Part shown: one piece after another, positions 1 to 38,026 of the stretch | How the letters are laid out: each line of letters opens with the position of its first letter | Position numbering within the stretch: position 1 is the stretch's first letter | Origin: a virus | Virus record (IMG/VR): IMGVR_UViG_3300031576_000179 | Coordinates: 1-38,026 of that record | Length of the DNA: 38,026 bases | Direction: 5' to 3' (one strand) | The notes under the pieces: generated by a model | The model's database searches: none | Told to the model about the DNA's origin: nothing | The model's input: only the letters and a program-made list of their open reading frames with translations | Made by a program: the position numbers and the translations under genes

Positions 1-127
1 ACCAATCAAGCCACTCTTCGGGGGAACCATGAAGATTCGATATTCCGGCATGATCTAAAATTATAGATCCTTCCTTGCCGGGATAGGAACGCAAAGCCCT
101 TCCTATTTGCTGAACATAAAGAGCTTT
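1..127. repeat. Terminal direct repeat, left copy (assembly overlap of a circle)
   Basis: These 127 bases are identical to 37900-38026. A length of exactly 127 is a common maximum assembler k-mer, so this is most simply a circular assembly graph written out with its overlap, not a biological terminal repeat. The helicase frame continues through the join, which supports a real circle or a circularly permuted genome. The unique genome is then 37,899 bp. Confidence 0.95.
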
Positions 128-919
128 AGATCTGATATTTCTTAAAATAATAACTCCATCACAGATTGGGACATCAAATCCCTCGCTAATCACATCGCAG
201 CTAGCAAGAATTTTTATATCACCACGCTTGAAAAGCTCTACAACTTCATCGCGCTTGGAAAGCGGTGTTTTCCCCTTTAACAAAAAAGAAGGGATATTGA
301 TTTTATTAAATTTATCAACCCATTTTTGAGCTTCTTTAATTGTTCTTGCAAAAAGAAGCATTTTTTTGTTTGGTGCAAGTCTTTGATAACAACTCACGGG
401 ATCATCAGCTGGGGCATTGCACGTGAATACTTTGCACGGGGCTAGGAATCCTGCATAGACCAAACTCTGATAGCTTGGACCCTCCAGCGCATATTCAAAA
501 ATATCACCAAGTCCCTGACCATCTTTTCTATATGGTGTTGCAGTAAAACCGAGAATTTTAGCCTTGGAGCGCAAAATATTTCTTAACCACGTAGGAGCTG
601 GACAATGATGTGCCTCATCGAAAACAAGAAGATCTGCATCAACAATTTTCTTAATTGATCTGCTCCCTTGTACCAAATGACATCTAGAATTTTTACATCC
701 CCATTCATCAAGGAGTTTAGTGGTCTGCTCTTGAATTGCCATTCTATGACAAAGGATAACCGCTCTCTTGCCCTTTTCTTCTAAGCGCCTAACCAAATCA
801 ACCATGATAATGGTTTTTCCTGCTCCCGTGGGAAGCACATAGAGCACCGAATGCTTTTGATTCAAAAGAGTTCGTAGCGCCAAAATGGCTTCGATTTGAT
901 AATCTCGTAATGTAATCAT
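1..919 (-). CDS. SF2 DEAH-box helicase, N-terminal 306 codons (continues across the circular join)
   Basis: This is an ATP-dependent superfamily 2 DNA helicase of the phage/UvsW-RadD-like type. The start is ATG at 919, preceded by AAGGAAGG. Visible motifs are PTGAGKT (residues about 30-36, Walker A), FDEAHH (about 100-105, Walker B), GFTATPYR (about 124-131, motif III), SEGFDVP (motif V) and QQIGRALR (motif VI, at the window edge). The gene runs off base 1 and resumes at 37899. Adding 919 and 371 bases gives 1290, exactly 430 codons, so the whole protein is 429 aa. It lies downstream of the ERF gene but behind a terminator-like hairpin, so it may be transcribed at a reduced level. It is the only obvious replication motor here. 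A role in fork or recombination-intermediate remodelling is inferred from the family. Confidence 0.93.
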   Translation of the reverse strand, partial: MITLRDYQIEAILALRTLLNQKHSVLYVLPTGAGKTIIMVDLVRRLEEKGKRAVILCHRMAIQEQTTKLLDEWGCKNSRCHLVQGSRSIKKIVDADLLVFDEAHHCPAPTWLRNILRSKAKILGFTATPYRKDGQGLGDIFEYALEGPSYQSLVYAGFLAPCKVFTCNAPADDPVSCYQRLAPNKKMLLFARTIKEAQKWVDKFNKINIPSFLLKGKTPLSKRDEVVELFKRGDIKILASCDVISEGFDVPICDGVIILRNIRSKALYVQQIGRALRSYPGKEGSIILDHAGISNLHGSPEEWLDW

Positions 920-935
920 ACTGCCTTCCTTATTT

Positions 936-966
936 AACAAAAGCCCCGAATTTGGGGTTCGGGGCC
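936..966 (-). terminator. Rho-independent terminator-like hairpin after the ERF gene
   Basis: Reading the minus strand, an 8-bp perfect stem GCCCCGAA / TTCGGGGC (965-958 and 950-943) with a 7-base loop is followed at once by TTTTGTT. It sits between the ERF stop (1026) and the helicase start (919), so it would attenuate transcription into the helicase gene. I see no convincing promoter between the hairpin and the helicase start. Confidence 0.7.
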
Positions 967-1025
967 ACACCCTCGCCGCTAGCTTTGTCTGATATCCTTC
1001 GGAGACATAAGAGTGGAGCTAACAG

Positions 1026-1874
1026 CTAAACATTATACTCATCCGGCAAGGAATCTTGTTCAAAAGTAATTTGATTCTGTTGTCCGTTGGGCCTTTGTCC
1101 TTTTTTCAAGTATCGGTTGAGACCCTCCTTGGGTCCTGTCATCAAATGATTGCCATACCAAAGACCGTCCCCGCCCTGCTTTTTGCCGTGGTATACATAT
1201 CCATCTTGCCTCAGCGACTTATAAAGATCGGAGTCGTAGGGGACGGCCCAGGCATAAGCATAAGTGTTGGGATCAATCGTTTCATGGCCTTTTGCGGGTT
1301 TATCTGGATATGATCCAAAATCTTTAGATTTATTTTGAGAAGATGGGAAAGGCTGAGTAGGTTTAGGGCTTTGTTGTACATCCCCTTTAATAGACATGAG
1401 TGCATCATCTTTTTCCGGATCGTCATCGGAACCCAGATGAAACGTTTGTAAATAGAAATATTTTTTCGCGTTGGTCATGGCCTTAGGAGTCGCCTTATCC
1501 GAAGAATCCTCTCCTTCACCAGCCGAGCTAGTCATTTGTTTTTCTTCTGGCTTGTCGCTGTTCACGAGAGTATAAGAGACTTCAACAACGGTTCGATTAG
1601 CAATTCTATCGTTTCCGTTTCTGTCTTTTTTAGTTATTGATTCAGTTTTTATCGCTTCTATCCTCGGGAAACAATTAATGCGATATTTTGTAAAGAGCTT
1701 TTGCATTGTTTCTGCAAGATCGGCTTCTCGCACATAGTGATAATGTTGAGACTCGTTGTAGCCTGATTTCTTAATAATTCCAACCTCTTGCATGATGGCA
1801 TTAATCTTCTGATTAAGTGTTAAATTATGAATATCGGTTGACAATGTTACTTCGTATTCCGGTTCTTTAGTCAT
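1026..1874 (-). CDS. erf: ERF-family single-strand DNA annealing protein
   Basis: This is a phage recombinase mediator that anneals complementary single strands, as Erf does in P22. The 282-aa protein shows the ERF signature: an N-terminal block with EVGIIKKSGYN and YHYVREADL, a central beta-rich part ending in SYTLVNSD, and the diagnostic GEGEDSSDKATPKAMTNAKKYF followed by DDDPEKDD. The C-terminal third is low-complexity and then ends in a short folded segment, as is usual for the family. The ATG at 1874 follows AGAGGAAC and lies one base below the stop of the Gp157-like gene, so the two are likely co-translated. ERF is consistent with concatemer formation and circularisation of a headful-packaged genome. 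Confidence 0.93.
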   Translation of the reverse strand: MTKEPEYEVTLSTDIHNLTLNQKINAIMQEVGIIKKSGYNESQHYHYVREADLAETMQKLFTKYRINCFPRIEAIKTESITKKDRNGNDRIANRTVVEVSYTLVNSDKPEEKQMTSSAGEGEDSSDKATPKAMTNAKKYFYLQTFHLGSDDDPEKDDALMSIKGDVQQSPKPTQPFPSSQNKSKDFGSYPDKPAKGHETIDPNTYAYAWAVPYDSDLYKSLRQDGYVYHGKKQGGDGLWYGNHLMTGPKEGLNRYLKKGQRPNGQQNQITFEQDSLPDEYNV

Positions 1875-1875
1875 T

Positions 1876-2367
1876 TTATAGTTCCTCTTTTTGATTAATA
1901 GTTGCTCTTAAAGACCACTTTGGCGCGAAAACCACCCCCGGAATTTCCATTGTGCGAGAGGAGGCTTCCCAGTCTCTTTTCATTTCTTCAGCATTTGGTT
2001 CCCAAGAAGTTTTTATGCGTCTGTAAGTTTCAGGCAAAATTTCTTTGTCCAGCACTACAGTTTTTATATGCTCTTGCCAGGAGAGCCTCGCATGTTCGAT
2101 TGTGATACCATCTCTACCCGTAAGGGTAAAAAGTTTAAGCTCCTCTTCGATTATTGATTCCTCTAACTGTTTACATCTTATTTTATGAGATTTAACAATA
2201 TTTTCCATCTGTACGAGCTGGGCTTTTAAATGGCCTATTTCATCATAGACTTTTTCTGCTTTTCTCTTTTTTTCCTGATAAACTTCCCATTTAGCCTCAA
2301 GATCTGGACTTAATACGCCTTGAGCGGCCAGCAATTGTGCTTGTAGTTGTTTTTCTTCTGTGTTCAT
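1876..2367 (-). CDS. Siphovirus Gp157-like protein
   Basis: This 163-aa protein has a long helical, coiled-coil-prone N-terminal two-thirds rich in E, K and Q. A C-terminal part resembles the Gp157 family: a hydrophobic beta segment with TVVLDKEILPETYRR, then EPNAEEMKRDWEASSRTMEIPGVVF and SLRATI. Family members sit beside ERF/RecT genes and some are reported to give phage resistance, but the molecular role is not settled. It is directly upstream of erf with a one-base gap. The ribosome binding site is the GGAG in CCTTCGGAGACAG, a motif reused upstream of other genes in this arm. Confidence 0.75.
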   Translation of the reverse strand: MNTEEKQLQAQLLAAQGVLSPDLEAKWEVYQEKKRKAEKVYDEIGHLKAQLVQMENIVKSHKIRCKQLEESIIEEELKLFTLTGRDGITIEHARLSWQEHIKTVVLDKEILPETYRRIKTSWEPNAEEMKRDWEASSRTMEIPGVVFAPKWSLRATINQKEEL

Positions 2368-2412
2368 TTTATCTGTCTCCGAAGGTTAGGGCTTTATTTC
2401 TTGTTTGTTTAT

Positions 2413-2435
2413 CTTAAAAAAATCAGTCTTACAAT
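2413..2435 (+). promoter_or_regulatory. Weak sigma70-like promoter for the isolated plus-strand gene
   Basis: A good -10 element TACAAT (2430-2435) lies 19 bases before the ATG at 2454, with a poor -35 about 17 bases upstream in an A/T-rich stretch. The gene is the only plus-strand one in this arm and therefore needs its own promoter. The match is weak. Confidence 0.25.
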
Positions 2436-2453
2436 AGAAAAAAGATATTTATT

Positions 2454-2816
2454 ATGTTCGCATCTCAGCTTTCAGTGCCATCATCTTATGTTAAATCCCA
2501 AAAAACGGTTCCCCCAATTAACCCAGCAAAAACTAAAGAAGAATTTCTTTTTTCCTTTGCATTTAGACCCGATGCGGTCGACTGTGATCTCGACTGGGAG
2601 GCCTTCCCCCTGCCCGAACATAGATTTCTATGGGCTATGCTGCTTCGCGCAATTACAGACGCATTGGGCGACGCGAAAGTGCCAAAACCGGCAAGGAAAT
2701 CTGCGCTAGCATATATAAAATCTAATAATTTTAGAGATTTTAGCTTTTTACGCATCTGTGCCTATCTCGACATTAATCCTATTTCTGTTCGCAGGCGATT
2801 AGGTCTATTGGGATAG
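2454..2816 (+). CDS. Small conserved phage protein, helix-turn-helix-like C-terminus
   Basis: This 120-aa protein is encoded on the opposite strand to all its neighbours. Its second half follows a pattern I have met in uncharacterised phage proteins: a helical block with EHRFLWAMLLRAITDALG, then SALAYIKSNNFRDFSFLRIC and LDINPISVRRRL. The last part (a small acidic helix, Asp-Ile-Asn-Pro turn, then an Arg-rich helix) looks like a helix-turn-helix and might bind DNA, but that is inference. Its 3' end overlaps the 67-aa minus-strand gene by 38 bases, tail-to-tail. The opposite-strand frame here is low-complexity and judged a shadow. No strong ribosome binding site is visible. Confidence 0.6.
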   Translation: MFASQLSVPSSYVKSQKTVPPINPAKTKEEFLFSFAFRPDAVDCDLDWEAFPLPEHRFLWAMLLRAITDALGDAKVPKPARKSALAYIKSNNFRDFSFLRICAYLDINPISVRRRLGLLG

Positions 2817-2982
2817 CGTGGCTGCGTTGTTCATTGTCGAGGCCTTCTGCTCTAGCTATTCTGCCCCTCTTTTTGCGCAATTTTTGCCAGATTCGATAAT
2901 GATCGCCATCATCATTGTAAACAAAAACAAGCTGTGGCGCCGTACCTTTACCAGATTTATACCAATAGTGTGTTCTGTTCAT
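2779..2982 (-). CDS. Small basic protein of unknown function
   Basis: This 67-aa protein starts MNRTHYWYKSGKGTAPQ. I chose the ATG at 2982 because AGAGGT lies seven bases upstream, inside the end of the preceding gene, and because upstream extension reads through a second, clearly cysteine-coding frame. The middle is Lys/Arg-rich (LRKKRGRIARAEG), and aromatic residues cluster in the first half. I do not recognise a family. Five bases separate it from the 59-aa Cys-rich gene upstream, so the two are almost certainly translated from the same message. Its end overlaps the plus-strand gene 2454-2816. Confidence 0.6.
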   Translation of the reverse strand: MNRTHYWYKSGKGTAPQLVFVYNDDGDHYRIWQKLRKKRGRIARAEGLDNEQRSHAIPIDLIACEQK

Positions 2983-2987
2983 AACGA

Positions 2988-3167
2988 TTACCTCTTTTTT
3001 GATTTCAGATTGCAGCAATCGATAGTGCGCAGGCAATCTTCGCACAAGACAGCTTTGCAGCGGCCACAACGCGCAGAGCAGCACATACAAACCTCGCGCT
3101 GACAATTGTTGCAGGCATTTATGGTCAGATCTTCGTCCGTAGCCTGGCAAAGATAACAACTCCCCAC
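2988..3167 (-). CDS. 59-aa Cys-rich zinc-binding protein, GTG start
   Basis: This gene is under 60 codons and easily missed. The start is GTG at 3167, with AAGGAG at good spacing. The product has 13 cysteines in 59 residues: CYLC at 4-7, CNNC at 19-22, CMCC at 27-30, CGRC at 34-37, CEDC at 42-45 and a CC pair at 51-52. Repeated CxxC knuckles imply two or more structural zinc sites, as in RING/B-box or zinc-ribbon folds. The basic tail KSKKR could touch nucleic acid. It is wedged between a second zinc-finger gene (stop at 3177, whose end supplies TAAGGAG) and the 67-aa gene, making a tight three-gene set. The function is unknown. Confidence 0.75.
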   Translation of the reverse strand: MGSCYLCQATDEDLTINACNNCQREVCMCCSARCGRCKAVLCEDCLRTIDCCNLKSKKR

Positions 3168-3176
3168 AAAAACTCC

Positions 3177-3383
3177 TTATTTATTCTTATTTAGCCATTT
3201 GGAAGTTTCTTCTTGGTCTTTTTTCCAGTCATTCTGTCCTTCTTCGCATTTTTCGCAAAAACCATCCCTTAACTCTTGCTTATGGCAGGTGTCACAGTAG
3301 AGAGCGCCACAGCCGTCACAGTGATATAGGCGCTCAACTTCGTTTGAGCCATTGCAAGTAGTGCAATTGATTAGCAATCTCAT
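3177..3383 (-). CDS. 68-aa zinc-finger protein
   Basis: This small protein has CTTC (residues 7-10), HCDGC (21-25), CDTC (30-33) and CEKC (43-46), spaced like a double zinc knuckle or B-box/RING-like cross-brace. The last third is Lys/Glu/Trp-rich (NDWKKDQEET). The start at 3383 uses the GGAG of CCTTCGGAGACC, which belongs to a 31-bp repeat (3380-3410) shared with the leader of the next gene upstream. It sits directly above the 59-aa Cys-rich gene and looks like a divergent relative. Such proteins in phage early arms are often host-takeover factors, but nothing here shows that directly. Confidence 0.75.
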   Translation of the reverse strand: MRLLINCTTCNGSNEVERLYHCDGCGALYCDTCHKQELRDGFCEKCEEGQNDWKKDQEETSKWLNKNK

Positions 3384-3410
3384 TTTTTGGTCTCCGAAGG
3401 TTAAGGCGAT
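3380..3410. repeat. 31-bp direct repeat, copy 1 (start-codon cassette)
   Basis: Bases 3380-3410 match 3920-3950 at 30 of 31 positions. Read on the minus strand, the repeat holds CCTTCGGAGACC, an A6 run and an ATG, that is, a complete translation start. Copy 1 contains the stop codon of the 3401-3898 gene and the start of the zinc-finger gene below it. Confidence 0.9.
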
Positions 3411-3898
3411 TCTGGCTTTTCTAAAATAGACACAATCTCGTACTCCGGGAACTCTACCTCATTCTTTTTGCTCCAATCGATCATCCATTCTGCTGTTATT
3501 TGCGCCACCTCGCTGGACTGCGGCGTGTGACCCCGTAGTATCGCTGTAAACCACCTCTCTGCTGGTCGACCCGCGTTGGGCTTGAGATCTATTGTGAGCC
3601 CATTGTAACGCTCGCAGCGAATATTCGCGATAGTACCAACCAGACATGCACAGTCTCCCTCATAACATGTTCCGTCTACTTTTCCACGCATTAGTGCGTC
3701 GTAAAGACCGATCGCTTCGGCCCTGGCGATATCAAGGACTTTAAAAAAGTCATCTCTTATGTGGCTCAAGTCGGCATAGCTCAAGTTGGCATAGCTCAAG
3801 TTGGCAGAGCTTAAGTTGGCCTTCTTACCCCTTGCTCCAAGAGACCTCAGCCAGACTGCGTGATCGTCTAAGATTTTTTTAAGATCGCTAGCTTCCAT
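3401..3898 (-). CDS. Conserved phage protein with short pentapeptide repeats
   Basis: This 165-aa protein opens with an alpha-helical DLKKILDDHAVWLRS, followed by four pentapeptide-type units (ANLSS, ANLSY, ANLSY, ADLSH) at about residues 27-46. It then has a conserved domain with GKVDGTCYEGDCACLVGTIA and RPAERWFTAILRGHTPQ. The same N-terminal repeat plus domain order occurs in many tailed-phage genomes, without known function as far as I know. The start at 3898 is well supported by AAGGAG. It is bracketed by 31-bp direct repeats, one ending inside its own stop codon, and is preceded by an 11-codon leader ORF that overlaps its start. This suggests a cassette gained, and possibly removable, by recombination. 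Confidence 0.75.
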   Translation of the reverse strand: MEASDLKKILDDHAVWLRSLGARGKKANLSSANLSYANLSYADLSHIRDDFFKVLDIARAEAIGLYDALMRGKVDGTCYEGDCACLVGTIANIRCERYNGLTIDLKPNAGRPAERWFTAILRGHTPQSSEVAQITAEWMIDWSKKNEVEFPEYEIVSILEKPESP

Positions 3899-3923
3899 AA
3901 TTCTCCTTAGTTTTTTTGTTCAT
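3888..3923 (-). CDS. 11-aa leader ORF overlapping the pentapeptide gene start
   Basis: The upstream repeat copy supplies GGAG, the A6 run and an ATG at 3923. Translation gives MNKKTKENYGS and stops at TAG inside the third codon of the next gene. The AAG GAG codons of this leader form the ribosome binding site of that gene. Coupled translation is likely if the leader is translated, but the ORF could also be a by-product of repeat duplication. Confidence 0.4.
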   Translation of the reverse strand: MNKKTKENYGS

Positions 3924-3950
3924 TTTTTGGTCTCCGAAGGTTAAGACGAT
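3920..3950. repeat. 31-bp direct repeat, copy 2
   Basis: Matches 3380-3410 with one mismatch. A shorter relative (14 bp, GTCTCCGAAGGTTA) lies at 2375-2388 before the Gp157-like gene, and the 11-mer CCTTCGGAGAC appears in inverted orientation at 996-1006. Confidence 0.9.
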
Positions 3951-3961
3951 CGATTCGATCG
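3947..3961. promoter_or_regulatory. 15-bp odd palindrome, candidate operator
   Basis: CGATCGA-T-TCGATCG is a perfect 7+1+7 palindrome touching the upstream end of repeat copy 2. Its position just before the leader of the pentapeptide gene fits an operator or a 5'-leader hairpin. No regulator is identified. Confidence 0.4.
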
Positions 3962-4009
3962 CCTACTATTAATGGTATCGGATCAAACTACGGATTGCTA
4001 CAGCTCTAG

Positions 4010-4019
4010 ATGGGATTAG
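4010..4019 (+). repeat. Solitary copy of the ATGGGATTAG iteron
   Basis: An exact 10-bp copy of the unit that is tandemly repeated at 4175-4184 and 4186-4195, located 155 bp away in the same non-coding region. Confidence 0.6.
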
Positions 4020-4154
4020 ATGCAAAATCCGAGAAATACGTAGAGTGAGTGGGAAAATTACGCAGGGAGAGAAAATCCCCATCTTATAGCCTGGCTATGC
4101 AAAGTTTGCGTAGGTTAGCTCGTTGAGCGACGGTGGGGCAGTTTCGGCGCCCGA

Positions 4155-4196
4155 GAGGATTAAGTTGGGATAGGATGGGATTAGAATGGGATTAGG
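4155..4196 (+). repeat. Tandem 10-11 bp iteron-like array
   Basis: There are two exact ATGGGATTAG units (4175-4184, 4186-4195), a degenerate TTGGGATAGG (4165-4174) and a weaker GAGGATTAAG (4155-4164), in register at 10-11 bp, about one helical turn. Four GGG runs with loops of 7, 8 and 4 also allow a loose G-quadruplex. Arrays like this typically bind an initiator or repressor on one face of the DNA. Confidence 0.6.
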
Positions 4197-4468
4197 GCGT
4201 AGCTCCTCCGCCCAGCGATCCCCCCTTTTAGTTACCAGGGGTGCCTACGCACCCAAGCCCGGGAACGAGCTTACCTAACGAGAACTAGTTATTCTCGCTA
4301 ACTAAAACTATAGGGGGTAGTTGTAACAGTAACTTAATTACTAACCGCGTGATTCTGGGCATGGCGCATACGCGCAGGAAGCGTGCCAATGCGTAGAACT
4401 ACTGACGGGGTGGGGTGGGGGTAGACCCCTTTTGGCGAGGGAGGTGTGGGGGTGATCCCCTCCGCTAT

Positions 4469-4497
4469 TTCGTAACCCTACTTTTAGGGCATGTCAA
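4469..4497 (-). promoter_or_regulatory. Candidate sigma70 promoter for the minus arm
   Basis: A perfect -35 TTGACA (4497-4492 on the minus strand) is followed after 17 bases by TACGAA (4474-4469), which matches TATAAT at the first, second and fifth positions. It would start a transcript near 4460 with an untranslated leader of over 500 bases before the leader ORF at 3923. Confidence 0.45.
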
Positions 4498-4548
4498 ACC
4501 ACCGTTCTAGAGATTTAGGAAGTGGGGCCATTGAAGACCCCGATAGGT

Positions 4549-4770
4549 TTACTTCTCGTTGGTATGTCCGATATGATCTAACGCCTGGCCAAGAAGCTTT
4601 TGTATAACCGCAGCTTCTGCAGGGAAGTAGGTCTTTGAATCTTTCCACTCACCAGTTTTCTTATCTTTAAACCTTTTTTTGATACTTATGGTTGGACCAT
4701 AACTACTTTCCCAAACTGCCACGTCAACACCTTTTTCATTAAACGACTGTAGGGGTCTATTTTTTTCCAT
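4549..4770 (-). CDS. 73-aa conserved phage protein, possible nucleic-acid binder
   Basis: This is a small protein with a beta-rich core of the pattern VDVAVWESSYGPTISIKKRF, then KDKKTGEWKDSKTYFPAE and a C-terminal helix (AAVIQKLLGQALDHI). I have seen the same strand-turn-strand plus helix pattern in short uncharacterised phage proteins, and it is reminiscent of PC4-like single-strand DNA binders, but that link is only a guess. The start at 4770 has AGGAG ten bases upstream. It is the first gene of the minus arm, right beside the divergent hub, and a 590-base non-coding region separates it from the next gene. First-transcribed position suggests an early function. Confidence 0.65.
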   Translation of the reverse strand: MEKNRPLQSFNEKGVDVAVWESSYGPTISIKKRFKDKKTGEWKDSKTYFPAEAAVIQKLLGQALDHIGHTNEK

Positions 4771-4997
4771 TTTACTATTCTCCTAGTTGCAAATAATACC
4801 GCACCTGTCATAACATGGAATTTACTCTTTAAATAGTCTTGTTTACGTGTGCATTTTTCTAAAAAAAAGAACCGTTTAAGAACCTTCGGGGCGACATAGG
4901 CCCTGACTGACTGAGAGACTCTGGGTAGTGATAAAACTTAGAAGTTGGCTACGCTCAAGGGAGTAGCTGATACTGTTTAATAAGGAACTTTTATCCT

Positions 4998-5138
4998 ATG
5001 GCAACTGACATAGGTTTGTTTTCCTGGCAACGGGCTGGTAGTCGATCCAGTAATTGGGGCAACGTCCAGGTCCACCCTCATAGCGGTAGCGCTACAAAAA
5101 GTTCTGTTACATTTGACAGTACGAGTCTAGCTTTCTAG
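4998..5138 (+). CDS. Possible 46-aa protein in the hub
   Basis: An ATG with TAAGGAA ten bases upstream opens 46 codons starting MATDIGLFSWQRAG and ending SLAF. The composition is Ser/Gly/Trp-rich with no motif I know. The stop codon overlaps the -10 of the late promoter, which argues that the ORF, if real, belongs to an earlier transcript. It may equally be a chance ORF in regulatory DNA. Confidence 0.28.
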   Translation: MATDIGLFSWQRAGSRSSNWGNVQVHPHSGSATKSSVTFDSTSLAF

Positions 5139-5141
5139 TGT
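5113..5141 (+). promoter_or_regulatory. Sigma70-like promoter for the late arm
   Basis: A consensus -35 TTGACA (5113-5118), a 17-base spacer and a -10 TAGTGT (5136-5141) that keeps the key T, A and final T. It is the best plus-strand promoter in the hub and lies 150 bases before the first late gene. Confidence 0.55.
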
Positions 5142-5152
5142 ACAGCTACACT
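5137..5152. promoter_or_regulatory. Inverted repeat overlapping the -10, candidate operator
   Basis: AGTGTA-CAGC-TACACT is a perfect 6-bp inverted repeat with a 4-base centre. It covers the -10 and the expected transcription start of the late promoter, the usual place for a repressor site. No repressor gene is recognised in the genome. Confidence 0.5.
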
Positions 5153-5291
5153 GGTTAGCAGGCCTTAAAGAGTCCACCCCTAAAACTATGATGATAGGAA
5201 GGGATGCCCCAGGTGTATCTAGGGTATTGCAAAGCAGCTAATCATGGGTTATAAGAAAGGAAGTCCCATTGTGGATCGACACTAGAGGCGG

Positions 5292-5708
5292 GTGGAATTA
5301 ACTCTCCAAAGACTTGAAGTTGCCGAAAGGCCAACCTTAGGTTTTCTGGAAATTAGCTCTGCCCCTTCTTTTTCTCATCATCTTTTAACCCTAGAACTTC
5401 CCTTCCGTGATAACCAAAAAAATATCTCCTGTATTCCCAAAGGGACTTACGAGTGTGTACGAGTTTATAATCGTGCCATCGGGTTCCCCCCTAGAAGGAT
5501 TCCTATTACATATGAAGTCAAGGATGTTCCCGGAAGGTCTGGCATTCTTTTTCACGCGGGCAATTTTGTTTCCAATACGCAGGGCTGTATTCTCCTTGGT
5601 CTCTCCCTTTCCAAAGAACCCTACATCATTCTAGAATCCAGGCAGGCCATGGTGAGGTTTATAAGTCTTCTCAAGGGTCATGACGGGGGATCTCTTAAAA
5701 TAGTCTAA
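5292..5708 (+). CDS. DUF5675 family protein (lysis-module position)
   Basis: This 138-aa protein has the DUF5675 hallmarks: ELPFRDNQKNISCIPKGTY (about residues 36-54), then TYEVKDVPGRSGILFHAGN and TQGCILLG. The invariant Cys in SCIP, the His of LFHAGN and the Cys of GCILLG resemble a catalytic arrangement, and the family is often found beside holins. A peptidoglycan-related role is plausible but, to my knowledge, unproven. No other endolysin-like gene is visible, so this is the best endolysin candidate. The start is GTG at 5292 with only a weak AGAGGCGG upstream. An in-frame TAG at 5283 prevents any earlier start. It is the first gene of the late arm. Confidence 0.8.
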   Translation: MELTLQRLEVAERPTLGFLEISSAPSFSHHLLTLELPFRDNQKNISCIPKGTYECVRVYNRAIGFPPRRIPITYEVKDVPGRSGILFHAGNFVSNTQGCILLGLSLSKEPYIILESRQAMVRFISLLKGHDGGSLKIV

Positions 5709-5740
5709 CCAAGAAGATTAAGCTTCTTTATAGTGAGATT

Positions 5741-5974
5741 ATGACCAAAGGACAGGCCTCTCAAGTAGTGGCTATTTTCATAATTGTTATTGGTCTTCTT
5801 TCTTCTTTTGGCTACGCTTCCATTAAGCGCTCCTTGGACAAAGTTGACGAACATGATTCTAAAGTTGAGAGGCTAGAGGTTTCTTCTACTGAGGTCACAA
5901 GGAGGCTAGATCGCCTTGAAGAGAAGATTGATCGTATTTGGGATCGCCTTTCTAATTCCGGTCACCAACATTAG
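5741..5974 (+). CDS. Small membrane-anchored coiled-coil protein (spanin/holin-like)
   Basis: This 77-aa protein has one N-terminal transmembrane helix (residues about 8-27, VVAIFIIVIGLLSSFGYASI) followed by a heptad-rich coiled coil (LDKVDEHDSKVERLEV, LDRLEEKIDRI). This topology is that of inner-membrane spanins and of some holin accessory proteins. It lies between DUF5675 and a secreted protein whose first 20 codons overlap its 3' end in another frame. A spanin pair with the embedded lipoprotein at 6331 is possible but is inferred only from topology and position. Confidence 0.7.
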   Translation: MTKGQASQVVAIFIIVIGLLSSFGYASIKRSLDKVDEHDSKVERLEVSSTEVTRRLDRLEEKIDRIWDRLSNSGHQH

Positions 5975-6701
5975 AGCCGTAACTCAAGTTGAGGGGTTAA
6001 CTCTCCTTGCGGCTAGAAACCCCGCCTTTCCCTGTGCTCCCGCCATTAGGGTTCTAAAGAAAACCCCAAAGCCTGGGATCCAAGTTCTCTGGCGTTACTT
6101 TGGTAATTCTAATAAGTGTCTTAATCGCATTCTCAAAAGAGTCCCTAAAACTGTAATTTATATTCATCCCGTATATGGGGGGCACAACAATAAGATCCCA
6201 AAGAGAATCGGGAATATTGTTCGAAATATAGTCCAATTTACTCTTAAGTGGCCTCATGCTAGGTTTATCCTATCAGCGGGATTGGAGGACGGGTATTCTA
6301 GGGGTGTCTATAAAAGAGTTTATAGGATAATTGAAAACACTTTTTATTGGAAGCGACTTGAGATTGCACGCAATCCGGTTCGTCCTTCTTTTATTGGTGC
6401 TGCTGAGCATCTCGAGCTGCACGACAAAGCGCCCTGTGAAGCGGTATTTCGAGAGAAACGATCTAGAGTGGCATCTAGCGATGGGCTGTCGCTTTCCCCT
6501 ATGGGTCTCTATAGGTATGCCCAAAAAGCGCGCCTTTCCTGTGACATGTTTTTTCTATGGCTACCCAGTTCCCAGGGAATTGGTCAATCTGGACAAAAAC
6601 CCAGGGGAGACCCGCGAAAGAGGCAATTTAAGTTTTCCTCTAGCGATGTTCGGTTAGTATCTTCCATACTTAGAAATGGAAGGCCCAAGGGGCCGCCATA
6701 G
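5916..6701 (+). CDS. Secreted 261-aa protein of unknown family
   Basis: The N-terminus reads as a signal peptide (basic KRR, hydrophobic IVFGIAFLIP, likely cut after NIRA). The body has recognisable texture but no family I can name: VIYIHPVYGGHNN, FILSAGLEDGYSRGVYKRVY, ARNPV, then VASSDGLSLSPMG and FFLWLPSSQGIG. The alternation of short hydrophobic strands and helices suggests a TIM-barrel-like or hydrolase fold, a guess only. The start is TTG at 5916, inside the previous gene (59-base overlap). Its 3' third is overlapped in the +1 frame by a lipoprotein-like ORF. Its last codons are part of the dispersed hairpin element at 6676. Confidence 0.6.
   Translation: MKRRLIVFGIAFLIPVTNIRAVTQVEGLTLLAARNPAFPCAPAIRVLKKTPKPGIQVLWRYFGNSNKCLNRILKRVPKTVIYIHPVYGGHNNKIPKRIGNIVRNIVQFTLKWPHARFILSAGLEDGYSRGVYKRVYRIIENTFYWKRLEIARNPVRPSFIGAAEHLELHDKAPCEAVFREKRSRVASSDGLSLSPMGLYRYAQKARLSCDMFFLWLPSSQGIGQSGQKPRGDPRKRQFKFSSSDVRLVSSILRNGRPKGPP
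6331..6657 (+). CDS. Embedded lipoprotein in an alternate frame (outer-membrane spanin-like)
   Basis: Wholly inside the 5916-6701 gene in the +1 frame. The product has a lipoprotein signal: HAIRFVLLLLVLLSISSC, with a lipobox (I-S-S-C) at its end, followed by a normal-looking polar domain (TTKRPVKRYFERNDLEW and onwards). The start could be TTG at 6331 or TTG at 6364; the latter gives a shorter, more typical signal peptide of about 97 aa in total. An outer-membrane lipoprotein encoded out of frame in the lysis cassette matches Rz1-type spanin genes. The frame has no stop for over 100 codons, but the enclosing frame looks coding too. Confidence 0.45.
   Translation: MKTLFIGSDLRLHAIRFVLLLLVLLSISSCTTKRPVKRYFERNDLEWHLAMGCRFPLWVSIGMPKKRAFPVTCFFYGYPVPRELVNLDKNPGETRERGNLSFPLAMFG
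6676..6699 (+). repeat. Dispersed hairpin element, copy 1
   Basis: ATGG-AA-GGCCC-AAG-GGGCC-G-CCAT: two stems separated by an asymmetric AA/G internal loop. It includes the last codons of the 261-aa gene and ends at its stop, just before the holin-like gene. Confidence 0.7.
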
Positions 6702-6717
6702 GGAGTAGGGTGACGAT

Positions 6718-6960
6718 ATGATAAGAAAATGGCTATTCAAACTCCTCTTTGAACGCCTTCCCATTATCAAGCTTCTAAATGGTAAAAAGCGTCTTATTGG
6801 CAATATTCTCTTGTTTTCTGGCCTAATCCTTGAAGGCCTTCTTCGCTATTTCCCTGAAATTCCTCACATATCGGAGTTTAATTCCCAATGGGTAATTATG
6901 GTTGGAGCATTGATGGATCTAATTGGCGATGCGCACGCGAAGGTAAAAAAAGAAAGTTAA
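6718..6960 (+). CDS. Holin-like small membrane protein
   Basis: This 80-aa protein has LNGKKRLIGNILLFSGLILE, a second hydrophobic segment around WVIMVGALMDLIG, and a charged HAKVKKES tail. The order Gly-Lys-Lys, hydrophobic segment, amphipathic link, hydrophobic segment, basic tail resembles the small two-helix holins of many phages. GGGAG lies upstream of the ATG at 6718. The position at the end of the lysis module and just before the terminase genes fits. Holin assignment rests on topology and context only. Confidence 0.6.
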   Translation: MIRKWLFKLLFERLPIIKLLNGKKRLIGNILLFSGLILEGLLRYFPEIPHISEFNSQWVIMVGALMDLIGDAHAKVKKES

Positions 6961-6962
6961 TA

Positions 6963-7289
6963 GTGCCTAGAACAGAAGAATCCTTGAAAGCCCATCTTAA
7001 AGCTTTAAGAGCAGAATATAGAAGCACATTTAATAAGGATCTGCCCCCCGATCTTATAAAAGAGATTGTAGATGGCATTGTTCTTTCCCGGGCGAGGGTT
7101 TTTCTGGATAGACGTTTAGCTGCCCTAGGCCCCGAAGATTTAGGAACTCTTTTAAAATTGGTGACTATAGATGAAAGAGAAGTGCCAAGCGGGTCGGCCA
7201 ACGATTCAGCAGCGGATGGAAGAACTGGAACAATCATGGGAAGACGCGGCAGACCCCGAAAAGACAAAGAAGCTCCAGGCGGAATTTAA
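6963..7289 (+). CDS. 108-aa protein with a C-terminal AT-hook-like motif
   Basis: Translation most likely starts at GTG 6963, directly after the holin-like stop, giving MPRTEESLKAHLKALR. The first 75 residues are predicted helical (DLPPDLIKEIVDGIVLSRARVFLDRR). The end has GRRGRPRKDKE, a good AT-hook core (RGRP). Its last 119 bases overlap the next gene in a different frame. The location immediately before the terminase genes suggests a DNA-binding packaging accessory, but I do not recognise the family. Confidence 0.55.
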   Translation: MPRTEESLKAHLKALRAEYRSTFNKDLPPDLIKEIVDGIVLSRARVFLDRRLAALGPEDLGTLLKLVTIDEREVPSGSANDSAADGRTGTIMGRRGRPRKDKEAPGGI

Positions 7290-7836
7290 GTATTGGCGAA
7301 CTGGAGTCCCCGAAGTTGAACAAGTCCCAGTCATAAAAAAAGCTCGTCTTATGTTTATAGACGGCTGCACCTATGAGCAGATTTTCCTAGCTACCGGCCT
7401 TCCTTATAAAAACTATTGGAAAAAAAGAAAACATTGGGTGCATTGCCGCTGGATAAGAGATAAAAAACTAATTGAAGAAATTAGAAGAAAATCTATTGAA
7501 CATAGCGCAACCGAGATTGTAGAAAAAGGCATTCATCTTTGTCTTAGTTTTCTTAATTCCTGTATCAACAAAAACGTTCCTTTAACGGTTAAAGATTTTA
7601 AATTAATTTCTGATGCCATTGCTAATATGCACAGGATTAAGCAGCTAGAGGCGGGGGAGCCAACCTCTATAGATTCTTATAAGGATATGACTCCCGAGGA
7701 AATGAGAAATTTTCTTATAGGGGCCTATAGGGAGGTTTATAGCAAACATAAAGACTTCTTTCTTCCTCTTCCTGAACCATCAAAAACTATCGATATGCCC
7801 ACTTTAAAAGAAGAAGATGGGGAACCAATCAACTAG
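7171..7836 (+). CDS. Candidate small terminase subunit
   Basis: This protein of up to 221 aa lies directly upstream of the large terminase and overlaps it by 20 bases. Residues 55-90 look like a helix-turn-helix (VIKKARLMFIDGCTYEQIFLATGLPYKNYW), a normal feature of small terminases that recognise the packaging site. The C-terminal half is helical, with KDMTPEEMRNFLIGAYREVY. A start at 7171 overlaps the AT-hook gene by 119 bases; ATG at 7216 (MEELEQSWEDA) would shorten this. Neither has a strong ribosome binding site. The assignment is by position and helix-turn-helix, not by a diagnostic motif. Confidence 0.6.
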   Translation: MKEKCQAGRPTIQQRMEELEQSWEDAADPEKTKKLQAEFKYWRTGVPEVEQVPVIKKARLMFIDGCTYEQIFLATGLPYKNYWKKRKHWVHCRWIRDKKLIEEIRRKSIEHSATEIVEKGIHLCLSFLNSCINKNVPLTVKDFKLISDAIANMHRIKQLEAGEPTSIDSYKDMTPEEMRNFLIGAYREVYSKHKDFFLPLPEPSKTIDMPTLKEEDGEPIN

Positions 7837-9307
7837 CCTTTCTCCGATAGCTGTTGATAAAGCAATTAGGGCTTTACGCAAGCAAGAGGAATTTTGGGAT
7901 CATCTTAGGAAGATTGGATTTTATCCCCACAAGGGCCAAAGGCAGGTTCTCAAAGCTTCTGTTAACAATAAACATCGGGACTATAATCTTCTCTGTTCTC
8001 GTAACTTCGGCAAAAGTAGCCTTCTTGCCATCGACATGGTGCTAGATGCCGGAAGCTATCCAAATCAGAAGAACTATATAATCGCTCCCTTTAGATCCCA
8101 GGCCGATGAAATTTACCATCATTCGAACATCATGGAGCGGATCATTCCACCCTCCTGGCTCACTAAGGAACCTTTTAATAAAACCGAGCTTAGATGGAAA
8201 TTCGCCAATGGATCTTTTATCAAGCTTGATGGTGCGGACAATGAAGAGGCGCTTAGGGGCTATAAACCCACAAGACTTGGCGTCGACGAGGGTCAAAGTT
8301 GGGCTGAATCCGCCTGGAATATTATGCGTCCCAACCTTCTTGCGCACAATGCGACCGTTTTTAAGATTGGCACTCCCCCAGATGAGGAAAATTGGTTTAT
8401 AAAAGAAATGTTCTATGCTGAAAAGCGCGCCCTCGAGGACAAGCGTTATTACTTTCTTAGACGAACTATCTACGATAACCCCCTTATTCCTGCCGCTGAA
8501 GTTGAAGAGCTTCGCCGATCTATGCTGGAACGGGGGGAGGGGAACATTTGGCGCAGGGAATATCTCGCTGAATTTGTACCCGGAGGGGCTTATGCGATCT
8601 TCCCCATGTTCTCCGAGAAAGAGCATATCAGGCCTATTGAATGGATAAAGGCAAGGATAGCTAGAGACAAAGATAGACTTGAATACTATACTATCTCAGA
8701 TCCTTCTGGCTCTCGTCATGCAACTTTACTTTTTGCTTATGATAGATATCACTCAGCGGCTTACATCCTTGATGAAGTCGTTGAAACAGACGCAAATAGG
8801 CTTTCTTGTGGGCAACTCAAGCCTAGGATTGAATTTCTCGAACAGCAACATTTTGGTCGTCATGAGGTCTCTAGGTTCTACGATGAGGCAGCCTCGCTAT
8901 TCGCGGTGGAGATGGGCTTTCTTGATTTCTCCTATGGGCCAACTCATAAACGGCAAAATGAAAAAGACAACAACATCTCTCTTGTAAGAGATGCTATGGT
9001 TAAAGGAAAATTATGGGTAGCGGAGCAGTGTGTTAATACCATTTCAGATATCAAAAAGTATCACACCAATAATAAGGGAAGGATCGTTAAGGAACGAGAT
9101 GACTGTGTGGACTGTTTGCTCTATTTTTTTGCCGAGTCTGGATATTCACTTACCTCTAAACCTTCGAATATTGAAACAAATGATAGACGTTTTTATGTCC
9201 CCTATGATGAGTTATATGGGAAGCGGGCGGGAGAAGCCGATTTTTCTCCTCATCACGACAATAGGGTTGATGAAGAATGGAATGTTGACTTTGATATATT
9301 ACAATGA
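7817..9307 (+). CDS. terL: Terminase large subunit (packaging ATPase and nuclease)
   Basis: This 496-aa protein is the motor that translocates DNA into the procapsid and cuts it. The ATPase domain has Walker A SRNFGKSS (61-68), the region RLGVDE (153-158, Walker B) and the coupling motif IGTPPDE (184-190). The RNase H-like nuclease domain shows TISDPSGS (Asp295), FYDEA (Asp356) and RDDCVDCL (Asp428/429/432), the expected acidic triad. The length is close to that of P22 gp2 (499 aa). The ATG lies 20 bases inside the small-terminase gene, implying coupled translation. Confidence 0.93.
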   Translation: MGNQSTSLSPIAVDKAIRALRKQEEFWDHLRKIGFYPHKGQRQVLKASVNNKHRDYNLLCSRNFGKSSLLAIDMVLDAGSYPNQKNYIIAPFRSQADEIYHHSNIMERIIPPSWLTKEPFNKTELRWKFANGSFIKLDGADNEEALRGYKPTRLGVDEGQSWAESAWNIMRPNLLAHNATVFKIGTPPDEENWFIKEMFYAEKRALEDKRYYFLRRTIYDNPLIPAAEVEELRRSMLERGEGNIWRREYLAEFVPGGAYAIFPMFSEKEHIRPIEWIKARIARDKDRLEYYTISDPSGSRHATLLFAYDRYHSAAYILDEVVETDANRLSCGQLKPRIEFLEQQHFGRHEVSRFYDEAASLFAVEMGFLDFSYGPTHKRQNEKDNNISLVRDAMVKGKLWVAEQCVNTISDIKKYHTNNKGRIVKERDDCVDCLLYFFAESGYSLTSKPSNIETNDRRFYVPYDELYGKRAGEADFSPHHDNRVDEEWNVDFDILQ

Positions 9308-9606
9308 CTGATTTGATATCTTTAATTGTCCTTACTGCTGCGATTGCCTACCTCTGGGGGAAGGCGTCTTCTTTTAATTTAATTGCCAAGGAATCTCTTC
9401 TTAGATCAATTGAAGCTTCTATTGCGATTAAGGCTCTAGAGAAGTCTTCCCATACCCTTATTCCCGTAAAAGCTGATATGAATGGACTTAACGAGAAAGA
9501 CCTAGAAAGCAAGCTTAGAAGCATGGCTGGCCTTCCCATGGAGGATTATGAACATGACCTTGCTAGGGCTGGCTTTGATATAGATCCCCCAGAGGACCAG
9601 GTATGA
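9304..9606 (+). CDS. 100-aa membrane-anchored protein of unknown function
   Basis: It starts with ATGA overlapping the terminase stop. Residues 4-20 (LISLIVLTAAIAYLWGK) form a single transmembrane helix. The rest is soluble and acidic, with a conserved-looking ending LESKLRSMAGLPMEDYEHDLARAGFDIDPP. It lies between terminase and portal, where many podoviruses carry small uncharacterised genes. No family is recognised. Confidence 0.65.
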   Translation: MTDLISLIVLTAAIAYLWGKASSFNLIAKESLLRSIEASIAIKALEKSSHTLIPVKADMNGLNEKDLESKLRSMAGLPMEDYEHDLARAGFDIDPPEDQV

Positions 9607-9776
9607 ACGAACAGTGTAAATGCTTCGATGGTATTGGTTATTGTTGTCCTAATTGTTTTCAGCCTTTAAGGCCAACATTTGTTTCTAATGAACTTCCTAA
9701 AAAATTAGAGGAAATAAAGAAAAATATCGAAGATGTAAAAATTCCCATTGATTGGTTTAAGGGTCCAAAGGAATAG
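9603..9776 (+). CDS. 57-aa zinc-knuckle protein
   Basis: Below the usual length cut-off, but its ATGA overlaps the preceding stop, and its own stop lies two bases before the portal ATG. The product begins MNEQCKCFDGIGYCCPNC, with five cysteines in two pairs able to bind one zinc. It then has a helical Lys/Glu stretch (LPKKLEEIKKNIEDVK) and ends WFKGPKE. Tight coupling on both sides makes it a convincing gene. The role is unknown; an assembly or portal-associated factor is a guess. Confidence 0.7.
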   Translation: MNEQCKCFDGIGYCCPNCFQPLRPTFVSNELPKKLEEIKKNIEDVKIPIDWFKGPKE

Positions 9777-9778
9777 GC

Positions 9779-11965
9779 ATGGCATTTCCTTCTTATATAG
9801 GATCTTATGGAGGAGTTAGGGCTTCGGTCAAACCTCTTTGGACTCAAGAATTTGAAGATGATGATATTTTTTTGGAATGGGTAAAAGATGTCATTGGCTC
9901 CATTAAGGACGAGCATCAGGAAAGAACTGAACGCGATCTTAGATCGAGAGACTTCTATCTTGGCATTCAGTCTTTATCGCTCGGGCGTGAGGGTATTCCC
10001 AGGGATCGAGAAGGTCGCCCCATTGATCGCTTTGCAAGGGTTACTATTAATCAATCCTATGAATTGGTAGAGCAGTGGGTCTCCAAGATGACTCGCTTTG
10101 CCCCTGCTATCGCAGTTATTCCTCCCAATACTGAATATAATGATCGAATAGCTGCCAGACTTTCCAAGGAATTTATCGACTATCTTTTCTATCAAAATGA
10201 TATTGATGATATGTTAGAAGAGGTTGCCAGATTGTCTCGCATTGAGGCCGAAGCTTATGTTGTCGTGGATTGGGATCGTTCTATTGGTGACTATTCTCCT
10301 GATTATCAAACTTCTCAAAATCTTGGATTAAGAATTCCCCTGATCGGTTCTGATGGTCGGCAGATTCTAAGCGATGAAAGAGAGCCTCTTTGGATAGAAA
10401 AAGGCCCCAGAGTTGGCGATGTGCGGTATCGTCTCTTTCCTCGCCGCCATGTGATTTTACAGCCCAAGACAAGATGGAAGGAGGTTGAATGGGTCATTAT
10501 TGTAACGACCCAGGATATTGATGAACTAAAGGCCCAATATCCCGAAGAGGCGACCGGGCTCGATCTTAAAACTTCCGGTAATGGATTTTCCTTAGATCTC
10601 TTTGAAGCTGAAGGAGAATGGAACGAGACTCTCGTTTATGAGCTTTATCATAAATCTACTGAATTTTTGGATTCCGGACGTTATGTGAAGTTTACAGATG
10701 GCGCCGTTCTTGAAAGCACATCTTTAAAAGATAAGGTTGGACATCAAGAGCTTCCGGTTGCCAGGCTTTCCAACATTGATATCCCTGGCATGCTCCATGC
10801 GCAGTCCCTGGTTGAACAGCTTATGCTGCTTCAGGTAATGTTCAACAATCTCTCTTCGATTGCCTATACGAATCTTGCCCTAGGTTCTCATTTATATTGG
10901 CTAGTTCCGGCACAAGCTAATGTTGACATCTCTAAGCTCAGAAATTCCTCCTCAGTTATCAAATACAACGCTGGAATGCCTCCTCAGATTCAGCAATTTA
11001 AAACTGTGGGCGGAGAGCTGTTCCAGGCACTCGAATTTGTTTCTCAGTGGATACAGAGGATTTCTGGTATTCAGGGGGTTTCGCGTGGAGAGGTACCTCC
11101 TGGTATTGAGGCTGGGGTCGCTCTTGCGTTTCTAGAGGAGCAGGAAAATCAAAGAGCTAATACGGATATAAAGAAACACAATGCGTTCATTAAAAAACTT
11201 GCTCGTCTTTCGCTTGCTACTGCGGGAGCCTTCTACTCGGAAGGCGACGGAAGAACTTTGCGTGTGGTTGGAAAAAACAACCAATTCTCAATTAAGGCCC
11301 TTGACATCGCTAAGCTTGGCGGACCATACGATATTCGCGTACAACGAACCACGGCTCTCTCTGAGTCAAAGTCTGGAAGACTCTCTCAGATCCTTGCTCT
11401 AGAGGGGCGTTTCCCCGGCAAGATGCCCTGGGAGCAAGTGACGGATATGCTCGATTTGGCCAACGATCAAAAGTTTTATTCTCTTGCTACTGTAGCCGTA
11501 CAAGCGGCAGAGAGAGAAAATGAGCTTATGGCCGAAGGTATCCCCGCAGCCCCGTCCGTTGATCACGAAGAGCATATTGTTCACTGGTTTTCCCACGTAA
11601 AGTATATGAATTCAGCATCTTATAAGGAAGATCTGCCTCCCGAGAGAAAGAAATTCTTTGAACTTCATGTCCTTGGAACAGAAACTCTTATGCACATGAA
11701 GGCTAGGGTTAATCCGACTTTCCAGACAAGGCTTTTGGAGCTGGAGAACTTTCCAATTTTCCTAGATATTGCCTCTATTCAGGCGGCTTTGGCTCCTGCG
11801 GGGCCGCCCCCGGGGGGCGAAGCCCCTTTGCCTCCTGGCCCACCCCCAGAGGAAATAGGCCCCGAGCCTACCAGCTCTGGGGAATCACCTCTTCCCGGCA
11901 TGGAGCCACTACCTCCTGCCCCACCCGCTCCGGGCGAACAACCCGATGCGCAGTTATTGGGGTAA
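9779..11965 (+). CDS. Portal protein (head-to-tail connector)
   Basis: This 728-aa protein is the dodecameric ring through which DNA enters and leaves the head. Typical portal features are visible: an N-terminal helical region (DRFARVTINQSYELVEQWVSKM), the wing with QPKTRWKEVEWVIIVTTQDIDELK, and a stem region with LVEQLMLLQVMFNNLSSIAYTN. The crown region has PPGIEAGVALAFLEEQENQRANTDIKKHN and DIRVQRTTALSESKSGRLSQI. The length is near P22 gp1 (725 aa). The last 60 residues are a Pro/Gly-rich, probably disordered tail (GPPPGGEAPLPPGPPPEE). It is followed by two hairpins and the scaffold gene. Confidence 0.9.
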   Translation: MAFPSYIGSYGGVRASVKPLWTQEFEDDDIFLEWVKDVIGSIKDEHQERTERDLRSRDFYLGIQSLSLGREGIPRDREGRPIDRFARVTINQSYELVEQWVSKMTRFAPAIAVIPPNTEYNDRIAARLSKEFIDYLFYQNDIDDMLEEVARLSRIEAEAYVVVDWDRSIGDYSPDYQTSQNLGLRIPLIGSDGRQILSDEREPLWIEKGPRVGDVRYRLFPRRHVILQPKTRWKEVEWVIIVTTQDIDELKAQYPEEATGLDLKTSGNGFSLDLFEAEGEWNETLVYELYHKSTEFLDSGRYVKFTDGAVLESTSLKDKVGHQELPVARLSNIDIPGMLHAQSLVEQLMLLQVMFNNLSSIAYTNLALGSHLYWLVPAQANVDISKLRNSSSVIKYNAGMPPQIQQFKTVGGELFQALEFVSQWIQRISGIQGVSRGEVPPGIEAGVALAFLEEQENQRANTDIKKHNAFIKKLARLSLATAGAFYSEGDGRTLRVVGKNNQFSIKALDIAKLGGPYDIRVQRTTALSESKSGRLSQILALEGRFPGKMPWEQVTDMLDLANDQKFYSLATVAVQAAERENELMAEGIPAAPSVDHEEHIVHWFSHVKYMNSASYKEDLPPERKKFFELHVLGTETLMHMKARVNPTFQTRLLELENFPIFLDIASIQAALAPAGPPPGGEAPLPPGPPPEEIGPEPTSSGESPLPGMEPLPPAPPAPGEQPDAQLLG

Positions 11966-12007
11966 TTATCGCCCTGACGGCATGGTAGGGGATTAAAAAA
12001 TACCCTA

Positions 12008-12021
12008 GCGTAGTTCTACGC
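12008..12021 (+). other. Hairpin between portal and scaffold genes
   Basis: GCGTAG-TT-CTACGC is a perfect 6-bp stem, with no T-run after it. It stands 21 bases before the dispersed hairpin element copy 3. This may be an mRNA structure; it does not look like a terminator. Confidence 0.4.
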
Positions 12022-12042
12022 ATATACTTCAAAATTGAGGTG

Positions 12043-12066
12043 TGGAAGGCGAGTCTCTCGCCGCCA
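12043..12066 (+). repeat. Dispersed hairpin element, copy 3 (compensatory stem)
   Basis: TGG-AA-GGCGAG-TCT-CTCGCC-G-CCA. The outer stem and the AA/G internal loop are the same as in the other copies, but the inner stem has changed on both sides from GGCCC/GGGCC to GGCGAG/CTCGCC. Confidence 0.75.
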
Positions 12067-12093
12067 TGATTTAGACCCACTTAAATAGGGTAC

Positions 12094-13353
12094 ATGGATA
12101 ACACTAACAGCTCCCCACCCCCAGGAGAATCGAACAATGGGGCTATTCCCTCTGACAACACAGGCCTTTCTTCTTTTGGCGCTAGACCAAATAAGATAAC
12201 TATCAAAAATATTCCTTCTGGTGGGGGGTTGTCCCTAGATACCTTTAATTCTCTGCTTGGCGTTGAGATTAAGGACGAGCCAGACCCAGATCCCGAGGAT
12301 GAGGTTATAGCCGAAGAGATCGAAGTCGAAACTTCTGAGGTTAGCGAGGAGAAAGATGAAGAAGAGACCCAAGAGGACGACGCCCAAGGCCTGGAAGCGC
12401 TCCCGAAGGATACTAAGGGCATTAAGGCAAAAACTAAAGATGGCAAGGACGTTACTCTTCCAGAAGATCTCGTGGTCCCCTGGAAAGTCGATGGAGAAGT
12501 AAAAGACATCCCCCTTAAGGACTTCATGGGGATAGTTGCGGGGGAATTAACCGTTAATCAGAGGCTTGGTAAGCTTGCCTCCTTCAAAGAAGAGCTAAAG
12601 AGGGAAAGAGATGCCTTTATTGATAGAAAGAAAGAAGATCATCTCGAGATGGAGAAGATTCTCCATCTTTGTCATCAAGGTCAACCTGAAGCAGCTCTTT
12701 GTTTCCTCGCGGAAAGGGCGGGGAAATCGCCCGTTAGTCTTTATAAGACTCTTCTTTCCAACGTTGACAAGGCCTATCAAGTTTTTAAGGATTGGCCTAC
12801 AGAAAAAATAGAAAATCACTTTCTTCAACTCGAGCTTAAACATAATCAAGAACAGCAAGATAAAAAAGAAGCTGCCGAGGGAAAGAAAAGAGAAGCTCAT
12901 GGCTTTTTGGCCGACTGCGAAGATCAAAGAAAACAGAATGGGCTCTCTGAAGACGAATTTGCTAGTTCAGCAAACTATCTTGCCGAAAAAGGTGATTTCA
13001 AGGGGCTTTCCAGATCCGACAGATTAGATCGGACTCTGGAACAGGCTCTTTATGTAAAACATCTTGGCATGGTCGATGCCGCAGTGAGAAAAATAGATCC
13101 TAAGCTTCTTAACAACGAGAACCTTCTAAGGGAAGTTCTTCGAACTACAAACCCACATGATTGGTCCGTTGAAGAGATAGTTGAGGTAATTAGAGAAGTC
13201 TTGAAGGGTGAGACTTCTCGCATTGCAACGAACCTGAGTAAGAAGGCTCCTGCGGCCAGCAGAGCCGCCTCCGAAAAGAAAAGCGAAGCAAAGCAAAAAA
13301 AGACGGTCAGATCCGTTTCGGATCTGGGGCGGGCTTTTGGCCTAGTTGGCTAA
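12094..13353 (+). CDS. Scaffolding protein
   Basis: This 419-aa protein lies between portal and major capsid genes, the standard scaffold position. The first 120 residues are disordered and very acidic (for example ETSEVSEEKDEEETQEDD). A central helical body is Lys/Glu-rich (ELKRERDAFIDRKKEDHLEMEK), and the C-terminus is basic (AASEKKSEAKQKKTVRS). An acidic/helical body ending in a basic coat-binding tail is characteristic of scaffolds such as P22 gp8. No protease motif is seen, so the scaffold may be reused and not digested. Confidence 0.75.
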   Translation: MDNTNSSPPPGESNNGAIPSDNTGLSSFGARPNKITIKNIPSGGGLSLDTFNSLLGVEIKDEPDPDPEDEVIAEEIEVETSEVSEEKDEEETQEDDAQGLEALPKDTKGIKAKTKDGKDVTLPEDLVVPWKVDGEVKDIPLKDFMGIVAGELTVNQRLGKLASFKEELKRERDAFIDRKKEDHLEMEKILHLCHQGQPEAALCFLAERAGKSPVSLYKTLLSNVDKAYQVFKDWPTEKIENHFLQLELKHNQEQQDKKEAAEGKKREAHGFLADCEDQRKQNGLSEDEFASSANYLAEKGDFKGLSRSDRLDRTLEQALYVKHLGMVDAAVRKIDPKLLNNENLLREVLRTTNPHDWSVEEIVEVIREVLKGETSRIATNLSKKAPAASRAASEKKSEAKQKKTVRSVSDLGRAFGLVG

Positions 13354-13398
13354 GCGCGCCATTAATTTTTTGACTTTGAAACTTATTAGGAGGCCCCC

Positions 13399-14649
13399 GT
13401 GGCAATTACAGCTTTTGGAGATACTGACTATTCGGCGCTATTTAAGCGCCTCTACGGCGAATATGCCGATAATATGTACGGCTCTGGCATTGAAGATCCG
13501 CTTGAAAGTCAGATTCCCAAGAAATTTGACTTCATCGGTGCCGAAATGCACTTCCCAGTTAAGATTGGATTTGGCGGCGGTGTGAGCTTCGGCTCTCTCG
13601 GTACAGCCAATCGTTCGAAGAATGTAGATGTTGTCCTTACTCGCAAAGCAGCTTATGCGCGGCTTAATTTGGATCGTGAAACGATTGTTGCCTCGCGTGG
13701 TAAAGCGGGCGCTTTTAAAGAGGCGACTCAAGAGGAGACGGTAGGTAAAATTCGTTCCTTTACTCGCACTCAGGCGGCTCATCTTTTTAACGATGGCACT
13801 GGTATTTTGGGTCAGCAATCGGGCAATGCTGGTGGCACGGCCGCAGCTCCGACTCTGACAATCCTTAATACTGGCACCTATCGCTTTCGTCAGGGGTTTT
13901 TCGAGGAAGGTGATTATGTCAATGTTCGTACATCGGGCGTAACCCTTCTTACGAGTGTTTGGGAAATTACTGATGTTAATACCTCCACAAGAGTGGTCAC
14001 CTTAGCCCGTCGTCTTGGCTCGGATGATTTAACCACGGTGGGGGGCGGTACTCATGACGTTATCCTTCAGAATGCTCTTAGTGCTGCACCTAGCGGTCTT
14101 ATGAGTGCGGCCAACTTGGATTCGGGAACGCTTTACAGCGTGACTTTCGGTCGAAGATGGTCTCCTTATCAAGATGAATTAGCAACTGCTTCCTTGATTA
14201 CTGTGGATCTGCTCAACAAGGCAGTTCTTCAGATGGATCAAAGAGCTGGGGAGCCGCCCAATCTGATTGTTTTTGCGGTTAAGCAGATGGAGCTTTTCCT
14301 TAATCAACTTGAAGATAAGAAGCGTTACAATTCGGGAGAGCTTAAGAGTAAATCAAACAAGCTCTCTTCAATGGCCGATGTTTCTTTCTCAACGATTGAA
14401 TACATGGGTCCAAGGGGTGTTATCCCGATTGTGTCTTCCCGCTACGTGCGAGATGACACCATTTACTTGGTTAACACCAATAAGATGTTCCGTGCTCATG
14501 CTGAGAAATTTGGATGGTTCGATGAAGATCGCACTGTTCTTCTTAGGCTCCAGGACGAGGATGCTTACGAGGCTCGTTATGGTGGTTACTATGAGAACTA
14601 TTTTAATCCACTTCATGTAGGCAAAATCGACAATTTGGCGACTAGCTAA
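13399..14649 (+). CDS. Major capsid protein
   Basis: This 416-aa protein starts at GTG 13399, with the strongest ribosome binding site in the late arm (TTAGGAGG). The position after the scaffold, its length (P22 coat is 430 aa) and the content fit an HK97-fold coat. There is an N-arm with DTDYSALFKRLYGEYADNMY, a long helix around KATQEETVGKIRSFTRTQAAHLFNDG, beta-rich insertion segments (TGTYRFRQGFFEEGDYVNVRT) and a conserved C-terminal strand set (YLVNTNKMFRAHAEKFGWFDED). A strong GAAA-capped hairpin follows the stop. Confidence 0.85.
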   Translation: MAITAFGDTDYSALFKRLYGEYADNMYGSGIEDPLESQIPKKFDFIGAEMHFPVKIGFGGGVSFGSLGTANRSKNVDVVLTRKAAYARLNLDRETIVASRGKAGAFKEATQEETVGKIRSFTRTQAAHLFNDGTGILGQQSGNAGGTAAAPTLTILNTGTYRFRQGFFEEGDYVNVRTSGVTLLTSVWEITDVNTSTRVVTLARRLGSDDLTTVGGGTHDVILQNALSAAPSGLMSAANLDSGTLYSVTFGRRWSPYQDELATASLITVDLLNKAVLQMDQRAGEPPNLIVFAVKQMELFLNQLEDKKRYNSGELKSKSNKLSSMADVSFSTIEYMGPRGVIPIVSSRYVRDDTIYLVNTNKMFRAHAEKFGWFDEDRTVLLRLQDEDAYEARYGGYYENYFNPLHVGKIDNLATS

Positions 14650-14658
14650 TTAAATTAA

Positions 14659-14683
14659 GGGGAGAGCCCGAAAGGGCCTCCCC
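14659..14683 (+). terminator. Strong hairpin after the capsid gene
   Basis: GGGGAG-(A)-GCCC-GAAA-GGGC-CTCCCC: ten base pairs with one bulged A and a stable GNRA tetraloop, nine bases after the capsid stop. There is no T-run, so it is more likely an mRNA 3'-end stabiliser or partial terminator that raises capsid message levels than a full terminator. Confidence 0.5.
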
Positions 14684-14701
14684 AATCTTCAAGGACAAGC
14701 C

Positions 14702-15043
14702 ATGAAAGATGTAATGTTGTGTGTTCAACCGAGTCCGAGAGTCGTTCCCCTAATTATTGAAGGGGCGGACGGTACTCCGGAAATCACAATGGGAAGCGGT
14801 CACGCAACAGTTGCGGACACCGGCACCGGTATTTACACCGTAACTTTAACCAGGGCCTTTGCAAGAGTTCCCCTTATTTTACTTACTCCGATAATTGCAA
14901 ATACGGGGGATGAGCTTTTTGCAATGCTTCGTTCCGTAGCCGCTGGAAGTTTTATTATAGAACTTTCCGATGATACTGGCGCCCTGACAGATGGGGATGT
15001 GCACGTGATGGTACTGGGCTTTGAGAGTGCTTCGGTAAGATAA
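14702..15043 (+). CDS. Small beta-rich virion protein (decoration-like)
   Basis: This 113-aa protein is made mostly of beta strands. It carries a Gly/Thr-rich repeat texture seen in phage decoration and fibre domains: GSGHATVADTGTGIYTVTLTRAF (about residues 32-54) and FIIELSDDTGALTDGDVHVMVLGFE. It directly follows the capsid gene, where decoration proteins are commonly encoded. No specific family is identified. Its stop TAATG overlaps a 13-codon micro-ORF. Confidence 0.6.
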   Translation: MKDVMLCVQPSPRVVPLIIEGADGTPEITMGSGHATVADTGTGIYTVTLTRAFARVPLILLTPIIANTGDELFAMLRSVAAGSFIIELSDDTGALTDGDVHVMVLGFESASVR

Positions 15044-15084
15044 TGTCATGCGGAATTAGTAAGAAAAAATATAGAAAAAAATGA
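15043..15084 (+). CDS. 13-aa micro-ORF joining two virion genes
   Basis: TAATG overlap with the preceding stop and ATGA overlap with the following start enclose 13 codons, MSCGISKKKYRKK. It is a short, strongly basic peptide with one Cys. The double overlap would allow ribosomes to pass from one virion gene to the next. It may be only a translational coupler. Confidence 0.3.
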   Translation: MSCGISKKKYRKK

Positions 15085-15779
15085 CATTAATTAATGGTTC
15101 ATCCGATAGTTTTTTATCGGGCCACACCAAACTACAACCGGCCACCGTCTCCCCCATCCCCGGGGGAAGGGCCGGTCTTAATGTCATAGCCTTTTCCAGC
15201 ACTATATTAATAGCTACGGAATCTGTTGTTTTAGGAACCGCAACTTCTTTGGTCTCATCGGGCTCAGCCGCCAAGAAGGGTGATCAGTTAAAATTCACTT
15301 CTGGCAGCTTTCTTAATTTAACTTTTGATATTATTGATGTTGCTGGCACTACCTACACACTAGGGCAAAGACTCGCCTCTTCTCCTGCATTTGGGGATAC
15401 ATTTCAAATCTTAAGATATCACCCCCTTATTCTAAATAGCTCTGGCAGCATTACTGCCTCTGGAGACCCCAGCGCCAATACGGTCTTGAAATATACAGAA
15501 GTGACCGGAGTCGGAGTTAGCACATTAACAACGATTGCCACCTATACGGCAATAGCAACAACGAGAGTGAATAGAATTCTGTGTTCAGGGACTGATTATG
15601 CCAAATTTAGGCTTGTTAAAAATAGCGTCATCATAGGAACTCTAAGATCTGGACCTGGTAGAAATATAGAGTTTTTGGTGGATATATCGCTGACCACCGG
15701 GGACATCTTGGATGCCAAGGTGATTCATTTTAATACAGGTTTTACTTCGGATTTTGAAGCTTTAATTTTGGGATTTTAA
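15081..15779 (+). CDS. Virion structural protein, beta-rich
   Basis: This 232-aa Ser/Thr/Gly-rich, beta-strand-rich protein has no transmembrane segment. The C-terminal half (TLTTIATYTAIATTRVNRILCSGTDYAKFRLVKN) looks like a beta-sandwich domain found in phage head or fibre proteins. A module SSGSAAKKGDQLKFTSGSF with LTFDIIDVAGTTYTLGQRL in the middle echoes the capsid protein's insertion domain. It is part of a run of five small virion genes downstream of the capsid. The specific location in the particle is unknown. Confidence 0.55.
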   Translation: MTLINGSSDSFLSGHTKLQPATVSPIPGGRAGLNVIAFSSTILIATESVVLGTATSLVSSGSAAKKGDQLKFTSGSFLNLTFDIIDVAGTTYTLGQRLASSPAFGDTFQILRYHPLILNSSGSITASGDPSANTVLKYTEVTGVGVSTLTTIATYTAIATTRVNRILCSGTDYAKFRLVKNSVIIGTLRSGPGRNIEFLVDISLTTGDILDAKVIHFNTGFTSDFEALILGF

Positions 15780-15789
15780 AGCGACGATT

Positions 15790-16032
15790 ATGGCGGACCT
15801 ACCTATTGTTCAACATCAAAATTGGGATGTCGTCGTTCCGGAAGACGTAAAAAGGCTTTGGCTCGATATGCAAGTTCAAGAATTTAAATCAAGAATCAAT
15901 AGAACAAAACAAGATATTGATGACATGGTAAATGGGAAAGTTTTGGGTTTAAAAGCAAATTTAAAAATGCTCGAACTTAGTCTTCAGGAGTTGGAAAGTA
16001 AACGATCTAGCATTGTTATAAAAGGAGAATAG
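15790..16032 (+). CDS. 80-aa coiled-coil protein
   Basis: It starts MADLPIVQHQNWDVVVPED and continues as one long heptad helix (VQEFKSRINRTKQDIDDM, LKMLELSLQELESKRSS). The N-terminal strand plus coiled coil could link neighbouring virion subunits. It is located between two beta-rich structural genes, ten bases after the first and three before the second. No family is recognised. Confidence 0.6.
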   Translation: MADLPIVQHQNWDVVVPEDVKRLWLDMQVQEFKSRINRTKQDIDDMVNGKVLGLKANLKMLELSLQELESKRSSIVIKGE

Positions 16033-16035
16033 TAT

Positions 16036-17010
16036 ATGGCTGATGGAAGTTTTCCCACATTGGTTTCTTCAGATAGAAATTCCAATAGCGCAACCAATCC
16101 TATTCATGTCCGTTTAACGGATGGAACCGATTCTAGTTTGATTGATGCAAGCGGCAATTTAAACGTAATTGCTCTTGGCACTTTCGCGGAAGATTCGGTG
16201 CACGTTTCGGGAGATAACGGTCTTCAGATTCTAGCTGTTCGTTCCGACGCTGGCGGTTCTTTTGCTTCGGCAACAGGCGATTATACTCCTCTTAGTATTA
16301 CTTCAACTGGAGATTTGAGAGTAAGTCTTGATGGCGAAACCGTAACCGTAACTTTTGCAGATACAAAAGTTGATGATTCGGCTTTTACTGTTGCGGTAGA
16401 TAAGGTATTTCCAGCCGGTTATCTCGCTGACGAGACTGCGACCGATTCTGTGGATGAGGGCGATGTCGGCCTAGCCAGGATGACTTTAGATCGTAAGGTT
16501 CTGACGAGAGTTGTCGGGGCGACTGATGCGAATCGTCTGGACATCACTGCTAGCGGCGAAGCTAAAGTCGATATCACAGCCCAAACACTAACAGCATTAA
16601 AAGTTAGCAAAAACAGCTCGGCAAATAGTGAGACAAATCCAATCTTCGTGCAACCCGTGACAACTGCCGTTTCGGGAGAGGAGATTCACGATTACAACAC
16701 GGGCGCGGCAATCGCTTCCGATGCTACGAGTAATCATGATTATACCGTTGCTGGCACTACATTCTTCCTAAGGAGTCTTATCTTCTCAGCTTCGGGCAGC
16801 ATAAAGGTAGAAGTTCAGACCGGCCCCGTATTAAGTCTTGTTACCAAGGCCGTTGGATTTCTCGGTAGAACCGGAGAAATGCAGCAGATGTTCTTCGATC
16901 CTCCGATTGAAGTTCCTGTTACCTCAACGGGGACCGTGAGAGTTATAAGAACCAATAGGCAGGGTGCTGCCATGGATGTATATACTACAATCATAGGAAG
17001 CGACGTATAG
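16036..17010 (+). CDS. Virion structural protein of a widespread phage type
   Basis: This 324-aa protein is preceded by AAGGAGAA. It carries the pattern NPIHVRLTDGTDSSLIDASGNLNV near the N-terminus, VDDSAFTVAVDKVFPAGYLADE in the middle, and a second copy-like NSETNPIFVQPVTT before a beta-sandwich C-terminus. The NPxxV and DDSAFTV blocks occur in structural proteins of many uncultured podo- and siphoviruses, where they sit between capsid and tail genes. It is probably a head-surface or neck protein. Within one protein the NPI(H/F)V motif appears twice, hinting at an internal duplication. Confidence 0.6.
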   Translation: MADGSFPTLVSSDRNSNSATNPIHVRLTDGTDSSLIDASGNLNVIALGTFAEDSVHVSGDNGLQILAVRSDAGGSFASATGDYTPLSITSTGDLRVSLDGETVTVTFADTKVDDSAFTVAVDKVFPAGYLADETATDSVDEGDVGLARMTLDRKVLTRVVGATDANRLDITASGEAKVDITAQTLTALKVSKNSSANSETNPIFVQPVTTAVSGEEIHDYNTGAAIASDATSNHDYTVAGTTFFLRSLIFSASGSIKVEVQTGPVLSLVTKAVGFLGRTGEMQQMFFDPPIEVPVTSTGTVRVIRTNRQGAAMDVYTTIIGSDV

Positions 17011-17016
17011 GCTTAG

Positions 17017-17193
17017 ATGACTAAAAATAAAAAGGGGGAATCTCCCAAAGAGGTTCCCCCTCAAATCAATTCGGACACATTGAATGTGATTAGAGGCAAT
17101 ATGGATATAGCCACTATTCATCTTTTAACTGCCATTAATACGAATCTTGTAAAGATAATAAATTTGCTATCCAAGAAGGGGCCGGGTGTCTGA
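17017..17193 (+). CDS. 58-aa small phage protein
   Basis: This short gene fills the only gap in the virion operon here. The ATG at 17017 opens MTKNKKGESPKEVPPQ and continues as a helix (TLNVIRGNMDIATIHLLTAI, NLVKIINLL), ending KKGPGV. The last 8 bases overlap the GTG of the next gene. A helical, amphipathic C-terminal part suggests a small assembly or membrane-binding protein. No family is recognised. A strong hairpin is embedded in its first codons (17034-17060). Confidence 0.6.
   Translation: MTKNKKGESPKEVPPQINSDTLNVIRGNMDIATIHLLTAINTNLVKIINLLSKKGPGV
17034..17060 (+). other. Hairpin inside the 5' end of the 58-aa gene
   Basis: GGGGGAA pairs with TTCCCCC around an inner CTC/GAG stem, joined by a T-G wobble, with a 5-base loop. 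This gives about eleven base pairs just after the start codon. It could limit translation of the small gene or mark an mRNA processing site. Confidence 0.4.
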
Positions 17194-17548
17194 CATAACT
17201 ATTGAAAAACATCTTTTTCGAGCCACCACTACTCAGGTCCTTTCTGCTGGCCCTTTAAACTTTACAACCTCGTTCAGTACGGATTTTAGACTTATGGTGA
17301 TTTTCCTTGCCTTTTCTGCAGCGCTTGAAACGGCTCAAACTTTAAAGGTGATTTTTGATAGTAAAAATGGCTCTGGATATGATGTAAAGCTTTTAAATAG
17401 CGCTCTTTCTACTGGAATAACTGATACGTTTTATCAGCCCGCGCAGGATTTGATTTTAGAAGATGGGGATGAAATCAAAGTAACGCTAACCAATACTGGT
17501 ACGCCAAGTATAACCGCACATCTTACCATATTAGCAATTCAAGAGTGA
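17186..17548 (+). CDS. Small virion-type protein, beta-rich
   Basis: This 120-aa protein starts at GTG 17186 (MSDITIEKHLFRATTTQ). It is beta-sandwich-like throughout, with FRLMVIFLAFSAALETAQTLKVIFDSKNGSGYDVKLL and EDGDEIKVTLTNTGTPSITAHLTILAI. Strand periodicity and the DGDEIKV turn are common in phage minor capsid or fibre-associated proteins. It belongs to the block between capsid and the Gly-rich genes. No family assigned. Confidence 0.55.
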   Translation: MSDITIEKHLFRATTTQVLSAGPLNFTTSFSTDFRLMVIFLAFSAALETAQTLKVIFDSKNGSGYDVKLLNSALSTGITDTFYQPAQDLILEDGDEIKVTLTNTGTPSITAHLTILAIQE

Positions 17549-17549
17549 T

Positions 17550-18173
17550 ATGACTTTAATTTTAAACGGACAAACATCTATAAGAATTCTGGAAGAAATA
17601 ACAGAAACGGGAGGACATTATCAATGCTTTGGGGATTATTTAAACGTAACGGCTTTGGGCAAAGCTAATTTTGATTATTCATGGCCAATGCCGATTTCTG
17701 TTTACGGCGCGGCTTTTACTACAACAGGCCCGCACAATGGTGATGAGATTTCTGTAATTGTTGCGCCACAAGTAACTATTGGCACAATCACGCAGGCCGC
17801 CTTGGTGGGCGCCACTATAATTACAGTTTCTCAGTCCGTGATTGACAATATGAGAGTTGGTTATTATTTGACCCTTACTGACGGAGTAAACACTAATGAC
17901 GTGGGAAGATGTAAGGCAATTAACGAAACAAGCCTTACTCTTACTGTGGAAATCGCAACAACTAGCGCTTTCGCCCTGTCCCCGGCCACCTATTGCAAAA
18001 GAGATATTAAATTTATTTCAAATTACAAAATAGAAGCAGCTTGGCAATATGCTATAGGGGCAGTAAAAATTGGCGGTGCCCATGTACCGGCTAATACGAC
18101 TTTAAGATTTCTTTACGACAACAAAAGTGGCGGATCTAAAAAGCTTCCTTTTCATATTGAGTATACATATTGA
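17550..18173 (+). CDS. Virion structural protein, beta-rich
   Basis: This 207-aa protein follows the previous stop by one base, with AAGAG as ribosome binding site. It is mainly beta: ITETGGHYQCFGDYLNV, ISVYGAAFTTTGPHNGDEIS, a TIITVSQSVIDNMRVGYYLTLTDG segment resembling fibre-neck domains, and a C-terminal GAVKIGGAHVPANTTLRFLYDNKSGG strand pair. It is probably a virion surface component; the exact part is not determined. Confidence 0.5.
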   Translation: MTLILNGQTSIRILEEITETGGHYQCFGDYLNVTALGKANFDYSWPMPISVYGAAFTTTGPHNGDEISVIVAPQVTIGTITQAALVGATIITVSQSVIDNMRVGYYLTLTDGVNTNDVGRCKAINETSLTLTVEIATTSAFALSPATYCKRDIKFISNYKIEAAWQYAIGAVKIGGAHVPANTTLRFLYDNKSGGSKKLPFHIEYTY

Positions 18174-18400
18174 TGAAAACGGGCGAACTGTTAGGAATTT
18201 TACTTTTAGGATTTTTACTTGTTTGGGGACTTGTGGATTATCTTGCCTGGAAAAGTGGCTATCAAACCCTTTCCCGGTGGGCAATTAAAGAATCAAAAAA
18301 AAGAAAACATTTCGCTTGGGGAGCTTTAATCGTTATTTTAACATTTTCAATTTGGCTTATTTTTCATCTTGAATTACCAATGATAATTTTAGGAAATTGA
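18173..18400 (+). CDS. Small two-segment membrane protein
   Basis: This 75-aa protein starts at ATG 18173, its first base overlapping the previous TGA. It has two hydrophobic segments (ELLGILLLGFLLVWGLVDYL and WGALIVILTFSIWLIFHL) separated by a basic loop with KESKKRKH. A membrane protein in the middle of a virion operon is unusual; it could be a second holin-type protein or an internal-membrane-interacting factor. Confidence 0.6.
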   Translation: MKTGELLGILLLGFLLVWGLVDYLAWKSGYQTLSRWAIKESKKRKHFAWGALIVILTFSIWLIFHLELPMIILGN

Positions 18401-18401
18401 T

Positions 18402-18782
18402 ATGGCTAATACAGCAACGGCATTAACTGCAGTTCCCATGGGGTGGGGACATACCGGAACGGGTGGGCTCGTGGTTCCTATTGTTGTTACTTTCGATACT
18501 GTTGGGGTCGATCTCACGGTCTACGACACGCCCACGAATGTTTATTGTGCAATTGTTGGCATGCAGTATGGCGAAGCCTCTGCCCATAATCTTATTATTA
18601 AATCAGGATCTCAGACTTTGGTTACATTAGAAATGCCCGTTAGTACTGTTGTTGATGACAGGATTGGGGACGGCTTTAAATGCATAACCAGACTCGGAGA
18701 AGACTTGATTATGCAGGTAACTACGGCAGTGATTTCATCGATGTTAGTTTATGTAACAGAATTTAAAATGTTTAAGTGGTAA
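18402..18782 (+). CDS. 126-aa beta-rich protein
   Basis: Preceded by AGGAAA. The protein is Thr/Val/Gly-rich, with alternating strands (VPIVVTFDTVGVDLTVYDTP, VYCAIVGMQYGEASAHNLIIKSG, LVTLEMPVSTVVDD). It looks like a compact beta-sandwich with no signal peptide or transmembrane helix. It lies between a membrane protein and a secreted Cys-rich protein in the late operon, so a virion role is likely but unproven. Confidence 0.55.
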   Translation: MANTATALTAVPMGWGHTGTGGLVVPIVVTFDTVGVDLTVYDTPTNVYCAIVGMQYGEASAHNLIIKSGSQTLVTLEMPVSTVVDDRIGDGFKCITRLGEDLIMQVTTAVISSMLVYVTEFKMFKW

Positions 18783-18797
18783 TTAAAGGAGAGTGAA

Positions 18798-19205
18798 ATG
18801 AGAAATATTATAACTTGTAGGGGGGTCTTGGTTCTCTTGGCTCTCCTTTTGGTAATTCCGAATGTAGCCAATTCACAGCCCTGTCAAAAACTGGGCAATG
18901 ATGTTTGGTGCGGCGATACAGGCGTTACGACTTTGCAAGCCGGTAGTGGAAAAACTGTTGATGTGACAATTAATAATAGTAAAGTTTCTTCGCTGAGTTC
19001 TACCGGAGAAACATTTTCTGGGACTCTTATCGGCACGGGGACTGCAACTCTGGGTTGGGTCATTGTGGCAGGTGCCAACACTGCCTGCACTACGACTTGT
19101 GTAACTCCCTGTGTATTTGGGGTGAATAATGCCGCAACCGAAGCGGACATCGTTGGCTGTGCTGATGCTACCGCAGATGAATGTCTTTGCGCTGGTGCTT
19201 CGTAA
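18798..19205 (+). CDS. Secreted Cys-rich protein in the virion operon
   Basis: This 135-aa protein has a strong ribosome binding site (AAAGGAGAG) and a clear N-terminal signal peptide (basic start, VLVLLALLLVIP, cut near ANS). The mature part has a GSGKTVDVTINNSKVSS strand region and a C-terminal half with eight cysteines (TACTTTCVTPC, GC, ECLC), suggesting disulfides formed outside the cytoplasm. A signal peptide is out of place for a virion subunit assembled in the cytoplasm. It may instead act in the envelope, for example against superinfection. Function unknown. Confidence 0.65.
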   Translation: MRNIITCRGVLVLLALLLVIPNVANSQPCQKLGNDVWCGDTGVTTLQAGSGKTVDVTINNSKVSSLSSTGETFSGTLIGTGTATLGWVIVAGANTACTTTCVTPCVFGVNNAATEADIVGCADATADECLCAGAS

Positions 19206-19209
19206 TAAA

Positions 19210-19236
19210 CATGGAAGGCCCGCCAGGGCCGCCATG
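19210..19236 (+). repeat. Dispersed hairpin element, copy 2
   Basis: CATGG-AA-GGCCC-GCCA-GGGCC-G-CCATG. The outer stem extends to five pairs and the AA/G internal loop is kept. It lies in the 50-base gap between the secreted Cys-rich gene and the Gly-rich gene. Confidence 0.75.
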
Positions 19237-19255
19237 AGTTTCCAGGGGAAATGAA

Positions 19256-19711
19256 ATGGGTTGGTTCGACTTTCTTCCCGATGTTGGCCTTGGAGATATT
19301 GCCGAAAGTGTTGGCGGTCTCTTTGGAGGTGGCGGCGGTGGTGGGGGTGGCACTAGTGGTGGAGGAGATGGCCTTTTTGATGCTTTTGGAAAATATCTCA
19401 AATCCCCAACTGGCATAGGACAACTCCTCACCACTGGATTGGGGCTCTATGGTCAGGTTACCAAAAGTGACCTGGAAAGAGAACAAAGTGAGGCGGCTTT
19501 GGCAGCTCAGAAGGAAAATGAGAGATTCAAATTTCTAACTGAGCTAGCCAAGCTTAAGTATCTTAAACAGGGAGGGGGCGGCGGTGGGGGCGGTGGTGGC
19601 GCTGGCACCAATAGAAATGCTGAGCTTATTAAAATTCTTTCTGCTGGACAAACCGATATGCAACAAGCGTTAAATGCGTTAACAACCGGCTATGTGAGTG
19701 CATTGAAATAA
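19256..19711 (+). CDS. Gly-rich protein with polyglycine runs
   Basis: This 151-aa protein starts MGWFDFLPDVGLGDIAESV, preceded by AGGGGAA. It has two long glycine tracts (about residues 24-35 and 105-115) flanking a helical segment with GIGQLLTTGLGLYGQVTKSDLEREQSEAALAAQKENERF. Amphipathic helices joined by flexible glycine linkers are typical of phage internal or ejection proteins. It is followed two bases later by the 281-aa gene. The family is not known to me. Confidence 0.55.
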   Translation: MGWFDFLPDVGLGDIAESVGGLFGGGGGGGGGTSGGGDGLFDAFGKYLKSPTGIGQLLTTGLGLYGQVTKSDLEREQSEAALAAQKENERFKFLTELAKLKYLKQGGGGGGGGGGAGTNRNAELIKILSAGQTDMQQALNALTTGYVSALK

Positions 19712-19712
19712 T

Positions 19713-20558
19713 ATGGCTTATGCAAATAAAATGGCTTCTCTAGTAAACTTCACTCCGGAACAATTAGACGTCCTCAAGAATCGTCCAGGAACTGCTAGTG
19801 GTCAATTTGGATCAATTCCTAATATAGAAGCATACTTTGGCAGCCAGCCTAGACCAGTAATAAGGCCGACACCTGAAACGATACCCACTATGCAATCGGG
19901 GACTTTTCAAGCTGCTCAAACCATGGCCCCCGAGCTTCCTATTGGTATGATTGGAAATCAGTTTCAAGGCTTTGGTCAAATTGAAGCACAAAAGCAACAG
20001 GAGCTTCTAAATAGGGCTAGGGATTTGGGCATGCTAGTTCCCTATGGCGAATCAAGATCCCAGGCAGGAAGCCCCCATTTTATACGCCTTCCTGGTCAAA
20101 CTGGTCTTGCCAGCATGTACACATCTGGTGGGCAGTTTAGAAGGGATTTGAAAAATGCTCCACCTCCCATGACTCGGCAATTTGATCCTAGTAGTTTTAA
20201 TCCCGCTGCTCTAAGTGGACACGGCCTTCAGCAGCTAGCTTTCGCCAAGGAAATGGCTGCTGAAGCTGAAAAGGCTAGGATAATGGGCTTAATTCCTGGT
20301 GCAGCTCCCGCTCCAGATATCACCCAAGGATCTCCTGGTATGCGACCGCGAGAAGATAGGGATGGACGACGAAAAAGAAGGCTCGGTCCCACTCCTCCCA
20401 TTGGGCCAACTCCTCAGATTGGACCTCCCTTAACTTTGGCACCAACTCCTCAGATAGGACCACCTTTAACCTTAGCTTCAACTTCCCCCGCGTCTTCTCT
20501 GCAGGCACTCCAAAATGCTTATGCTAAAATCTTCGAAGAGGCCCAAAGATATGGTTAG
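19713..20558 (+). CDS. 281-aa Pro/Gln-rich protein with shared C-terminal module
   Basis: The body is low-complexity and disordered-looking (Pro, Gln, Gly). The C-terminal 75 residues form a module also found at the end of the next gene: a basic cluster GRRKRRLGP, then tandem PTPQIGPPLTLA twice, then SSLQALQNAYAKIFEEAQ. The basic cluster, proline spacer and amphipathic helix suggest a docking tail. It probably encodes an internal or tail-associated virion protein. Its stop overlaps the start of the next gene by eight bases. Confidence 0.55.
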   Translation: MAYANKMASLVNFTPEQLDVLKNRPGTASGQFGSIPNIEAYFGSQPRPVIRPTPETIPTMQSGTFQAAQTMAPELPIGMIGNQFQGFGQIEAQKQQELLNRARDLGMLVPYGESRSQAGSPHFIRLPGQTGLASMYTSGGQFRRDLKNAPPPMTRQFDPSSFNPAALSGHGLQQLAFAKEMAAEAEKARIMGLIPGAAPAPDITQGSPGMRPREDRDGRRKRRLGPTPPIGPTPQIGPPLTLAPTPQIGPPLTLASTSPASSLQALQNAYAKIFEEAQRYG

Positions 20559-21609
20559 TCCCCGAGAAGAAGAGGAACGAAGAAAGCGTCCGGGAGGAAT
20601 TCCTCCTGCCGTACTTCTCGGAGCTTCTCGTATGGTTCCTGAACTTTTTGGTTCTGCGACAACTGCTGCTCAGGGCCTTGGCGCCATTCCTTCTTATATG
20701 TCTGGAGCGCAGGCTGGACTGGAGTCTGTAATGGCTGGACCAACGATTGAATCCGCAGCTCTTCAGGGACTTCCTTCCATGCCCTGGACTTCCCCTCTTG
20801 GCTCTTGGGGTCTTCCCGTGGGCGCGCTTGGGGCTTATCAAGCCTATCAAGGACTAAAAAAAGGAAAGCCCATGCAAAGTGGTATCGGGGGAGCAATGAT
20901 TGGAGCCTCAATAGGTGGTCCTCCCGGTGCGCTAATCGGTGGTGTTGTGGGCGGCGCTGGCGGTTTGATCTCTGGTCTGTTTGATAAGGATATGTACAAG
21001 ACCGAAGGAGATAGGCTTAGAAAGCTTCAAGAGGCTGGAGTTAATATTCCAAAAGAACTATCCCTTCCTATGAATCTTACCGCGGGGCGGAGCAAGGAAG
21101 AACTTGTGGCCCAAGAGCGGGCCAAAGAAGCCGCTGGTCAATATTCTAATGTAAAGTTTGCCCAATCTAGAAATGAAGCCGATCTTAAGCCCGAAGATAT
21201 TTGGGGCTATTCAGCTTTTCTTAAAAAAGATCCAGAATGGTTAACTGGCTTTTCGGAAGATGATAGGCGCAAGGTTGCTCAGAAAGCTTTAGACCTTGGC
21301 CTTGTAAGAGAACACCATGGCACAATCGATATAGGCGAATCTCCCGAACTTGATGAATTTATGCAGGGTGTGAAGGGCGTGGAAGCGGCCGCTCCTACAG
21401 AAGCTGGACAAAGAAGAGTTACGTCCGAAGGGAGAAGAAAAAGAAGGCGTCGCAGGGAGGAAGTTGCCCCCCCGCCGACTATGCCCACACCCCAAGTTAG
21501 TCCACCTCTTACTATAGCACCACCTTCCGCCCGTTCTTCTCTTGATGAGCTAGCAGAGGCGTATGCTAGGATTTTTAGAGAAAATCAACAAATGCCAGGC
21601 ACTTATTAA
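20551..21609 (+). CDS. 352-aa virion protein with glycine-zipper membrane segment
   Basis: I chose ATG 20551 because GAAGAGG precedes it and it overlaps the previous stop by only eight bases. Residues about 105-145 are a glycine zipper (GIGGAMIGASIGGPPGALIG, then GVVGGAGGLISGLF), the kind of segment used by ejection proteins to cross membranes. The middle is helical, with a motif EDIWGYSAFLKKDPEWLTGF. The C-terminus repeats the module of the 281-aa protein: GRRKRRRRRE, MPTPQVSPPLTIA, then SSLDELAEAYARIFREN. It is probably an ejected or tail-interior protein. Confidence 0.6.
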   Translation: MVSPREEEERRKRPGGIPPAVLLGASRMVPELFGSATTAAQGLGAIPSYMSGAQAGLESVMAGPTIESAALQGLPSMPWTSPLGSWGLPVGALGAYQAYQGLKKGKPMQSGIGGAMIGASIGGPPGALIGGVVGGAGGLISGLFDKDMYKTEGDRLRKLQEAGVNIPKELSLPMNLTAGRSKEELVAQERAKEAAGQYSNVKFAQSRNEADLKPEDIWGYSAFLKKDPEWLTGFSEDDRRKVAQKALDLGLVREHHGTIDIGESPELDEFMQGVKGVEAAAPTEAGQRRVTSEGRRKRRRRREEVAPPPTMPTPQVSPPLTIAPPSARSSLDELAEAYARIFRENQQMPGTY

Positions 21610-21618
21610 GGAGAATTT

Positions 21619-21843
21619 ATGCCCAAAGAAATGTTAATGAAAATGGCTGAAAAGCTACAAGAAATGTCCTCAGAACTTGAAAGTTATGCCAATAAAATGG
21701 AGGAAGAGCCCGAAAAAGAAGAAGAAAGCGATATTGCGAATGAGGGGAGTAGCCATCTTTTTGGTGAGAAAAATGAAGGGGGCGGAGAAAAGATGAGAAT
21801 GGCCGCAAGCGCTATTAGAAAGGGCATGAGTAAGAAATATTAG
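21619..21843 (+). CDS. 74-aa acidic helical protein
   Basis: Strong ribosome binding site (TAAGGAG). It begins MPKEMLMKMAEKLQEMSSELESY, a methionine-rich amphipathic helix, then a Glu-rich linker and a short basic C-terminal helix (MRMAASAIRKGMSKKY). It lies between the two module-bearing genes and the adaptor. It resembles small assembly or chaperone-like phage proteins in composition only. Confidence 0.6.
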   Translation: MPKEMLMKMAEKLQEMSSELESYANKMEEEPEKEEESDIANEGSSHLFGEKNEGGGEKMRMAASAIRKGMSKKY

Positions 21844-21851
21844 GCGATAAT

Positions 21852-22805
21852 ATGGGTAGTAATATGAAATATGTCGGCGATCAGATAACGGTCGTACGGC
21901 GTGACACTAGAAACGAGGATGTTCCTACTGCCGCATCCCAGGTTGGGATAGAGACGGCAGATATTCTTCGCTACCTTAACTATGCTCAAGAGAGGCTTCA
22001 ATCTTTAATTCTAGTCTCATCCCCTCAGACTTTTCAGGCTGAGAAAATAATTTCTCTTGTGATAGATCAAGAGGCTTATACGATTTCAGATAGAGTTTTT
22101 GCGGGAGAGAGGATTGTTAATGTTGAATATTCTCCAACAGGAGATATTTCTAATTATTATGAAATCTTTGAAAGAGCGCTTAGTTATAGAAATACCTATA
22201 ATCAGACTAATCCCACTTTCTATATAAGAAGGAATGGACAGATTCTTTTAAATCCAATCCCCAATCAAGCGACAGGAAAGATTCGCGTTACCTATGAACG
22301 TCAATTGGACACCACGGATATTCGACGTGGACAGATTGACGTTATAACTCTTAGTTCAACTCAACTTACGGCTCTTACCCTTGACATCGCGACAGACGAC
22401 GACGTGGCTCTGGAGGCAGCCCAATATCTTTGTATCAACGATAAGTATGGTACTGTTAAGATGTATAACATTCCAATTACGAGCTATAATGATACTACAG
22501 GAGTTGTGACTCTTCCCGCTTTTACTTTCGCTTCTGGCGAGACTGGTGCGGTAGATAACTACGTAACCGTTGGTCAGTATACAACGACTCATTCAAAGCT
22601 TCATGATATCTGCGAGCGCTACTTGGAGACCTATGCTGCGATGAAAGTTTTTAAAAGAGACTCTTCTTCTGATGCTGCCGACTTCGCAAGAGATCTAGAT
22701 GCCATGGAATCCGATATCATAAGAACCTATCAAGAAGCAGATAAAGATGAAAAGGACATCCAGATTTCAAATGAATCTTTGATGCTTGGGGGGTGGGGGG
22801 TCTAG
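21852..22805 (+). CDS. Head-to-tail adaptor-like protein
   Basis: This 317-aa protein has an N-terminal helical segment (ADILRYLNYAQERLQSLILVSS), a beta domain containing EQAYTISDRVFAGERIVNVEYSP-like strands, and a C-terminal helical pair (HDICERYLETYAAMKVFKRDSSSDAADFARDLDAMESDI). The helix, beta insertion, helix layout matches portal-bound adaptor or gatekeeper proteins of short-tailed phages (T7 gp11 or P22 gp4 role). Position before the fibre and nozzle genes agrees. Assignment by fold texture and context. Confidence 0.6.
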   Translation: MGSNMKYVGDQITVVRRDTRNEDVPTAASQVGIETADILRYLNYAQERLQSLILVSSPQTFQAEKIISLVIDQEAYTISDRVFAGERIVNVEYSPTGDISNYYEIFERALSYRNTYNQTNPTFYIRRNGQILLNPIPNQATGKIRVTYERQLDTTDIRRGQIDVITLSSTQLTALTLDIATDDDVALEAAQYLCINDKYGTVKMYNIPITSYNDTTGVVTLPAFTFASGETGAVDNYVTVGQYTTTHSKLHDICERYLETYAAMKVFKRDSSSDAADFARDLDAMESDIIRTYQEADKDEKDIQISNESLMLGGWGV

Positions 22806-22806
22806 A

Positions 22807-23259
22807 ATGAAAAAGTGTAGTACTTGCAAAGAAGTTAAAGGATTGTTGGAGTTTCACAAAAACCGCGAAACTCGTGACGGCTTACAAAACGTTTGTAAGG
22901 TTTGTAAGCATGGCTATCACTTAGCCAAGCCCTGGCTAGCGAGGGCGCGAAATAAGAAATATAAAAAGCTCAATAAAGAGCAAGTAAATGCAGGGGGGAG
23001 GCGTAGGGCAAAAAATCATCCGGAGTGGGCAAGGAGGGGCGCGGCCAAACAAAGAGCTACTAGATCGGAGAACGTTAGGGCTAGAAAGCTGCCCTACAAA
23101 GCAGTTAAGAGGAGGGAGCTTGCTAGGGGCGTTTGTTTAGTTTGTCGGGTCCCCAGGGCCGAAGCTCATCATTCCGATTATAGCAAGCCCCTTGAGGTAG
23201 TTTGGTTGTGTAGAATTCATCACAGGGCGTGGCATAGAATTTTTAGAATAGAGAGCTAA
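22807..23259 (+). CDS. HNH-endonuclease-like zinc protein
   Basis: This protein of about 150 aa starts at ATG 22807, just after the adaptor stop. An N-terminal zinc ribbon (CSTC at 4-7, CKVC at 30-33) of the type fused to many HNH nucleases is followed by a long basic linker (Arg/Lys-rich). The C-terminal block is CLVCRVPRAEAHHSDYSKP, then LCRIHHRAWH, that is, the CxxC, AHH and HH features of an HNH-type site. Free-standing HNH genes inserted between structural genes are usually homing endonucleases. It is unrelated in style to its neighbours. Confidence 0.75.
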   Translation: MKKCSTCKEVKGLLEFHKNRETRDGLQNVCKVCKHGYHLAKPWLARARNKKYKKLNKEQVNAGGRRRAKNHPEWARRGAAKQRATRSENVRARKLPYKAVKRRELARGVCLVCRVPRAEAHHSDYSKPLEVVWLCRIHHRAWHRIFRIES

Positions 23260-23261
23260 CT

Positions 23262-23456
23262 GTGGTTTTGAGTGACATTGTTTACATGCTTAGAGAGGTA
23301 CATACGGCCATGGGCTCTTTGCACATTGAAGGCAATGATGCGGAACTACTTACGACTCTAAGAAATAAACTTGGGATTATAGTAAATGCGCTAGTTGAAA
23401 AGCCCGTACAGCAAATTAACGAGGTGAGCGACGAACGGGGGGAGCGAAATGTCTGA
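23262..23456 (+). CDS. 64-aa helical protein
   Basis: It starts at GTG 23262 (MVLSDIVYMLREVHTAMG), two bases after the HNH-like stop, with GAGAG upstream. It is predicted all-helical (DAELLTTLRNKLGIIVNALVEKPVQQ). Its last codons overlap the ATG of the fibre-like gene by 8 bases. The overlap and spacing favour a genuine small gene. No family recognised. Confidence 0.5.
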   Translation: MVLSDIVYMLREVHTAMGSLHIEGNDAELLTTLRNKLGIIVNALVEKPVQQINEVSDERGERNV

Positions 23457-24054
23457 AACATTATCCTCGGGCCTAACACTCACCATTCCTCTTAGGGGCG
23501 AAGTTAATTGGGAAACAGTTGTAAGAACCGCATTCTCGGCTATTTCCGCCCACGACCACACGGGAAGTGGCAACGGCCTTCAGATAGCCACAGCGGCTAT
23601 TGCCACGGACGCGGTAACAGACGCTAAAATTCTTCTTAGAAACGCTCAGTTTCTAAGAGGTAGAAATGCAGCAAATAGTGCTGATATTAACATTCTTGGT
23701 CTGGACGTTTCTAATAACCTGGAAATTCGCAGCACCACCGCTAAGGATATAGAGATGTTGCCAGCAGGAACTATTAGATGGCTCTTCAAATCTAATGGGA
23801 ACTTTGAACCAGATGCCGACAACAACACCAATATTGGCGTAGATACCAAGCAGGCAGCTAATGTTTACACTGTAAATCTAAACCTTGGACAGGCCGATGT
23901 TAGGCAATCTGACGGGGTTAAGGTTATAGAGATAGGAAACGCCAATACCGTACCAACTACCAACCCCACAGACGGGGGCGTTCTGTATGCCACTGCGGGA
24001 TCTTTGAGGTGGCGCGGATCGAGTGGGACCGTTACAACAATAGCCGCGGCTTAG
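23449..24054 (+). CDS. Tail-fibre-like protein
   Basis: This 201-aa protein carries a motif common in phage tail fibres and spikes: HDHTGSGNGLQIATAAIATDAVTDAKILLRNAQFLRGRNAA (about residues 36-75). After it comes a beta-rich, repetitive C-terminal part (NADNNTNIGVDTKQAANVY-like strands, TDGGVLYATAGSLRWRGSSG), as in trimeric fibre shafts. The start at ATG 23449 overlaps the previous gene. It probably contributes to host recognition or links fibre to tail. Confidence 0.65.
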   Translation: MSETLSSGLTLTIPLRGEVNWETVVRTAFSAISAHDHTGSGNGLQIATAAIATDAVTDAKILLRNAQFLRGRNAANSADINILGLDVSNNLEIRSTTAKDIEMLPAGTIRWLFKSNGNFEPDADNNTNIGVDTKQAANVYTVNLNLGQADVRQSDGVKVIEIGNANTVPTTNPTDGGVLYATAGSLRWRGSSGTVTTIAAA

Positions 24055-24057
24055 AAT

Positions 24058-26556
24058 GTGGCAACAAGAACCATTGAAAAACGATTCGCCAAGAACTTTA
24101 GGGGCCTTGATCTAAGAGATCCGGACCTTTTAAGGAATGTTGATTACGTTCCTGAAATTAGAAACGCGGTAACCACTCCCACCGGGAATTTAGACAAACG
24201 AGCCGGTTATAAGATTAGGCTGGATAAAACCACTGCCCCCAACTTGGGCCTTTTTACTTCTGTTCACCAAAATACAACGACAGGCGCGACAACGGAAGAA
24301 GTCGTTGGTCTCACTGACAAGCTCTACAGGAGGATTGGGACTTCTGTTTTTACAGTCCAATATGTGGGTGGGGCGAGTTCTGCCACTCTTTCCTTTCGTA
24401 TTGATTCCACAACTGCAACCTTTAAATGTTATTTAGATGCCGCAGGGACGATCACTTCATTTGATGTTGGAACCGGTCTTGAAGCTGTTCCGACAACGCT
24501 AACTAGCCTTGCGGCGTCTATTGATGCTCTAGCCGACTATACTGCCACTGTGACCGCTGCGGTGGGGGGCTTTCCCGCGGGAACCACTTTTCCTTTGGTG
24601 CTTACTCAAGATATAAAAGCAGCAGCTTTTAGCTTTACCATCCATGAATGGCAGCAAGTTAACCAGACAGTTACCGACCCTTTCGATACTTATGAATCTA
24701 ATAAATATGGTTCAGATTTTCACAACGCCCATTTGCTTAACTATGAGAATTGTATATTCATAGCAACTGGATATGAAACCCTTCATAAATATGATGGACA
24801 AACGGTTTATAGGGCCGGGCTCCCGGAAGCCACCACCAATCCAACCACAGCTCTTACTGGAACCGGTTTTACGGACACAGGGGTTAATTATTTCTACCGA
24901 TATAAGCAGGTGGACAACAGAGGCAATATTAACTTTGGCGTGGAATCCGACATCTCCTCCCCCAACCTCTCTCCAGCTAACCAGAGCATCAACGTTACAG
25001 TTACAAATTCCCAGGCTGGCTCTGGATTTAACACAAACTGCGCGCTGGTAAATGGCAATCAAGTCGCTGTTACCACCATTACCGTTACTGCCTCCCCCCA
25101 CACCCTTAAAGTTTCAGATACGGCTTATTTTCTCAATAGATCGACAAGCACTTATGTTACTAGAAATGTTACTGCCGTTACCGCCACAACCATTACAATC
25201 TCTGGCACGGCGGTAAATGTAAATAATGCCGATGTTATCTCCAATAACCTTAGAATTGAAATTTATAGAAATACCGCTAGCGGTATTGTGTATGCCCTTA
25301 CGGTTGAAATACCAAATAACTCCTTTTCGGCCACACAGGTCTATACAGACGCAACTGGAACGCGTGGCGCCACCTTCGCAGATCCGATTTATCCTCCTAA
25401 CCTCCTTACTGTCAAGCCCCGATCGCTGGCGGCAGTTCAGGGAGTTCTTTGTTGCGCCGGAGATAGCGCGAACCCCAATACGGTCTATCTAAACGATGTT
25501 GAAAACCTTGAAGCATTTCCTACTGCCACGCACAGCTTTGATATTCAATCGGGGCAGACTGGCATCCTTACGGCTCTTGCTGCCGACAAAGAATCTCTTG
25601 TTTGTTTCAAATCCAAGGCCGTATATCTCATATCGGGAGATATCCCGAATCTCAATTTTAGAGTCCAAAAACTTCACGAGGGGCAGATAGGCGCATCCTC
25701 CCCTTGGACCGTTTCGGAAGTGCAAGACAATATCATTTTTTTGTGTGAACAAGGTTTTTACTCGATTCGTGATGGGTTTATTGATCAGACAAGTCCCATT
25801 GGCGATAAAATACAATCTGTCTTCTTACCCACGGAAAGCACCACTACCCACAAGCTTCGCCCCCGGCGTGCAGTTTTATATAATGATATAAAGAACGAAC
25901 GCCTTGTTGCGTATATTCCAACAGAGACCGTTTCGGGCTCAGATAGATTTCCCAACACGAATTCCCGCATCTTTGTCTTCGAATATGCTCCGGAAAAGCG
26001 CAGGTGGTTGGAATGGTACAATCTTAATATGGCTGGCGGTGTTATTACCGAGGCCGACAAGACCTGGTTTATGGCCAAGTCTTATGCTTCGGGTATGTTA
26101 AGTGGCTATGTATACGAAGCTTCCATGACCGAGACTGACTATGATTATGAAGACCACCATGAAGCTATTCAGTTTCAGTATTTCACACAATGGGACGACA
26201 ACGGGGAACCTTCGGTCTTTAAGACGGCATTAAGAGCTAAGCTTTGGAATGAGGCCACAAGTTCTGCCAATTTTTCTTTAGATGGGAAAACGGAAAGAGA
26301 TTTTCAAAGAAATATAAAGCATTCTAATTGGATCTGGGATTTTGGCACGTCCAATGCTAATGGCTGGGGAATTTTTCCTTGGGGAATTGGTCCTTGGGGC
26401 TCTCCCGTAACCTTAGAAGAAAAAATAAAGCTTAGATCTGGCAAACATAGAGCTATACGCTTTGTGCTTGAAAATAAAGACCACAACGAGAAGGTTTCGT
26501 TTAGCGGCCTGGAATATGAAGTTACGGGGACATACGGAAGGGAGATGAAAGATTAA
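24058..26556 (+). CDS. Large tail protein (nozzle-like)
   Basis: This 832-aa protein starts at GTG 24058. The N-terminus has the pattern FRGLDLRDPDLLRNVDYVPEIRNAVTTPTGNLDKRAGYK, which resembles the opening of podovirus tail tubular protein B/nozzle proteins (repeated N-x-x-x-x-x-G-x-L-x-K-R-x-G-Y). It is beta-rich and propeller-like afterwards, with SLVCFKSKAVYLISGDIPN and DNIIFLCEQGFYSIRDGF. The length is near that of T7 gp12 (794 aa). With the adaptor-like 21852 gene it would complete the short tail. The C-terminus has a Trp-rich GWGIFPWGIGPWG. Confidence 0.65.
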   Translation: MATRTIEKRFAKNFRGLDLRDPDLLRNVDYVPEIRNAVTTPTGNLDKRAGYKIRLDKTTAPNLGLFTSVHQNTTTGATTEEVVGLTDKLYRRIGTSVFTVQYVGGASSATLSFRIDSTTATFKCYLDAAGTITSFDVGTGLEAVPTTLTSLAASIDALADYTATVTAAVGGFPAGTTFPLVLTQDIKAAAFSFTIHEWQQVNQTVTDPFDTYESNKYGSDFHNAHLLNYENCIFIATGYETLHKYDGQTVYRAGLPEATTNPTTALTGTGFTDTGVNYFYRYKQVDNRGNINFGVESDISSPNLSPANQSINVTVTNSQAGSGFNTNCALVNGNQVAVTTITVTASPHTLKVSDTAYFLNRSTSTYVTRNVTAVTATTITISGTAVNVNNADVISNNLRIEIYRNTASGIVYALTVEIPNNSFSATQVYTDATGTRGATFADPIYPPNLLTVKPRSLAAVQGVLCCAGDSANPNTVYLNDVENLEAFPTATHSFDIQSGQTGILTALAADKESLVCFKSKAVYLISGDIPNLNFRVQKLHEGQIGASSPWTVSEVQDNIIFLCEQGFYSIRDGFIDQTSPIGDKIQSVFLPTESTTTHKLRPRRAVLYNDIKNERLVAYIPTETVSGSDRFPNTNSRIFVFEYAPEKRRWLEWYNLNMAGGVITEADKTWFMAKSYASGMLSGYVYEASMTETDYDYEDHHEAIQFQYFTQWDDNGEPSVFKTALRAKLWNEATSSANFSLDGKTERDFQRNIKHSNWIWDFGTSNANGWGIFPWGIGPWGSPVTLEEKIKLRSGKHRAIRFVLENKDHNEKVSFSGLEYEVTGTYGREMKD

Positions 26557-26590
26557 ATTCCTTGAACCTAAAAAATTCACTTCTTCTTCT

Positions 26591-26905
26591 TTGGTTGATG
26601 CGCTGGTGTATCTTTCCCAGGATCTTAGAAACTTTTTTAGAGATCTAACGACAGGTCTTACTAAACTTAATTTTGTAGATAATTTTTTTGGCTTTGAATT
26701 CTCTGGCACCATCGCGGCGGGGACGGAAAAGGCCATTATTAATCAGATGGGCGCAGGACACATCCCCACCGACTTTCTTATCACCTCCATCTCTGGCCAA
26801 CCTACGATAGTTAAGGGCGATACTGCTTGGACCAGTAATACCGTTTACCTTAAGAATACTGCCACTAACACGACAGCGACTTTAACAGTTTTCTTTTATA
26901 GGTGA
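26591..26905 (+). CDS. 104-117 aa tail-associated protein, uncertain start
   Basis: The body ([22 protein letters not shown], then [20 protein letters not shown]) looks like a short fibre- or collar-adaptor protein. The first standard start is TTG 26591, which has no ribosome binding site. In the same frame the preceding codons read KFLEPKKFTSSS and sound like natural sequence. They begin with ATT at 26552, seven bases after GGAAGGGAG and inside the end of the 832-aa gene. True initiation may therefore be at a rare AUU codon or by frameshifting from the upstream gene. The stop overlaps the next gene's GTG. Confidence 0.55.
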
Positions 26906-27741
26906 TTGTGGCTTTGCGACTTTTAGAAATCCAATACTCAACGGCTCCTATAGCCAGCGATCTGCCTATCTACAACTCCACAACTGGGGAGTGGACTCCC
27001 GGCTCTTTGTCTTCCATTCTCGATGACGATCTTGACGCCATAGCCGCCCTTGTGGGAACAGATGGCATCTTGTGCAAGACTGCGGCCAATACTTGGGCAC
27101 TCAGACAACTTACTCAGCCCGCTGCTGGAATAACCGTAACAAATCCAAGGGGCATAGCCGGTGATATAACGCTGGTCTTGGCAAACGATCTCTCTGCTCT
27201 AGAGGCCATGGCTGGGACGGGCCTTGTTGCTAGAACCGGCGCGGAAACCTATGCTCAAAGAACAATCACTGCCGGTTCAACCAAGATTACCGTTTCAAAT
27301 GGGGGAGGCGTTGCAGGGAACCCAACAATTGATGCCGACGCTGGAGCAATAATTGCAGCCAAGGCGCCCACAAGATCTAGGGGCACTTCTGGGGTAAGTA
27401 GCACCACGTCAACAACCCTTGCTAGCCTAGTGAGTGTTTCGGTAGTTGTTTCAACGGGCGATATTGTCCTAGTAACCTCCTCTGGGGACTTTTCCGCCGA
27501 TACCGCCGATGGTTTTACCAGGCTTGACCTTTTTAGAGATAGCACAAGTCTTGGACAAGACCTTTACCATAAGCATTATAACGCTAGCGCGGGTGGAGAT
27601 AGCGCCCTTTTGACGCTTTGCACAACGGATGCTCCAGCTGCCGCAACCTATACTTATGCCCTTTACTGGGCTAGGTCGGGTGGGGTGACGGTTCACTCCT
27701 TAAGGGCCGAAATAAATGTCCTAGTATTTAAAACTCAGTAG
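26902..27741 (+). CDS. Short tail fibre protein
   Basis: This 279-aa protein starts at GTG 26902 (GTGA overlap with the previous stop) or GTG 26908. The middle carries the fibre-shaft signature [27 protein letters not shown] with a second similar segment earlier ([19 protein letters not shown]). The C-terminal 120 residues form a beta-sandwich head ([38 protein letters not shown]). The shaft plus globular tip is the normal plan of a receptor-binding fibre. It is the last tail gene before the ejection module. Confidence 0.7.
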
Positions 27742-27754
27742 TTGAGTTAAAATT
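27737..27754 (+). repeat. 18-bp direct repeat, copy 1
   Basis: AGTAGTTGAGTTAAAATT. It matches 27824-27841 at 17 of 18 positions. It starts in the last codons of the fibre gene. The pair brackets an 70-base spacer in the only sizeable gap in this part of the late arm. Confidence 0.6.
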
Positions 27755-27823
27755 TGAATTAAACTGGTCTGCGGGGACTGGGGGTTTCGTTGTTGTTGGC
27801 TTTTATCAGATATCTTAGAAGTG

Positions 27824-27841
27824 AGTACTTGAGTTAAAATT
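27824..27841 (+). repeat. 18-bp direct repeat, copy 2
   Basis: AGTACTTGAGTTAAAATT, one mismatch to copy 1 and 87 bp downstream. It lies 23 bases before the ejection-module ATG. Each copy could be a regulator site or a variant promoter element (TTGAGT resembles a -35). Confidence 0.6.
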
Positions 27842-27863
27842 AGGGAAAGACGGGATAAATACC

Positions 27864-29714
27864 ATGGCAACTAGAGCTGAAGAGATACAAAAAGCTATTA
27901 AAGAAGCTCAGAATCGTTTGGCAAAAGCTACCAGCAAGGCTGCCAAAGATTCCATAAAAGCCAAAATTGCCAATCTACAAAAACAATTGGCTGATAATAA
28001 GCCCGTTCAGGCAGAAAAGCCCCCACCTCCACCCCCTGGCGAAACACGACCCGATCCCTATTACGTCCCTCCCTATGTTGGGCCAGGAGGAGAGGTGATC
28101 CCTGCTAGTGGAACCCCCCCTCCACCTCCTCCACCACCACCTCCTCCCGGTGAGCCACCACCGCCTGAGGATAAGGATGAGGACGAGGACGAAGATGTCT
28201 TTTCCGAAAAAGAATCTGAACTTGAAGATTTAATTGCAAAGGCCCTCGCGGCTGGAAAAACTAATAAAGTAAATCGGTATAGAAAACAATTAAAAGACCT
28301 TCGAGCGGGGAAGCCGCCCCCCGGCGAGCCACCTCCCGGGGGACCGCCTCCTGGGGGGGCGGGCGGAAGGCGCAAAGGAAAATCTCGCACCATGGACGAA
28401 GTTCTAGAGGATTTTAGGAAAGCCCAAGAAGTAAGCAAGGAGATGGGCCTTGAAGATCCCCTTGATAGATTAAGAACTGGACCAACGGAAGAGGAGCAGT
28501 TTCTTACAGAATCTCAACGGGCCTTAATGGATCCCCGTTTGTCCTCTTATGTAGGTAAAAGATCGGAACAACAAAAACGTCTTCTTGAAGACTTAAGGGG
28601 TAGTGCGGAATGGGGCGGCCAAAGACAGGAAGAAACCAAAAATCTTCTTGCTCAATTACAGGCAGAGACGGGCACTGCTGGGGCCAGATCTCCCGAGCAG
28701 CAAAGACTTCTTGAGCAATTAGGCGGCATGGCCGAAGGGGCGGGGAAAAGAAGTGAGGCTCGACAGAAATACTTAGATACGCTTCAAGGAAGGGCTGACA
28801 AGGCAGGAGAGAGAACCCAAGAGATGACAGAGACGATAGCTCTTATGAAGGGCGGTCTTGCTGGGCTTAATGCCCAGGAAAATCAAGCCCTAAGAGAGCA
28901 ATCCATGAGAGAGGCCCAAAGGCAGCAGCAAACAGCCCAAAGGGACTTGGCCACCACTCAGGCTAGGGGTGGAGTACGCGGTGCGGCAGCGAGTGCTCAG
29001 GCCTTACAAGCTGGCAAGCAGTTTGGCAAGTCCGCTCTTGAATCTGAACAAGATTTGCTTCTTAGAAATGTTGATATTCAAGATGAAAGACGCCGAGCCT
29101 TTGCTCAGCTTTTAGGGGGAGAGGAAAGAGCCGAGTTTGGTCGTGGAACTGAAGCCCTTGGTATGTATGGGGGCGAGCTAAGGGGAGCGGAAGAGACCGA
29201 GTTCGCTCAGAAAGCCCAGATGTTTGACCAATATGGTAGAGCGCTTTCTGCGCAAGAATCGGCTGAAGCTGCAAGGAAGGGAGAAGCTTTTGATAGATAT
29301 GGTAATAAGCTTTCTGCGGCTCAAGCTGCCGAGTTCGAAAGAAAAAATATAGGACTTCAAGCTTATGCAAAGCAGCTTGGGGGACAAGAACAGGCAGAAT
29401 TTGAACGTCCCCAATCTGTAAGAGCAGAAATGGGTCAATTCCTTGGTCAAAGAGGAAAAGAACAGCTAGCCAGGGAACAAACCAATCTTGAACAGCAAGC
29501 AGCCGAAAGAGCTTCAAAGCTTGCCGCTCTTACTGGCATTACTGGTTATGGTGCAGCTAAGGAGAGTACGGGAAGACAGTATAGATTAGCCAGGCAAGCT
29601 ATGAGACAACAAAGAAGGGGCGGCGGCGCTGGCCAGCAGCCACCGGGAGTCAATCCTAATCAAGCTTACATCGATGAGATAGAAAGACTTGGTAGAGAGA
29701 GGGGTTATTTATGA
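27864..29714 (+). CDS. 616-aa ejection-type protein with two tandem repeat arrays
   Basis: Mostly helical and Gln/Glu/Ala/Arg-rich, with a disordered Pro-rich segment at about residues 50-115. It has five 21-residue units (residues 233-337) and four 22-residue units (424-511), and a linker with ARGGVRGAAASAQALQAGK, a texture I associate with podovirus internal virion proteins. It begins with a coiled-coil MATRAEEIQKAIKEAQNRL. Next to a transglycosylase-bearing protein and a glycine-zipper protein, it likely forms part of the DNA-ejection apparatus. There is no membrane segment. The stop overlaps the next gene's ATG by 4 bases. Confidence 0.65.
   Translation: MATRAEEIQKAIKEAQNRLAKATSKAAKDSIKAKIANLQKQLADNKPVQAEKPPPPPPGETRPDPYYVPPYVGPGGEVIPASGTPPPPPPPPPPPGEPPPPEDKDEDEDEDVFSEKESELEDLIAKALAAGKTNKVNRYRKQLKDLRAGKPPPGEPPPGGPPPGGAGGRRKGKSRTMDEVLEDFRKAQEVSKEMGLEDPLDRLRTGPTEEEQFLTESQRALMDPRLSSYVGKRSEQQKRLLEDLRGSAEWGGQRQEETKNLLAQLQAETGTAGARSPEQQRLLEQLGGMAEGAGKRSEARQKYLDTLQGRADKAGERTQEMTETIALMKGGLAGLNAQENQALREQSMREAQRQQQTAQRDLATTQARGGVRGAAASAQALQAGKQFGKSALESEQDLLLRNVDIQDERRRAFAQLLGGEERAEFGRGTEALGMYGGELRGAEETEFAQKAQMFDQYGRALSAQESAEAARKGEAFDRYGNKLSAAQAAEFERKNIGLQAYAKQLGGQEQAEFERPQSVRAEMGQFLGQRGKEQLAREQTNLEQQAAERASKLAALTGITGYGAAKESTGRQYRLARQAMRQQRRGGGAGQQPPGVNPNQAYIDEIERLGRERGYL
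28560..28874 (+). repeat. Five tandem 21-codon repeats in the 616-aa protein
   Basis: The unit follows R-(S/T/Q)-x-E-x-x-x-x-L-L-x-x-L-x-G-x-A-x-x-A-G. Examples begin RSEQQKRLLEDL, RSPEQQRLLEQL and RSEARQKYLDTL. The copies have diverged in DNA but keep the exact 63-base period, so spacing is under selection. Confidence 0.7.
29133..29396 (+). repeat. Four tandem 22-codon repeats in the 616-aa protein
   Basis: The unit follows E-(F/A)-x-R-K-x-x-x-F-D-x-Y-G-x-x-L-S-A-x-Q-x-A. Copies two and three share FDQYGRALSAQ and FDRYGNKLSAAQ. The period is exactly 66 bases. Confidence 0.7.
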
Positions 29715-31435
29715 CACATTCATATCCATATGGTGACTATGCTTCAGGAGTTCCTGACTATCCCTATAGGAGCCTGATTTTTGATGAAGCAGGGGAATAT
29801 GGAATAGATCCCAACGAGGCAATAAGGCAGGTCTTTGCAGAGTCTTCTGGAGATCCTTATTCTATAGGGGAACTCGGAGAGCGGGGGCTTATGCAGCTTT
29901 TACCTTCTACCGCAGCCGAAGAAGCTCAAAGACAAGGGATTTTTTCTCCCAATTTATTTGACCCGGAAACCAACTTAAAACTTGGTCTTGGTTATGCTAG
30001 GAAGCAACAAGATGAATTTGGTCCACTTGGTCCTATTGGTTATAATTGGGGGGAGGGAAACTTAAGAGGCGCCCTAGCTCAAGCCGCAACCACAAGAGAG
30101 CCCATCTCTTCTTTTATTCCACCAGGCCCTGAAACATACGCAAGTAAGATTAAAGGCGAAGATGTTTTTTCCATGCTACCTAAAGGGGAAGATAAGAATA
30201 TCCAAACCCTTGAAACCACTTCCGCTTTAGGTGGCTTTGGTGGAGGGGCTGGGGGTGGAGAAGAAGAGGAGGGATTAACTCCCCGAGGAAAAAGAATTAG
30301 AGATCTCTCAGAAGAGATGAAGAGCTACCAAGAAGAGAAGGAGAGGCTTGAAGAGTCCCTTAAATCACCCGCCCCTCTGACCGCTGGTGAGTCTTTTGGC
30401 ATGATAGGCATACCAGCCCTAGGAGTCCTTTTGGGGGCCGCCCTGGCGGGCAAGAGGGGGGCTCTAGCGGGCACCCAGGCTGGCCTGGCTGGTCTGGAAG
30501 TGGCCCAGAAGGGAGTAGCGGAAAGAGAGAGACAGGTTAGGGAGATTGGCAAAGAAAGGTTCCAAGATCTTACCAGACTCCAGCAGGAGAGCAGGGGAGA
30601 GATTAGAAGGCAGGAAGAGGCGCAGCTTGATTTTGGGGAAAGGTCGGTTAGAGAAGACAGATATTTATCCAACCCTTTGGTTAAAACAGCAATAGCCAAG
30701 ATACGGAGCGGAAAAGAGGATACTGTCACCCAGGAGGAACAAGAGGCCCTGGCCAGTTCCTCACTGGAAGAACAAAGGCTTGTTGATATAGCAAGAAAGG
30801 AGCGTGGTGTTGAGGGGCGCTTCGGGAAGGCTCAAGATCTTAGAGAGCGGCAAAACCAGATGAGAATAGAACAAGGGATCCCCGCTCCCTATAGGGCCGT
30901 GAGCCCAGGAGCCAAAAAGCTTAGACCGGAAGATGCCGCAGAATATTCAAGTCGGTATGCGGGGGTCCAATCCATGATCCGCTCAATTGAGGATATGGCA
31001 CAAACCGGCAGATTTGCTTTTACACGTGAAGATGCAATTCTAGCGGGGGCACTCTCTGGCATAATAACAAATCAATTCAGAGAGGCCACAAAATCTGGTG
31101 CCAACTTCACAGGAACCGAACAGGGATTTATTAAAAAATCAATCATGCCCAAGCTGGCCGCCGGAAGAACTTGGGAATCCATTCTAGCCACCCTGACGGG
31201 AAGAGATCAGGAGATGTACTTACGAATAATCCCCAAGGCTTTAAACGCTGGTATTGATGCTGAGCTTATAGCCCTTGGTTATACAAGACCTGGGGGCGAA
31301 TACAACGAGCGCCAATGGAAGGAATTAGATAGAGATTATGGGGGAGCATCTCCCATTGCCGGGACTCCGCTCGTGGGAAAGGAAGAAAAAAAAGCCAAGA
31401 TTTTAGCAGAGATTAAAGCAAGAAGGGGTAAATAA
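29711..31435 (+). CDS. Ejection protein with N-terminal lytic transglycosylase domain
   Basis: This 574-aa protein has residues about 25-135 as an SLT-type domain: AIRQVFAESSGDPYS with the catalytic Glu44, GLMQLLPSTA (59-68), ETNLKLGLGYARKQQ, and an aromatic GYNWGEGN. It would cut the glycan strands to let the tail tube or DNA pass the cell wall, like T7 gp16. Residues about 225-260 are hydrophobic and Gly/Ala-rich (MIGIPALGVLLGAALAG). The rest is helical. It overlaps the 616-aa gene by 4 bases and is followed one base later by the 649-aa gene. Confidence 0.8.
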   Translation: MTHSYPYGDYASGVPDYPYRSLIFDEAGEYGIDPNEAIRQVFAESSGDPYSIGELGERGLMQLLPSTAAEEAQRQGIFSPNLFDPETNLKLGLGYARKQQDEFGPLGPIGYNWGEGNLRGALAQAATTREPISSFIPPGPETYASKIKGEDVFSMLPKGEDKNIQTLETTSALGGFGGGAGGGEEEEGLTPRGKRIRDLSEEMKSYQEEKERLEESLKSPAPLTAGESFGMIGIPALGVLLGAALAGKRGALAGTQAGLAGLEVAQKGVAERERQVREIGKERFQDLTRLQQESRGEIRRQEEAQLDFGERSVREDRYLSNPLVKTAIAKIRSGKEDTVTQEEQEALASSSLEEQRLVDIARKERGVEGRFGKAQDLRERQNQMRIEQGIPAPYRAVSPGAKKLRPEDAAEYSSRYAGVQSMIRSIEDMAQTGRFAFTREDAILAGALSGIITNQFREATKSGANFTGTEQGFIKKSIMPKLAAGRTWESILATLTGRDQEMYLRIIPKALNAGIDAELIALGYTRPGGEYNERQWKELDRDYGGASPIAGTPLVGKEEKKAKILAEIKARRGK

Positions 31436-31436
31436 A

Positions 31437-33386
31437 ATGGCAGACCTCTCCTTAGAAGATTTTACCCAAGAAGAATTAGCTAGCTTATCAGAAGAAGAGA
31501 TTGATAGCTTGGCAGAAAGGTTGGCCTCGCAAGAGGATTCGAGCGGTGACCGCGATCTTAGCTCATTAAGTAGAAGCTTTGGTGGTTCTTCTGATGAACC
31601 TTCTTATATTAGTGATAGTTCGGGACAGATCCTTCCAAGTGATTTAACTAGGCCCTCTGGCGCCCCCATCCTTCCTACCCTGGGAGCTATTGGAGGAGGT
31701 CTCGCAGGTAGTCTAGCAGGCCCTATTGGAATGGCAGCGGGCGCAACACTAGGAGAGTCGGGCGGTAAGGGACTAGAGCGTTGGATAGCGGGAGAACCTG
31801 GCGTTTTCGGAGAAGAGCTTTTATCTCTCAACCCACTAGAAAATCCTGCTATTTTGAATTTTGCTATCCCTGGTGCTTTAGGAGCAATAAGCAAGGGAAC
31901 CAAAGCTTTAGGCCGGGGGGCGAGGAGAATGGCCCAGATGGCGGAAGAGTCTGTTTTTGAGGTTCCTACAGCACTCAAGAAAAAGGAAATTGCTAAGGGC
32001 CTTCAAGAGGTTACTGAGGAAACTGGCGCAATTACTCTTAAAACAGACATTCAAAAAGCGCTTGATGCCTCTAAACAAGAGGGTATCTTTTCTGGTAGAA
32101 TAGATCCTGAGAGGATTGAGTTTGCTAGAGCAAGTAAAGTACAAGAGCTTTCTGCTCAATTAGAAGAGGAGTTGGATGTACTGGATAGAGCTGTTGGTAT
32201 TCATAGTGGTCGTCTACTGGGTGAACGTGTTCTTCCCTCGCTAGATGGTGCTTCCGAGTATGTAAGCACATATCGCGCTTCTCCTGGCGCAAAGATAGAA
32301 CTGCAAAAAAGATTAAATGAGTGGAGAGAGCTTATTGGACAAAGCTGGGATGGTAGCCTATCAGATCTCCATCGTTTCAAAAAAGAAGTGTACGAAAAGA
32401 TAAACTATAAGCGTCTTGAAGATCCCAATCTCATAGAGCAAGAAAAGGCAGTCTTAGATAGCTTAGTTGCCAAAGGGCTTAAAGAAACAATTGAACAAGA
32501 AGCTGATAGGCTTATACAAGATCCTGTAAAAAAAGATTTAGTTAAAAATCTAAATGAAAGGCTCTCTAACCTTCTCCAAATCAAACCCATCACTGTTGCC
32601 GCTGCAGCTCAAAAACCAACTCTGCAACAAATGATGGCTACAGGAGCCTCTGCCGTAGTAGGAAGCGGATTGGGTCCCTTAGGTACGCTAGGAGGCGGGC
32701 TTGGTGCTTACCTTGCTCAAACCCCGCAAGGAAGGCTACTGGGTAGGAACCTTCTAGAGGAAGTAGCAAATAGAACTCCAGGGATAGCTTCTCTTTTAGA
32801 AAAAGGATCCTTGCCGCTTATGGGCGCTAGTGCTGCGGGCAGGAATTTACCAGTTAATCAAGAAACCCCAGAGGGCCTGCGAAACTTGCTAGAACAGGGA
32901 GGTGGCGGCGGTGGGGGTGGGCCAACATTACCGACCGAAGTTCCGCTTTCTATCGAAGAGCTGCCAAGAATGAGTGGTGGATGGACTCCGGAAGTTGTTT
33001 CTAGCTTTGCACAAAAGATGATAGGTGGCGGGAAAGAAGAAGTAGGTAAGGGATTGATTTTAAAAATGGTCGAAGCCCAAAGAAGCCAGGATTTTGGAAA
33101 GATGCAGAAGCTTGTTGCTGATGCCGCTAAACTTTTCCCTGAATATTTCGAGAGGGGCGTTGGGATAGATGGGAAGATTTTTCATAAAGAAGATCAGGCA
33201 GAGTACATAAGCCAGCTAGAAAGAGCGGTAAAAAAGGGGGTACTTGATTCTACTTTTCTGGGCCGTCAGATGAATGCGTTTTCAGATCCAAACGATAGCA
33301 GTGTGCTTTCCATGCCGGTTCAGGATAGGGCAGGATCGCCAGCCAGACGAATGTTGCAAGCAGTGCCAAGGCCATTGCCATACTAG
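31437..33386 (+). CDS. 649-aa ejection-type protein with glycine zippers
   Basis: The N-terminus is a disordered acidic region (LSLEDFTQEELASLSEEEID). A glycine zipper follows at about residues 75-105 (LGAIGGGLAGSLAGPIGMAA) and a second at about 400-425 (GASAVVGSGLGPLGTLGGG). Between and after them are long helices. Membrane-insertable zippers within a large helical protein, as the last gene after a transglycosylase protein, fit an internal virion/ejection protein. A polyglycine linker lies near residue 488. It ends the late arm; its TAG overlaps the stop of the first converging minus-arm gene within CTAG. Confidence 0.65.
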   Translation: MADLSLEDFTQEELASLSEEEIDSLAERLASQEDSSGDRDLSSLSRSFGGSSDEPSYISDSSGQILPSDLTRPSGAPILPTLGAIGGGLAGSLAGPIGMAAGATLGESGGKGLERWIAGEPGVFGEELLSLNPLENPAILNFAIPGALGAISKGTKALGRGARRMAQMAEESVFEVPTALKKKEIAKGLQEVTEETGAITLKTDIQKALDASKQEGIFSGRIDPERIEFARASKVQELSAQLEEELDVLDRAVGIHSGRLLGERVLPSLDGASEYVSTYRASPGAKIELQKRLNEWRELIGQSWDGSLSDLHRFKKEVYEKINYKRLEDPNLIEQEKAVLDSLVAKGLKETIEQEADRLIQDPVKKDLVKNLNERLSNLLQIKPITVAAAAQKPTLQQMMATGASAVVGSGLGPLGTLGGGLGAYLAQTPQGRLLGRNLLEEVANRTPGIASLLEKGSLPLMGASAAGRNLPVNQETPEGLRNLLEQGGGGGGGGPTLPTEVPLSIEELPRMSGGWTPEVVSSFAQKMIGGGKEEVGKGLILKMVEAQRSQDFGKMQKLVADAAKLFPEYFERGVGIDGKIFHKEDQAEYISQLERAVKKGVLDSTFLGRQMNAFSDPNDSSVLSMPVQDRAGSPARRMLQAVPRPLPY

Positions 33387-33574
33387 CATCTCCAATTTTT
33401 AGCGACGTGCTTAACACATCTTCTGTAAACCTCAATATCTTTCCAGGAAAGCGGCATGTTGGGGATCTCCCCCCTTCGTCTCATTTCTAGTCTCTCCATG
33501 GCATAGTAATAATAAGCTTCGGGGGTCTTAAGCTTGGGTGCGTCCGCAGACCAGGAATCTTTTAGTTTCGCCAT
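33383..33574 (-). CDS. 63-aa protein, last gene of the minus arm
   Basis: MAKLKDSWSADAPKLKTPEAYYYYAMERLEM and onwards: small, basic, with a YYYYAMERLEMRRRG helix and a C-terminal DIEVYRRCVKHVAKNW. Its start overlaps the upstream gene by 13 bases, and its stop shares CTAG with the late-arm end. The overlap pattern supports a real gene. Function unknown. Confidence 0.55.
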   Translation of the reverse strand: MAKLKDSWSADAPKLKTPEAYYYYAMERLEMRRRGEIPNMPLSWKDIEVYRRCVKHVAKNWRC

Positions 33575-33888
33575 CCAGTTATCGCATCGAGATCAATATT
33601 AATTAAATCTTTTCTAGGAGAAAGTCTTAGCGCATACCAAAGGAAATTTAGAGTATGTTTATAAAATTGCCGTTGCTTCTCCTTATTTAAGCCTTCTCCT
33701 GGTCCCCTTTTAAGCTTAAGAAGCATGTTGTCAACAACTTCTTCAATCCTTTCTTTTAGATCAAAATCTAAAGAGCCGGGAAGCCAGGTTTCCCAATCAT
33801 CTTCACTTCCCATCTTTTTATCAAATTCAGTCTTCAATTCTTTTTTCTCTTTTAGCGTCAGTGCATACTTACCCATTTTCAATCTCAT
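33562..33888 (-). CDS. 108-aa phage protein of unknown function
   Basis: The start at 33888 overlaps the DUF1064 gene's TGA (ATGA), or four codons later at the second Met. It is helical and charged (LTLKEKKELKTEFDKKMGSEDDWETWLPG, then LKERIEEVVDNMLLKLKRGPGEGLNKEKQRQFYKHTLNFLWYAL). It belongs to the tight cluster nuclease, this gene, 63-aa gene at the end of the minus arm. No family is recognised; it may be a replication accessory given its neighbours. Confidence 0.6.
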   Translation of the reverse strand: MRLKMGKYALTLKEKKELKTEFDKKMGSEDDWETWLPGSLDFDLKERIEEVVDNMLLKLKRGPGEGLNKEKQRQFYKHTLNFLWYALRLSPRKDLINIDLDAITGWRN

Positions 33889-34205
33889 ATTTCTTTAATT
33901 TTTATGCCATAAATCGCTTCCATGAGAAGCCTCTTGATAGTGAAAAGTCGATATGGCACGTTATTCTTACAACCCTTTACATCTTCTATGATCATCTTCC
34001 CGTTTTCTATATAGGCGAAATCTCCCACATAAGTACAAAGCTTTACTTCATTTAGTTCTAATTTAAATCTCGGCTGTAGTTTTAGGCCGCTTATTTCTCC
34101 AGCATCTTGTAAGATTTTTAATTCACTATATCTCTTTGCTTCCTTCTTTGAAGCAAAGTTATGACCATCAATTACGGTCCTTCTTGCTCCATACTTATTC
34201 CACAT
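33885..34205 (-). CDS. DUF1064 family nuclease-like protein
   Basis: A phage endonuclease-like family of the PD-(D/E)xK type, sometimes annotated as Holliday-junction resolvase. From MWNKYGARR it reads VIDGHNFASKKEAKRYSELK (helix), then LQPRFKLEL, YVGDFAYIENGKMIIEDVKG. The last part supplies Asp62, Glu74 and Lys77, the expected D, ExK catalytic residues. I start at ATG 34205, which gives an 11-base overlap with the upstream gene and the usual family start; a GTG at 34265 would add 20 residues overlapping that gene. It would process replication or recombination intermediates with ERF and the helicase. Confidence 0.8.
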   Translation of the reverse strand: MWNKYGARRTVIDGHNFASKKEAKRYSELKILQDAGEISGLKLQPRFKLELNEVKLCTYVGDFAYIENGKMIIEDVKGCKNNVPYRLFTIKRLLMEAIYGIKIKEI

Positions 34206-34584
34206 AGCGTGTTGGATAGAAAAGTTCTTTTTTAGCTTTTGCAATTCGGTACTGTTTATATCCACCGTAGTTCTTTTCTAAATATTGCTTAAACGTGAGA
34301 GGCCCCTTGGGAAATTTAAATTCCTTAACATAATATTTTGTGTCTTTATAGTTCTTTCTCTTTGGCTGAAGAAAGATTTCTATTTCTGGCTTATAATAGG
34401 CTTCTTCCGCGATGAGTCTCGCGTCCGCGCCAAAGAGAGTGCATTCAAATTCTGCCCCGTAGTCAGCGCGAAATATGAAATCAATATAGGGAATGCCGCG
34501 TTTGGTACGAGATGAATATATAATTGATTCTAACATGCCAAAGTAATGAAGAAGAATGGGGGGATTCTTAGATCTTCTGGCCAT
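34195..34584 (-). CDS. 129-aa protein, possibly OB-fold single-strand binding type
   Basis: MARRSKNPPILLHYFGML, then beta-rich GIPYIDFIFRADYGAEFECTLFGADARLIAEE and EIEIFLQPKRKNYKDTKYYVKEFKF. The strand order with C-T-L-F-G-x-D-A-x-x-I recalls OB-fold SSB proteins (cxxfgxxA motif), but no diagnostic residue is conclusive. It lies between the GH5 gene and DUF1064. Its ATG is directly preceded by one arm of a 9-bp hairpin and lacks a ribosome binding site at normal distance. Confidence 0.5.
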   Translation of the reverse strand: MARRSKNPPILLHYFGMLESIIYSSRTKRGIPYIDFIFRADYGAEFECTLFGADARLIAEEAYYKPEIEIFLQPKRKNYKDTKYYVKEFKFPKGPLTFKQYLEKNYGGYKQYRIAKAKKELFYPTRYVE

Positions 34585-34585
34585 G

Positions 34586-34612
34586 AGAGAAAGGAAATGA
34601 AAGCCTTTCTCT
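34586..34612. other. 9-bp hairpin before the OB-fold-like gene
   Basis: AGAGAAAGG-9-CCTTTCTCT is a perfect inverted repeat ending one base before the ATG on the minus strand. As minus-strand RNA, its AAAGG arm could be a hidden ribosome binding site; on the plus strand it is followed by TTATTAT and could be a weak terminator for read-through from the late arm. Confidence 0.45.
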
Positions 34613-34629
34613 TATTATGACATGGGATG

Positions 34630-35484
34630 CTATATGTTCAATAGTCTTCTAATCCAGTTATGATGATTTCTTGCCCAGCCCTCTTTTAAAACATCCAGGA
34701 CTTTGCCCTGGGGATTCCAGATCTCAGATTCAAACATCGCGTGATATGTCCAATGCCAGTGCCATTTTTCAAAGATGGATATACAGTCTCCAATGTAAGC
34801 CGCCCTAGATGCCTCATCCGCATAATTGCAGACAGAGAATTCACCCACATATATAGGCTTCTTGGTCTGTTTTTGAAAATTCCTAACGGGTAAGAGAAGT
34901 TTTTTTAACCTTTCCTTGCTAAGATCCTGATCGGGGTATTTTCTTTCTTTTATATATTGGTAGAGTTTTTGATGGGTGAATGCGAGTGGCAGATACATAT
35001 GGACCTCATACCAACAATTAGAGAATCCGTAATCTTGAGCGCTGAGAAAATGGGGTGGATCTGAGAAGGGGAAAGTGAGAATTAATAGCTTCTTATTATC
35101 TTCTTTTCTAAGAAATTCCCCAGTCTCTTTCATTATTGTGCGGATATGGCCAGAGGATCCTTTTGGTTCATTTAGAATTCCATAGCCATGAATTGCAGGC
35201 AACCCCTTGATATGTTGTAAGATTAACGTCCAACCTTTTATCGCAGCACCCTTGCCGAGAGAGGCTGGAACACGATGAAGATCCACAATAAATTTAATCT
35301 TGCCTTCAAATTCTTTCGCAAGGGAGACAAGCTTTGTGGAGTGTTCAATAACCTGCTTTCGCCATAAAGATTCATCTTCGGTTTGATACGGTGCTATTTG
35401 AAAACGTATAAGATTTATCTTTAATGATAAAAGATTTTCGATCTGTTCTTTTGTAGCCTCTGAGCCTACTTGAATGCCGCGCAT
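34630..35484 (-). CDS. Glycoside hydrolase family 5-type enzyme (cellulase/mannanase-like)
   Basis: This 284-aa TIM-barrel protein shows GH5 landmarks in order: first strand RGIQVGSE, LIRFQI with the conserved Arg, FIVDLHR (His70), GYGILNEPKG with acid/base Glu106, WYEVHMYLP (His162, Tyr164), KPIYVGEFSV with nucleophile Glu215, and WHWHWTYH (from Trp241) near the end. GH5 enzymes cut beta-1,4-glucans or mannans. There is no signal peptide, and the gene is in the replication/accessory arm, not among tail genes, so it would act in the cytoplasm or after lysis. The start lacks a clear ribosome binding site and overlaps a 27-codon ORF, suggesting coupled translation. Confidence 0.88.
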   Translation of the reverse strand: MRGIQVGSEATKEQIENLLSLKINLIRFQIAPYQTEDESLWRKQVIEHSTKLVSLAKEFEGKIKFIVDLHRVPASLGKGAAIKGWTLILQHIKGLPAIHGYGILNEPKGSSGHIRTIMKETGEFLRKEDNKKLLILTFPFSDPPHFLSAQDYGFSNCWYEVHMYLPLAFTHQKLYQYIKERKYPDQDLSKERLKKLLLPVRNFQKQTKKPIYVGEFSVCNYADEASRAAYIGDCISIFEKWHWHWTYHAMFESEIWNPQGKVLDVLKEGWARNHHNWIRRLLNI

Positions 35485-35549
35485 TTTTCGTTGGCCAGGG
35501 TGAATAAAATTAGATGCTCTATAAGTTCTTGTTCAGGGCTTTTAGTCAT
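35466..35549 (-). CDS. 27-aa ORF overlapping the GH5 start
   Basis: ATG 35549 overlaps the stop of the preceding 20-codon ORF (ATGA). The product MTKSPEQELIEHLILFTL is a probable amphipathic helix followed by ANEKCAAFK, and it ends 16 bases inside the GH5 gene. It could mainly serve to deliver ribosomes to GH5. Confidence 0.35.
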   Translation of the reverse strand: MTKSPEQELIEHLILFTLANEKCAAFK

Positions 35550-35608
35550 GGCTTATATAATGCTAGAAACATGCCGGCGCCGTCGTTGTGGATTTTTATT
35601 TTGAGCAC
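35546..35608 (-). CDS. 20-aa ORF in the GH5 leader chain
   Basis: GTG 35608 preceded by GAGGAAG encodes VLKIKIHNDGAGMFLALYKP. It overlaps the 17-codon ORF upstream by 13 bases and the 27-codon ORF downstream by ATGA. Confidence 0.3.
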   Translation of the reverse strand: MLKIKIHNDGAGMFLALYKP

Positions 35609-35649
35609 AGCTCTTCCTCATAGATATAAATCACACGCCTAGCTTCCAT
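35596..35649 (-). CDS. 17-aa ORF in the GH5 leader chain
   Basis: ATG 35649 has a perfect AAGGAG with 4-base spacing and encodes MEARRVIYIYEEELCSK. The start region is copied almost exactly from, or to, the start of the pentapeptide gene at 3898. Confidence 0.4.
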   Translation of the reverse strand: MEARRVIYIYEEELCSK

Positions 35650-35708
35650 AATTCTCCTTGGTTAATTGGAAGGCCCAACGGGCCGCCAGCTTCTGGCTTC
35701 CTTTCTAT
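35631..35708 (-). pseudogene. Remnant of a second copy of the 36833-37201 gene start
   Basis: Read from ATA 35708, the frame gives ERKPEAGGPLGLPINQGEL, against ERKPEVGGSLGLPIRQGDV at the start of the 37201 gene. Several differences are silent third-base changes (GAG/GAA, AGA/AGG, AAA/AAG, CAG/CAA), the signature of past protein selection. The start is ATA instead of ATG, and a stop follows after 25 codons. A second-copy fragment truncated by the micro-ORF chain is the simplest view. Confidence 0.6.
35667..35688 (+). repeat. Dispersed hairpin element, copy 4
   Basis: TGG-AA-GGCCC-AAC-GGGCC-G-CCA. It lies inside the remnant gene, and is in the same plus-strand orientation as the late-arm copies although the local genes are on the minus strand. 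Confidence 0.7.
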
Positions 35709-35733
35709 TTTTCATTGCTCACCATTTATCCCT

Positions 35734-36789
35734 CTATGATTGTTGCGCAAAATCTTCTGGATCAATACCACCATTCATCCACGTTGCTGCCTTCCTAGCG
35801 TCTTCTATCTCGGGAGGAGTTCTGTTCATGTGAAGATGTCCTGTTGAGGGACAAACCATCTTTAGCAAATGAATAGGTTCCACATCAGCGTTCTCAATGC
35901 GAAGCAGCTCGTAGTGTCCGGAAGTTTTAGAGTAATACTGAGAGATTTTCCTGCCACCCACCTCATGGCAAATACGTTCGTACCCGATCTGCTCAATAAA
36001 AAGCTTTTTAAGCTCGGCATGCTCTTCCGTAAGAAGCCACTTGGGATCCCAGTCTTTAACGCATTTAGAGCCATATTCCTCCGGTAGTTGCATGCCATGC
36101 CAAAAATAAAAACCAAAGCCATCAGAGTACTCGATAGCTTTTCTGCCTTCAGCGTGAAGTTCTTTATTCTCGTCAAGGCTTATAAAGGTATGCTTTTCAG
36201 AGAAAATCACACACTCTTTAAAAGGCCACCACCAGTTACAATTGTGGGCAAGCTCAATAAAGGGCTCAACCTGAGCACACTCTTCTATACCAATCTCCCT
36301 CCAAAGGAACTCGTGCATCCCTACCCACGCTGCGTCGTGGTTGCCGTAAGCACAAGTATAAAGTTGTGCAGAAGTCTTCTCCTTTGGTAGCTCTTTGAGT
36401 CTTGCCACAAGAGATTGAACCAGGCCGGGATCTGCGGAGTCTTGACTATTCTCCTTATCCTTAGTCGTTCTAAAGCCATATTCTTCTTCCATGTAAGTAG
36501 CTATTGCCCTGGGAAGAGCAGCTAATGTTTGGTCGTCAACAAGCGGCTCCGTATAGACATCCAACAGAGCGGCGCATAGGACTCCCGCCATGGGTGACGG
36601 AAGGGTGATGATACATTCGGGGAAAACCTCGTTAATGGCTTTATAAATTTTTTTACCAGCTTCCGCCATTCTGTTTTTACCGCCGGGAGTCGAGGACAGG
36701 GCGATTTCCTGCCATTTTTTTTCGTAGTCTTTAATCTTATCTTTATTAGCTTCCAGCAACGCTTCTATTTCTTTTTCTGATTTACCCAT
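35734..36789 (-). CDS. DUF6745 domain protein
   Basis: About 351 aa from ATG 36789 (MGKSEKEIEALLEANK); a TTG at 36840 would add 17 residues that overlap the upstream gene and a hairpin. The central domain matches the DUF6745 pattern: FIELAHNCNWWWPFKECVIFSEKHTFISLDENKELH, then AIEYSDGFGFYFWHGMQLPEEY and, later, a region with LFIEQIGYERICHEVGG. The N-terminal part includes GKNRMAEAGKKIYKAINEVF. The function of DUF6745 is, as far as I know, undescribed. It is paired with the next gene upstream, its habitual partner, which points to a two-component unit. Confidence 0.75.
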   Translation of the reverse strand: MGKSEKEIEALLEANKDKIKDYEKKWQEIALSSTPGGKNRMAEAGKKIYKAINEVFPECIITLPSPMAGVLCAALLDVYTEPLVDDQTLAALPRAIATYMEEEYGFRTTKDKENSQDSADPGLVQSLVARLKELPKEKTSAQLYTCAYGNHDAAWVGMHEFLWREIGIEECAQVEPFIELAHNCNWWWPFKECVIFSEKHTFISLDENKELHAEGRKAIEYSDGFGFYFWHGMQLPEEYGSKCVKDWDPKWLLTEEHAELKKLFIEQIGYERICHEVGGRKISQYYSKTSGHYELLRIENADVEPIHLLKMVCPSTGHLHMNRTPPEIEDARKAATWMNGGIDPEDFAQQS

Positions 36790-36804
36790 TTTCCCATCCC
36801 AATC

Positions 36805-36820
36805 CGCCGCGCTCGCGGCG
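36805..36820. other. GC-rich hairpin between DUF6745 and its partner
   Basis: CGCCGCG-CT-CGCGGCG: seven G/C pairs with a 2-base centre, in the 43-base gap between the two genes. It could set their expression ratio. There is no T-run. Confidence 0.5.
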
Positions 36821-36832
36821 AGAGTGCCCCGG

Positions 36833-37201
36833 TTAATCAATTACTCTCTTCCAGCCCTCTGGCGTATGCTGTTTTTGGATCCTCACCTCATACTCACCCT
36901 CTGGGATTTCCAATGTCTTATGTCTGTCAGCACCCGGAATAGGAATCTCCCTGAGTTCATGCGCCTTTCCGTGCGCAAGTTTGGCGCTTTTAATTACCTT
37001 GATATAGGTCTTGTCATTGAACTTGAAAAGCTTAACCGCATCTGGAGTAATAAAGGTGTGCTGATGTCCTGTCAGCTCCCCGTAAGCTAGAGGCTCAAGG
37101 GGTTTCTCTTCTCCTTCAACCTTAGATGCCGGGACCAAAATCACATCTCCCTGTCTAATTGGAAGGCCCAAAGAGCCGCCAACCTCTGGTTTTCTCTCCA
37201 T
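36833..37201 (-). CDS. DUF6745-partner protein (RQGDV...GE-TGH-H type)
   Basis: This 122-aa protein has a strong ribosome binding site (CTAAGGAG) before ATG 37201. The motifs are GLPIRQGDVILVPAS (about residues 12-26), YGELTGHQH (40-48), an AHGKAHELREIPIPG-type segment, then IPEGEYEVRIQKQHTPEGWKRVID at the end. From memory this His-rich small protein habitually travels with DUF6745 genes in phages and bacteria. The histidines (GHQH, AHGKAH) could bind metal. Role unknown. The first 20 codons have a decayed twin at 35631-35708 and contain hairpin copy 5. Confidence 0.75.
   Translation of the reverse strand: MERKPEVGGSLGLPIRQGDVILVPASKVEGEEKPLEPLAYGELTGHQHTFITPDAVKLFKFNDKTYIKVIKSAKLAHGKAHELREIPIPGADRHKTLEIPEGEYEVRIQKQHTPEGWKRVID
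37159..37182 (+). repeat. Dispersed hairpin element, copy 5
   Basis: TTGG-AA-GGCCC-AAA-GAGCC-G-CCAA, inside the first codons of the partner gene. The outer stem has changed to TTGG/CCAA on both sides; the inner stem has one C-A mismatch; AA/G is unchanged. Confidence 0.65.
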
Positions 37202-37218
37202 GTCAATTCTCCTTAGTT

Positions 37219-37548
37219 TTATATAAAAGTTTCGTCATACCCTTTGCCAAATGCCACGCCTTTGGCAAAGCCAAGGGCGAAAGCCTTGTCTTTATCTACA
37301 TCCCTAGCTCTAATCAAATCCAAAAGAAGACTCATATAAAGAACGCCATAGCGGACAAAGGAATCAACATCATCAAAACCAGTTGTGTGTTTATAATTGG
37401 TATTTAAAATGCGCCTCCCATCCCCCGCAAGAACATCCCCGTGCGCTTTTATCTCCCAAGGCCCTGGCGGCAAAACTTGAAGCATTAAATCAATGCGCTC
37501 TAGCGCTTCATTCAGTGCCTCGTTCGCCCTATCTTGCTCTTGTGTCAT
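37219..37548 (-). CDS. 109-aa helical phage protein
   Basis: The start at 37548 overlaps the helicase stop by 20 bases; AGAGAA is upstream. The body is helical: QDRANEALNEALERIDLMLQVLPPGPWEIK (about residues 5-34), a short strand pair with AGDGRRILNTNY, then YGVLYMSLLLDLIRARDVDKDKAFALGFAKGVAFG. Co-translated with the helicase, so a replication accessory role is reasonable, but I do not recognise it. Confidence 0.6.
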   Translation of the reverse strand: MTQEQDRANEALNEALERIDLMLQVLPPGPWEIKAHGDVLAGDGRRILNTNYKHTTGFDDVDSFVRYGVLYMSLLLDLIRARDVDKDKAFALGFAKGVAFGKGYDETFI

Positions 37549-38026
37549 TTTTTTGTTCTCTAACTATGAGTTTATTAAAGAGAGGTAGCCTCCCTTGCTC
37601 AATTAAACTAGTCAAAACATGGTCAATACCATTTCGATTTAAAGGGTTGCTGGCTAGCTTTATAACCATTTCATCAAAAAGACAATTATCGGAAGGATTC
37701 TCTGCATATTCTTCTATTTTTTGAAGATCGGCCGTAATGGCCAAGCCAAATTCCGGGACTTCTCTTAACTTCTTTAATATATCAAGCTCAAATTCTCGCG
37801 TCGGTGAACCTTGTTTCCTTATTTTCCCATTACTCAATTCCTTATCATATTGAGAGGGCCCATTTCCCTCTTCGAAGTGATACATTCCGTCTGCCAGTGA
37901 CCAATCAAGCCACTCTTCGGGGGAACCATGAAGATTCGATATTCCGGCATGATCTAAAATTATAGATCCTTCCTTGCCGGGATAGGAACGCAAAGCCCTT
38001 CCTATTTGCTGAACATAAAGAGCTTT
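37529..38026 (-). CDS. SF2 helicase, C-terminal part (continues from base 919)
   Basis: The C-terminal 124 codons of the helicase (37529-37899), plus the 127-base duplicated join. It begins inside motif VI (RALRSYPGKEGSIILDHAGI) and continues with a helical tail that includes HGSPEEWLDWSLADG, FELDILKKLREVPEFGLAITADLQKIEEYAE and KNDTRAR. It is an edge artefact, not a second gene. Confidence 0.9.
   Translation of the reverse strand, partial: KALYVQQIGRALRSYPGKEGSIILDHAGISNLHGSPEEWLDWSLADGMYHFEEGNGPSQYDKELSNGKIRKQGSPTREFELDILKKLREVPEFGLAITADLQKIEEYAENPSDNCLFDEMVIKLASNPLNRNGIDHVLTSLIEQGRLPLFNKLIVREQKNDTRAR
37900..38026. repeat. Terminal direct repeat, right copy
   Basis: Identical to 1-127; see the left copy. 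Confidence 0.95.

Follow-up and report, generated by a model that had tools for sequence, protein, structure and literature searches.

The window analysed here is the whole 38,026-base sequence of the virus record IMGVR_UViG_3300031576_000179, and a gene on its minus strand (34630..35484) had been predicted from the sequence alone to encode a GH5-type glycoside hydrolase. The locus raises the questions whether the protein is a GH5 member, whether the gene belongs to the phage, from which bacteria it could have come and what function it could have in infection. Our reading as a whole, held at roughly even confidence, is that this is a real phage gene encoding a stripped catalytic barrel of the clade of TtEnd5A (Thermogutta terrifontis endoglucanase), which would be released at lysis and cut a beta-linked polysaccharide surrounding the host.

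Genomic setting of the GH5 gene

End comparison detected a 127-bp terminal direct repeat (1..127, identical to 37900-38026), so the genome is apparently complete, ~37.9 kb, and circular or terminally redundant; a helicase gene runs over the join of the genome ends. The window phage is apparently podovirus-like. Its plus strand carries the genes for terminase, portal and major head protein, and a minus-strand arm has the helicase, Erf, Gam-like and DUF1064/Holliday-resolvase genes. Three large proteins of the structural arm (27864-33386; 616, 574 and 649 aa, the second with an SLT transglycosylase domain) are possibly podovirus internal or ejection proteins, and a gene pair at 5292-5974, for a DUF5675 protein and then a small protein of membrane type, is possibly a lysis module.

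The sequence-only reading had placed the GH5 gene away from the structural genes, and it indeed lies in the minus-strand early/replication arm, 1.2 kb beyond the last structural ORF, the two being oriented towards each other. On one side it is flanked by the DUF6745 gene and on the other by a small gene leading to the resolvase. The upstream neighbour (35734..36840, minus strand) encodes a 368-aa DUF6745 protein, a phage protein of unknown function (phrog_31813; E 1.7e-27 and 3e-28), the C-terminal half of which is common to the Microcystis phages LMM01 and MaMV and to a Manatee Spring phage. The DUF1064/Holliday junction resolvase gene (phrog_190; 33885..34265, minus strand) is located downstream. 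The GH5 gene is thus found where an auxiliary metabolic gene is expected, between the phrog_31813 and phrog_190 genes of a genome with terminal repeats.

The GC content, third-position GC (GC3) and codon usage of the GH5 gene match those of the other window genes. Together with the flanking phage genes and the terminal repeats, this composition identifies GH5 as a resident phage gene, and a contaminating host fragment as its source is very unlikely. Host DNA misjoined to the phage contig, or a provirus edge, would agree with the otherwise bacterial distribution of the GH5 clade; we nevertheless give this explanation hardly any weight, in view of the 127-bp repeat, the phage genes on both sides, the phage-like composition, the lack of any other recognised bacterial metabolic gene, and the identity of only 25-40% to any bacterial gene found.

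Reading frame, start codon and leader

On the minus strand, one ORF that opens with the ATG at 35484 and closes with a stop at 34632-34630 encodes 284 aa, a single (beta/alpha)8 catalytic barrel according to the PF00150 and TtEnd5A matches and the AlphaFold model; the plus strand of 34630..35484 is broken by many stops. A weak point of the start ATG is that no Shine-Dalgarno-like sequence precedes it, but upstream of it no ATG, GTG or TTG start occurs before an in-frame stop. The first residues, Met1-Arg2-Gly3, fall on the L-R-G that is conserved in strand beta-1 of the bacterial relatives. A signal peptide was not seen, in agreement with the initial prediction: a crude hydropathy test gave a low maximum (1.1) over the first 80 residues.

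Six-frame reading of the 249-bp leader between the DUF6745 and GH5 genes (35485..35733, minus strand) detected only tiny ORFs. The first, of 17 aa, has a good AAGGAG site in front of it and shares the GH5 frame, though four stops separate it from the gene; the second, of 27 aa, overlaps the GH5 start. They could be leader peptides, coupling elements or remnants.

The phage protein is a GH5 family member

The Pfam profile PF00150 (Cellulase/GH5) matched the phage protein with E 2.7e-13 and 50.5 bits, the gathering score being 23.5 bits; PHROG and NCBIfam gave no match for it. The best solved relatives by sequence were the TtEnd5A chains 8b3y, 8ag9 and 8anx (E 1e-23 to 2e-24, with 2e-24 for 8b3y and 8ag9), followed by Thermotoga maritima Cel5A and Clostridium thermocellum CelC. 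An AlphaFold model from the single sequence reached a pLDDT of 54, and the alignment-based model was used instead (mean pLDDT 91.2; eight beta/alpha repeats, with beta-1 starting from residue 2). Structure comparison of this model (VIA-align) ranked TtEnd5A 8ag9 first (Z 32.4, rmsd 2.2 A, 277 residues), while the other GH5 endoglucanase entries had Z at most 26.7. The predicted fold thus falls inside GH5 and not outside it, and the phage protein is confirmed as a real member of the family.

Active site

The catalytic landmarks proposed from the sequence, Glu106 in NEP, Glu215 in GEF and His162, proved exact to the residue. Glu106, the predicted acid/base of N-E-P after strand beta-4 (codon 35167..35169; this and the following codons on the minus strand), aligns with a TtEnd5A residue that is Glu in 8ag9 but Ala in 8anx, an entry titled E329A. 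Glu215, the predicted nucleophile of G-E-F at the end of strand beta-7 (34840..34842), aligns with the Glu of the T. maritima Cel5A GEF in 3amc, where 3azr has GAF. Both aligned residues were thus mutated in crystallographic work. Loss of this pair in close homologues would have spoken against the assignment; both glutamates are kept in 79 of 80 bacterial relatives, and the remaining one is gapped there. His162 in V-H-M-Y (34999..35001) and Tyr164 (34993-34995), both in strand beta-6, are present in all 80. Further conserved GH5 residues are in place, namely Arg27 in beta-2, His70 in beta-3 and Asn105 in beta-4.

Thus seven of the eight classical GH5 residues are intact in the phage protein, and there is no frameshift or stop. 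At the eighth place, usually the beta-8 Trp of GH5, sequence alignment puts His248 (34741..34743) opposite the Trp of the T. maritima Cel5A YWE. Since 78 of the 80 bacterial relatives also have His there, His248 appears to be a trait of the clade and not damage, and the lack of Trp does not exclude GH5.

TtEnd5A has the same barrel and catalytic Glu pair, and it shares with the phage protein the motif Y-x-V-H-M-Y-x-P-x-A-F-T-H-Q and the His at the place of the beta-8 Trp. Within the aligned C-terminal two thirds the two proteins are 34% identical; for the barrel, the figure is 28-29%. TtEnd5A differs in its length of about 500 aa, with an N-terminal part and a full beta-3 loop that the phage protein lacks, and in the two positions that are changed by R251F and W253S in the phage. 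CelC of C. thermocellum (1cec) and T. maritima Cel5A (3amc) have the GH5 fold, the catalytic residues and the F-T-H-Q motif in common with the phage protein but are only about 20% identical to it, and Cel5A has the classical beta-8 Trp.

Bacterial relatives and origin

A motif-bearing alignment, used to scan bacterial and archaeal genomes, detected 80 loci with a GH5 of this clade, nearly all in MAGs of Verrucomicrobiota, Lentisphaerota, Kiritimatiellota, Planctomycetota and Armatimonadota. The clade motifs HMYxPxAFTHQ, IYxGEFS and WxWxYHA are all present in the phage protein. Across the domain its identity to the bacterial relatives is 25-35%, and local matches reach about 40%. The relatives are mostly encoded by frames of ~500-650 aa (usually ~550) with the barrel in the C-terminal half and, in most of them, ~200 aa or more upstream of it. 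A strong hydrophobic N-terminal stretch was found by a crude test in 61 of the 80, suggesting that the bacterial proteins of the clade are apparently exported or secreted. The phage protein, in contrast, is a bare barrel without the signal peptide and N-terminal module that are usual in the TtEnd5A-type clade, an architecture that is common there and not a strict definition of the clade.

We infer that the barrel was transferred from a Verrucomicrobiota/Planctomycetota-type bacterium to the phage. In the tree, the phage branch groups with Verrucomicrobiota/Kiritimatiellota rows, a placement that is without support and prone to long-branch artefact, and for this reason no donor is named. Three genomes of ~4-4.5 Mb (G001, G024 and G027, in the family of L002) have 23-27 TtEnd5A-type GH5 matches each, a striking expansion in uncultured Verrucomicrobia-type bacteria.

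Divergence of the phage form

In the tree with the bacterial relatives, the phage branch measures 4.3 changes per column, whereas the median is 0.21. Conservation in the bacteria is 95% or more at 50 columns, and the phage protein keeps 33 of these, including the catalytic ones among them; at ~30% identity, this is as expected under selection for catalysis. After strand beta-8, the R-E-W of the clade, with its near-invariant Arg and Trp, is replaced by F251-E252-S253 (R251F and W253S), the loop after beta-3 is shorter by about 18 residues, and the C-terminal segment also differs from the bacterial relatives. These changes suggest that the substrate or the activity may have changed. As the rim loops and residues of a TIM barrel bind the substrate, the phage enzyme may act on a substrate different from that of TtEnd5A, with the chemistry kept.

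The extreme branch length, the absence of W253 and R251 (both near-invariant elsewhere in the clade), the loss of the beta-3 loop, and the start codon without a Shine-Dalgarno sequence could also be read as signs of a GH5 barrel without glycosidase activity, having another role such as binding, or of a decaying gene. We consider this distinctly unlikely, because decay would not selectively spare seven of the eight classical GH5 residues and the His248 of the clade in a frame without frameshift or stop. Judged by its preserved residues, the phage GH5 is probably an active enzyme.

Viral GH5 enzymes and phage relatives

Published activities of viral GH5 proteins were counted in favor of an active phage enzyme. 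A GH5 from permafrost soil viruses of Stordalen Mire has endomannanase activity (PMC6786970), and is similar to the window gene as a phage-encoded accessory GH5. A rumen viral GH5 cellulase, encoded on an incomplete contig, is active on carboxymethylcellulose (PMC10465536); its best bacterial relative is a protein of an Atopobiaceae MAG (45.9%), which points to a lineage other than that of the window-phage GH5. The GH5 cellulase gp095 of Erwinia phage S6 (Schitoviridae), also active on carboxymethylcellulose, was linked to adsorption with cellulose as the receptor (PMC9544554). These active viral enzymes make the earlier description of the gene as an unusual accessory gene an overstatement.

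The S6 example brings up a virion-associated depolymerase that clears polysaccharide at adsorption, as proposed for that phage. Like S6, the window phage apparently combines a podovirus-type particle with a GH5 gene, and structure search of viral proteins showed that the Erwinia phages phiEaP8 and pEp_SNUABM_01 carry GH5 proteins too. However, gp095 is a two-domain, adsorption-linked protein, the Erwinia phage GH5s of the viral structure library exceed 700 aa and share just 13% identity with the window protein, and the top-ranked phage GH5 proteins of that search are about 700-870 aa, as opposed to a single-domain bare barrel in the window. Of the matches listed in that search, those named as glycoside hydrolases include several annotated phage GH5s, all with only 9-14% identity to the window GH5, and a search of 50,697 annotated phages gave no sequence relative. 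The gene lies outside the structural operon and on the opposite strand, and neither the structural location nor the virion-binding domain of a tail-spike or capsule depolymerase was found for it. A virion role is therefore quite improbable.

No GH5 relative was detected in IMG/VR viral contigs with the protein's own peptides, two alignments and a DNA motif for HMYxPxxFTHQ; these pattern scans are strict, so that absence there is weak evidence. Plasmids gave two weak matches of 21-25%. The one hit of these scans (L082) was rejected as a phage relative; its GH5 is a fragment, lying at the end of a 4-kb contig that also bears a recombinase. The terminase, DUF6745, major capsid protein (MCP) and portal queries detected no sister phage in IMG/VR viral contigs.

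Portal and MCP relatives stand side by side in G097, a genome from the class of a Lentisphaerae MAG, which also has five GH5 genes of the clade. On its contig (L107:13491-18022), portal, scaffold-like and major-head genes stand in the order of the window phage and are only distantly similar. In Pseudomonadota-group genomes, one of 299 has an MCP match about as strong as that in G097, and the host assignment from the G097 portal and MCP pair was rejected because of this equally strong match.

Discussion

We propose that a phage acquired the catalytic barrel of the TtEnd5A clade long ago from a Verrucomicrobiota/Planctomycetota-type bacterium, and that the signal peptide and N-terminal module were stripped from it. 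The enzyme would be made in the cytoplasm alongside the early/replication genes, would not be exported by the usual route, and would accumulate until it is released at lysis. As a retaining GH5 endo-beta-glycanase, it would then hydrolyse the beta-linked polysaccharide matrix around the host cells, aiding the spread of the progeny. Action outside the cell after lysis is, in our estimate, evenly balanced against action elsewhere, and we give similar weight to a beta-1,4-glucan- or mannan-like class of substrate. Of the beta-glucanase and mannanase offered by the initial prediction, either may apply: the closest solved relative bears the name of an endoglucanase, but the loops and two beta-8 residues are different. 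The roles offered there, attack on host storage or capsule precursors and help with spread in a biofilm, would likewise be candidates.

The same absence of a signal peptide, and the location of the gene in the replication arm and not in a structural or lysis block, would suit an enzyme that works before lysis, within the host cell. It would trim a glycan of the cytoplasm or membrane, or a precursor of a polysaccharide, and so alter host metabolism or surface assembly. The bacterial relatives are apparently exported, and the loss of the export signal might itself be adaptive. This intracellular role is unlikely in our assessment. Polymerisation of beta-1,4-glucan- and mannan-type polymers is normally directed outward and these polymers are rarely cytoplasmic, the window has no recognised partner gene for glycan metabolism, and signal loss is equally compatible with release at lysis. 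Less probable again is the proposal that a secreted enzyme was taken by the phage, its export signal and N-terminal module removed and its cleft reshaped, and that it acts on a host glycan in the cytoplasm of the infected cell, in a takeover or in a block of surface-polysaccharide assembly.

For the lysis-released enzyme that we prefer, the novelty is modest, since phages with GH5 are already known; what is new is the bare-barrel form and the lineage, that of the TtEnd5A clade. With this gene, a very divergent minimal GH5 in a complete genome joins the short list of well-placed viral polysaccharide hydrolases. The clade to which it is tied has multiplied heavily in uncultured polysaccharide degraders of Verrucomicrobia type, and this provides a lead to the donor and perhaps to the host. 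If active, the phage GH5 would be a small natural TIM-barrel catalyst, and an example of an exported bacterial enzyme turned into one delivered by lysis.
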